Assembly: GCA_026874595.1 (NCBI GenBank)
Contig: CM049309.1
Span: 67,934,926 to 67,998,925 of the forward strand
From: Sipunculus nudus
Lineage: Eukaryota > Annelida > Sipuncula > Golfingiida > Sipunculidae
Reading direction: 5' to 3'
Length of the DNA: 64,000 nucleotides
Under the pieces are notes generated by a model, which saw only the letters and a list, made by a program, of their open reading frames with translations, searched no databases and was not told where the DNA came from. This document shows positions 1 to 64,000 of the stretch, piece after piece (the stretch's first letter is position 1; each line of letters starts with the position of its first letter). The translations under genes were made by a program, and so were the position numbers.

Positions 1-3000
1 TTCCTTTATGATGTGAATTTCTGCTCTGGTCTTTCTTAGTTTACTTTGGAGGTAAAACCAAGTAATATGATTCTGAAATGACGTAAATCAGGAAAGCTGG
101 CTGGAAATGCCATGTAGGATGCGAAGGATCGGGTTTCCCTAAAAAAGAAGGTATATTCAGGAGATTTGCGGAATTTTGAAACTTTATTTACAATATCATA
201 CAGGATCCCCGTTATGAAGCATCACAAACAGGCCTACAGAAAAAGAGTCATGTTTTTCAAAATTCGTTTTCTGTGGGTCGTTTTTCTGATTTTTTTGTAT
301 TTAAAATCCAACTAGGACCACAAATATAGGAAACGTGACCGGATAAGAAATTTTTATTGAGAAATCTAATTGAGTTAAATGTGCTGGTGTTATGTCGGGT
401 CATTAGGCTAATGCAGACAGACGTTCTATTGGGTTTAGGTAATATGGTAGCGTGCTTGGTGACACACGAGATTCATAATTTATGAATCTGATACCTGAAA
501 GCGTCGAGCAATTTCATTTGTTTATACTAGTCTGTCCAAACTGATTATCTGGTTATGATATAAAGATATCATACGTCAGATGAAAATCTTACCAGTCTCT
601 AAAAATAATAATAATAATATTAGTACTATTAAATTTAATTATTCTAATTTACTAAAACTAAAACTAATACTTATACTACTAATACTCTTAATAAAAATAA
701 ATATCATAAAACGGATTCTCCTACTACTAATCTGCCATAATAGACGAAGGCTATTGAATCCTCTGTCCTTGGCGCACGCACACTGCATAATCAACTATGC
801 ACTATCAAATGAAACACTCCCATCCACATCGCCTTAAAGACGGGCCTTTTCAACATCGAAAGAAAGGTCAGACGTCAAATTTGACTCAAAAAACCGTATT
901 TTGAGAAGTTTGATCAGCCTGATACGACCTAAAGCCGCTTCCTCCATGTAAAAACTGTATCTATATACTATAATATAAGCTACATTTTGCGTTTTCTACT
1001 ATAAGTTAGTTGCCGTAAAGACAAAGGAAGATTAGAAAAAAATCTCAGGACAGAGGTATAAAACGTAAATCTCACAACACAATATTATCTGCATATCTGG
1101 ATACATTTCGCGTACGTAACGTAAATATATATATTTCAGTTTACATATCTAGAAAAAAATGTTTCGGATCTGAAAGTTAAGACTACTTCGGATAGTCATT
1201 TCTTTTTAACTTCGGCCGCCTTCGCACATGTAAGACGCTATGTTTGCCAGAGATATATATGGTTCCGCTATAGGCATTTTCAACGTCCTTCCGTATATAT
1301 ATGAAAGTGCTATATTTTACTGGCATATGACGTCAGGGTCACCAGGGCGTTGCCAGGTACCGAGAGCTATCTGGGCGGGCTGGGGTTAGTTGGTGCATAC
1401 CACATCGACTGATATACGGAAGACCGCACTCTCTCTTTGTTCAGCCTCCTTCCTTAATAAACGTCATTCCAGGTGTTATTGGAATTAAGGGTATATCCTT
1501 TAACTAGGTAGTACAAGCACTCGGCCATCCATCCGCCGTATAGGTCCTCTTCCCGTTCGGTATTGTTGGGCGACCGGTACTATATACTCGTCTTAACTTT
1601 TTCAAATTTCAAAATTTAATTTTGTTACTGTCAAAGAAAGAGTTTAAATTGAACAAACGCAAATCGAGCGGATCAATTACCAATGTGAGATATGCTTAAT
1701 TGTGACAATTTATATTTCACTCGTTATTGCCTATATAGATGTAGTTGATCCGTGAAGGTAAATTTCTGAATGTTACAGTTTCCTCGGGCATGTTCGACCT
1801 GTGATGCAACAATAACGTTGGTAAACCGTGACAAACGTTTCTCTCGGCTCAGATCAATATATTTCCTGCGCTTTCGTGCCACATAAGGCTTTTTCATTAT
1901 TAGCGGAAGTAAGCGATCTCTGAGTAATTCCTTATATTGAAAATGTTCTTGTCAGTGACGTCAGCTATACTAAAATAATAAGATTAATGAATTTGACTAA
2001 AACATGTATGCGAGAGGACTCTTCAAATTAAATCCACTTGCAGACAGCTGAAGAGGATATTCTTAATATTAAGTTCGAAGCAGTCTTACGAAATCACTGA
2101 TCACAGTTAAACTATATCGGGACAAAACAAATTCCGAAAAAAAATTACCAGACGTACAGTTAGTTATAAAATTATATTTAGGTCAGATTATAATCAGTAA
2201 CATGCCGAAAAGGACGGTCAAATTATCCTTCTATTTCTGGTAGGGAAGTCTGTGTATGCTCTTTAGGAATTTATCAGCTCATTATAACATGTCAGACCTG
2301 AAACACAATAACCACAGGAAAAGAAATCTGAAAGATAACATGTCATTCTTTAATAAACGTTATGCTAGTTTCCTCACTTTGGTTGCTTACGCCCGCAGTG
2401 TGAGTTCCTAATAAGTTAAAAAAAAGTAAGTCAGGAAACAAGTTGATTCGTGGGCCAGAATGACACAGGCCTGTCTGTCAAATCGCGCAAACCAAATCAC
2501 GACAAAACATCAAACTTCAAAGGCATAGGGTGGTAACCCTTATAAAGAACTTAATATCAAACATGAGGCAGAAATCTTTATGGAGCATAAAAAATAAACC
2601 GCAATAAAGACATGCTCATATATCCATGTGTATACATTCGTGTAAAGGTGCCATTTGTGTAATGACGATTCCATTTGATGAAAGAAAGCAAGTCTCAGTT
2701 TCAGCAAAAATGGCTAAATATTAATAGTTTATTTATTAATATTATATCATATATCATGGCGACCTTTAATTTGTTAGTGCGAGTCTAGTGCGTGATTTAT
2801 AAAAGGCATTTTAAAGGATTATTCGACAAAATGACGAAATAGTCCATCACATTTATAATGTTTTACCAATTCGATCAAAGATTTAATATTTTGACGCCGT
2901 TCATATTAAACAGGAAAACTTAATCTGTGAATGGCATCCTTAACGATAAAATGGTGGTCACGCAAAATTTCTGTATTAAGTTTATGCTATAACTTTACTT

Positions 3001-5789
3001 TATAAAAACTAATCTACATTTCTAAGGACAGTTTGGTGATTCTTCTGATAATCAAAGGTGCGCCAAATACATTTAGTTTACAAATGTCGAAAAAATTATT
3101 AAGCGACAAAAAAACTTTTTTTCCGGCAAAGTCATTCACTGAATAGATCAGTTGATTCTTCTTAAATGCAAGTCAATCTAGGCAATATCTAGCGAAAACA
3201 TTACAATTTATCTAATCTTCATGAATGTCTCTAGCTTCTAAACATTTCTTCAAACATTTCTTTCCAGCCAATAAGATCTCCAATAAAGATATTAACACCA
3301 CATTACTATCTTATAGTGGCACGTGTCTACAGTGCTTTCAATGTATTTAGTTTTGTTTAAAGTTTTTTAAGAGCCTTTGTAAACATACTTCTTATGTCAC
3401 CTCTGCATGGCGATCACCCGGGTAACATAGACGCCCTGCATGCTATGAGGGCCGCTGTATGGGATTGGCCGCGAAAGAGCGTCTCATAAATTTCTTCCAA
3501 TAAGACAATCCATAAACGGTACTACTTTTGGCAAGAAACTTAGGGGAGGGATTGTAAAATGTCGTGTAAGAGAGATTGTAAAATGGACAAGAAATGTCTT
3601 ATAGACTTGCAATTGCCGTCTAAATGTACAGAAATCACGTGTATTCTCCGGCACATGTATGCGTCTGCACGGACAGAGCCTTACATGTGTTTGTGCATGC
3701 AGCTCGTTGGAAGCGGAGACACGGCAGCATCAAATATGTCTGAATAGAACAGAATAAAATAAAGGACAGCAGGCATTTGTTCCGTATTTTAAACCAATTA
3801 TTAAGCACTTAACTACAATTTGGGAGTACCCATAATACGGTGACCTACCCAGACGGAATATATACTTGTATATTCAGCCTCCTACAACCCTGTTTTATTG
3901 TCGGCTTGGTGGAAATAACCAAGCAGGGATGTTACATAAACCATAAGGCTTTGATCCCATTTTTACCACAGGATCCATGTGGATGCCATGAAACACGCCC
4001 CGGGAAGGAACTCTTTGAAGTTCAGGGCGGTTTGTTTTAATTTCCTTGCCTTACTCACAAAATAAACCTTTTAATCACATAGCGTGACTGCCTTCCTTAA
4101 ACAAAATATATACGTCAGGATAAATATAGTAATCATGTTGGCCGCCTGAGTTGTACATGCACTGAGATTACCTTTTCTTATGTTTTCCATGGTCACGCGC
4201 CTAGATACAGTTTATAAAGGTTATTAAGTATACAATATCTTACCCCATGTGTAAACGAGGTTATATACAGTATTTCCAAGTAGTAGTCGTAATGCTATTG
4301 TAATTAGAGGATTTTGGCTTGGTCTAAAGAAAGTTGGCCTCCGCTCTTAATTTTGCCGATACAGGCCCCCTTGCCACGAATTTCTCTCTGCAGAAAATTT
4401 CTTACATGGGTGCTGTCCTCGTGTCGCATCCCCACGCCCTTATTGAACAATTTTTTTTTCAGTTTTTCGATACCGTTCATTGGAGCTTCCATTTTGTCAA
4501 CACACTAAAACTTGAGTGTCACAGGTTGCATGTCGAAATTTTGGGTATACCGGTAGTCTTGTGACTGTACATTGAGATAAGGGGTAAGAAATGTCGATAA
4601 TTGTACATATAGTTCAGTTGATGTATGAATTGTTCATATGTAAACTGAGGACGGGTGACCTCAAAAAATTGTTTCTAAGGAGGAAAGATATCCGTTATAC
4701 ACCATTAGAAACATGTTTTCTCCTTTTTTGCTGCAGGTTTAATGTATGGCTTTCTATGTTTTCTTCTCGCTATCTCTGTTTTTATATATATGGACCTAGA
4801 TGTTAAAGGAAAATATTCACATACCAGTAACATTAAATAAGCAGCATTGCGTTAAACATGTACACAAATAGAAATAAACTTGCATCGCGAAACAAAAACA
4901 GCAAAGATCGGCTGATTCAATACAATATTCATCAGTTTTTCCATCCTCTTTAGTAAGATAAGAAGAAGAGCTATACCACTGAACTATAACTAAGTAGGGA
5001 GAGCTAATAATAGATGCATTTCAACTGAGTAACATGAATTTTTCTCTCTATCGGTTTTACATGTGTATCACCGTTCCCACCAGAACCAGAGTTACAAGAA
5101 ATAATGATTGTGATATACGTATTATAATAGTGCATCGTTTTATAAGTAGTTTAAACAGAGAACTCACATAATTTTATAGCTACGTGTTAAACATAATCTG
5201 CAGCTATATAACTTAATTCACAACATGCAGCACCTTCTATTAATCTCTGCACATCTGGTATAGACATTTATGTTCTGTGGATAATAAACAGGTCATTCAG
5301 GTCATGTCTTTTCCTTGTGTAACTCCGATCTATTTATATCAATATAACGTATGTTATATATATGTGGCTTGTTTATTGGCCAAGGCATCTTACAACAAGG
5401 TCCTGTGTGGGAGGTCCTCCATACAGGCCATCCGCCTGTACAAGGGTGGCTTAGGCCAAACAAAAAATACAAATTGCTCTAAAGATTGGGACAAAAAGTA
5501 TGGAGCGGTCGGTCATTATTTTCATTATATAACTTATCTTTGCTGACAAAATGCTTAACAGTTTACCAAAATGCGGGCGCATTAAGAAATGTTCGACAAT
5601 TTTTTAGATGGTTCACAAATTTCATTCAATTTAATAGGATACCCGTATGAATGAAAATGTTGATTGTTGATAAATAGTTTTTAAAGGGATTAAGGCAAGA
5701 GCAGTAGTGAACAAATTAAATACCGGGGACTGTTATTCACAAAATAATTTATGTGAACATGGGATCGGTGATTCCGTAGAACGATTATT
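1..5789. other. No gene seen: AT-rich non-coding DNA
   Basis: Reading frames are short and have no splice-bordered, protein-like pattern. 600-750 is an ATA/CTA-rich low-complexity patch. A compact inverted repeat lies near 5403-5438. No recognised repeat family. Confidence 0.6.
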
Positions 5790-5965
5790 GCCTCCTACCG
5801 GTGTGTGTATGTTTGTGTGATTTGTTCACGACACCACTCACGCATTCATGAACGGAATCTCACGAAATTTTCAGGGCTTTTCGGGAATAGGCCAATTAAA
5901 ATCGATTAGATTTTTCTGCGGATACACTAATGAATCTGGGAGTATGGGCCAACAAAGGGAATGCA
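5790..5965 (+). repeat. Dispersed repeat, copy 1
   Basis: TTTGTGTGATT-TGTTCACGAC, CACGCATTCATGAACGG, CAGGGC-TTTTCGGGAA and GGCCAA align in order with 10040-10205. The identity is about 75% by eye and both copies face the same way. No end structures are visible and I do not recognise the family. Confidence 0.7.
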
Positions 5966-8199
5966 TCCCACAACAGGTGATGCAGATTTCTTGTTATATT
6001 TTTTATGCGTATGATCGGAGGGTGATACCTGGTCGGACACACCTTTGATGCTTTGCAACGTTGACGTGTAGAATAACTTAGTAGTTACATTTACCTCCCG
6101 GCTCTCAATAAGAAAACAATTTTAAAGAGGCCCGGGTGCTCAGGCGTGAAAACTGTTGGGGTGCCATATAAAATTCGAGCCTTCCAAGGAAAGATTTTTT
6201 TATATTTTGTTATTGTCGTATCATTATATAATGAGAAATCGTGTTATATTATATGATAATTGATTAGAGCCCCAGTTATCAGCGTAGTGTTTTTAAAACT
6301 GACTGGTTTATTTGCGGCAGCCCGCGATGGTCAGTGACTACTACAAAATTAAACTTTGACCCTCACGGCCCGACAGCCAGAAATTCTTATTCTTATTGGA
6401 CGCTTGTACGACAAGAATCGAGCGTCCGAAGAAGAGTTCGTGTTTCAAGGACGATCAATTACTGAAAGCCAGCTTGGTGTATTTATACCTCTGTCTAGAG
6501 TACTCCATAAATAATCAGGTCTGAGGCAGTAACGGAATATATATGTATTGTTTCGGTTGTAGATCCCTTTTCTGTAACACATTTCGTCTGGCTTATTTGC
6601 ATGGAAGATTTGAAGAATGGTACAAGAAAGTGTATTACAATTACCCTAAGAATGTTTATCGATATCATACGAATATTAATCATGTGAAGTCACGTGATAA
6701 AATAAATACTATTCATACATTACTAATAAATAGTCTACGTTTTTGTTGGAGTATTATAATCATGCGGTCGAGACACTGTTGCCAGCGTATAGGGTTAGCA
6801 AGGGAGAAAGGTTCAAGTTGGAGTGGTCCACCTATATGATTTTTTAGAGATGTATACGCTGTTAAATTCTTAATATATCGGAAATCCTCTTTTTGGCCAC
6901 AATTGTCTTATTATTTTACTATATCAAGAAACCATTTGATTAGTGGCCATGATTTTTTTACTGGTGATCGGTCTCTTATGAGAGAATACAGGGTACTGAA
7001 TTTAAGACATGTCAAAATCAATTATTGTTTCCAGGCAGCCACCTTGGAATTTCCTCATGTGCATTATCTGAAGACATGGCGGGGCGCTAATTAAGGGCCT
7101 TTACGATGGCACTCATTTTAAATTGTTGCAATTTATGGCCTTAGCTACATGAATTCATAAGGTGATGCAAGTCTCAGTCTTGACCCATATCAAGACCAAG
7201 AATAATAAATACAATATGATAATTATTTAATTTTTTCTTTTTTTTGTTTCATTATAATAACTTTACACAGCTGTTTTTTACTGATTGTATGTTTGTGCAT
7301 GTGGCGTCTGTGAATCAAGAACTGGTGAATAAGTTGGCGATGCAAGATACATTGGCAATTTCGGCAATGTTCCGAGAAATGTATACTGTACAGTCAGAGA
7401 AGTGTCTTACTAGATTATAATCCAACAAAGGCATGGCATGTGTACTAGTAACGCATAATGTATACATGGAAACAGGTGTTGCTTGGATCAACCAAATTTC
7501 TTCTTCAGTGGCATTCATATTTTGTCGTTTTGTCAATCCCAGCATTTCCCTCGGCTGGGATATGGGAGAGCGCCAATATATCGTTATGTGTATACATGCG
7601 CGCGTGGCATTTAAACACCTTGGGTGAATCATAGCAAAAAGAGAATTCTATGAATAACAGGTATGTTTTCGTCTATCAAACAAAGCTCGCTGATCAAAAT
7701 GAACAGGTGGGAAGAGCCGTAGTCAGTAGAGTGTTTATATATAAATTACTGCAAGCGATTGTAAATGCCATCAAACGCGCTCAGGTGGCTCCAACTCATA
7801 TAGAAAATGTATAGAGAGTAAAAAGTTAATGCGCCCAACCCGAAAAGTTAATGATTAATGAATGTAAAGCAGCATGCAGTGAAACGAAGACGACTGTCTT
7901 ATTATGAGCATATATTATGTTGCTTGTATGTATGTCAGATACAGGGTGTAATATATATGTATATATAGTAACTTCTACCATTTGCCCTTGTTCATCCGCC
8001 AACCTCGGCTTCAAATGTACACTACTCACTACTTTTATACCTTTTTATCCACCAAACTTGATATCCACTTTTCACCTGGTGTTTTCCAGATCAACTCCAT
8101 TTTGCCATTTCCTTCGAATATATATACCACATTCCTGTCAAGACAATTCAGAATATTCTATCACGATATATTTTGTATACACTATTTATACATGTATAT
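5966..8199. other. No gene seen
   Basis: AT-rich single-copy-looking DNA. Short frames in both directions show no family signature. Confidence 0.55.
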
Positions 8200-8304
8200 A
8201 TCGAACCCGCACGGCAAGCACAGGAGTCCATCATTCTAACCCCTTCTCCAGAAAAGCAAGTTTCTTTGGCAAGGAAGTTGGATCGCATATATGTGCACCG
8301 TCAA

Positions 8305-8313
<9 letters not shown>
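8200..8313 (-). mobile_element. tRNA-related SINE, diverged copy
   Basis: On the minus strand it matches the two copies at 12.2-12.7 kb: a head with AAGTTTCTTTTGC-like sequence read as AGAAAAGCAAGTTTC on the plus strand, then GGGTTAGAATGATGGACT, and a box-B-like CGGGTTCGATA. It is the oldest of the three by divergence. A TA/TG microsatellite adjoins it at 8308-8338. Confidence 0.55.
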
Positions 8314-8337
<24 letters not shown>

Positions 8338-8338
8338 A
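8308..8338. repeat. (TA)n-(TG)n compound microsatellite
   Basis: TATATATATA followed by a (TG) run, next to the diverged SINE. Confidence 0.9.
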
Positions 8339-10034
8339 TATTATTTCTCTATAGGTATATAAAGGTAGATGAGCGATAAAAGATGAATTCTCTTATGGGC
8401 TATACTTTTATTAGTTCTCCCTGCTTTCTCGAGGCTCAACGGTCCGTCTTGGTGAATTAACAAATCTTTAAATATCTCTATAAACGTGTGTGTGTTACAT
8501 TTCCTTGGTCTGATGATAAAACTTTGGCACAGCATGACAAGATTAATCGTTACAAGTCAGTCTGCCTCAGAAGCGCTCATATTTCACATCACTGCTGTTG
8601 GCTTCTTTCATGTTCCGCTGTCGCATCAGATTTTCTGTGAAATAGATACCGAGTAAGACACAAAGGCCACGGGAACAGGCGGACATAAAAAGGATTAACA
8701 TTTTTTTCATGGTTGACTTGCATGTTGCTAATTGAGTCTTGTACCATCCGCTTTTAAAGCGCCTTCTCCAAAGTGAATGCCGCGCTTGCACCTTGTGCAC
8801 AGTGGGCATGGACAACAGGCACTCCTTACGTGAATGTGGGGTTGCGCATTAATATGCCCGTATCTAACAGTGCATTTATCTCTATTTAACAACCTTTCTA
8901 GCTATATATATCTATATGTATATATACTCTTTACAAGTGATTTCTCTCCTGTACTTTAAACACTTATCATGACATTAATTTAATACCCTTAAGTTTCATT
9001 TTTAAGTAAAATTTTTGATAGACAACTTTTTAACCTACTGATTTTGTTGTAATTTTAAAACAAGTTTCCTTGTGATAGTTGTATAAATTCGTTTAAGGCA
9101 CACAGGTTGACTTAAGCTTTGTGAAATGAAAGTGACATGAACAATGTTGACACGTTATTTGGACGGCAAAGATGTATATATACACATTCGTTTTGGGCAC
9201 ACAATGTGACTTACTGTTCACCGCAATCGTCCCAGAACTTATCTCATGTGAGCGCTGCTTTAAATAGCAAGATTTTCTGGGTTCAAATACCAGGGTGCTC
9301 TCAGAGCAAGGAATTGCAATCAGACAAATGAGAGTGTGGTATCGCATGGTGCATCCAGCTCCTTGTTTTAAACATAACACCGTTTCTGCCACAGGGCCAA
9401 AAATCAGACCAACGAGAGGTGTCCTGGTGTACTCACCAAATTAAATGGATTGTTCCTTGGATGTTACTCAAACTTCCAAACAATTCCATCATCCGCCTAC
9501 ACATTTTAGAAATTTTGCTATCAACTAACACCCAACCAACGACCAAAACCCGATTATATTACTCCTGGAGGTAATGTCTTATAAGATATCGTCTGACCGT
9601 CATTCTTCGCTGTTTAACTTCCTCGCTCTACACTCTGGTCGCGACAGACGTTCCCCTACATGCACTTGATATATGTTTATTCTTGACCCAAGCCTTTACT
9701 AAGTGGCCGACGACTTCTAACCCCATCTGTTTTGACCTCGGCACAAGTGGTCTTGTGTTTTGGTCGTTTTCTGGTGCAAGTCTTCCAAGCAGTTAAGAAT
9801 ATCTTCATCGTTGGAGGTTCTCACAGCTAGGCATGGACGCAGTTATTGTTTTCAACGGGTCTAGGTGAAAAGATAATACCAGAGAACTACTCATCCGCGC
9901 AGCTGCATGGCAAAACTGATAACCAAATGAACAAGATTTCCTACTAGTTCTAGTGTCAACACAAAAAGATATACCAGTTAATTTATCTCCCAGGAATGTA
10001 TTCTGAGTACTAGTGAATCTTTGCTTTCGCCAGA
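8339..10034. other. No gene seen
   Basis: AT-rich non-coding DNA. A box-B-like GGGTTCAAATACCAG near 9281 stands alone, without a matching box A or stem. Confidence 0.5.
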
Positions 10035-10210
10035 AGGGTATTCGTTCATTCCCGTTCGTGTTTTTGTGTGATTGTTCACAACGTTACCCACGCATTCATG
10101 ACCGGGATAGCATAAGATTTACAGGGCATTTCGGGAACGGGCCAACGAAGAATCCTTTAGATTTTAGTGTGAATCCTGCACATGATCCGGATACAGTGAA
10201 TGATAAGTGA
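10035..10210 (+). repeat. Dispersed repeat, copy 2
   Basis: Second copy of the repeat seen at 5790-5965: TTTGTGTGATTGTTCACAAC, CACGCATTCATGACCGG, CAGGGCATTTCGGGAA, GGGCCAAC. It is open in one frame for 65 codons, but copy 1 does not share that protein frame, so coding is not supported. Confidence 0.7.
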
Positions 10211-12221
10211 ATGGCGGAGGCTTGCTAGAACCGAAGATTTCTAGTGTGCGTTTTTATTCAGTCAAGCAAATTTATGATGCACATCGTAGCAGTGCCCAGA
10301 CAAAAATGTGCCGATAAACCAGAAAATGGCTTCACAGGTTCATTATCCGTGAGTTTACTTGAGTACAATATGGTTTACAGCCATCTCTACGGGAGGAGGT
10401 AATTAAGACCGCCAATGTTTATTTGGACTTCAGTTGACGAGAGTAACAGCAGCAGCCGGAGGAGATAAGCTAATCTTAGAGCCTCGAAAAAAAAGTAACT
10501 TTATCCGAGGAAATCTGAGGGGAAGCCTGGTTTACCCATCATGCAGACTGTCAAAAGAGGCCTTCAGCGACACAGAAGGGGAGAATCCCAAGGCGCTTTT
10601 GGCGGGAAAGGGGGGGGGCATAGGCGCACGTCCAGTATACTCTCAAATTCCTCAAAACATAACAATATACCCTAATTCCGAGAAACAGATTATTAATTGC
10701 ACCATATACAGTCTAAATTTCACAATTGTCCATTCCATAGAAATGGAATGCCAGGCCTCACTGTATGAACCACGTGCCCGGTACTGTAATCCGATGGAGA
10801 TATGATACGCAAGTTCAGGTCTTCAGCAGGTGATACACATCATCTTAAGGTTTATAAATAAGGATATATCAGCTCAATACGTTAAGTCTAGTGTCAGGTG
10901 CATGGGCCCAGTCTGGTGGGGGGCATGGGGACAAAACCTCACCCAAATATTTAAAAACCGAATTTGCCATGTTATATGACCCCCTCCCCCCCTCCCCCCC
11001 CAACACACACACACATCCAAACATTTGGCCGATAAAATTCAATGCGGTTTCAGCATAATTATTATCATTCTCTGATTTGGGTTATAACAAGAAATATGTT
11101 ACAGTGTTGCAATGTTTTAAATATCAGTGCATCGCAGTCTTACAGAAATACACAAAAACTTACAGTCTGCAGGCTAATAGGGGAGACTGTGCCTCACCAA
11201 TGAGTGCGCCTCTCTGGGGTTCCTTGGTGTTATGACCCCCGCAATGGTACACCGAGCCTGGATGACACCATGATTCTCGAGTGTAAGCCCCTGTCACGTA
11301 GTCCGAACTGGAAGGAATTCTGCAGATGTACATATCATTAGTTAATCAAGCATTAAAAATTGAGGCGGTTACCTCCATCAAAATATCTTAAAAAATACAA
11401 TCAATTTAATACGGTACATTCTATTTGACAAGGTAGGAGAGAAATGCCTCCCCGTTCCCCTACATTTCACAGGGAAATGCCCCCCCCCTCTTCAGGACAG
11501 AGCTAGACCAACTGGTACAATCAGTTCTCATATATACGAAACTTGATACCAAGAAAAACCTCGATGGTTGAAAGAAAATGAAATATCAAAAAAGTATACT
11601 TCAGTTTAAAAAGTTGAAGCACGAAACAACTTTGTATGGAAGGTTCTGTTTCCTTCAGGTTTTTTACACCTTATATGTTTCCTCTGTGGGTATAGCTGTT
11701 CACGTTTTAGGATAATTTTAGTGTAAGATAACATCTTTACGAGTCAACTTTGGCACGTCAGTTCTGCCTTTCACAAAACATAAGTCACTCAGTTTTTCCA
11801 AAACGAATTTAGCTATCCTAAAATGACATCTTTGACGTCCAAACGGGTGAACTTTGTTCACATCACGGAGCAGTTGTACACTGGTAGTATAGATCACTAT
11901 TATTTAAAGGGACTCCTTATACCTTTGTCAGATATATGGCTATTTATTTGTTTAGGCTCCGGGCGAGACTGCCCTTATTCAGTTCTATTGTTACGGCCGC
12001 CTTTTTTGTGCGGACAGAGCTCACCTGTGATGCAACCATCGAGTTTGGAAATGTTAAATACGTTTCCTGTGATTGTGTTCATGTACACCAAATATAGTCA
12101 GGATCCTGACGTATGTATATGACCGGTATCTGACTGTTTTTTTTTCTATAGATTTTATATACTTTATTCAAAAATCATAACTTGTAATTAGGCTGGTATT
12201 GTACGATTAATATATTTTTCA
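10211..12221. other. No gene seen; C/G homopolymer patches
   Basis: Contains G9 (10610s), clustered C runs followed by a (CA) run (10980-11013) and C8 (11480s). The clustered C runs could form a G-quadruplex on the minus strand. A frame of 123 codons at 10434-10805 resembles nothing I know. Confidence 0.5.
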
Positions 12222-12378
12222 GTGTTACGGGGTGACATAAAAGCGGACCGAACTGTCTCGCTAGGGAAGCTTGCTTTTCTAACATAGCGGTTGGTTCGCC
12301 GGACTTGTACGCCACCGACCTGGGTTCGACTCCGGGATCGGCCCGATATTTTCCCCTGAACAATTTGCCTTTGTTACA
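12222..12378 (+). mobile_element. tRNA-related SINE, copy 1 of a close pair
   Basis: GTGTTACGGGGTGACATAAA starts the unit; a tRNA-like part follows with box A-like AGCGGTTGGTTCGCCGG and box B GGGTTCGACTCC, then GGGATCGGCCC and a tail ending CAATTTGCCTTTGTTACAA. The pol III boxes are in the right order, but no acceptor stem closes, so it is not a tRNA gene. It is nearly identical (about 90%) to 12497-12656. Confidence 0.75.
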
Positions 12379-12496
12379 AAATGGGGGCTCGTCTAGCGTG
12401 ACGGTTAACTTTGTGGCCCAGGGAATAAGCTCACCAAAGTGTGACTCCTGGGATAATTAGTCTTGTTCTGGTGGCAGAACGGTCTGAAGAGGGGGG

Positions 12497-12656
12497 TGTG
12501 TTACGGGGTGACATAAAAGCGGATCGAACTGTCTCGCTAGGGAAGCTTGCTTTTCTAGCGAAGCGGTTGGTACGCCGGACTTGTACGCCACTGACCTGGG
12601 TTCGACTCCGGGATCGGCCCAGGATTTTCCCCTCAACAATTTGTCTTCGTAACAAC
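12497..12656 (+). mobile_element. tRNA-related SINE, copy 2 of a close pair
   Basis: Same head (GTGTTACGGGGTGACATAAA), box A-like AGCGGTTGGTACGCCGG, box B GGGTTCGACTCC and tail CAACAATTTGTCTTCGTAAC as the copy 275 bp upstream. The 120-bp spacer between them holds GGGCTCGTCTAGCGTGACGG, which also looks like a tRNA-type box A, so the two may be parts of one composite or tandem insertion. Confidence 0.75.
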
Positions 12657-14482
12657 ATATATACAGTCGGCAATGTTCATTGAATGAATATATAGACCGA
12701 TATCTACCAGGGGCCTGTTGCAATAAAATTATACTGGACTTTAGCACAGGAAGGGGCCTAAATATCATTGACAGTGATTGTTACGTCATAATGGTTACCA
12801 CAGATGGCCCTAGGCTTAAAGTCTTCTACACAACTGAAATAATTTTATTACAACACACCCGGACTATATTATTATGAAGCCCTTTAGGGATTTCAGGTTT
12901 TCTGCACAAGACTTTGAAAATAATCCGTAAATAAATATTATTCCATTTTTTTATCCACGAGTGTATTTAGCCGTCAATGTCCAATATTGAATTCACCTTG
13001 GATGGTTTAACAGTAACTGGGTGGATTTACAGTTTGATATTATATACCAATGATGTATACAAATGTTAACTGATATTATACTTTACCATCGTGGTCTTTC
13101 GGGCCAACTATTCACCGCTGACTTTATGGAAAAAAGCTCCTTGTCATACCTGCTGACCATATATATAACCAGTTCGTTTCACGCCTGTGTTGGTATTCTT
13201 AGGGATGAAGACCCCGTCAGGGAGTCTACATTTGGAGGACACGAACGGAACGCGAACCGAGAATCCCTGCGCCTTATATAACGATTCCACCTCCATCATG
13301 CAGTAACAAGGATTACATAAGCTCCAGAATACAAAGTCATGTATCGATATGGTCTCCATTCCTATCATTTCGTCTATGTTACAGAAATACCCCTAACATC
13401 TTTATTGTTCTCTGAGTTCCTGATAGTGTTACAAAGGGTCCAGACTTTGTTAGGCCTACACTGCATTCCTGTAAGGCTTTTTCCCCTCGTCTTATCGGCA
13501 CTTGGAACTACCAATGTAAAAATACTGTTAGATCCCCCTACACTCAGTCTATGAGCTGCTTTGATAATCATCTATAAGATAACTCGAGCACCACCTCGCT
13601 AAGTCAAGTACTTCTGTACTCTAGGGTATACCTGGTTCGCAGACAGCTCTTGGTACCACAGGAGATACCCAGTTATGAATACGCCCAAACAACGGGGTAT
13701 TGCTGAAGGTCGGTCTCTGCTGCTCAAATGGCAGCAAACCTTGATTATTAATATTTTAACTGCTGGCCATACATTATTGGATCATTCATCTTGTTTCCCG
13801 AAAGTGTTCTTCAGAATCATATATACCTAGCATTTAAAAATTATTTGTTTTATGAAAGAAATCCACAAAATTATAGGAAAATCTATCTGAACAGAACATC
13901 TGAAATTCTTCCAGAATGTATATAATTCCGTATCCACATGTAATATGCCACCGCCAAAGAGCTTATGTTTTTACCGTGTTTGATTGTTTTTCTGTGGGAA
14001 GCATGCATCCATGACACTTTGCAAGGGGGAACATTTAGTGCAGACTCGGTTAATGTGGCGAAAAGAGTGGGATTGTTTGCTTGGCCGAGGTATGCTCTTC
14101 CCCTAGTGCCATTCTAGTTTACATATTTTAGTGACCAGTAAGATTACGTACGTCTTAGGAGGCCTAAAGATGAAGCTGAACGCTTCAACTGAACCACTGC
14201 GTGTACATCGTAATATATAGATTTCTATCCCTCAACTTTTAGGTCTTCTACATTCATAGGCGTTTAATGTTTGCCCAAGTATTAGACTTGAAAGTCAAAT
14301 ACCACTCTTTATATATTTGTATTTCATCAACTCCTTCAGCTAAAGGTTTCTGCTGCATTAAACAGATATCACTCAGGTTAATTCATACTGCTGCACACAG
14401 TACATCGTGATAAAAAATTATGATTTTATAGACCAAGTCGGTAGAGTGTTATGTCCCCATGACCAACAGCTGTACGGCTTAA
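12657..14482. other. No gene seen
   Basis: Non-coding DNA of mixed composition; no repeats or motifs that I can support. Confidence 0.5.
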
Positions 14483-14640
14483 GTTGCGTGGCAACATCGC
14501 CATAGCAACATCACCTGATTTAACTTGTTCATCTGTGTGACTACACATCTCACTATCATGGCGACCTGCGCCACTGGTCAAACGCTGACGACCCCAGCCA
14601 TGAACCCTGTCTGTGTGAAGGAAGCCCTGTATATATAAGG
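14483..14640 (+). promoter_or_regulatory. Promoter-like cluster: X-box-like sites and a TATA box
   Basis: GTTGCGTGGCAAC at 14483-14495 and CGCCATAGCAAC at 14498-14509 resemble RFX X-box sites (full and half). A TATA box, TATATATAAGG, lies at 14630-14640, which would put a start near 14660-14670. This is upstream of the first recognised collagen exon and on the same strand, so it could be that gene's promoter, but no signal-peptide exon was found just downstream: the ATG at 14674 is closed after five codons. AT-rich DNA makes TATA matches cheap, so confidence is low. Confidence 0.3.
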
Positions 14641-14875
14641 CAACAGTTGGTTATCTTGACGAGCTGGCACCTGATGGCCGTAAGACTCTGACACGTACGT
14701 TTTCAAAGGATATAGATAAAACCATTTTTTCTATCCTGGGTATCACTTTGATTACCTTGGTGTCGGAAACTTCATTGTATCATCATCATCCCTTTGATAA
14801 TGTTTCCTTATCCTCTCGGTTTCACAGTGAAGCACTAGAGCACTGGGTTCTCAAAACTCAGAGAACCTGCGTAAA

Positions 14876-15071
14876 CAGGATCGAATCCAGGGGGTTTATG
14901 GCGTTTAACGCCCCCCCCCCCCTTACTGCGAGAAATTACCTTTTTTTGCAATGTTTCCCCAAATTTATCTAACCCGCCGCCCCCCCCCCCCCCTGCCGAG
15001 AGTTGTAAGCCTCTTGAGGGGAATTATTGGAACAGTAAACCCTCCTTCCCCAAATCCTTGATCCGCCACTG
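14876..15071 (+). mobile_element. MITE with CAGNNGCGGATCCAGG-type ends, copy 1
   Basis: Ends CAGGATCGAATCCAGG and CCTTGATCCGCCACTG are imperfect inverted repeats of the family ends CAGGGGCGGATCCAGG / CCTGGATCCGCCCCTG. The inside has two poly-C runs. 196 bp, no coding capacity. No clear target duplication. Confidence 0.6.
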
Positions 15072-17935
15072 ATATATGATTCAGATCAATGAAAGGTGTC
15101 TTGTGTTCAGCTAAAGATTTCAATTGAATAAAAATGCATGGTTCTTAAATATATCTATATCTGGCTTAGGCTACAGCCAAACACGAAGAGTGTACGTGAT
15201 TTCTGTTGAATTTTTTTTTATATTATTTGAAAGACGCCTGTGAAAAATGAATGTATACGATGTCGTATAACACGGATAACGAGTTGTCCCTTGTTCAAAT
15301 TGAAGTTAGCCTATAATGTTATGTCTAAATATATGTTTATATACTTAGTATAAGGTGGAAGGAAGTAATTGCGTTTCAAACTGGGCTAGTTTGTTTTCTG
15401 TATGAAATATAGCCATCAATGTTGTCAGAAAGTCGCACCTGGGACGTACATTACTGACAGGTTTTGTGTACACTGATTGACACCGACCGTTGCTCCTCGC
15501 TTTCTCAAGGAGCATCCCGTTGATCTCTTGTCACCAGATGAAAGGGGATCCAGTGGGAACTAGTCCCGGGTGAAAAGGTGGGGGATCATTTCTTAAATAT
15601 TATACTTACCAACTGTGGGTGTAGAGGGGCATCGTTGGTGTTTCTACCCAGGATGCAACAAAAAAATCCTTGATTATTGAAAATAAATATCTATGAAAGC
15701 AGAGAAAAACACTGTATAATTGAGTATTTTTGCTGGACTATCCCACGACTTTTCTTATATATCCCTACTCGACAAAACATCTTTTATAAATAAAGAAAGT
15801 TGAAAAAAGCAAAGGAACATTCCAAATTTTCTATACATCTGTCACTTCATGTCTCTAGGCTCACGTAAGCTGTTCAGGCCAATTTGCGGTTATCCCTGTT
15901 GTGAATGTCAATGCTTCTTCCTACTCTCTCCTTACATATATAGTAAAACGTCTTTTGTTTCGAACAGGAATAGACGGAAGGAAGCTTCGGTACACTCGCG
16001 ATTCATCACAAGCGGGGTCAACCTTAGTAATACAAAGTAACTAAATGTTGCTCGGATCTTTGCCTTAATTTTTGGAGAAAGTGGGGTAGTGGAGTGGGGG
16101 GGGGGGGGGATTTTTCGACGTTCAACTTGCGACAACCGTGTTTGATCCCAAAAGAAAGAGGAAGTGACGGTATGCAAAAGTTTTTTTATTGCTTTTCAAA
16201 TGAACCTGATAAACGCACGGAAATGACATAGGGGTTTGATAGGGGTACTGCGAGAACAGTGCCAATGCGCGACTCTGTCTGAGGAGAGAATTCGGCTGCA
16301 TTGGACTCGTAGCGGCAGAGAACAAGGCGGAATTACGCATCAGACTAGATGGATATCGGGATGAGATTTGCATATGGTCAGGTTCTGATGAGATCGTCCA
16401 CATTTTTCCTAGAATGTAAAAGCCGACTCGACATATTATGATATGATTCTTAATTGTGCCTATTGTTATTTTCCCATATCTGAACACGTTTGAAACTAAG
16501 AATACTGATTTTAGTGTGTGTTTGTGCTATGAACATGATAAATAAGGAATTATACATATAAATATAACACATAGCCACGTGAGGTAAATGTATCACCGAT
16601 CAAATAGAATAAATAAAAATTGTACACAGCGTCAGAGTTGTGAAGAATTCCTTACATTATATTTTTTCATAATTCCCTTCATTTCATAGCCAATTTCCAG
16701 AGACTGCATTCTTAAATATTATGTCAAGGTGCAACCCAATCTTACATATTTAATCATACATATTAAGCTGACATAATTTCCAAGAGTACTATGCTATATG
16801 CTGGCCCTCCACCCAGATAATTTAAGAACAAAACATGTGTAATGTACTCGGTTATATCTTCTTCTCTTTGTCAGTCAGTAAAATTATATATACCATCCCA
16901 TCACTTAATAATATATATTATATTCTCATGTCGCAGATCTTTTGAGGTTGGTAATTAGATACAACATATTTTTGGTGAACCGCCTCCGTGTAACATGTAT
17001 TTACTGCTATTCTCAGGCACCTTATATACAAACGATATAGAAAATATGCATTATGGATAATAAATGGTAAAAGGACAGGGGATGCTATCAAATTTGAACT
17101 AGTATTTCACTAGTTAACGACCATCAGGTCATCTGGAATGGACGATAGCGATTTACATATACAGTGGTTTTATTGTCCTGGGATCATATTTGGGTGCCGA
17201 CTTGTTTTACTTTTATATACACTGGATCATTTCAGTAAGCCGATATACAAATGGTGTTTCCATATATATAGGATATGACCAATTTATTACTAGGCCTATA
17301 TAGTTTTTACATAAAGTGAGTATAGGCGCATAGATACATGTAGGAATTATCCAAATGTTATATATATCAAGAGAGGACCATGCACATTATGGGCATCCTT
17401 ATATTTTTGATAATGTCACGCAGAAAAACTCAAAATGGCTTTCCGTTAAATCTGTCTTTTATCTGTATACCACCTCACGACACAATTTATTAAGGCGGTG
17501 ACCGGTTCCTTTCAAAATCATGGGAGTGAACATTGTCATATGTACCTGCGGCAAAGGAATTATTAAGTTTCCATTGACACTGGCGATATAAGTGAATGTT
17601 ACTGTCCACTGAAACTTGGCATTTAGTCAAATATAATGCATTAATGTATGAATGAGTAGATAAACAACCACATCAAAACTAGAAATTCTATAGTGAAAGG
17701 CCCTCAATTAAGCGCATTTCTCCACCAAAGCAGGAAATTTCCCTCTGAATTCATCTCATTCTCCAGATCGCACTAAACCCCCTTAAAATTTCGTTAAAAT
17801 CGGTTTATTCGGCAAATTTTGCTTAATCCTTCAAACAACAATTAAGCAAACATATGTATACACACACAAAAGAAACACGGGTGAAATCACAACCTGCTCT
17901 ACACAGATAACCAGTTATTGTAAAGCATGAATAAG

Positions 17936-17936
<1 letters not shown>
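15072..17936. other. No gene seen; probably upstream/first-intron DNA
   Basis: If the promoter-like cluster at 14.5 kb is real, this is 5' UTR intron. A G13 run lies at 16097-16109. The missing signal-peptide exon was searched for here by eye without success. Confidence 0.45.

Positions 17937-17989
<53 letters not shown>
17937..17989. repeat. (TA)n microsatellite
   Basis: About 53 bp of alternating A/T ending 28 bp before the acceptor of the first recognised collagen exon; likely polymorphic and able to form cruciform or hairpin structure. Confidence 0.97.
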
Positions 17990-17991
<2 letters not shown>

Positions 17992-18017
17992 GTTAATAAC
18001 TCACTTTGATTTTTCAG

Positions 18018-18083
18018 AATTCCCCCCGGATTTCACATCTCAGATCTGCCCCGACATTGAGGACGGAGACGATGATATCACAG
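18018..18083 (+). CDS. Collagen exon (start of NC4/TSPN-like domain)
   Basis: 66 bp between TTTTCAG and GTAAAC, phase 1 at both ends. It encodes FPPDFTSQICPDIEDGDDDIT with the split Gly codon completed by the next exon. The block CPDIEDGDDDITG parallels CPKIRIGQDDLPG at the same place in vertebrate collagen IX alpha-1, including the first conserved Cys of the domain. The acidic run EDGDDD is stronger than in vertebrates. The upstream exon must end in one base (not T) and should carry the signal peptide; I did not find it. A 53-bp TA microsatellite ends only about 28 bp before this exon, very close to its branch-point region. Confidence 0.85.
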
Positions 18084-18426
18084 GTAAACAGTTTAATGTC
18101 GCAAAATTTAAATCTCGTTTATATTCAATTTCCTCTTTCAAGTCCAATAAATATGAAGTATCTCAGGCACAGCTAGCTCACCTGTTTATTTTCAGTAAAA
18201 TACTACCGATTGTAAGCTCAATCTAGTATGGGCATTCAGATGTAAAAGTCACTTATTATTACCATTTACAGCAAATCCTATACTGTTACCAGTAGTGATT
18301 GTGAAAACACGCGTTCTTTTCACTCTCACTCCTATGTATGTAAAAAAATAAACACAGACAGTGACTTGTTTATGTACCTCATATACAATATATCAAGATG
18401 GCGTCAATGTTTTCCCTCTGGACACG

Positions 18427-18632
18427 CAGAAGCGGATCCGGGGGGGGGGGGGGGGGTTGGTCCGGACCCCACTTTTTCATCAGAAACAACGTTTTTTAAG
18501 GGCTTCAGACAAAAATTTGCGGCTTGGACCCCCCCCCCCCCCCCCTTTTCCAGACCTGGGGACCTTTTTTAGGGTTTTCTTTAGTCCTCCGGGGTTGGAC
18601 CCCCCCTTTCCTAAATCCTGGATCCGCCCCTG
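18427..18632 (+). mobile_element. MITE with CAGGGGCGGATCCAGG-type ends, copy 2
   Basis: Ends CAGAAGCGGATCCGG and CCTGGATCCGCCCCTG are inverted; ACACG flanks both sides (18422-18426 and 18633-18637), a likely 5-bp target duplication. The inside has long G and C runs in inverted arrangement, so the transcript would fold on itself. CAG-type ends suggest a hAT-like DNA transposon, but I cannot fix the superfamily. 206 bp, in the first intron. Confidence 0.72.
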
Positions 18633-19531
18633 ACACGACACATTGGACCACAATGAAAAGCGCTGGATACTCGCTCATTTGTTACCACAAGTCAACAGTT
18701 TCTGGCTGAACAAATCTGATAAAAGATGAGCATTTTTAATAACTTTTTACATTATGATACTTGATACACGTGCTCCATAGGAACGTTTAGTGACTGTTGA
18801 CATAACCGTAATTACTCAGTTTTATTTGTCTGTCAATCAATCACCGTGTCTTGCAAATATTTAAGGGCGATGCCTATCGCTGAGTTCTTGAAAAATAAAT
18901 CACTTATGCAAAAAGGACAAGCGTTATGTCGATTTACCGTAAACACAAGTGCTATATTAATAAATGAAACGACATTATGACATCTTTTTTACTGCTCCGG
19001 TACACGTGATATGCAGAAAACCTCCGCTCTTAGGATATCTATTGCAGAGCAAAGGGGCAGAGCATATACGCCTGGGACATGACTTTCTTTTACATGATAT
19101 AAGAAAAGAAATATTTATTTGTTGACTGATATACGGATAAGGATATATGACCTACAGATTTGTATGCGTGTCTTCCTAAATAAAATAAAAACAGTACTTC
19201 CGTGACAAGCGTCGTTCCAAATTATGAAACCAGATGACGCGGCATAAAGGGTTTCGCTTATATCAATAAGCAAATCTTGGCATATTAACATTTCCATTAC
19301 AAATTTCGGATGATTTTGTAAAATCTTTTTAATGCCCCATACCTCATTGTACCCCCTATTTCCTCATTGTATTTGTGTGTATAATGCAAGTTGAACATTG
19401 TAAGCTAAGAAGATGAAAAAATTTCAATATAACCACTATCCCAACTCACAAACATTTCTTTTAGCATATTTCATCTTGCACAACACATTTATAGAGGTTA
19501 TATACTGTATTTAGCATGTCATGTTTTCCAG

Positions 19532-19664
19532 GCTTCGATTTCATAGCTAAATACCAGCTGGACAAGATAAACGACGTATCACTGGTGAGGAGAACAAGGG
19601 GTTCTAACAATGTACAACAGGCATTTAGGATACGTACCAAAGCTAAGCTGTCCATCAGCACCAC
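19532..19664 (+). CDS. Collagen exon (NC4/TSPN-like domain, strand core)
   Basis: 133 bp between TTTTCCAG and GTGAGT. It enters in phase 1 and leaves in phase 2. It encodes FDFIAKYQLDKINDV, then VRRTRGSNNVQQAFRI and RTKAKLSISTT. FDFIAKYQLDK matches FDLISQFQVDK, the signature start of the TSPN/LamG fold in FACIT collagens. Basic residues (RRTRG, RTKAK) are frequent; the vertebrate NC4 domain is also basic and binds heparin, so a glycosaminoglycan-binding surface is a reasonable inference. Confidence 0.88.
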
Positions 19665-20929
19665 GTGAGTATACAGGCGGTCGTTTAAAAGTTGGGAGCA
19701 CTTATTAACCCCGTAAGATGCTGTCCGCCCAAAATTATAGAGTGGCCTAATCGTCATGGTCACATCATATACTAATAACATTGACAACTGATGCGATAAG
19801 ATCGATTCGGTGCAGATCCGGCATGGGATTTTCTACCTTTTGCGATAAATAAACTAGAAAATATATCACTGACAAATATTCCGGTTGATAAATATTCAGA
19901 AAATGTGCCATAGGATTAACTGATAAACTGAGTTTTTACGAAACCGTTTTCACACGTGCATGGTCACATCCGTTAGGCACTAAAGAGGCATTTCAATAAG
20001 GTATTGGCCGGTTTTTTTCTTTAATTATAGATCTGAACCGTAGTTCTTCAAACATCTCCCACTGCAACTCAAATAAATGTAACAATCGAAGCAGAGAAGA
20101 GTGTGTCTCACGATTCTCTAACTCAAGGATGCAACACAGGTCAGCTCTTCTTGCCAAAGGCGGCTCCAATTAAGTCACACCTGCATGCATCCTACGACGA
20201 CAAACATATTGCCATTCCTCTATATGAAAAATAACCTTGTTTCCTGGGAAAATGCGAGGGGCGCCAATCCACAGAAGTACAGACTTAAAGCACACTGTCG
20301 CAGGGTACATATACACTGCTAATTTTAATACGGAAAACAAATTTTGATTACATATGCACCATCATCTATATGTTTATAAAGATAAACTTCTCGTGCATTT
20401 CGGTTAAATAGGAGAAAACAATGTTTATGACACCCTTGCCAATGCTGCACTGCTTAATTGGAGATGGGGCGGGCACCAGCTCACTCTCCAGCTTATTAGG
20501 AAAGCAACTTATAAGAAATGCTTGCTAATATTTTCATAATGCAGCTGTAATGATTCACACACAAAGCCAAATAGCGTACCGCTATCGCGCAATGCCCCGA
20601 TATGAATATTTACGTTGACAATACAGGACCATGCAACCGAAGTTCCGACATTTAACTGGCGACCACTGTCATTAAATATATTCAGCGTCCCATCGCGTGC
20701 AAGGCGAAAAATCATTGGCGTGAAATCAGTTAATCTGATTAGCTGATTGGCTAACACCTGCACATCACGCCGTTTATCTTCATGGAGGCAACGGCATGCC
20801 GAACGTAGAAAAATGAGGAAAATAACTTAGGATCTTTACTCTAATATAATCGTACGCTCTAAACACAGCGCGTGACCTCCCGGGGAACTTCCACTCACAC
20901 GCTGTGGGAAATGGAAGGATTCTTCAGGT
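19665..20929. other. Intron; one protein-like minus-strand frame
   Basis: Mostly ordinary intron. 20509-20763 on the minus strand has an 84-codon frame of balanced composition (RLARDGTLNIFNDSG, SGTLFGFVCESLQLHYEN), which does not look like the usual AT-rich noise, but no family is recognised. Confidence 0.35.
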
Positions 20930-21063
20930 TTGGCAAACTGCCAAACACCAAGTCAGTTTGCGCCGGGAAAGGTAAGATCTGATTGGCTCAGAGTGTAAAC
21001 AAAGATGTCTGCGCCGTGAAGATCTGGTAAAAGAAACCTGATTGGCTCGGCGTGTAAATAAAC
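20930..21063 (+). promoter_or_regulatory. Intronic motif cluster: NFI palindrome, two CCAAT-reverse/forkhead-like repeats
   Basis: TTGGCAAACTGCCAA at 20930-20944 is a perfect NFI palindrome. Two similar segments follow about 60 bp apart, each with GATTGGCT (CCAAT box on the other strand) then GTGTAAACAAA (20993-21003) or GTGTAAATAAA (21052-21062), the first a forkhead-type core. The region is GC-richer than the surrounding intron. It lies in the intron after the second recognised exon. Vertebrate COL9A1 uses an internal promoter that skips the NC4 domain, so an internal promoter or enhancer is a fair but unproven idea. Confidence 0.35.
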
Positions 21064-21609
21064 TCGTGCTCGTACGGCACTGCAAGAGAGAAAATATGCA
21101 AACAGTGGGGGATAATTGCATGACCTCAGGCCACACCAGCAAGTATAGAGACTATCTTGAAAGCTGATGATTGCATCGTGTGTATTCCAACGGGGTTTGA
21201 AGAAGTCTGTGCTACCAAGCAGTCGACCGCAGTGCAAATCGACCAGCACCTCGAAGAACATACGATTGTGCTGGTGATGCCTGCAATGTGACTGGTTAAA
21301 TATAATGCAGGGGAAATTCCACAGAGACAGCACTACCTGGTGGCCAAACCTGACCGGCAACCGCGGCTTCTTACAGCGTTTAATGTAGCGAATAGTTGAG
21401 CATAACGTAACCGCTGCTTATATGGAGCGTCATACTACCGGTAATCATAGGAATTGTATCGTATACCGTGTATTGAGTGAAGTAATGTGATACATATATC
21501 GCACCTTGAGACAATGTATCGCGGTCAAATCTGTTAAAAGAGAAGCAATGTTGCTCTCTATCCATATAGCCAAAGTATATATAATAATGCTTTGTTGTCG
21601 TTCATTTTT

Positions 21610-23212
21610 AGCTCAGCTGACTGTAAGTCAACTGAAGTATAGGAATGGCGCTTGGTCCGTCGTCCGTCCGTTCGTCTGGCCGTCCGTTAGCAGGGCACAA
21701 ATCGTAACTGCTGGTCCTAAAAATTTTTTAGTGAACAAAAAGTAAGTAAATAATAATAAAAAATAAGTAAATAAAAAACCTCCTCGGAAACCTGAAATAA
21801 GGTCACTGCGACCTATATCCTCCGAGCTATTGGGCTTGTAAATACCCCCCAGAATAATAAAAAAATTGATACAAAACCTCCAATATCTTGATAATTAATG
21901 CATGGTTTTTCATGAAACTTGCCTTTAATATTGACCATGACTAGTTTTGTCTGTTCCCGAAAAATGGTGGCGCCACCTGTATTTTTTCTATTTTTTACGA
22001 TTTTTTTTTTATTTTTTTTTACTATAAATTGACAACAATCATGTCAGTTTCTCAGCTATGATTCCATCTAGTGTCCAAAAACCTGGTGTGTTTATTGATC
22101 ACAAGTGGATGCCCTATAGTAATCACCCTGTCTGCTTGTTCATCTGTCTGTCTGTCTATCCATCCGTCTATCCACACAAATTTGTTTCCAGATGATAACT
22201 CTAGTTTGGATTGACATATGGATTTCAGACATGACTAACATGACCCAACACTAAAGAAAGAACCTGTATGCTTTTTGGGTCATGAGATCAAAGGTCAAGG
22301 TTACAAAATTCACTTATTTTAAAAAGATTATGGCTGCATTTTAAGCTTTTCATCCCAAACTTTCCATCTTGCACATTTAGCTGACTTGCCAGTATAGGGA
22401 GAGCATAAATGAATTTGGGGTCACAAGGTCAAAGGTCAAGGTCACAGGGGCCATCTGTTCACAAATTAGTTTCAAGATGATAACTCCAGTTTAGTCTGAC
22501 ATATTGGTTTCAAACTTAACTTACATGTTGCTCAGCACTAAAGAAAGAACACTGTTTATTTTAGGGTCCAAAGGCCAGACGTCAACGCCACAGGACCTAT
22601 TTCTTTAAAAGGAATGTATATTCATTTCAAGCCAAACTTTTCATCACAAATCCTCCATCTTCAAGTTATTACTCACCTGCCAATATGGGAAGATTCTCTT
22701 CGATATAGGGTCATAGGGTCAAAGATCAAGGTTGCAGGGCCTATCCATTCACAAACTGGTTTATGGATGATAATTCTGCTTTGTCTAGACAGATTGGCTT
22801 TAAACTTAATTAAATAATGACCCACCACTTATGTAAAAAACATTTTGATTTTCAAGGTCCAGAGGTCAACGGTGAAGGTTACAGGAGCCATATCTTTAAA
22901 ATGATTGTGGATGCAATGTAGATCAAAGTTTTCATCCCAAACTTTCCATCTTTCAAACATGGCTTACTTGCTTAAAGTGGAAGAAATCTGTAGAATTTGA
23001 GGTTACCTGATCAGAGGTCAAGGTCACTGGACCCACATTTTTTAGAAGATTGTTACAATAATCTAAATGCTGCATGTTCAAGGATAATAAGTTCTTAGAT
23101 TTTTTTGTCATAAGGTCATTTGTTAAAGCACAGGACCGTCATTCATAAAGAATTCTTTAAAAATATCCTCATAGACAAATACAGCTGAGCGTCGAGACCC
23201 ATGGGTCACTAG
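21610..23212 (+). mobile_element. Helentron-like element, family A, copy 1
   Basis: It starts AGCTCAGCTGACT after a T-run, goes into a GTCCGTCCGTC-rich stretch, and ends CAGCTGAGC, ACCCATGGGT, CACTAG before TTG. The start and the sub-terminal CAGCTGAGC are inverted, the ACCC-ATG-GGT hairpin sits just before the CTAG end, and insertion is between T and T without target duplication. This matches known Helentron/HINE rolling-circle elements. The interior from about 22.1 kb is degenerate tandem repeat of roughly 290 bp (CTTTCCATCTT...AAGGTCAAAGGTCA...). It contains a GGTGGCGCCACC palindrome near 21967. No transposase is encoded. Confidence 0.75.
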
Positions 23213-24439
23213 TTGAAAGTTTCATTTGCTTTGGTACTTTTGGCGGAATGCTGCTTAAAAAATCGTACAAGTATTGTACCTTTTTAAAAATCTAAACAGA
23301 CGCAGTACCTCCAGTTCATTAACAAGTGGGAGCAATTGTGTCTATTCAATTGAACCGATGAACAATTATCATTGACATATAAGAATAAACATAAAGATAT
23401 AACAGAGATGTGAACTGTAACATAACTGTAACGGTAAATTTTGAAAATTTTCAATCAAATATTTTATTTTCTTTTGCATAATTTGTCTATTTGGTATAGA
23501 GGAGGACTGTGGTGGCGTCCAAATTAAATCCAGAAGTGGTGCGGACTGGGAATTAGCACGTGATTTTTTGTTTAATAGGTTTAAAGCGTTTAGTCTACTC
23601 TAATTATTGCCTTAACATCCGGCAAAACCTTGGGAAATGGTTTGCGACACGACGGAGTGTGACATGAGGTATTAATGCCCTCCCTCTGAGGGTCCTGTAA
23701 TGTTTTCTCCATATCGGATCGGTGACAAATTTTCTCTGAAAAACCCATTTTCAGCTGTCTTTGAAGCCTGACGAACCTCCGCCTTATTTTTTAGGGATTC
23801 ATTCTGTAAGTTGTCTGTGTGTCTTTATTAACACTGTCATGTATAGCTCTTTATCTCCCGGACAGAACCTCTTGCCGACTTTTCTTTTATTATTTCAGAC
23901 AGACTATCATAAGTAAACAAGAAAACAGGTGGACACTTAGCGAGTGTTTCTATTATCTGTCCGGATCAAATAACCATACTCTTCTTTATAGAGCGACGTC
24001 TGCCAGCTAGCATTGCATTCAACGGGTACAGCCGGGTTAAATAGTGACATCTCTGTGCTATAGCAGAACAATGCTAGACTGATTTACAAATAGATTGTAG
24101 TGCTAAATTTCGGTATGTGGGCAATCGCTGGTTCGGGGATTTGATTTGCCCAAACCTTACCTAATCATGAAAACATTAGCCTGACGTTATCGCTAGTTCC
24201 TGATAAAAAACTTATAATATAAAGAGTCACCGAAACACAGCAAAAAGTGTCCCGACAGTCAAGCAAAAGGGATAAGGGGCCCGTGGATATTATTATACTT
24301 AATTGTTAATGACAACATATTCTACAGCAACAGAGTTCGACAGCAAGTCTCTCCATCATTCCATTCATGTATCGCTCGAAAGAACTAGAGAAAAAAATGA
24401 AAGTTGCTTTTAAATAAACAAAAAATGCAAAGCATGATA

Positions 24440-24790
24440 GGCGTAAAAAGAAATTATACTAAATACAACGATTACCTGAATGAATGAATAATATGAGAAA
24501 AGGTTTGAGAAAGAAAAATAAAGGAAAAGAATAAAAGGAAGGAAGAAAGAAATACGATAGACATATAGAAGGAAATTTACAGAAGGAAAGACATTTTTAA
24601 ATAAAGAAGGAAGACACCAAGGTTGACATACAATTAAGAACCTGAAAGGTTAAATAAAAGAAAAGAGACGGGAAACAAGAGAATTTAACTTCGACACACG
24701 TTAGAGATACATGGGATTTGTTAGTGGGTTTGGTGTTAAGATTACATAAGTACCATAGAAATACAAAAAATTAAGGAAAAATTAAACAGC
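24440..24790 (+). repeat. Purine-rich low-complexity stretch
   Basis: AAGGAAGGAAGAAAGAAA-like sequence dominates for about 350 bp, just before family B copy 1. Polypurine tracts of this kind can form triplex DNA. No gene is seen. Confidence 0.7.
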
Positions 24791-24802
24791 TTTATAAAAC
24801 AA

Positions 24803-25516
24803 CTAGAATACGGGTAGTCGACAAGCGACTACGTGTATCCGCCGAAATCAGAGTGGAATGTGTGAAGAAATGCATGGATTAAGTGGCAAGGGGAAATAGA
24901 GTGAGGTGTGTTGCATAATAGCATGGATGTCTACAGGCGAAATGTGTATGTAGGTTGCGCCACCTACAACAAAATCCAGAAAGCTGTCCGAGTTGTATAC
25001 ATATGCAAAATTTTAGGCAGATAGGTCAAACCACTACTTGTTTATGAGTGATTTTATCCCACAACAAACAAACAGAAAGACGCTGTGCAAAAATGGTGAC
25101 AGGTGGCGCCACCAATCTTGTGTATGATTAAGAGCTATGTGAGATCTATACACAATTACACATGCAAAATATCAGGGGAATATGTCAAAACAGTCCTGAG
25201 ATTTAAGCCTGAATGTCTGAAGCGTAAACATAAATGTAGGTGGCGCCACCTGCCACAAACTCGAGAAAACTATCCAAGATGTATAAACATGCAAAATTTT
25301 GGCCCAATCGGTCAAACGGTTCCCGAGATATGAGCTTGGATGATGAAAGAAAAGGTAAATGAGGGCGCAGCAGTTCACATGTGACCCGATCATAATCCCT
25401 AATTTAAAAAAAATCCGCCCAGTGGTTACGGAGGAATTCTCCGGAAACATATGCGGCGGCGGCGGCGGCGTCCGACTGAAAACATAGTATCCGCAAAACT
25501 CTGTTTTGGCGGATAC
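24803..25516 (-). mobile_element. Helentron-like element, family B, copy 1 (inverted)
   Basis: On the minus strand it begins GTATCCGCC and ends GGCGGATAC, the hairpin GTAGTCG-CTTGT-CGACTAC and CCGTATTCTAG. A GCC trinucleotide run (25451-25470) and GGTGGCGCCACC palindromes are present. It has about 1.5 tandem units compared with the longer copies, so it is a short variant. The 3' flank is TT in its own orientation. Confidence 0.75.
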
Positions 25517-26633
25517 GATTACAATCATATAATATAACGATTTTATTTACCATTGCAGGATCAGTGCTTTATAGATCAAACCAAAATATGATTCCAGAGA
25601 AGATTTCCATATATACACATACAGGGATCGTAATACTTTGAATGTTTCATCTTTCCAACGGAAAATCAATAATACAGGTTTGCTCTCCGCAGAAAAAAAA
25701 TTGCCTTTCCGCTAGAGATGCATCCTTCCATGATCTAACTTCAGACACACTTCGCTAAGTGTATTCCTGATTCTGCTATCTTATATCCCATCCTACATGC
25801 ACACTTGCACGCAAAAATAACTGAATATTTGTAAAAGTAACACTGCATATTATACCAGAAACACGACTGTGCAAAGCAGGAAAATACAGGTGATGAGGGC
25901 CTATACATACTGGAAAGTATAAGAAATTATATACCATGTTTATAGGAAAATGTAAGAAATATATAGGGAGTCGGTGGAACACCACCTGTAAATGATTGCG
26001 TTTTGTGTCATATGTGTTAGGCCTACTACTTTTCAGCTACTAATATGGAAAACATATAGGTGTTCCCCTTTCACACGGTATGGAACAAAATGAAAATTGC
26101 CTTTCTGTGCACGTGTTTGCCTGTCTGAGACGGACTGGAAGGCGTAATTACGACCCCTAACATATGCATTTACATGAAAACACAGGTTAAAAGTTTGTGT
26201 AAAGGTTAGTCATTCATAATTGGACCACTGACGCTATACCAGTGGGTCTAAGAAATGTTATCAGTCGAAATAAACGGATTAGCATCAGGTAGGTCCCCTC
26301 ATAAAATCAGTAAGTTCTGCTTGTTCTATTTGCATGTTTCGATGGAAAATGAATGATATATTCTTAAATAATGTAGAAACCAGGAACGTGCACTTAGTGC
26401 CTTACGCATACACTATAACTGATTACAGACAGTACACTTAACATTTTTGTTTCGGGGACACTTGGGAAAACCGAGTACTTCAGATGGCATTTCCGATCTT
26501 TGAAAACTATATGTATGTTCTTACATTTGTCTTATATAACCATTAATGCAACATGGCAAACTGGAAAAACACTGTGTATTTACGGTATATGGTTCTTATT
26601 AGGATATTTACGGTTTTTCGTTCTTATTCACAG
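25517..26633. other. Intron, nothing recognised
   Basis: AT-rich sequence between family B copy 1 and the GLPPQFSF exon. Confidence 0.5.
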
Positions 26634-26859
26634 GGCCATGTTTCCGTATGGCCTCCCGCCTCAGTTCTCCTTCGTCTCAACCTTCCGCTTGGTGAGCAGT
26701 CGCGCCCGCCGCGCCACCTGGGATCTCATGAGGATTGAAGGTTACCATGGGCAACCGCAGGTCGGAATCCGATTGGTCGGCACAACAAAGGTGGTGCAAC
26801 TTTACCTCCCAAACATGTCAGGACAAGCGCAGTTTTATTCATTCGGCAGGGTTAAATCG
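26634..26859 (+). CDS. Collagen exon (NC4/TSPN-like domain, middle)
   Basis: 226 bp between TTATTCACAG and GTAAGT; one base completes a Thr codon, then 75 codons, ending in phase 0. Key blocks are MFPYGLPPQFSFVSTFRLV, ATWDLMRIEG, QPQVGIRLVG and TKVVQLYLPN. These align with LYPSGLPEEYSFLTTFRM, WNIWQIQDS and QVGIKINGQ in collagen IX alpha-1. GLPxxFSFxxTFR is the usual TSPN/LamG signature. It is GC-richer than the surrounding intron. The preceding intron is nearly 7 kb and holds two transposon insertions. Confidence 0.92.
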
Positions 26860-28754
26860 GTAAGTTATGGGCAATCGTTACCCCTGCACTAAATATACTA
26901 AAATGTCTAGAACATGGAAACGTCTTCGTCCGCCACCGGAGCCTTTTAAAAGGCAAAATTTAATCCCAGGTGAGCGACCCCTGGTGGAGATTCGTGCTGG
27001 AATGGCCAATGGCGGGAACGAAACTGACTTCGTTCACCTCTGAACTCCCAAAAAAGTTTCTGAAATGACGAAACCTTGCTGAAAAGAAACAACCATCTTT
27101 ATAATCTTCATATAACGATACAATTTCTCGTCTAAAATCCAATATTTTTATCCTTACTTTAGCGTTTCAGCCAACAACCCTTCTCTCTAACGATGTGATT
27201 GTATATATATATTTGGGTTTCATTTTAATATGGTTAATTGCGTGAATTCTCCATGAAATACGAATGGAACAAAAGTGAATATTAATAACCTCCCACAATC
27301 TAAAAAAAAAAAAATGATGGTCTGAGTTCTGTATCTTCAGTTTGTAACTGTTTTCATTGGAGCAAGTGAACTTGAAATTGCACAACATGGTATGGAGCAG
27401 ATGTGCAAAAAGATAAAGAAGTTCCCAAAAAGAAGATACAGAAAGATCATCATGGTTACTGGATTAACACCAGACCATGTTATGTTGTGAACATAGACAC
27501 ACACACACACACACATAAATGGGAATGCATGCATACCCCTCAACCAATAAAGAATATTGAACAACTTGGCCTACTCCCTTTTGCCTCTGGACTACCTTTT
27601 CGCCTTGTGGGCTGGTGTTACCTTTCAGCCCAACTGGCCCCACAAACCCGGGCAGACTCCGTGACCCTCTCTCACGGACAACTACTTGGGACCCTAGTGT
27701 TCCCTGGCAGCAATAAATTACAGGTTTATGACAAGAAAATACTAGTGTTAATACAATAAATCAACGAATGAGTTTAGCATGTTTTTTAGTGAGACCATTC
27801 GAATTCTCGACGTTTTTCAATAAAAATGTTTCATTGTAAGAAAAAACTAAACCAATAATTAAAACGGAATCTGCAGGAAACAAGAGTCTTTAAATATTCA
27901 TTATTCTACATTTATCTTCTTCCTGGTTAAATATAAAATGTCACAGGCCATTATTGTAACTTGTATGCGACATTATAGATGGGGAATAGATAACTGACGT
28001 GCGGAATGTGTGAAAAGGGCAAAAAAGGGAGGAAGTTGAAAAACAATAAACAGAATTCCACTCAGTTACAGCATGTTGATTAGTTTATTATAACCACATG
28101 TGACATGCAACAAATAAGGTGTATGCAAAAAAAATAGTCATTGCCACACAAAGTCAATCATTACCAGGCAAAGCTTGCTATGAATTGAATTTACCTTGAG
28201 GCTGTTGAGATGTTTTACACAACCTGCAAACATACAGAGTACAGTTCCTATGACAATGTAGGCTGGTTTGTAGCAACATTATGCTGACATATTGGCTTAT
28301 AGGTGTTGTCATGGAATCTCAATAATCATGTTTATACAACAAACTCATGATAAGTTGTTTCACAAGAAGTCTGTGGCACACTTGATATTTTATGAAACTC
28401 TTCGCAGCCAAGATGTAAATTTACAATCTTGGATATGTATATTTGTGAAATTCTTTATGCAAGCCAGTTTTGTATTGAAATCATCAGGTTCAACTACAAC
28501 ACAAGCCTCCTAGGTTTTTAAAATTGTTCATAATTATTATCACCCATATCCTATAGACATCATAGTTAATTAACCATTCAGGTTTTTTATCTGATGTCTC
28601 ATGTTCAACAAATATGGGTATTTGGATACACTCATGTAGGTGACTACAGTACATCCAAGTTTACTCTAAATATGTAAGTAGCATAACTTTTCTATCTTGT
28701 TTTAAGTTGCAACTGGACAACCTCATATCACAAGGAATTGTGGAATTGTGTGTT
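26860..28754. other. Intron; a GC-richer patch at 27560-27710
   Basis: A (CA) run lies at 27497-27515. 27560-27710 is GC-rich and open on the plus strand (LPFASGLPFRLVG), slightly like the GLPPQFSF exon, but it has no acceptor in phase and the likeness stops there. Confidence 0.4.
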
Positions 28755-29511
28755 TAATATCCTTTACACTGTTTTACATGGATTGTACAAAAAGTTATTT
28801 TATGTAATCGAGCGACTCTGCATGGTTTTGGCAGTAATTTTCAGTAGTGTCTAGAGGTGGAAGAAACCAGAGAAAACTTCTGGCCTTTGAAAACCACCAG
28901 TCTATGACTGACCACTACAAGCACCCCAGATAGCCACACTGGGGATTGAACAATTCTTTGACCATGCAGCCTTGTTTGACTATAGGAGAACCATTTATGT
29001 TTTAGATCCTTCACACAATGTTTGTTTTACATGGATTGTACAAATAGTTATTTTAAGTAATCAAGGGACTCTGCCAGTTTGGGTAGTTATTTTCAGTAGT
29101 GTCTAGAGTTGGAAGAAACCAGAGAAAACTACATGCCTTTGAAAACCACCAGTCTTTGACCGACCACTACACTACAACCACCTCACATAGCCACACTGGG
29201 GATTGAACAATTCTTTGACGATGCAGCCTTGTTTGACTATAGGAGAACCATTTATGTTTTAGATCCTTCACATAATGTTTGTTTTACATGGATTGTACAA
29301 ATAGTTATTTTAAGTTATCTAGGGACTCCGCCAGTTTGGGTAGTAATTTTCAGTAGTGTCTAGAGGTAGAAGAAACCAGAGAAAACTACCGGCCTCAGAA
29401 AACCACCAGTCTTTGTCTGACCACTACACTACAACCACCTTATATAGCCACACTGGGGATTGAACAATTCTTTGACCATGCAGCCACGTTTGACTATAGG
29501 AGCACCATTTT

Positions 29512-31430
29512 TATGCCCCCTCCACAAAGTGGCCGGGGCATATAGTTTTACCCATGTCCTTCCTTCCGTCATTCCATCATTCCAAAATCAAACAGTTGTA
29601 AGGACTTTTTTCACAATGCCTGCAGATATTGGCCTGATTTTTTGTGTGTGGGCAGATAATGACCAGTTACAGGTCGAGTAAGCGTTTCGTCCCGGTTGAC
29701 CTACTTTTGACCATTTTACGGCTCGGCTCCTAAACTTAGAAAATTTCATGAACAATAGAAATTTTCATGAGAAATACATATGTACGGCCTTTTTTTCGCA
29801 ATGCCTGCAGATATTGGCCTGATTTTTGGTGTGTGGGCAGATAATGACCAGTTACAGATTGAGTTCGTGTTTCTTTCAGGTTGACATACTTTTGACCATT
29901 TTATGGCTCCTAAACCTAGAAAATATCATGAAAAAATAGAAATTTTCATGACAAATACACATGTACAGACTTTTTTTCACAATGCCTGCAGATATTGGCC
30001 TGATTTTTGGTGTGTTGGCAGATAATGACCAGTTACAGATTGAGTTCGCGTTTCGTTCTAGTTGACCTACTTTTGACCATTTTACGGCTCCTAAACTTTA
30101 AAAATTTAATGAAAAATAGAAATTTTCATGACAAATACACTTGTACATACTTTTTTTCGCAATGCCTGCAGATATTGGCCTGATTTTTGGTGTGTGGACA
30201 GATAATGACCAGTTATAGATCGAGTTCGCGTTTCGTCCCAGTTGACCTGCTTTTGACCGTTTTACGGCTCCTAAACTTTAAAAATTTAATGAAAAATAGA
30301 AATTTTCATGACAAATACACATGTACAGACTTTTTTTCGCAATGCCTGCAAATATTGGCCTGATTTTTGGTGTGTGGACAGATAATGACCAGTTATAGAT
30401 CGAGTTCGCGTTTCGTCCCAGTTGACCTACTTTTGACCGTTTTACTGCTCCTTAACTTAGAAAACTTCATGAAAAAATAGAAATTTTCATGACAAATACA
30501 CATGTACAGACTTTTTTTCACAGTGCCTGCAGATATTGGCCTGATTTTTGGTATGTTGGCAGATATAGACCAGTTACAGATTGAGTTCGCGTTTCCTCCC
30601 GGTTGACCTACTTTTGATTTTTTTTTACGGCTCCTAAACATAGAATATTTCAAGAAAAATATAAATTTTCATGACAAATGTACATGTACAGCCGTTTTAG
30701 CCCTCAGCTCATAGGCTGATGGGCTATTGTCGTCACCCAAGCTGTCCATCTGTCCGTCCATCTGTCTGTCCGTCCGGAGTCTGTCCATCCTGCGTCTGTT
30801 AACTTTTACGTTGTGAGCGGGATATATATATATATCTCTAAAAGGATTCACCGTTGCAATTTTATTTCATCAGTGAATATGTATATCGATAAAATCTCAG
30901 TCAAATTCGAAGATGGGTGACCTTGACCCATTTTTCTACATTTTAGAGCTGATTATACAAAAACACTCAAAAGCTTATATCTGTTATGAAACATGGTACA
31001 TACCTCTCCAATTTAAATTTATAACTGATTATCAGCTTTTGCTAATATCCTAGTTCGCAATGCAGTGCTTACGGATACTGGCCTAATGTTTGGTCTGTGG
31101 GCGCATAATGACCACTTACAGATCAAGTTTGTGTTTCTTCCCAGTTGACCTATTTTTGACCATATGACAGATCCTGAACATAGAAAATTTCATGAAAGTT
31201 TTATGAAAAATGCACATGTACATACTTTTTTTCACAATGCCTGCAGATACTGGCCTGATTTTAGGTGTGTTGCTTGATAATGACCCGTTAAAGATCGTGT
31301 TTGCATTTTGCCCTTGTTGACCTACTTTTGACCATACGATGCCTCCTGAACTCAAAAAATTTTACAAAATTTAACAAATGTTTCTTATTTGCCCCAGGCG
31401 GGGGCATTCGTGTCGTTCCGACACATCTAG
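29512..31430 (+). mobile_element. Helentron-like element, family C, with 180-bp internal tandem repeats
   Basis: Starts TATGCCCCC with a 5' hairpin (TATGCCCC...GGGGCATA), ends GGGGGCAT, hairpin GTGTCG-TTC-CGACAC, then ATCTAG before TTG. The inside is about eight copies of a 180-bp unit (AATGCCTGCAGATATTGG, TGACCTACTTTTGACC, AAATTTTCATGA), at 29612, 29797, 29978, 30158, 30338, 30519, 31056 and 31233. It sits inside a 255-bp tandem repeat and itself carries an insertion at 30699-31053. Non-autonomous; no protein seen. Confidence 0.8.
30699..31053 (+). mobile_element. Helentron-like element, family D, nested in family C
   Basis: Starts AGCCCTCAGC with a 5' hairpin (TAGCCCTCAGC / GCTGATGGGCTA), then a GTCCATCTGTCCGTC run, and ends ATATCCTAG before TTCGC. 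Removing it restores the host's 180-bp unit (CATGTACAG...TTCGCAATGC), and the junction is T|T. Its 3' hairpin is decayed. 355 bp, no coding capacity. Confidence 0.7.
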
Positions 31431-31855
31431 TTGTTTAAAGATTCTTTACATTATTTGTTATACATGGATCTAACAAATATAGTTATTTTATGTAATTTAG
31501 GGACTCTGCATGGTTTGGGTTGTAATTTTCAGTAGTGTCTAGAGATGGAAGAAACCAGAGAAAACTACCTGCCTTTGAAAACCAGTCTTTTACTGACCAC
31601 TACATCTGCCTCACATAGCTGGGGATTGAACCTGGGTTGCCAGCAGAGAGGGCTGAGCATTTTTACTGTGCATATTGATGACTTTGCCCATTGTATTTAT
31701 CTTGAATTTGATCCTGTCTCAGCATGCATTGTCCTTGGTCTTTTTTTTGCTGTTTTGGAAAGATTATATCCTGGGTTGATTTTAACACACTGAAAGTTAA
31801 ATATTTTATACCACCTAAAATGGAACTCTAACCAACCATGTATACACTTTTGCAG

Positions 31856-32023
31856 TTGTTTGACAAGAACTGGCACAAACTGCATGTCAGCGTTCAGTAC
31901 AACAAGGCGGAGCTGTACGTGGACTGTAAACCTACAGAAGTTGTGAATCTTCAGGAACGCAGGCGCATCGACACAGCTGGAAAAATTCTGATTGGGAGAG
32001 AACCAGATGGAGAGCCAATACCA
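31856..32023 (+). CDS. Collagen exon (NC4/TSPN-like domain, WHK and VDC blocks)
   Basis: 168 bp (56 codons), phase 0 at both ends, between CTTTTGCAG and GTAAGC. It encodes LFDKNWHKLHVSVQYNKAEL, YVDCKPTEVVNLQ, then a basic ERRRIDTAGKILIG and REPDGEPIP. The W-H-K motif and the V-D-C motif are the LamG/TSPN hallmarks found in all FACIT collagens, and the Cys is the second conserved one. The exon begins about 200 bp after a decayed tandem-repeat block ends. Confidence 0.93.
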
Positions 32024-33785
32024 GTAAGCTGGATTTTTTGTTAAATAATGATTTGGTGGCAGATGTTCAGGGTTTGATACTAACTTTTAAAAAGTAGAGA
32101 TAAAGTAACACCTAGTTTTTACTTGCCCTATACATGAAATTTTACTTGCCTGATAAAAGTCATTGATGACATATGATTGTTTTGCATGTTTAATTACAGT
32201 TTAGACAATAAACATGTGCAAATAATTGTTTGTTATTAGTACATATAGGTCATTTTAAAGATTAATTCAGTCCTTGCAAGAAATTTTCCAGCTAAAGATA
32301 GGTTTAGATTCAGGCTTTTGGATAAAATTCTATGTTGGGCGCCAGTTGGACAATTATTGGAGCCAATTTTTATGACCTTGTCACCATTTTCTTGAACATT
32401 TGCCATCCTCAGGCAAGCCCTTGTACAAAAATTTATCTTTAACTTTTTTTTTTAAACATGAATAAAATATGAGATATCATAAAATATGGTTGTAGATTTT
32501 TACAAATGCAAAGCTTACTATGCCACCATTAATTAAACACTGTGCCTTACAAGTTAACTCATTTTGGTAAGTAAGAAATATAATTTTTGACACACTATAA
32601 AGTCTAGATATTCTTTCCTCCAACTTGAAAAAACACGTACTTAATCAGCTGGTGTCAGTTATCAGAGGTAAAATGTCAGCATATTGTTGCGTGTGGAAAA
32701 TACATGCACATGCACACATGAACCATGGAATAAGCATCACACATGGTAATCTAAATTATGAGGGAAAGATTTCAGTTCTTTTGCTTGGAGCTAAACAGAC
32801 TTGTATTACTTAAATAACATTACTTAACATACTCTTATTAACTTTGTTGTGATTATAAAAATCATTTCTTTCATATCTGATTTTACTTTAGCACAGTCTG
32901 TCCAAGCCTGTGTATATATGCATTCCATTACTGGTATATTCAGAAAATCTCTCACACAGGCTTACATGTAGATCTTAGCAAAGACTTGTGGAAAGAAAAA
33001 GATAATGTGATTTTGTACTCTTATGTCATGTTACATAAAAGTACTACTTTCAGAGATGTAAGGGCAATAACCTTCATTAGATGAATTGCTAAAATGAAAG
33101 AAATCAAAACTTGGGGAAGCCATCATAAATCGCAATTACCCAGCAGTGTTATTCAGGCAGATGGAAAATTTTAGAGTCCTGTACAGTGTTAAGCCGAGAT
33201 ATAATTCTTTGTAGCATCATCACAACACAATATGTGATATAACTGTAGTAAGTATCATCTGGTGTCAATTTCCTTGGCGACAAAACTTACTGACTTTTTT
33301 AATATTTTACCAACGGTTGCTGTGCCTAATGAATTTATCTTGTCACTTGGTAATTGCTTTTGATATTTCCTTGTATCATGCATCCCATGTGGAATGTATA
33401 GCTTGAGGCCAGATTTTGTATTTTTGGTTTACAAACCCTCCTATTTCCAATTTCCACAAATTAAAAAAAATTAATTTTAGAGTTTATTTATTTTTAAATC
33501 AGCTGGTTACAATTAACTGCATATAGAACACACCCATGTAATGAAAAGTGATCTTACAGCTGGCTTCAGGGTGATTAAGCAGTATAGATAAAATAACTGG
33601 TTTCCTGTATCATTCTGTCAGGAATATATATATTTTTACCTGTAGGCTATGTAGTCATTTAGCAAATCCCTGTAGTAAATCCCTACACATTTTACTATTC
33701 CTGGCTTAAGATTTAAGTATTAAGACCCATGGGTCTCTTGTTCAAGCGTTGTCATTTCAAATATACATTTTGTTTCCCATTTTTT
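32024..33785. other. Intron, nothing recognised
   Basis: AT-rich, single-copy-looking DNA. Confidence 0.5.
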
Positions 33786-36700
33786 AGCTCAGCTGACTGT
33801 TAGTCAACTGAGGTATAGGAATGGCGCTTTGTCCGTCGTCTGTCTGGCTGTCCGTTAGCAGGGCACAAATCGTAACTGCTGGCCCTAGAAACTTCTAAGT
33901 GAACATCAAGGGAGGTAAATAAAAAATCTCCTTTGAAACTTGAATTTAAGTCACTGAGACCTATATCCTCTGAGCAATTGGGCCTGAAAGTACCCCCCAG
34001 AATAAATAAAAATTTGATACCAAACCTCCAATATCTTGATGATTAATGGATAGATTGTTATGAATCTTGCCTTGAATATTGACCAATACTAGTTTGTATG
34101 TTCCCAAAAAGTGGTGGCGCCACCTGTATTTTTTGTTATTTAACGAATATTTGTATCCGCCAAAACGAAGTTTTGCGGATACTATGTTTTTGACCGGGTT
34201 CCGCCGCCGCTGCCGCCGCCGCCGCCGCGTTCGTTTCCGGAGAACTCCTCTGAGACTACTAGACAGATTTTTCCGAAACTTACACAAATTATCGGGTCAC
34301 ATGTGAACTGGTGCCTAACCAAGTGACCTTGACCTCTGACCTTTCGTCTCTGCCCAGCGTCCGTTTGTGCGTCTGTTTACACACATAAACCCATATATCT
34401 CGGGAACCGTTTGACCGATCCGGAAAATTTTTTTACACAAATGTAGCCCTGGGATAGCTTTATAACATACACAACAAAAGGTGGCGCCACCTGCAACCAT
34501 GTTTGCACAGTGTCCATCTGTTCATCTGCCTGGGGTTAAAATCACTCATATCTCTGCAGTGGTTTGACTAATTCACCTAAAATTTGGCATGCATATACAT
34601 CCTAGATAGCTTTCTCAATTTTATGACAGGTGGCGCCACCTACATTCACGTTAACGCTCCACACATAAACCCATATATCTCGGGAACCGTTTGACCGATC
34701 CGGAAAAATTTTTTACACAAATGTAGCCCTGGGATAGCTTTATAACATACACAACAAAAGGTGGCGCCACCTGCAACCATGTTTGCGCGGTGTCCATTTG
34801 TTCATCTGCCTGGGGTTAAAATCACTCATATCTCTGCAGTGGTTTGACTAATTCACCTAAATATCGGCATGCATATACATCCTAGATAGCTTTCTTGATT
34901 TTATGACAGGTGGCGCCACCTACATTCACGTTAACGCTCCACACATAAACCCATATATCTCGGGAACCGTTTGACCGATCCGGAAAAAAATTGTACACAA
35001 ATGTAGCCCTGGGATAGCTTTATAACATACACAACAAAAGATGGCGCCACCTGCAACCATGTTTGCACAGTGTCCATTTGTTCATCTGCCTGGGGTTAAA
35101 ATCACTCATATCTCTGCAATGGTTTGACTAATTCACCTAAAATTCGGCATGCGTATACATCCTAGATAGCTTCCTTGATTTTATGACAGGTGGCGCCACC
35201 TACATTCATGTTAACGCTGCAGACATCCAAGCTCATATCTCAGGAACCGTTTGACCGATCCGGAAAAAAATTGTACACAAATGTAGCCCTGGGATAGCTT
35301 TATAACATACACAACAAAAGGTGGCGCCACCTGCAACCATGTTTGCACAGCGTCCATCTGTTTGTCTGCTGTGGGATAAAATCACTCATATCTCTGCAGT
35401 GGTTTGACTTTTCCACTTGAAATTTTGCATGTGTATATATCTTGGATAGTTTCTCGTTCAAATAACAGGTGGCGCCACCTACAATCATGTTTATGTGGCA
35501 GAGATCCAATACTAATATTTTACATATGTAACTCTATATCCCCTTGCCACTCAATCCATGCCTCACTTCACCCGTCCTTCTCTGATTTTGGCGGATACAC
35601 GTAGTCGCTTGTCGACTACCCGTATTCTAGTTTTCTATTTTTTTTACTATAAAATGACAACAAACATGTCAGTTTCTCAGCTGTGATAACATCTAATTTC
35701 CCAAACCTGGTTTGTTTATTAATCACAAGTGGATGCCATATAGTAATCACCCTCTCTGTCTGTCTGTTTGTCTAGCTGTCTGTCTGTCCATCCGTCCATC
35801 CACACAGATTTGTTTCCAGATGATAACTCCAGGTTGTATTGACACATGGATTTCAAACTTGACTTACATATGGTCCACCACTAAAACAAGAACCTATATG
35901 ATTTTGGGTTCACAGGATCAAAGGTCATGGTCACAGGACTCACTTATTTAAAAAGATTATGGCTGCCAAGCTTTTCATCCAAAACTTTCCATCTTGCGCA
36001 TTTAGCTGACTTGCCAGTATGGGGAGAGCATAAATAAATTTTGGGTCACAAGGTCAAAGGTCAAGGTCACAGGGGCCATCTGTTCACAAATTAGTTTCCA
36101 GATGGTAACTCCAGTTTAGTTTGACATATTGGTTTAAAACTCAACTTATTTATGCCTCACCACTAAAGTAAGAACCTTGTCAATTGTGGGGTCCAACAGT
36201 CAAAGGTCAGGGTCACAGGACCCATTTATTTAAAAAGAATGCATTTGAAGCCAAACTTTTCATTCCAAACCTGCCATCTTCAAGTTATTGCTGACCTGCC
36301 AATAGGAGAAGATTCTGTTCAATTTTGTGGTCATAGGGTCAAAGGTCAAGGTCACAGGGCTCATCCATTCACAAATTAGTTTATGGATGATAATTCTGCT
36401 TTGGATAGACAGATTAGCTTCAAACTTGATTAAATAATGACCCACCAGTGAAGTAAATTCATTTTGATTTTCAGGGTCCAGAGATCAAAGTTGAAGGTCA
36501 CAGGAGCCACATCTTAAAAAGATTGTGGATGCTCTGTTAATCAAACTTTTCATCTCGAACTTTCAATCTTTCACACATGGCTTACTTACCCAAAGTGAGG
36601 ATATCTGTAGATTTTGAGGTTACCTGGTCAGAGGTCAAGGTCACTTTTTAAAGATTGATACAATAATCTTAATGCTGCAAGTTCAAGGATAATAAGTTCT

Positions 36701-36803
36701 AAGAATTTTGTCACAAGGTCCCAAGACTGTCATTCTTAAAAATTTCTTTTAAAATGTCCTTATAGACAAATTTAGTTGAGCTTCAAGAACAACGGGTCCC
36801 TAG
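33786..36803 (+). mobile_element. Helentron-like element, family A, copy 2 (host of a nested copy)
   Basis: Starts AGCTCAGCTGACTG after TTTTTT and ends AGTTGAGCTTC...GGGTCCCTAG before TTATT. It is collinear with copy 1 at 21610-23212, apart from a family B insertion at 34153-35630. The 3' part repeats AACTTTCCATCTT...GGTCAAAGGTCA units. Both copies have the same internal order, so they derive from one master. The 3' hairpin (ACCC/GGGT) is decayed here. Confidence 0.78.
34153..35630 (+). mobile_element. Helentron-like element, family B, copy 2, nested in family A
   Basis: Starts GTATCCGCC, a 5' hairpin (GTATCCGC...GCGGATAC), a CCG run, then 280-bp tandem units, and ends GGCGGATAC, GTAGTCG-CTTGT-CGACTAC, CCGTATTCTAG. 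Units start at 34382, 34662, 34942 and about 35222, each a dimer of two half-units, each half with a GGTGGCGCCACC palindrome. The same place in the uninterrupted family A copy (about 21997) has no insert, so the borders are known. 1478 bp, non-coding. Confidence 0.85.
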
Positions 36804-37640
36804 TTATTGTCAGTTCTCAAAAAAACTGTAAAAATGTACATAAACATGACAGCAACCACCATGCTACAGTGACCCCTTTAATTTGTATTTTTTGCTTGAA
36901 AACAAGGTTACAGTTATGTTATTCAGTTGTAATAAACTTTATTGAAAGATCAAACAGCAAATGTGTAAAACTTGAAAACTTTGTTTTATGCAGTTTCACG
37001 TTGAAAAAATGTTTACAAGTTCAGGTTGAAACAACTGGTTTAAATAGTCTGTTCCAAGACAAAAACATTAACATGTATTGTTTGGAACAAAAAAAATACA
37101 AAGTGGAAGTTGTAAAGCAGTGCTTTTCAGGGACATGTGTGGACACTGCACAATCTGTCACATCAGGTTGACAGGTCTTCTCTCACCCGGTCCTTAACAC
37201 CAGATAGTGTTCCTCTTGTTATCATACATTCAAAGCAATACTGACAGGCTACACCAGTAACATCTTGAGAGAGAGAAATAGGCCACATAAGAATTTTTTT
37301 TGGTTATCCTAGTTTTCTGTCTGGGCACCTTCAGCAGAAATCTTGGGCATGGGTCGAACATACAGGGTTAGAATCAAGGGAAAATCATTAAAAAGTCATT
37401 AAATAAGAAGAAATGTTAAAATATTTTAAAACTTACACATTTCACTGTTAGAATATACTTCAGGAACCATCAGGACTACTTCTCAAAATATTATCCACTC
37501 ATGGCCAACTACACTCTTGGGAATGTCAGAGATTTTTCTGATAATTGTGTTTTTATAATTGTTTTATTGGGAATAAAGCATGGGTAACTTTTATAAGCTT
37601 CTGTATTGTACACTATTGATAACAACTATACTATACCATT

Positions 37641-37968
37641 CTACAAAGTGAAACAATACTAGGACATACAAAAGTGCATCAAATTAGCCTTCTGCAAAGT
37701 GATATACTACAAGGACATAGAACAGTGAATTGAATTACCTTTCTACAAAGTGATATACTACAAGGACATACAAAAGTGCATCAAATTACCATTCTACAAA
37801 GTGATATACTACAAGGACATACAAAAGTGCATCAAATTACCTTTCTACAAAGCAATCATACCACAAGGACATACAATTGTACATCAGATTACCTTTCTAC
37901 AAAGTGATATACTACAAGGACATACAATTGTACATCAAATTACCTTTCTACAATTGATATTCTACAAG
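37641..37968 (+). repeat. 51-bp minisatellite, about 6-7 units
   Basis: ACTACAAGGACATACAA, then GTGCATCAAATTACC, TTCTACAAAGTGATAT recurs every ~51 bp. Its length divisible by three leaves an apparent reading frame (IYYKDIQKCIKLPFYK repeats) that is a by-product of the repeat. It lies inside the large intron before the FDLQWM exon. Confidence 0.9.
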
Positions 37969-38269
37969 GCAAATAATAGTAGCAGGGTAAGCATCTATGT
38001 TGCTAAAAATCTCTTGTGGACACTTGGTTCTGGGTCTGCAAATGTCTAATCAGATGTGATTATATCTTATTGTTGATAAGGGAGGATCAGATCTGGCTCT
38101 TGTAGGGGTCATTGACCAGTAACCAACTACATCAAACAAACCAAACAAAACAACGTTTACAACTGGCAACTGACCCATACATTTCACTATAATCAGATGA
38201 TTTTGTCTTGGGATACCATGGTTTTCTGTCTGTCTAGCCTCTGCCATCTCAGATCAATCTTGTTTACGC

Positions 38270-39192
38270 AATATCTAAAAAAAATATCTCCCAGATCTTT
38301 ACCAAACTTGACATGTGCATAGATATGGGTGAGAGAATGGAGCCTATTTAAAATAGGTCATGACCTTAACTAGGAGAATGACCTGGACTTTGAATGTATC
38401 CATTTTTGGAGAAAAATCTTTCATGGATTGATAAAAAAGTTGACCAAAGATCTTGGATAGCATTGTCACATACCTGAAACTGGTGCTGCCACCTATTATC
38501 CTTTTCTTGTTTTCGCGCCTTTAACTACCCCCATCATTGCCATGTGGCAATTCTGTGAGCATTATAAGGTTGGACAGATTTCTTTCATATCATGCATATA
38601 TACTGATATTAATTATGTTATAAGGTATATTTAACTTGAGGACATGACCTTTCCTATGAGAGTAGCCTTGACCTTGAATATTTCCATATATTGTGAAAAT
38701 CACGCAAAATCTTAAATATCTCAATAAGGGCTAAAGGGTTGCATGAATTAGTCCAAAAAAACAAAATAACCGATGATCTTGGATAGCTTTGTCTTCTGCA
38801 GGAGACAGATGGTGCCACCTTTTGTCCTTTTATTTGTATTTTGTGCCTATTAATATCCCCTTCTTTGCCACTTTACAGTTATGTAAGCATTATGAGTCCA
38901 GCACTAATGGACAAATTTCTTTCATATTATGCAATTACATAGATATAGGTAATGGGATGAGTTATATTTAAATTGGGATAATTACCTCTCCTATGAGAGC
39001 AGCCTTGACCTTGAATATTCCTATATTTTGTGAAAGATATTGTTTCTCAAGCTGATAGATGGAAGAAACTTGGTCGCTTGCCAAGTGTCAGTATTTGCTT
39101 CTGAAGATTTGGGCCTGTTCTTCAAGGGGGGGGGGGGGGGGGAATTATTGTCAGGGGATACTTTGGCACCTACAGTGCCAAGAAATGTCTAG
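38270..39192 (+). mobile_element. Helentron-like element, family E (5' end uncertain)
   Basis: The 3' end is clear: hairpin TTGGCAC-CTACA-GTGCCAA, then GAAATGTCTAG before TTA. Upstream are two ~326-bp tandem units (GGTGCTGCCACC and GGTGCCACC, CCTTTNATT, AGCATTATAAG) and a G15 run at 39127-39142. The GGTGNNNCCACC-type motif is shared with families A and B. The 5' end was not found, so the start is approximate. Confidence 0.6.
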
Positions 39193-42100
39193 TTATTAAT
39201 GACATGACCTATAACCACATATTAATAGGATAATGATGTAAAATACTAAAAATTATTAGATTTAAAGTAAAATTTGCCACACAATCCCTCTTTATGGAAT
39301 GCTCCAAAATTCCATGTGACTCTCCAAATTTTTTGTTTGAGCATCCCAGATCCTTCAGTATATTTCTCTATTGAAAGCCCTGAGTAGCATGCAACCCTTG
39401 TCTGTGTTAAGTCTCACTGAAGAGTTCATTAAGATCATTATAATGGAATTCCATGGAGTATTGGAATTGAGTTGGATATTTTTTCTGTGTCTCATGTTCA
39501 GATCCATATTCTATTGGTTGTTTTCCTATCATATCAGATTTGAGGAAATGATATCAACAGATTAAACCCATTATGTTGACAAAAAATCAGTAATGGCTCT
39601 TCAATATAAACTTTCACCTTGCCTCTTGATTAAGAGGCAGTTCTCTGTGCTTCTGCAAGCACATTCTTGTATACATGTTCTTAGTGTATATTCCTGTCTG
39701 TCAGGTAGAAGTTTGTTGCTACCGCACAGTTTAACAGTAATTAAGACACTGGTATCACCACAACAATAGAAAAAAAGGTCATTCAAGCTAGATTGCATTT
39801 CATAACCCAGTATTAATATACCCTAGTAAATTGTAAGCATTGAAATCACTTCTGTCTAAAATGTGAAACAATTATTTTTTTTTTGTCTCTGAAAAAGTAG
39901 GTGGCCTGAAAATATGGGCTGTGAGCACTTGCAGGGTAACTGATGAAAGCTACAGGAACCAGAGGCTGCAGTTTGACAAATATGATGGTGGGAGAAACCT
40001 AGTGCAGCCAGTGTTTAGGGCAATGCCAGGCAGCAGGCGCTCAGATGATATTTATTTTGTCTGGCCATGAATAAATTTGTCTCCCTCCTGTTTTTTTTAT
40101 ATACTGCACTCATTCATTGTTCAGACCCCTCACTGCTGACAGGGTTTTACTTAAGTATACTAGATGACAACCATATGACTAGCCTCAGGCTATGAATTAT
40201 AATATATAAGTTGATCTACATTTTAGTCTAGAATATCCTATCAAGTAAGAATAATAAAAGAAACATGTAAAAACATACTTGTGTGTAAGTGCATTTGTTT
40301 CATTTTATTTTTAGCTTGCAGAAGTTTTTTTAGAAAAATAAAGTAATATTTTTTCATGCGTCTCTCACTAAAAATGTCAGTTCAATGCCTAATTGGCTTC
40401 TACCTTACCATTATATAAATAATCTATTTGTATTTTATCATTTGTAAATATTCTATAGGAAAAAATCAGGGTCGATCACTTCTCATATACATTTCTGTAG
40501 TGTTTGTTAAGTGAATTCTTATATCTGACTTCTGGATTACCCTACAACTTGCATGCTTATAAAACCGTAAATTCATAAGGCTTCACATGAATAATATATA
40601 ATTATTATTATGTGATCATCTGTGCCAGAGGTGATCCTATGGTTATCCTAAATATTCCCTATATCGGGGGAAAATGTCAATTATAAAATGACAGGGCTAT
40701 TTGCATTAATCATCATATGGACATAAATGTCAATTGAGGACTGAGAGGCTTTTATGTATTCATCTATCTGATAGCTTTTTACCCAAAATACTCCTGGATT
40801 AATTGGTCAAATCAGGGTCTTAACCATAAAGTTAGTGGGGTAGTAGTATAGAGCTGGCCTTTAGCATACCTCATTAATATACATTTTACATCATTACATT
40901 TTCTACCAATTAGCTTAATGCTTCTGTTTCTGTATTCAATGCTGCTCTATGTTTGTACCTGTATATGAGGACAGTATGGAGCATTAGCCCAGATCTGTGC
41001 CACATCTCTGTTTAGTTCAGCTCATTGATAATTTGCTCTGTACTGAATTGCAGATGCTCTTTTCCATTTGTCAGCAGATCAAACTTTTGCCATTAGCTCT
41101 ACAATAGGTTGTTTTTTTAATATAGAGAACCAGGGAAACAATTGAAATCATGTTTATATTATGTCAGACCTGAATTTAGGTCACAGTAGCCTCATTCTTA
41201 ATGACCTATGACTTATATTTGTCACTGTTCAGTTTGTATTTGACCACATATTTCTCATTGCTATGGTCATCTTTTTAAATACTTCAGTCTGATTAATCAC
41301 ATATCTTAACCACCATTATCACATGGTCATCTTTATCATACATCAGTTTGAAATTACCACATATCACCCACTATTATAAGGTTACATTAACCAGTTTTAT
41401 TCTAAAATACAGATATATTTATGATCCACATATTATCCTTTGTCAAGTGCTTATTTAAACTCCTAAATCAGTCTAAAATACAGATGTCTATTATTATGAC
41501 CCAATATCATCCATTATCAGATAGTTGCCCTTTATCATAATTGAGTCAGTGTAGACTCAGGCAGTTACATATGCCTTACTCCTAACCTTTATATTAAGAA
41601 CGCTTGATATTTCTTACCCACAGATGAGACTAATGTAAACTGATGTACAGCACAGAATGGGAGACCCGCAGACTGTGTACACAAAGGGGGTCTGCTTACC
41701 CTATGATGGAAAGCTAATTGAGGAAGATAGCTGGAAGTCGTGTTTATAGCTGGAGTCCAGATGAATTAGTTCTGATAGTCTCATCTTTCAAATCCAGGCG
41801 TTTTATTAAAGCCAGTCATATACTTGTTTTATTGTTGGAATTTATGTGATTTCTGACTTAACCAGAAAATGTATCAATGAAATGTATGATCCTTCTTGGT
41901 AAAGTTCTTATAAAGCCCCAGTGACGGATGTATGAGCTTGTATATCTACAAGCTGTTAGTAAACACAGAACATGTGCCTATGTTGACAAACAAACAAAAA
42001 AATACCCACATGACTGGGGGAGGTGATTATGCATGTGCTGAAGTTGAAAGGTCACTTGTTCATGTTAGTAAGAGCATGTGAAGCAATGTCATCTTTTATT

Positions 42101-43530
42101 ATTTCCATACCTTTTTTGACTGAATTGCTGCCAGATGCCATTGAATTATATGTATTTGGATTACATTTTGTGGCATTCTTAATGGGACCCCCCCCTTATA
42201 TTATAAACATATGGATATAAGTAAAATTGACATACTGTGCACCATAGAATCCCCACTTTTTGGCTTATGTTAGTAAAAGGATCAACATATTTTCTTTATT
42301 TAATGCATGTCAAATATCAGAATGGATCCCTTTAATTGGCAGCAGTCATCTGACACCAGCACAAGTAAAATTTGTGGTCCTTCCTTTGCTTTTATAGCCA
42401 CTTGTCTCCTGTTATTAAGACCCTGATTTATTGGTGGACATCTTTTTGTTTTACTCAGTATTGAATCTGGGTATCGTTTGTCTGGCCCTGGAGGTGGCTC
42501 TGTTTATATTGCATTAGAGCTGTAACAGAATTAATACATTATCTGACAATACAGTATGTATCATGGTACTTCACTCATGATACAGAATACATAGGGTTTA
42601 TTATAGTTTAGATTCCAAGTTGACTTTCTACCTTGTAATAGAAATTTAACCAAACTTTCATTCATGAAATTTATTTCAAAAACATAAGAAAATTTTATTT
42701 TGAACAGAATTTTCCATCAGATGCTATTCAGCTCTTATCTGACTTATGACCTTTCACCTAACCCTATATGACCCTAAGAGAATTTAATTAAATTTATTTA
42801 GACCTCACTAACTATTCAGTGTTACCAAGGTATTGATGCATGAACAGATGGAAATACTGATACCATCTTTGATTTTATATTGCAGTGAATCAGTATAGGC
42901 TGATATAATATGGCACTAATCACATTTTCATGATTACTGGTTTAAAAACATAAAATATTGTAATTAAATGTATCTATGCTATGTAGCAGCCCAGTGCACA
43001 GAGAGTTCATACTGAACAATTTTCTGCTAACAACTTTGGTAAGAAAATAAATTGAACATATCAAACCACAGGTTTTCAAGAATATTTTTGACAGGCTGAA
43101 CACATTTCATGCAAAATGGAAAAAAAGGATGAAAAGAGTCTTTTCACAACCCTATGACGTATGAAAAATATATTTATATTGTTGTCAAAAAGGGAAATTC
43201 TTACACGAAAAATTAAATGAAAAGGAGACATTATAAAGTGCATGAACTCAAGCATATTTTGGAGATTTGAGTTTTGACAATACCAGGATATTTTTTTCAA
43301 GGATATTCCAGTCAATAGCCTTTAAGCCTTATCTTTGAAAAACATGATATCATAAATTGATATCATTCTACACAATTGAGAACAATCAAGAAACCAAAGC
43401 AATAAACATTTTTCTTGCAAAATTAATTGGAAAATGTTATTGCGCATTATACCCCTGTTTTGCAATTTCATACAAACATCTATTAAGTATCCAGTATTTA
43501 AAAACAATTTTTATTATTTATTTTCTAAAC
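39193..43530. other. Intron, AT-rich, few features
   Basis: Over 4 kb without transposon ends that I can define, apart from a faint tandem repeat near 41.2-41.5 kb. It is the largest clean block in the biggest intron. Confidence 0.45.
41220..41545. repeat. Faint diverged tandem repeat
   Basis: Phrases such as CACATGGTCATCTTTATCAT, CATATTTCTCATTGC, CTAAAATACAGAT and ATCATCCATTATCA recur loosely at 60-90 bp. Probably an old satellite remnant. Confidence 0.3.
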
Positions 43531-43773
43531 CAGACTGCATCTGGTTGAGGAGGGGGATTAGGGGGGAGGGTATTGGGGGCTGCCCCCCCCTTTACAAAAT
43601 TAAAAAAAAAACATAGTAAACAATATATTCAGTGCAGTGTTAAATTATAGGTTAATTACCAGTTACTGAATTATTTTACTTGTGATAAAAGTTGTCCTTT
43701 AAAAGAATGGTGTTGGTCCTTTCATTGACCCCCCCCCCCCCCTTTTTTTAAAGAAATCCTGGATCCGGCCCTG
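43531..43773 (+). mobile_element. MITE with CAGGGGCGGATCCAGG-type ends, copy 3
   Basis: The right end CCTGGATCCGGCCCTG is clear; the left end CAGACTGCATCTGG is decayed. Inside are G runs then C runs, as in the other copies. It ends 133 bp before the FDLQWM collagen exon, near its branch-point side. Confidence 0.6.
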
Positions 43774-43906
43774 AATGTACAGCCTATTCTTCAAAATGTG
43801 CATGGTCTATAATGAATAATACTCAGGATTTGTTGTACTCCTTTTACCAGCTTATAAACCTTATTTAAATAGCTGTATTATAAGCTGAATCATGTTATTT
43901 TTTCAG

Positions 43907-43975
43907 TTTGACCTCCAGTGGATGAGCCTGGACTGTGACCCCCACAAACCTGAACGTGACAAGTGTACAGAGCTG
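43907..43975 (+). CDS. Collagen exon (end of NC4/TSPN-like domain)
   Basis: 69 bp (23 codons), phase 0, between TTTTTTCAG and GTAGGA. It encodes FDLQWMSLDCDP HKPERDKCTEL. It parallels [23 protein letters not shown] of collagen IX alpha-1, with both Cys conserved, giving four domain cysteines in all (CPDI, VDC, DCD, KCTEL). The intron before it is the largest in the window at 11.9 kb and is full of repeats. A TIR-bounded MITE-like repeat ends 133 bp upstream of the exon. Confidence 0.93.
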
Positions 43976-45290
43976 GTAGGACAATATATTTTTTATAACA
44001 CTAGACAAAACAAATTCTCAGGGGAAGTTTATAATGTCCATGGTATTTTTATAGATAACTTAACCCCGACTGGTTGAATAAAAAACCACATTAACACTGG
44101 GAGTTGGAGTTTTTTTTGTAATTTTCCGCAATATCTATCGCCTGCTGTCTTAATAACAAAAACAAGAGATGCCACATCCTTTGGTATACACAGTCTAACA
44201 GAGACCAGATGGGGGATTTGATGTTGTACGTGGAAGCTACAGTTTCCTTTGATAGCTGGGTGTTCCCATAGAAGACACCAGGGGAGGTGTGACAGCGGAG
44301 CTTCAGGAGCTTCAGGACAGCACTGAACAGTTGGCCAAAATGGGCTGATGGACAAGAAACACCAGTATATATAAAAAGACGGGAGATTGCTTGCAGCTGA
44401 ATTTCTGGTCAGATGCTCATTTTTGTGGCCCCACAGTATTTGTCCTGGATTAATCGTTATCAGCTGGTAGCTGTGGTAGCGAACAGGATATTTAGGCAGC
44501 TGTGTTGTCTTTTATGTGTTACCATATTTCATTGGAACATGGCTAATTTTACAAGGACTGATCAGTGGAGTTAGAGGGCAGGGTATTTAAAATACTTTAC
44601 TTGTATGAGAAAATAGCAATAGTTTACTTTGACTTCCCAGATGTTGTTTTACTATTAATGCAGGTTATTCTTACAGGGCCATTGGCAATTGTTAGTTTAT
44701 TATTGGTAGTGTATATTTTATGCTGTAAATACAGACATAAGTGTGTTAATTATAATACCAAAGTTGCATGAACTAATCAGTCAAATGCTTTATTTATTAA
44801 ATATTTTTGTATTTCATAATTTGTATATAGTATTTAACATGAGAAATTCCACTCTTTTGGGAAAAGCTTAACAATTTAAATTCATGAAATAATGATTGAG
44901 GATATTTTGGGATTTGAGTTCAAAAAAAGAATTTTTTTATAAGAAGCCCTTTCTAAACTGCTTTAGGTATTTATATAATGAGAATGTAACCTTTTTTATA
45001 TTATATGTCAAGGGTTTGGAACTACTTGTTACATTGAAAAAAGTGTATATGAAACCATAGAATTTTAGAATTGAAATTGAACCATAGAATCGAAAGCACA
45101 AGTAACACTTAACATATTTTACTGTTCCAATTCATAATTGCATATCACGGATGATCACAAGCATACATACTGTCTGTATAGTGCTTTTTTGTGCAGCTGT
45201 GTGCTTGCAGTGCGTCCATTTGTTTGGAGCTTTAGCAAGAACTAGAGTTAGTTTTATATGTGGCTGTTTTCTGCTGCTTATTTTATACAG

Positions 45291-45320
45291 GTGCCACCCC
45301 CGACTAAAGGGCCCAAGACG
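45291..45320 (+). CDS. Candidate 30-bp linker micro-exon
   Basis: Ten codons, VPPPTKGPKT, lie between a good pyrimidine tract ending in TTTTATACAG and a strong donor GTACGT. Phase is 0 on both sides, so inclusion or skipping keeps the frame between the KCTEL exon and the GQEVTGKC exon. Its Pro/Lys-rich product fits a flexible linker between the NC4-like domain and the triple helix; vertebrate collagen IX has a short Pro/Thr-containing linker (PARITPSQTT) at that point. Only the splice borders, phase and position support it. Confidence 0.6.
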
Positions 45321-45691
45321 GTACGTTTTATGAAGACCTAGAACACTTAGTCCCGTTTTCCTGATCAGATGGTTTTAGTTTCCCTTACTCATCAGCACAA
45401 ATTTGCACCCACAAGTCTGCATCCACATCCATTCTCTGCTTCTGCACCAGCGAGTTTCCATGTTGCCAGGAGTAGAGAAAACATGGAAAATGTTTCAGTC
45501 ATTCAGGTTATTGCTACATTGGTCTACAGAATTGGTTTGCAGAATTAACTTAAGCTATTTACATGTTTCAAAATATAAAGAAATCACCAAGCAGCTGAAT
45601 AGTATTCATAGAAATATTGAAGATTTTAACAAGAGCAAATTATTGGCACAGTCATTAAGGGGAGGGACTTCAGAATATTTTCATATTTAAG

Positions 45692-45692
<1 letters not shown>

Positions 45693-45762
<70 letters not shown>
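45693..45762. repeat. (TA)n microsatellite
   Basis: About 70 bp of alternating A/T in the intron after the candidate micro-exon. Confidence 0.97.
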
Positions 45763-45765
<3 letters not shown>

Positions 45766-46072
45766 TTAGAAAAACATATAAAGAAATTTTCAAGTGGAAT
45801 TAAGGAAGGACATTCAGCATATAAATAGAATTTGAATGGCAGAAACATTTTTCTCATGCTGCACAACTAATTCATTCATATCATTGACTTAATACTTTTT
45901 TAGCATAAAGGTAGTCATATTAGACTAAGAGACTAAAAGACCTTATATAGGAGTGACAGTTTTCCCCATCTGCTAATAAGTCAGGCTGATACTTACATAA
46001 AAAATTTCCACTCAAAGGGGCAATCTTCCATATCTACATGTTTTCACTTTCCTATTTCAATATTTGTTCTTC

Positions 46073-46440
46073 TTCAGTCTGTTGTCTCTGTTCACTTCAG
46101 ACATTTTCAAGAATCTTTCTTTTTCTGTTCTTCTTTGGTCTGTTGTCTCTGTTCACTTCAGACATTTTCAAGAATCTTTGTTTTTCTGTTCTTCTTCAGT
46201 CTATTGTCTTTGTTCACTTCGGAAATTTTCAAGAATCTTTCTTTTTTTGTCCTTCTTCATTCAGTTGTCTCTGTCACTTCAGACATTTTCAAGAATCTTT
46301 CTTTTTTCTGTTCTTCTTCAGTCTGTTGTCTCTGTTCACTTCAGACATTTTCAAGAATCTTTCTTTTTTCTGTTCTTCTTCAGTCTGTTGTCTCTGTTCA
46401 CTTCAGACATTTTCAAGAATCTTTCTTTTTCTGTTTCCCC
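46073..46440 (+). repeat. 61-bp pyrimidine-rich satellite, six units, inside a longer T/C-rich block
   Basis: GTTGTCTCTGTTCACTTCAG, ACATTTTCAAGAATCTTTC and TTCTGTTCTTCTTCAG repeat at 46081, 46142, 46203, 46264, 46325 and 46387. The flanking 46.4-47.5 kb is T/C-rich with faint copies (CACTTCAGGATTC, TTCACTTCAGGACCC), so the neat array looks like a recently homogenised part of an older one. Open frames through it are by-products of the repeat. Confidence 0.9.
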
Positions 46441-47560
46441 TGTTTTCATGAGGATTAACACTTCTTCCACCCATATTTTTTATCTCAAAATTCGATTCAA
46501 CTAAAACTGTAATCCCTGTGTTCAGTTCTTCCTGTACCTCTTTCCTGTTTATGTAAGGTTTTTCCTTCTTACATGTCTCTTTATGTCCACGCCTTCTGTT
46601 CTGGAGGTATTCTTCTACATGTGTTACTTTTTCACTTTCTGATCACTTTCTTTTTCATTGAATTCAGAATCTTTTTTTTTACCTACATAGCTTAGCAACC
46701 ATTCTTGATCTTTACCCTTCTAATGTCTCTTCACTTCCATTACATATTTCCAGTTTACTACAGGATTCTTTATTCTCCTTGCATGTCAAATTAGGTTAAT
46801 GATTAATTGCTTGAGCATAAATATATCATCTGTTCCCTATTGATGGAAGTAATCTGAACAACAGGTTTCCCAGGTTGCTTGTTTATTAGCACACCATTTA
46901 GCATGTGTCAACTTTTCCTTTAAGGATTCTTTCTTCCTTTATTTCTTAAATTTACTTTCAGGTTTAATTTTTCTCATCCTCTTGTTTACTGTTTACTTTA
47001 GCTTGCTTCCTTCTGTATTTTGACATGCAACCGAAAAAAATCCCATTTCCTGTCAAATTCTGGAACAATTCCTCTATTTTCCATTTCTCCATATACTCTG
47101 CTTATTCCTCCATTAATTATTGGTTCTTCCATCATCCTCTTGTTTAATGTGTTCTCATGAAGAGTAATTCTTCTTCTTTTTGCATTTATTGCTCAATTCA
47201 GGATTCTTACTTGTCTGTTTTCCCTTTTTTGTTGCATATTTATCAAGGTCCTGTGTTTTGCCTTTAATTTCAGTAGTTTTTCTTTATTCCTCTATTCGTC
47301 ATGTCCCCAGGAGGAGTGTTCTTCTTTCCATCTGTTTGCTGTTCACTTCAGGACCCTTTACCCCTCATTTATTCTGTTCACTTGAAGATTAATATTTCCT
47401 CTCTCTTTGAATCCATTCCACCTCACAGTTGTTTCTTTGTCTGTGTGTTCTTTTTTCATTTGTACATTATTTATTCCAGTACTCTACCTTTTTTTTACCT
47501 CCGAAAAATTTGAAGATTCTTTTGAGTGTATGTGTGCCCTGTTCCTGTAAAACAGTCAGT
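46441..47560. repeat. T/C-rich tract with degenerate satellite remnants
   Basis: About 1.1 kb on the plus strand made mostly of T and C, with short matches to the 61-bp unit such as TTTCACTTTC and CACTTCAGGA. No splice-bordered coding block is seen. Confidence 0.5.
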
Positions 47561-50202
47561 GTGTCCTGCTTCATGTTACCTGTAGCCTAGGGTGATCTGT
47601 TGTGTTTTGTTCTTTGTTTGCTTCCTCTGTTTTGACATATGTTCCTTTGTGTTGTATGTAACACCTGCTGTGATCTTTTTCATATACATCATTCCTGCTT
47701 AAGTCTGATGATTTTGTGTCTTCATTCTATCATGTTTGTGGCTATGCTTTCACAGACCATGATTCAGTGACCAGCTCTGGCATCTATTTCATGAATTAAT
47801 GCACTAGTAAGTCTTATAGTATTCAGGCCAGAGTCACAAGTGCCAATCAGATTCAACAAACCAAAAGGAAACAATACACTGTTCACATGCAGTCTGAACA
47901 AGAACATGTGCCAGAAATGGGCTTATTGGCTTTATTTGATTGATAAGATTCTTGATGCCCTAAGGGCAAGATGTGATCTAAACATTTCACCAGACATAGC
48001 CTGGAACAAGTGTTTACAAGTCATTTGATTGGTTCAGTTGTCTAGTTCATTATTCATGAAATAGATGCCACAGCAGGTCACTGAATCAAGGTCCATGAAA
48101 GCTTAGCCACAGACCTGATAGTATGAAGATGATTATTTTGTTTATATTAATGAGTCATATCCTGATGTTTCAAGAAAACACTAACTTAAATCTGTAAAAT
48201 CTAATTCTTTTCATTACAAATTAATCAGTATTTCAGGACTTTCACTGTTCATAGATATACAGTTTATCACAATATCAGGTTTTTCTGATACCGGAGGCTA
48301 AATGATTCAGTATAGCCTTTGTTTCACTTTGATGAAAAGAATCTTGGTTCCATTCATCTCATGTAAAAATTCCAGATTTTAAATCTGTAAATCCGCTGTA
48401 CAAGCTTTCAAGACATCAGTCACAGTTAGATGAACTTTGCTTGGTCAATATTTTACCATTGTGCCCCTTTTTATGTCTTTTAAATCAACTAGCAATGACA
48501 GTCATGATTTAATCTTATTGCCATTAATCTTCAAGCCATATCTGGTAAGTTACTGAAAAGTTAAATCAATCAGAATATTGTTGAAGTCCTATAATTGATA
48601 TGCTTATTGACAAACGTGTGAGTGCAGCTTAATTCATATATGAATTTTTTTCTTGAGCCTTGCTTGGGGAAAGACATTCTTGTAAAAGAATTATGTACAG
48701 TTGGCATTTGTTTACAGAGTTCACGGGGAGGTGTTCTTTGAGGAAGTTTTTTTCTTAATAATTGGAATAGTAACAGTAAGAAACAAATAATCAGAGTTAT
48801 TATAAAAATTAAAAAATGTCTTTTTTTTCATTATTAATGGCAGTACTTCATCATAAATCATTTTACTTTTGAAGTAACAAGCAAGATAGATGGTATACTG
48901 TAATTTAGCACCAAGCTAAAAACCATTTGCAGGAATGACTTTTCTATAAATGATATGATAGGGTACTACACAGTGTCCATACTGATTAAATCCAGGAAGT
49001 GTTAATGAATTGACTAACTTGCTAAATATGTCTTAAGTATGTCCTTTGTAGCTTGTTATTTATACATGACCAACTAGATTGTGTGTATAAGAACCACTCC
49101 TTCCATGCAGCCAATCATTTTGATGCTACTGAATAAGAAAATGTCACTGTTTGAAAAACCCTTGATTTTTATTAAATGTTTACAAACACAAAAAGTATGT
49201 ACTTTGACCCATAGCCACTTAGCCACAAGTATGGCAAAACAATCTCTGTAAGTGTCTGCACATAGCAACAGAATGGAGCCTAAGTGTGGTAGGGTGATTT
49301 CAGGTAAGATGCATGTAGTTCAGAAAGTTCCTGCTTTAGATGCAGCGTGATGCACAATGACATAAAAAGAATGTCATTTATGCTTTATAAATATAAAATA
49401 CAAAAAGTGATTCATATGATTTCACTATATATGAATTCCTGCTGCCTTGTGCATTATTTCTTAATTTACATATTTTTGGCAGTTGTGGACAGTTATCTGT
49501 AGTCAAAACTAGATCAACATACAGACCAGTTAGTTTTACACAAAATTTACAGTATATATTGCTAAAAAAATTAAATAATATAACAATTCACTCCACAGTA
49601 ATATAGTAGGCATATTTTGAAGATTTCACAGAAGGTAAAGGGCCATTAGTTATAATCTTGGAATGTTGGTTAAATTTTATGAATATTCAAATTTCATTTT
49701 TTTTTATTTTCTCAGTATGTTTATTGAAAATATAATTATTTGTTTAACAAAAATACATTCTGCTGTCTGCTTTAGCTTATTTATGTTTTGCTTTAATGTG
49801 CTGTTTATGTGTGTTTTGAATACTCAAATGCAGTGTGTCTTTTTCTCACATTATTCTTGAAGTAATTTAGCTATAAGTCAGTTTATGAACAAATTACAAA
49901 GGTCATGAAACAGTCTATTTGAATAGGCTGATACATTTTTATCACATAGTTATGGAATATAGGTAATATCCAGTTGTATATTAATTTGTTGCAAATATAC
50001 TGCTTCAGTGAAAACTATTTCTTAAGTTTATTAACATAATGTTTAAATACAAATGGTCATATAATTTATTGTGATTCATCATTATTTTCCATATACAGAG
50101 AATATATTTGAAACAAGAACAATATAGTTTGTTGAATATTTATGAGATGAATGCTGTTTTAATAATATTTTTCAGTGTTTTGTGTATTTTTTTTCACTGT
50201 AG
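47561..50202. other. Intron, nothing recognised
   Basis: AT-rich intron before the Cys-hinge exon; no repeat ends or coding blocks seen. Confidence 0.5.
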
Positions 50203-50271
50203 GGACAGGAAGTGACTGGCAAATGCACCATTGCCTGCCCCCCAGGTGCCCCTGGTCTCAATGGAACCCAG
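50203..50271 (+). CDS. Collagen exon (Cys hinge entering the triple helix)
   Basis: 69 bp (23 codons), phase 0, between TTTTTCACTGTAG and GTCAGA. It encodes GQEVTGKCTIAC then PPGAPGLNGTQ. The pair of cysteines three residues apart followed by PPG resembles CPNACPPG, a hinge I recall from collagen IX alpha-1, where such cysteines make interchain disulfides. The Gly-X-Y repeat starts with GAPGLNGTQ. The intron before it spans about 4.9 kb and contains a TA microsatellite and a pyrimidine-rich satellite. Confidence 0.88.
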
Positions 50272-50746
50272 GTCAGACTGGCCCATGATTTATATATTTT
50301 AAACTTGTATTTCCATTATTTATTTAAAATCTAATATCTAACAAATTTTTAATCTAAAAGACTAAAAAATGTGTGTACCATATCATATTTTTTTGTTAAA
50401 TGTAGATCTATAAGGATATAAAGATATTGTGATATGATAATATAGTTCTTTTAGTTTGAAAAACTGACACTAGGTGGCAGTTAAGTGTATATACTTCAGA
50501 GGGTTTTTTCCACAATCCACAGAATCAGACTCACAAGAATATGACTCTGCTAGTCAGGGTTAGTGGGCTTTGAAATCTATGGCCCACAATGCAGCGGGGC
50601 TTCTACATATACAGGGTGTAATTTCTTGTAATTTTCTTCACTACCATCGAGGAACATAGGTAATATTCAGGCTACTTCACCTGTTCTCCTGTAGACTAGA
50701 TGATGAAGGACTATATGAATAAATGTGTACTATGTTTATTCTGTAG

Positions 50747-50854
50747 GGACCACGTGGACCTAGAGGACCAGCTGGTCCTCAAGGTCTTAAAGGAGAAACA
50801 GGACCCAGAGGAAAAGATGGAGGGCCAGGTCCTAGAGGTCCTGAGGGAAAACTT
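50747..50854 (+). CDS. Collagen triple-helix exon, 108 bp
   Basis: 36 codons, phase 0, between TTTATTCTGTAG and GTGAGT. It is twelve uninterrupted Gly-X-Y triplets starting GPRGPRGPAGPQGLKGETG and ending GPEGKL. 108 bp is exactly two 54-bp collagen exon units, a classic exon size in fibrillar and FACIT collagen genes, which suggests an old fusion of two units. It is rich in Arg/Lys and includes KGE, a charged triplet common in stable helices. Confidence 0.95.
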
Positions 50855-51589
50855 GTGAGTATCTAATAAGCAGTAAAAATTCATTCGTTTTGACAGTCTA
50901 TATACAGTAGTACCTTGTTATATAACCCAAACAACTGTCACCAAGCATTGCTCTTTACTGCTCCCCACATGAAACAATTACCTCTGTCACTTTAGGCTTG
51001 ATTGAATCAATGTTTTACCGTATGATGTGAAATATGGGGAGGAGGAAGTGAAATATGGGGAGGAGATGAATGTAATGATATAGAGAGAGTACAAACTAAA
51101 TTTTGCAAGTTTCTGCTTAACCTGAATTCATCAGCACCAAATGCTGCTGTCTTGGGTGAATGTGGAAGACTTCCAGTTAAATTTTATTGTACATACTTAT
51201 GTCATGCAAAAATGTCTATGCTTTGAATAACTTGGCAATGTATATACACCACTCTTTCAGAAAAAGAGACCTGTATATTAACCAAGGATTAGGGTAACAC
51301 TGTGCTGATATATGGAAAACACTTGCTCAAGCTTAAAACTGAAACAATCTAGCTTTGAATGGTTACATGCACAAATCACTATCCAATAACAAGAACTCCA
51401 TACTGAAAAATTATTATTGTAAAACATACTTCTGGTGACATATATTCACATTTATTCATTGTATGTTTCCTACATTTATAATGTAGTAGATTTGCTTTAC
51501 AAATAAGCTACCTATTTTTGGGCTGTTATATAATAATCCTGGAGTCTCATGTTTCTTATTTACTTCATTAGTGGTTAGAGATAAATGGA

Positions 51590-52145
51590 GTTGATACACT
51601 TATCTCATTATAAATGGAAGCACTTACATTACCTAGCAGTTGCAGAGTGTGTTGATAAAATGTCATATGTCATTGTAAAGAGTTCATTAATTGTTTTCAG
51701 TAGGCGTAACAATGTTGTTTTCATTTACTGGTGTATTGTAAGTCTTACACACAGACATACGAACTGTTGGAATTTATTATTTTTTTTATTCGTTTTGAGA
51801 CAATCTGTTATTTAAAATTGTAATATTAGTTGATTTATAATGCATGTGTATCACTAAAATTAAGATAAAGTCTAGTTGATACACTTATCTGATGGTAGAT
51901 GGCAGCACTTACACTGCCTTGCGATTTCAGCGTCTTAGTTTGTATTGTGCCCTCTTCATGTGTGCAAGCTAAGCGTTCATTGTTATCCAGGACATGTTAT
52001 AATGTTGTTCATTTATTCATATATGTAAGCCTTACACACATATTTGCAAACTGTTGGAATATTTTTCAAATTATTTTTATTTATTACCTTTTTGTACCAA
52101 TTTGTTTCAGTTGATTTTTAACGCATGTGCATCGCCAAGGTTAAG
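51590..52145 (+). repeat. Diverged tandem duplication, ~280 bp unit, two copies
   Basis: GTTGATACACTTATCT, GGAAGCACTTACA/GGCAGCACTTACA, AACAATGTTGTT, TAAGTCTTACACACA, GAACTGTTGGAAT and GCATGTGTATCACTAA recur in the same order in 51590-51872 and 51873-52145. The identity is about 70%. It fills much of the intron before the GPPGARG exon and is not coding. Confidence 0.75.
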
Positions 52146-52281
52146 CACCACAAATTATCATGGAAAGTGATGTTATGTTGATTATATGGTTCTATGGGCC
52201 AGAGGCCTTTATACTTGAATAAACTATTTATTATTTTTATATTATTATTATTATTTCTTACCATAATCATCTTGATTTCAG

Positions 52282-52335
52282 GGACCTCCTGGAGCACGGG
52301 GACCTGTTGGACCACCTGGAAATCCAGGAATACCA
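52282..52335 (+). CDS. Collagen triple-helix exon, 54 bp
   Basis: 18 codons, phase 0, between TTGATTTCAG and GTAAGA: GPPGARGPVGPPGNPGIP, six perfect Gly-X-Y triplets. Pro at Y positions is a likely prolyl-4-hydroxylase target. The exon sits 140 bp after a diverged 280-bp tandem duplication in the preceding intron. Confidence 0.95.
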
Positions 52336-52822
52336 GTAAGAATATGCTTGGTTACCTGTAATGCTTTTATAACAGTCAAATAAAAAATGGGCCAATATTC
52401 ATACATTGTAATGTTGTGAAACATCACCAATAATATCAACCATGGCTTTCAATTGATCTTCATTAAAAATATGATTATTGTGTATGTAGTTTAGAGAATA
52501 ATATTCTCCAAAGCAATGTTTCTTCTGTTACAGGTGAAGGTATATTTTAAGGCAGGTAACACTTCGTCAGAATATGTGCAGCAGTTACAATTGGCACATT
52601 TGATACATATTGATACATTAGAACCACAGATTGTTAATGTGAATAATATACAGGACAAAGTCGAAAAAAAAATCCCCAAGCGTCTAAATTATGTGTCATG
52701 CTGCTCCTGTTATTATCAACAGTGAAGTTGTGTGTGACCCCTACAATCAGTCTTATTCTATATTATGTCTTAAGTTGCCTTCATGTTAAAAAACATAATT
52801 GACTATGGCCCAAAAAAAAAAA

Positions 52823-53140
52823 AGGTTTGGTTCTCAGGCACTTTTTTCAGAAATCAGTGTGCGAGGGCATTTTTTTTTTTTTGGTATGTTCAATAAAGAT
52901 GTCATATGATTAGGGATAAGCATTAGAATAACATAATTGTTTTGCTAACACAGGTAAAATCACTACATTACAAAGGAAATCTAATCTAAATTGTATTATT
53001 TTATCTTCTTGAAAGATATGTCCGAGCAGTTGGAGGTCAAAATTGGTAAGATTCTATTGAAAATCAAAATCAGAATTTTTTTTTTTTGGGGGGGGGGGGA
53101 GGTAATAAATTGATGCACGCGGTGCTTGAGAACCTTACCT
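52823..53140. mobile_element. 318-bp MITE-like element with 19-bp inverted ends
   Basis: Left end AGGTTTGGTTCTCAGGCAC (52823-52841) and right end GTGCTTGAGAACCTTACCT (53122-53140) are inverted repeats with 3 mismatches in 19. The inside is AT-rich with T and G runs and has no reading frame. It lies in the intron between two 54-bp collagen exons. No target duplication is obvious because the left flank is poly-A. Family unknown to me. Confidence 0.7.
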
Positions 53141-53374
53141 CTCTTTTCTTGGCCTAGTATTGTTCATTTTGCTTGATTTTATGCCAAATGTTTATTTAAT
53201 ATTGGCAAATAAGTCTTTTTATGAAGAGTTACCTACCTAAATGTTGACCTCACATGAAAATAATGAGCAGTTGATGGATAACAAACTTGAACAGGATGTT
53301 ACATATGTAGACTAGTACAAGCTATTGGCTGTTATATTAACCTCACATTTAATCAATGCACCTTTACCTTTCAG

Positions 53375-53428
53375 GGCCTCCAAGGAGTGGATGGTCCACC
53401 AGGACCTGCTGGTGCCCCTGGAGTACCT
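53375..53428 (+). CDS. Collagen triple-helix exon, 54 bp
   Basis: 18 codons, phase 0, between TTACCTTTCAG and GTGAGT: GLQGVDGPPGPAGAPGVP, six perfect triplets. It follows an intron that carries a 318-bp MITE-like inverted-end element. Confidence 0.94.
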
Positions 53429-53879
53429 GTGAGTTCACAAATATGAGTGCAGTTCCAAATATGGCCTCCAGGGGTCACTATCTCACAAATTGAGCAATTG
53501 CCACTCCCTTTTGGTGTATCACTGAGAAACCAAAATTGATTAAATGTGATATTGTGTTAAATATTGTCAATGGATGTATAACTTAACATCATAGCAGATG
53601 GCGACTGGGGGTGGGGTGGGAAGTAGCAAATTAAAGATACAGTACTGTAAATTTGAAAAAAAAGTTAAAATAGGTCTTATGACCAACTGAATACATATGT
53701 ATACTGATGCATAGAAAGTATCTGTTGTTTGTGTGAATTTAGCTTTCCACACCACTAAATTTAATATTATTATTGGCAAATATCTTAAAAGGGTCAAAGA
53801 TGTGTCCACTTACCAGCAATTTAAAAGACCATTTTCCTTTTTGCTAGTTAACATTTATTTTTGATAATATGTTTTACAG

Positions 53880-53930
53880 GCTCAGCCTCTTCCGGGTAAA
53901 AAAGGTGAACCCGGCCCAGCAGGAGTGAAG
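53880..53930 (+). CDS. Collagen triple-helix exon, 51 bp, with interruption
   Basis: 17 codons, phase 0, between TATGTTTTACAG and GTTACC: AQPLPGKKGEPGPAGVK. The first five residues (AQPLP) lack Gly and break the repeat; four triplets follow. The length is one codon short of 54 bp. Short interruptions of this sort are normal in FACIT collagens and act as bends. The donor AAG|GTTACC is weaker than its neighbours. Confidence 0.85.
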
Positions 53931-54278
53931 GTTACCTTTTTATTTCCTCTATAACTGAAGAGTCAAGCCGCTACTAGATCAACCACATCAAATAATCTTA
54001 TAAAAAATTTTTAATGAGGTTTTTCTAAAAATGAAATGTCATATTCTAATGTTTGCTTTCATTCTGATCTAACAGGTAAAATCTGCTATTTTTTTCACGC
54101 TATCATTAATTCAAAATTTTTTAACAATCCATAAGTCTGTTTACTATTGTATATAAGTAATTTTTCATTAAAATATACATTTGCAAATGTAATTGTTTAT
54201 TTTTCCCGATTAAACAAAGTGAGACATTTTTAGTTTTGTTCAAGCTGAAGTTTTACTGTTTCTTTCATTGCCCACCAG

Positions 54279-54341
54279 GGAGAACAAGGTGATCCTGGAA
54301 AACCAGGACCTGCAGGACCCACTGGAAAACCTGGAAAGTCT
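54279..54341 (+). CDS. Collagen triple-helix exon, 63 bp, at the edge of a minisatellite
   Basis: 21 codons, phase 0, after TTGCCCACCAG: GEQGDPGKPGPAGPTGKPGKS, seven triplets. The donor is TCT|GTAGGT. The last 11-12 bases of the exon (codons for P-G-K-S) and its donor form the first copy of a 56-bp repeat that continues for about 1.4 kb. Splicing at the first donor keeps the frame; reading on meets a TAA within about 25 bases. An alternative GT four bases on (TCTGTAG|GTACCA) would break the frame with the next exon. Confidence 0.87.
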
Positions 54342-55790
54342 GTAGGTACCACCCTGTTACTGCATTAAGTATTAAATAAAAAAACCCTGGAAAGTCTGTA
54401 GGTACCACCCTGTTACTGCATTAAGTATTAAATAAAAAAACTTCGGAAAGTCTGTAGGTACCACCCTGTTACTGCATTAAGTATTAATATTAAAAAACCT
54501 GGAAAGTCTGTAGGTACCACCCTGTTACTGCATTAAGTATTAATATAAAAAAACCTGGAAAGTCTGTAGGTACCACCCTGTTACTGCATTAAGTATTAAT
54601 ATTAAAAAACCTGGAAAGTCTGTAGGTACCACCCTGTTACTGCATTAAGTATTAAATAAAAAAACCCTGGAAAGTCTGTAGGTACCACCCTTTTACTGCA
54701 TTAAGTATTAAATAAAAAAAACCCGGAAAGTCTGTAGGTACCACCCTGTTACTGCATTAAGTATTAATATTAAAAAACCTGGAAAGTCTGTAGGTACCAC
54801 CCTGTTACTGCATTAAGTATTAAATAAAAAAAACCTGGAAAGTCTGTAGGTACCACCCTTTTACTGCATTAAGTATTAAATAAAAAAACCCCGGAAAGTC
54901 TGTAGGTACCACCCTGTTACTGCATTAAGTATTAAATAAAAAAACCCTGGAAAGTCTGTAGGTACCACCCTGTTACTGCATTAAGTATTAATATTAAAAA
55001 ACCTGGAAAGTCTGTAGGTACCACCCTGTTACTGCATTAAGTATTAAATAAAAAAACCCTGGAAAGTCTGTAGGTACCACCCTGTTACTGCATTAAGTAT
55101 TAATATTAAAAAACCTGGAAAGTCTGTAGGTACCACCCTGTTACTGCATTAAGTATTAAATAAAAAAAACCTGGAAAGTCTGTAGGTACCACCCTTTTAC
55201 TGCATTAAGTATTAAATAAAAAAAAAACCCGGAAAGTCTGTAGGTACCACCCTGTTACTGCATTAAGTAATAATATTAAAAAACCTGGAAAGTCTGTAGG
55301 TACCACCCTGTTACTGCATTAAGTATTAAATAAAAAAACCCTGGAAAGTCTGAAGGTACCACCCTGTTACTGCATTAAGTATTAATATTAAAAAACCTGT
55401 AAAGTCTGTAGGTACCACCCTGTTACTGCATTAAGTATTAAATAAAAAAAACCTGGAAAGTCTGTAGGTACCACCCTTTTACTGCATTAAGTATTAAATA
55501 AAAAAAAAAACGGAAAGTCTGTAGGTACCACCCTGTTACTGCATTAAGTATTAAATAAAAAAACCCTGGAAAGTCTGTAGGTACCACCCTGTTACTGCAT
55601 TAAGTATTAATATTAAAAAACCTGGAAAGTCTGTACATACCACCCTGTAACTGCATTAAGTATTAATATAAAAAAACCTTGAAAGTCTGTAGGTACCACC
55701 CTGTTACTGCATTAAGTATTAATATTAAAAAACCTGGAAAGTCTGTACGTACCTCCCTGTTACTGCATTAAGTATTAATATAAATTAAAC
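54330..55790 (+). repeat. 56-bp minisatellite containing a collagen exon end and 5' splice site, about 26 copies
   Basis: The motif GGAAAGTCTGTAGGTACC recurs every 56 bp (for example at 54333, 54389, 54445, 54501, 54557, 54613 and last near 55736). Each unit holds the exon tail (CCTGGAAAGTCT), the donor GTAGGTACC, then a linker with CCCTGTTACTGCATTAAG and an A-rich end. Two linker types (AAATAAAAAAA and ATATTAAAAAA) and a CCCTTTTACT variant recur in blocks, pointing to higher-order duplication. Units are over 90% alike by eye, so the array is young or homogenised. The last few units carry altered donors (GTACATACC, GTACGTACC). Confidence 0.97.
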
Positions 55791-56378
55791 CTTAATGCAT
55801 GTTATTTCCATATAAAATATTTTAAATATTCTGGTGAAAGGATTTGAAATGTAGACATGTAAATTTAGTCCTGCTTATTCCTGGACAGTGAAGTTTAATT
55901 ATAAGCTCTGCGATGAATTATTATTGTCTATGCCAAGGGACAATTTTGAGACTGTTATAGCATTTGCTGAAAATGTCGAAGGTAATGTCACATAATCTTA
56001 TCTAGTTAAAATTCTTCTTATAATCTATTCCACAATTGGTGGGGTGACCATCAGTTTTCATGGGTACTTTTTACAAAGAGAGTGCTTTTGAGAGATTCCA
56101 TCCCATTGAATGAATCAGGTCCTCAGGCGGTTAAATACAGTTTATTTATATCTCTTTAATTCTGAAGGACTTGGCAGAGAACCAGAGGACCCACAAAAAT
56201 TCCTCAGTTGTGATCAGTGGTGTAGTTTTCAAGTTAGATGTGTTGGTTAAGGTTTGATCTATTACTTATAAGTGGCTTTTATTATACTTGAATTTTTGGT
56301 GGCAAAACAATGGATGTTCAATGTGTTTGAAAAATTTATATCAGTAAGATCATTATTATGTCAAATATGTGCTTAAAG
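55791..56378. other. Intron after the minisatellite
   Basis: Ordinary AT-rich intron from the end of the 56-bp array to the VKGEKG exon. Confidence 0.6.
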
Positions 56379-56438
56379 GTTAAAGGAGAGAAGGGAGACC
56401 CAGGAGCAACAGGAGTTCCAGGGGCTGACGGAATACAG
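56379..56438 (+). CDS. Collagen triple-helix exon, 60 bp
   Basis: 20 codons, phase 0, between ATGTGCTTAAAG and GTGATA: VKGEKGDPGATGVPGADGIQ. The first two residues (VK) precede six Gly-X-Y triplets, so the junction with the previous exon is a small interruption (GKS-VK-GEK). The acceptor pyrimidine tract is poor, so the true start could differ by a few bases, but the frame is fixed by the donor and by the following phase-0 exon. Confidence 0.85.
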
Positions 56439-57210
56439 GTGATAATTTAAATATTCTCTGTTCCAACACCACACCTGTTCCTGTCCACATAATCTTTTTT
56501 CACAATATTACTTTCAAATTTATTTTGTTTGCTACAAAATATAAGCTTTCATGAAAGGAGGTTATGTGGTGATTTTTGATAATTTAAATAAGTTTGATAT
56601 ATATATATATTTAATTTGTGATACCTGGATAGCATTGACCTGTCATGAAAGAGCTGTAAAAACTATATTGTCATTTCAAAGGCCATATCTGTATATCATT
56701 TCAGATGACCATATCTGTATATATCATTGAAATGTAGGAGGGACATATTGGTGACATAACAAAAGTGTTCCATACAAATACCATTGTGTTGTCATCACTA
56801 TAAATCATCAAATCTGTCCAGTTCAAGATTGTCAGCTTAGCTCATCACTGAAACATTGCAAGACCATATATATCTTCAGTCAAATTCCTTTTTAAGTTAA
56901 TAATAAGGAATTAATACAGGAGAGTATTATTTTGCTCATAGATACTTTTGTCTGATTGAAAGTAAGCTTTAGTGCATTAGAAAAAATTACCACACAAACC
57001 AGGTGGACAAGGGTAAAGGAATAGTTGTTACACATTTATTTTATTCAATTTTTTAATCATTTTATTTATATCATTAGAATGTAGATTTCATCTGTTGGGT
57101 GGCTCGCTTGTAACAGCAAATTTTTAATGATAAATATGATATATCTACTCAAGTTTAAGGATTGAGATATGCTTTGAATATTAAATTGCTCGTCCTGTTA
57201 TACTCTCCAG

Positions 57211-57264
57211 GGACCCCCAGGTATTCAGGGTCCAGAGGGGCAGCCTGGTCCAAGGGGAGATAAG
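57211..57264 (+). CDS. Collagen triple-helix exon, 54 bp
   Basis: 18 codons, phase 0, between TACTCTCCAG and the consensus donor AAG|GTAAGT: GPPGIQGPEGQPGPRGDK. Six perfect triplets ending in GDK. Confidence 0.95.
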
Positions 57265-57875
57265 GTAAGTCTAACTTAGATACTTTAGTACCCTTTCAAC
57301 ACTTAAGATTTAATTGTATAAGTAATTTCATCAGACATATTAACTTATGTGTGAACACTTTATTCTGACATGACTGATAATCAGTGTAAAAAAAAAAAAA
57401 AATCTATGAAACAGCTGATAATCTGACATTTGATGTTTAACTGACAACCCTCAGCACTAATCTGACAACTCTGATGGTGAAGAATTCTTTTTGTTCACAT
57501 GTTAAAATATATAGATGGGTTTATCTATAGTACTCAGCTTTAAGACATTTTTATTTCATGTAGGAGTTCCTTTGAATATTACTTAAATTATGACTTAGTA
57601 CATTACTTCTTAACATTATTATTGAAATAGGTACATTTACTAAACATTGTCTTTTGATTAATTAATGTTAACAATGCCTGCTTGATTTTGAGGTATTTTT
57701 GCATTGTGTCATTTTCCATCTTTTTATCAGCTGTAAATTTATTTGTTGTGTCTTAAGTTAACCATGTGTTGTCACCTCAAATGTTACCCTTTCTGTATTT
57801 TCTACCTTACTTAACATGGACTGTGCGACTCAGTTGGAAAAATATGTTTAAATTCATGTTTCTCTATTACTTCAG

Positions 57876-57929
57876 GGAAGCATTGGAGACATTGGAAGAA
57901 CAGGGAAGAGGGGTTACAAAGGAGATAAA
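57876..57929 (+). CDS. Collagen triple-helix exon, 54 bp
   Basis: 18 codons, phase 0, between TATTACTTCAG and GTGAGA: GSIGDIGRTGKRGYKGDK. Six perfect triplets, proline-free and highly charged (GRT GKR GYK GDK), which should form a locally less stable, basic helix segment; GYKGDK offers a Lys at Y for hydroxylation and cross-linking. Confidence 0.93.
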
Positions 57930-58327
57930 GTGAGAGAATTTAATTACAATTGCGGACATACCAATAATTTGTTACAACAGTTATAAGTACTAATTTCAAA
58001 TAAAATACTGCTAAATGAAGAGTGCCATTTAATTGAATCCTTTACTGTTTGAATTTCCTAACTTTGTGAACTCCATTTTTTCACATTTTTTTATCCTTGA
58101 TAAATAAAACCACATTAGTATTACAGTAGAGCATTGATTTTCTGAATCATATGCTTGTTTAATCAATATATCATTTAATACATCAAAATTATTGTTAAAT
58201 ATACCTGGAAAATCAGAATCCATTAGTATTGTAGCAAATTCATATCATGCTGTAAACTAGAGCTTGGACCAGGAACTCAGAATTAAAGTAAAAAGGTTTT
58301 TATTTTTCAGAAAAACACTGTTCAGAT

Positions 58328-58553
58328 CAGGCGCGGGTCATGGATTTTTTGCAGGGAGGGGTCAGTGGGTGTCATGCATAAAAAATTGTAAAAAAAAAAA
58401 AAGGTTCTTGGTCGACAGCAGGGGAGGTCATGACCCCCAAAACCCCCCCATCATGCATAAGATTTGTCTTAAAAAAGGTCATTGATTGAGGGGGGGTGAC
58501 CCCCAAACCCCCCCCCCCCTCTGGGGGGTCACCCCCCTCTGGATCTGTGCCTG
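58328..58553 (+). mobile_element. MITE with CAGGGGCGGATCCAGG-type ends, copy 4
   Basis: Ends CAGGCGCGGGTCATGG and CTGGATCTGTGCCTG are imperfect inverted repeats. Inside, GGGAGGTCATGACCCCCAAA and GGGGGGTGACCCCCAAACCC are direct-repeat blocks. 226 bp, directly upstream of family B copy 3. Confidence 0.6.
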
Positions 58554-58579
58554 GTTTATATAAATGATGCTCTTATAAA

Positions 58580-59466
58580 CAAAGTTTTGCGGATACTATA
58601 TTTTTGACCTGGTTCCGCTGCGGCAGCATTTGTTTCCAGAATAGAACTCTGAGACCAATGGACAGATTTTTCTGAAACTTTACATGTTTATCGGGTCACA
58701 TGTGAACAGGTGCCAAAATATTTTGCGTTGACCTCAGACCTTTCCTCTCTCGAGTGCATCCATCTGTGCATCCGTCTGTTTTGACACCAGTAACCCACAT
58801 ATCTTCGGACTCGTTTGACCAATCAGGAAAACAATTTTCCACAAATTTAGCCCTTCGATAGCTTTATAACATACATAAGAAATGGTGGTGCAACAATTTT
58901 TGCACAGCATCCATCTGTTCATCTGCCTTGGGATAAAGTCACTCATATCTCTGAAGTGAATGGACTTACCTGCCTAAAATTTTGCATGTATATACATCTT
59001 GGATAGCTTTCTTGTTTTTGTCGCAGGGGGTGCCACCTACTTTCACATTCAGGCTGCAGACATCCAGGCTTATATCTTAGGACTGGTTTGACGTATACTC
59101 CTGAAATTTAGCAAGTGTATAGATCTTACATAGCTCTTTTATCATACACAAAACTGGTGGCGCCACTTGCAACCATTTTTGCACAGTGTCCATCTATTTG
59201 TCTGCTGTGGGATAAATTCACTCATATCTTGGCAGTGGTTTGACTTATCTGCCTAAGATTTTGCAGTTGTATACAACTTGGATAACTTTCTGGATTTTGT
59301 GGCAGGTGGTGCCACCTACATTCACATTTTGGCTGCAGACATCCATGCTAATATGCATCACATCTCTCTCTATTTCTCCTTGCCACTCAATCCATGCCTC
59401 ACTGCACCCGTCCTACTCTGGTTTCGGCGGATACACATAGTCGCTTGTTGACTACCCATACTCTAG
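58580..59466 (+). mobile_element. Helentron-like element, family B, copy 3 (5' end lost)
   Basis: Starts at AAAGTTTTGCGGATAC, missing the first GTATCCGCC arm, and ends GGCGGATAC, GTAGTCG-like hairpin, CTCTAG before TTTG. It holds about two 280-bp units, more diverged than the other copies (palindromes partly decayed to GGTGGTGCCACC). It lies in the intron before the last collagen exon and starts 27 bp after a MITE-like element, so that intron has at least two independent insertions. Confidence 0.78.
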
Positions 59467-59592
59467 TTTGTTATATAAATTGTGAATAGAGAATTAGCCA
59501 TATGTGTTAAATGTAATTGAAAACTCATTCCTATGGTGATATATAAAATCAGTAGTATGTTATGGTAATTCATTGTCAATTTTTATTTGTAG

Positions 59593-59655
59593 GGAGACAC
59601 AGGTGCAACTGGTGAGAAGGGTTTACCTGGACAGCCAGGAATCCCTGGAGAACGG
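59593..59655 (+). CDS. Collagen triple-helix exon, 63 bp (last in window)
   Basis: 21 codons, phase 0, between TTATTTGTAG and GTAGGA: GDTGATGEKGLPGQPGIPGER. Seven perfect triplets. No further Gly-X-Y exon is seen up to 64000; the following 4.3 kb is an intron filled by repeats, and the gene must continue beyond the window. Confidence 0.94.
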
Positions 59656-59683
59656 GTAGGAAAACCTTCAACCTTTATTACAT

Positions 59684-59736
59684 AATGATAATAATAATGA
59701 TAATAATAATAATAATAACAATAACAATAATAATAC
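59684..59736. repeat. (ATA)n/(ATAATG)n microsatellite
   Basis: ATAATAATAATGATAATAAT-type run beginning 28 bp after the last collagen exon. Confidence 0.9.
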
Positions 59737-60117
59737 CTCGAGGTAGAGGGGGGCAAGCCCATAGACATTGATATACCAGAATCATAACTTTAAATTTCAC
59801 TCATTGTTCGATAAGCAACCAGTGAAGACAATACAAAACTGATTTGATGTGTTCCTCTGGTAAGAATTCTAGCTGCCACATTCAAATACTTTGCAGGTAA
59901 TTCTATTGAGCATATGTTGCATATATGGTTCTAGAGGGGGGTGCAGGAGGTGGGTGCCCCCTCTTTTCCACATAAAAAATAAGTACTGAAAAAAAACAGT
60001 GCCTGATTTTGCGTGTGGTGTTGTATACTTTCTTGTACTTCTCAAGTGAGAGTAGGTCTACCACAACACCTGGCACACTTGTTTCTCTCTCAGTGCTGCC
60101 ACCCTTTACTTTTTAAA

Positions 60118-60225
60118 AGTAACAAACTATTTTCAGGATTTTGTGGCAGGTGGTGCCACCTACATTCACATTTTGGCTGCAGACATCCATGCCAATATGC
60201 ATCACATCTCTCTCTATTTCTATTT
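60118..60225 (+). repeat. Fragment of family B
   Basis: GGATTTTGTGGCAGGTGGTG through CATCACATCTCTCTCTATTTC repeats almost exactly the segment 59291-59376 at the end of copy 3. It is flanked by unrelated sequence and lacks both element ends. Probably a short duplication of the neighbouring copy. Confidence 0.7.
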
Positions 60226-60284
60226 CTCTATTTTTTCTTTTTTTAATACTTTTTCAAGGTTTAATACTTTTTTATACTTTTTTT

Positions 60285-63200
60285 AGCTCAGCTGACTGAA
60301 AGTCATCTGAGCTATAGCGATCACTCTTTGTCCGTCGTCCGTCTGTCCGTCTGTCTGTCTGTCCGTCTGTCCGTCTGTCCGTCCGTTAACCAGGCACAAA
60401 TCGTAACCGCTGGACCTAGAACCTTGTAACTTGGGATTCTGAGAGGTCCATAAAAAATCTCCTTGGAAACCAGAAATTAGGTCTCTGTTACCCATATCCT
60501 TTGAGCTATGTGGCCCCAAAGTACCCCCCAGAAAAGTCAAAAATTTCATACAAAAACTTCAATACCTCAATAACTACCTCACTGATGGTCATGATTTTTG
60601 GCATACATATTGATCATGAGATGTTACATCACTTCCTGCAGACTGGTGGCGCCACCTGTATTTTTCGATTTTTTACGAATTTTTTTCTCTATTTTTGAGA
60701 CCTTTAAAAATGTGAACATCTGTTAACAAGGCACAAATCATTGAGACTGGACTTAGAATCTTAATTCTTGACACACTCAGAGGTCCATGAAAAATCTCCT
60801 TGGAAACCAGAAATTAGGTCTCTGTTACTCATATCCTTCAAGCTATGGGGCCCCAAAGTACCCCCCAGAAAAGTCAAAAATTTCATACAAAAACTTCAAT
60901 ACCTCAATAACTACCTCACTGATGGTCATGATTTTTGGCATACATATTGATCATGAGATGTTTCATCAGTTTCTGCAGACTGGTGGTGCCACCTGTATTT
61001 TTCAGTTTTTATGAAATTTTTCTCTATTTTTGAGACCTTTAAAGATATGAACATCTGTTAACAGGGCACAAATCATAAAAACTGGACCAAGAATCTTCAT
61101 TCTTGACACACAGGGAGACCCATGAAAAGTCTCCATGGAAACCTGAAATTAGGTCTCTGTTACCCATATTCTTTAAATTGTTTGGCTCCAAAATACCCCC
61201 CCCCCCAGAATAATGGAAAATTTCATACAAAAACTGCAGTATCTCAATAACTACAACACTGATGGTCATGATTTTCGGCATACATATTGATCATGAGCTG
61301 TTCCATCAGTTTCTGCAGACTGGGTGCGCCACCTCTATTTTTTTTCAAATTTTTACGAATTTTTTCTCTTTTTTTGAGACCTTTAAAGATGTGGTTATCT
61401 GTCAACAGGGTACAAATCGCAACAACTGGACCTAGAATCTTCATTCTTGTCATGCAAGGAGGCCCATGAAAAGTGCCTGTGGAAACTTGAAATTAGGTCT
61501 CTGTTACCCATATCCTTCAAGCTATAGGACTCCTAAGTATCCCTCAGAATAATGGACAATTTGATACAAAAGCTGAAGTATCTGAACAACTAATGGGGAG
61601 ATCACCATGATTCTTTGCATAGATATTGACCATTAAGTGTTTTTATTAGTTTCTGCAGACTGGTGGAGCCACCTGTATTTTTGTATCCGCCAAAACGAAG
61701 TTACTATGTTTTTGACCTGGTTCCTCCGCCGCCGCCGCGTTCGTTTCCAGAGAGCTCCTCGGAAACTAATGGACCGATTTTTCCGAAACTTACACCAATT
61801 ATTGGGTCACATGTGAACTGGTGCCTAACCAATTTGTGTTGACCTCTGACCTTTCCTCTCTATCCAGTGTCCATTTGTGGGTCTGTTTCCACTCATAAAC
61901 CCTCATATCTCGGGAACCGTTTGACCGATCAGGAAATAAAATTTATACAAACGTAGCCCTTGGATTGCTTTATAACATACACAAAAAATGGTGGCGCCAC
62001 CTGTAACCATGTTTGCACAGTGTCCATCTGTTCATCTGCCTTGTGTTAAAATCACTCATATCTCTGCAGTGAATTGACTAATTCACCTGAAATTTGTCAT
62101 GCGTATACATCCTGGATAGCTGTCTTGATTTTATGACAGGTGGGGCCACCTACATTCACTTTAAAGCTGATGACATCCAAGCTCATATCTTGGGAACCGT
62201 TTGACCGATCAGGAAATAAAATTTATACAAATATAATCCTTGGATTGCTTTATAACATACACAGAAAATGATGGCGCCACCTGTAACCATGTTTGCACAG
62301 TGTCCATCTGTTCATCTGCCTTGGGTTAAAATCACTCATATCTCTGCAGTGAATTGACTAATTCACCTGAAATTCGTCATGCGTATACATCCTGGATATT
62401 TCTCTTGATTTTATGACAGGTGGCGCCACCTACATTCACGTTCACGCTGATGACATCCAAGCTCATATCTTGGGAACCGTTTGACCGATCAGGAAATAAA
62501 ATTTATGCAAAAGTAGCCCTTTGATAGCTCTGTAACATACACAAAAATGGTGGCGCCACCTGTAACCATGTTTGCACAGTGTCCATCTGTTCATCTGCTT
62601 TGGGTTAAAATCACTCATATCTCTGCAGTGAATTGACTAATTCACCTGAATTTTGTCATGCATATACATCCTGGATAGCTTTCTTGATTTTATGACAGGG
62701 GGCACCACCTACATTTACTTTCACGCTGATGACATCCAAGCTCATATCTCGGGAACCGTTTGACCGATCAGGAAATAAAATTTAGCATGTGTATAGATCT
62801 CACATAGCTCTTTATCATACGCAAAACTGGTGGCGCCACCTGCAACCATTTTTGCACAGCGTCTGTCTGTTCATCTGCCTTGTGTTAAAATCACTCATAT
62901 CTCTGCAGTGAATTGACTAATTCACCTGAAATTCGTCATGCGTATACATCCTGGATAGCTGTCTTGATTTTATGACAGGTGGTGCCACCTACATTCACTT
63001 TAACGCTGATGACATCCAAGCTCATATCTTGGGAACCGTTTGACCGATCAGGAAATAAAATTTATACAAATATAATCCTTGGATTGCTTTATAACATACA
63101 CAAAAAATGGTGGCGCCACCTGTAACCATGTTTGCACAGTGTCCATCTGTTCATCTGCCTTGGGTTAAAATCACTCATATCTCTGCAGTGAATTGACTAA

Positions 63201-64000
63201 TTCACCTGAAATTTGTCATGCATATACATCCTGGATAGCTTTCTTGATTTTATGACAGGGGGCACCACCTACATTTACATTCACGCTGATGACATCCAAG
63301 CTCATATCTCGGGAACCGTTTGACCGATCAGGAAATAAAATTTAGCATGTGTATAGATCTCACATAGCTCTTTATCATATGCAAAACTGGTGGCGCCACC
63401 TGCAACCATTTTTGCACAGCGTCTGTCTGTTAGTCTGCCGTGGCCTAAAATCACTCATTTCTCTGCAGTGGTTCGACATAACTGCCTAAAATGTTGCAGG
63501 TTTATACATCGTGGACAGCTTTCTTGATTTATGACAGGTGGCGCCACCTACATTCTAGTTAACGCTGCACACATCCAAGCTCATATCTCAGGAACCATTT
63601 GACCGATTGGGCCAAAATTGTGCATGTGTTTAGATCTCACATAGGTCTTTATCATACACAAATCTGGAGGGGTCACCTGCAAAGATTTTTGCACAGTGTT
63701 TGTCTGTTTGTCTGTCATGGGCAAAATTCGTTCATATACATGTAGTTGTTTGACTTTTCTGCCTAAAATTTTGCAGGTGTTTACAACTTGGACAGCTTTC
63801 TGGATTTGTGGTAGGTGGCACAACCTACATACACATTTAGGCTGCAGACATCCATGCTAATATGCAACATACCTCACTCTATTTCCCCTTGCCACTCAAT
63901 CCATGCCTCACTTCACCCATTCCACTCTGATTTTGGCGGATACATGTAGTCACTTGTCGGTTACCCGTATTCTAGTTTTTAAAGTTTACACATTTTTTCT
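60285..64000 (+). mobile_element. Helentron-like element, family A, copy 3, interrupted by family B
   Basis: Begins AGCTCAGCTGACT, then GAA, then AGTCATCTGAGCT: a near-perfect 13-bp hairpin (one mismatch), the best preserved 5' end of this family here. A GTCCGTCTG run follows, then four tandem units of about 337 bp (anchor GTACCCCCCAG at 60521, 60858, 61193 and, decayed, 61537). Family B copy 4 (61683-63975) interrupts it. The 3' end is beyond the window. Confidence 0.65.
61683..63975 (+). mobile_element. Helentron-like element, family B, copy 4, longest array
   Basis: Starts GTATCCGCCAAAACGAAG, with a shortened 5' hairpin, and ends GGCGGATACATGTAG, CCGTATTCTAG before TTTTT. It carries about seven 280-bp dimer units (CTCATATCTCGGGAACCG near 61902, 62181, 62460, 62741, 63020, 63301, 63580), each with two palindrome sites. 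2293 bp. Adjacent units are more alike than units of other copies, suggesting local array expansion. Confidence 0.82.

Follow-up and report, generated by a model that had tools for sequence, protein, structure and literature searches.

Does a splice donor that has been copied many times into its own intron act on the splicing of its exon, or is it carried along by the repeat that contains it? The question arises in a 64,000-nucleotide stretch of DNA from Sipunculus nudus (the window), where a tandem repeat overlaps a predicted exon-intron boundary of a collagen gene. A sequence-only reading of the locus had proposed that a 56-bp unit is present in about 26 copies, that unit 1 holds the last codons of a collagen exon together with their donor, that the 25 later units copy both, and that only the first donor avoids a stop codon. 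It left the gene three options: to favour the first donor, to tolerate decoys or to use the copies to tune its output.

Results

A putative collagen-IX-alpha-1-like gene

Eleven G-X-Y runs of at least four triplets were found in six frames. The nine on the plus strand (50747-59655) were taken as exons together with their splice sites and the two on the minus strand were dropped; a minus-strand entry inside a collagen exon was taken for chance. With a further exon at 50203-50271 the set comes to ten, which, when joined, matched Pfam Collagen with E 1.2e-31. When translated frames were searched (three plus and three minus for 49-64 kb, three plus and one minus for 34-49 kb), Pfam returned Collagen alone, in one frame and below the cut-off (E 2.2e-4). 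Rfam gave no match over the whole window at the gathering threshold, and the 22-bp core of the repeat gave none among viral contigs.

The sole PDB match up to E 10 for the predicted exon 43907-43975 was 2uur_A, a chain representing the NC4 domain of collagen alpha-1(IX) (E 4.6e-4), and a whole-frame PDB search over 15 kb returned the same chain as its single match (E 0.38). A second NC4 exon was not found on the plus strand of 34-49 kb (PDB sequences, three frames with 1, 0 and 0 matches up to E 1). We provisionally call the gene collagen-IX-alpha-1-like, all of its exons being predicted (Table 1). In type IX collagen a collagen domain is expected between NC4 and the position of the exon with CTIACPPG; the interval between these two exons here (43976-50202) holds no G-X-Y run of at least four triplets, so the expected domain may be missing or lie in short exons. 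Further downstream, the 51-nt collagen exon 53880-53930 starts with AQPLP, a G-X-Y interruption, and its donor AAG/GTTACC (the slash marks the splice point throughout) is weaker and also predicted to be mostly paired.

Table 1. Predicted features of the locus, with positions counted from the first base of the window.
Feature	Position	Strand	Remarks
Upstream exon FDLQWMSLDCDPHKPERDKCTEL	43907..43975	+	Predicted; related to collagen alpha-1(IX) NC4 domain; PDB match 2uur_A
Collagen exon GQEVTGKCTIACPPGAPGLNGTQ	50203..50271	+	Predicted; phase 0; cysteine motif; donor at 50272
Collagen exon GEQGDPGKPGPAGPTGKPGKS	54279..54341	+	Predicted; 63 nt, phase 0; last 16 nt are part of repeat unit 1
Exonic ACCTGCAG, stem of predicted donor-burying hairpin	54308..54315	+	8/8 complementary (one G-U) to CTGTAGGT, 54340-54347
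56-bp minisatellite, 26 units	54326..55792	+	TRF and unit split; unit 1 straddles exon-intron boundary
Candidate donor D1 of unit 1, TCT/GTAGGT	54342..54347	+	Phase 0, exon ending at 54341; percentile 83.2 among 3605 GTs
Candidate donor D2 of unit 1, TAG/GTACCA	54346..54351	+	Exon end 54345, phase 1; overlaps D1; 76.9 percentile of 3605 GTs
Units 2-26	54391..55793	+	Counted from AAAGTCTG anchor; GTCTGTAGGTACC kept in 22/25; units 19, 24 and 26 altered
Next collagen exon VKGEKGDPGATGVPGADGIQ	56379..56438	+	Weak acceptor 56379; alternative 56386

A 56-bp minisatellite across the exon boundary

Analysis of the 64-kb window with TRF revealed one array of period 56 at the boundary, with 26.1 copies and 93% matches, and splitting it at AAAGTCTG yielded 26 units, so that the copy number read earlier from the letters is borne out. 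Units are 56 bp long in 24 cases, with one of 58 bp and one of 57 bp; the length of unit 26 is our setting and is not given by the split. The array thus consists of head-to-tail copies of one unit within the size range of minisatellites (about 10-100 bp), and the sequence contains no Ns. It starts at 54326, upstream of the predicted exon end at 54341 or 54345, and the coding part copied in the repeat is AAAACCTGGAAAGTCT, which confirms that unit 1 comprises the 3' end of the collagen exon and a donor. The proposal that all 25 later units copy both holds in full for the 22 that carry the whole donor stretch; in units 19, 24 and 26 this stretch is altered.

The 13-mer GTCTGTAGGTACC is intact in 23 of the 26 units, the three exceptions (units 19, 24 and 26) being changed within it. 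Allowing up to two mismatches, it matches at 27 places in the 64 kb, against an expectation of 0.74, and 26 of these fall within the array; none of 100 shuffles reached 27. The first 41 bases of the units are nearly invariant, with 7 distinct changes over all 26, and the linker after this core is variable (12 forms in 26 units). A CCCTTTTACT variant occurs in units 7, 10, 16 and 21 (4/26), the palindrome GGTACC in 24 of 26 units, and a juxtaposed AG/GT, TCTGTAG/GTACC (TCTGTAGGTACC), 23 times. The order of unit types is non-random, as had been described: words of two, three and four types were repeated equally often in only 22, 27 and 19 of 5000 shuffles, respectively. The types recur in blocks more than in the shuffles, in keeping with duplications that each took in several units.

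The near-identity of the units suggests that the array is young, although exchange between units could yield the same. AAACCT is found in the exon end at 54327 and again at the far edge of the array (55787), which would fit an initial slippage event between two short repeats separated by 56 or 57 bp and, equally, a final copy that is incomplete. The window is rich in tandem arrays, of which eleven with a period of at least 15 make up 9029 of 64,000 bases (TRF, our non-overlapping selection). An array beginning on an exon edge requires no special cause. Two of the window's arrays, at 34380-35491 and 61902-63863, about 26 kb apart, have a similar 280-bp unit (CTCGGGAACCGTTTGACCGATC) and are likely to represent a dispersed satellite family. 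In the interval that separates the NC4-like exon (43907) from the next exon found (50203), a 61-bp minisatellite of about 6 copies (46065-46435) carries a series of strong acceptor-like sites, TTCTTCTTCAG/T and TTCACTTCAG/A, whose ad hoc scores reach the 99.8 percentile of AGs; it forms an acceptor-like ladder, the opposite of the 56-bp donor ladder.

Donors, acceptors and reading frame

On the ad hoc score, the acceptor of the exon at the array's edge (tttctttcattgcccaccag/GGAG) reaches the 99.8th percentile among 3310 AGs. The two overlapping candidate donors of this exon are both weak: D1 and D2 lie at the 83rd and 77th percentiles of 3605 GTs, lower than any of the gene's ten other donors (at least 96 for nine, 86 for 53931), on a human matrix which, like the ad hoc acceptor scores, is good for ranking only. 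Unit 1 contains a third GT, AAA/GTCTGT at 54338 (78.9 percentile). Better-scoring sites exist elsewhere in the array intron, for instance the donor AAG/GTAATG at 55982 and an acceptor at 55889. The intron ends weakly as well, with acceptors 56379 and 56386 at the 62.1 and 50.5 percentiles of AGs; 56379 scores worst among the 11 exon acceptors, of which the remaining ten reach at least the 88.4 percentile (ad hoc score in each case). Exon 56379-56438 has an odd start: a G-first exon, as most in the gene are, would begin at 56385, and no AG precedes this position, so that the acceptor seemingly lies 6 nt upstream or 1 nt downstream. No missed exon was detected in the array intron as a G-X-Y run of at least four triplets.

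Reading frames were followed for two donor registers per unit (GTAGGT and GTACC) over 26 units. D1 fits acceptor 56379, and D2, of the two acceptors tried (56379 and 56386), fits 56386 only; both products carry a small G-X-Y interruption. An in-frame stop precedes every donor checked except those of unit 1 (54341 and 54345), the donors of units 2-26 being read after the TAA of unit 1. The claim that only the first donor avoids a stop thus stands as regards all later donors checked, and is to be amended in that unit 1 holds two overlapping candidates. Skipping of the 63-nt exon would be frame-neutral.

Predicted RNA structure at the first donor

Because exonic ACCTGCAG is complementary to CTGTAGGT, the donor of unit 1 has a low predicted openness. 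Its 88-nt junction folds at -33.3 kcal/mol, with z -3.65 (1/200 shuffles) and z -3.68 (1/300 shuffles) in two sets; a control stretch of 60 nt at the unit 2 donor gave z 0.34. This is the most significant fold among the 11 junctions tested, none of the gene's ten other donors having z below -1.83 (the runner-up is 59656, with 13/300 shuffles as stable), and the 1/300 corresponds to about 0.04 after correction for 11 junctions, for an effect that was spotted post hoc. In 88-nt windows, opening the unit 1 donor costs 9.49 kcal/mol, compared with 4.74-6.81 for the 22 other intact copies and 0.01-5.59 for the ten other donors; its unpaired probability is 0.05, that of the 22 copies 0.23-0.33. The fold was predicted without proteins. 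On this model, a hairpin formed by exon and intron would enclose the unit 1 donor, and the copied donors seem more readily usable than the genuine one.

Several controls temper this picture. Donor 53931 is as rarely unpaired as unit 1 (0.05 and 0.04 versus 0.05), although its opening cost is lower (3.48 and 2.4). With 150-nt flanks the gap shrinks, to 8.51 for unit 1, 4.31-5.08 for five copies and 0.9-6.5 for eight other donors. Protein-preserving recoding of the exon (last 5 codons kept) left the donor at least as closed in 10 of 300 cases, and triplet reordering (last 6 codons kept) in 15 of 300. Given these results, the predicted masking of the unit 1 donor is unusual, yet not extreme. Copy number had no effect on predicted access to this donor: its mean unpaired probability stayed at 0.046-0.048 with 1, 2, 3, 5, 8, 13 and 26 units and pairing spans of 100 and 200.

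No sign of purifying selection on the donor hexamer was seen across the 41-base cores of the 26 units. GTAGGT occupies 6 of the 41 columns and holds 3 of the 7 distinct changes (P(>=3) 0.069), or 2 of 6 when two adjacent changes are counted as one (P 0.21). The hexamer has thus changed no less than its surroundings, which does not indicate the preservation that retention for U1 binding would predict; so few core changes cannot exclude weak selection on the donors.

Discussion

From the observed array, units and stops and the computed fold, we infer the following origin, age, donor use, leak and decay, and put the probability of this reading at roughly 60%. A short tandem duplication over the 3' edge of the exon would have started the array, which would then have been enlarged by multi-unit steps into a young minisatellite, unit 1 still serving as coding exon end and donor. 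The other donors would be passengers of this duplication and, in the pre-mRNA, near-equal decoys. Productive splicing would proceed via unit 1, from 54341 to 56379 or from 54345 to 56386. Because the unit 1 donor is weak and the predicted hairpin would hold it shut, next to copies that appear more open, there is probably a leak, in which a fraction of transcripts would splice from one of the later units, acquire a stop and be removed by nonsense-mediated decay. Exon definition favours short exons, and hence unit 1 or the first few units, which counts against the leak. Among the three options offered by the sequence-only reading, favouring of the first donor loses ground, since the predicted structure points the other way, with unit 1 buried and the copies more open. 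Tuning of output by the copies found no support: the hexamer is not preferentially kept, and accessibility of unit 1 is unchanged at 7 copy numbers.

The structure could nevertheless be read as a splice dial, in which exonic ACCUGCAG masks the first donor, U1 binds the open copies instead and transcripts are led into exons that contain a stop; collagen output would then depend on hairpin opening and copy number. The 8/8 complementarity, the top-ranking fold among 11 junctions and the in-frame stop ahead of every later donor checked all suit this explanation, which we still consider unlikely given the flat accessibility of unit 1 from 1 to 26 units and the lack of preferential retention of the donor hexamer. 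Slightly more doubtful still is its extension to a donor ladder with a masked first rung, where 22 more-open intact copies would compete for U1 and an expandable minisatellite would set the dose of the collagen chain allele by allele. That the array is an assembly artefact, or that the exon goes unused, is improbable: weak scores at both ends of the intron and the frame-neutral skipping of the exon would agree with it, but the differences between units are ordered and non-random, unlike those of a duplicated read, the exon has an open frame and a strong acceptor, and there are no Ns.

Two further roles for the copies would involve the intron itself. As most units carry AG/GT (TCTGTAG/GTACC), stepwise removal of the intron is conceivable, with a donor regenerated at each ratchet point. 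The 23 occurrences of this juxtaposition, the in-frame pairing of D2 with acceptor 56386 and the fact that acceptors inside the array score about as low as the true next acceptor speak for such recursive splicing. Against it, a ratchet point joins a strong acceptor to a donor, and the 23 TGTAG acceptors have ad hoc scores in the 30-63 percentile range of AGs and no pyrimidine tract; moreover, the intron is just about 2 kb long, whereas ratchet points are described in PMC8605326 as abundant in long introns. We regard recursive splicing as very improbable here, the likeness to those ratchet points being the juxtaposed AG/GT and the difference the short intron without a strong acceptor part. Alternatively, a possible U1 site and an AATAAA or ATTAAA in most units could form a module for premature polyadenylation, at which transcripts may end when U1 is scarce. 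One of the two hexamers occurs in 24 of 26 units, with densities on the plus strand of 9.5 (AATAAA) and 16.4 (ATTAAA) per kb in the array versus 1.2 and 0.6 elsewhere; AT-rich linkers yield such hexamers cheaply, however, and one founder unit accounts for all copies, so we give this role little credence. Passenger donors in a young minisatellite remain our preferred reading.

Parallels exist among repeats linked to splicing. Zhuo et al. are said to have reported intron gain by tandem duplication in 2007. Passages of PMC4974935 give examples of introns arising by tandem duplication of an AGGT segment, for which Hellsten et al. 2011 is cited there, and describe 24-bp AGGT copies that recur within genes of fission yeast, where an intron spans four or two of them. 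The likeness to our locus lies in tandem copies carrying AG/GT, here TCTGTAGGTACC 23 times, with a weak acceptor part where those introns use AG/GT as both acceptor and donor; the array described here differs in lying at an exon edge, in an intron whose separate downstream acceptor is outside it, and is known from sequence alone. In human duplicated genes, variable internal tandem repeats, which are minisatellites on exon-intron boundaries, can create alternative splicing (PMC2812944). Common to both is a tandem repeat on an exon-intron boundary, which is predicted in our case; those repeats average 4 units of 30 bp, compared with 26 units of 56 bp here, where the donor side alone is copied. 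The intronic 38-bp repeat VNTR6-1 of TERT is linked to TERT splicing in passages of PMC11830802, which place it about 3.5 kb from exon 7, say that it forms a G-quadruplex and do not present it as a copied splice site, in contrast to the copied donor of the collagen gene. Among the matches listed from the open-licence literature (titles and abstract openings), no comparable donor amplification was seen. On our model, the locus belongs with these known boundary and intronic repeats, and what sets it apart is the long one-sided donor ladder with a first donor that is predicted to be buried.

The choice of the spliceosome among many near-identical donors has mostly been studied in built constructs. 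At this locus, 23 donor stretches of identical sequence follow one another naturally in steps of about 56 bp, and because each step alters the length of the exon and all but the first bring in a stop, the outcome of splicing would be readable by ordinary RNA-seq. The copy number of a minisatellite could also be linked here to the dose of a structural protein.
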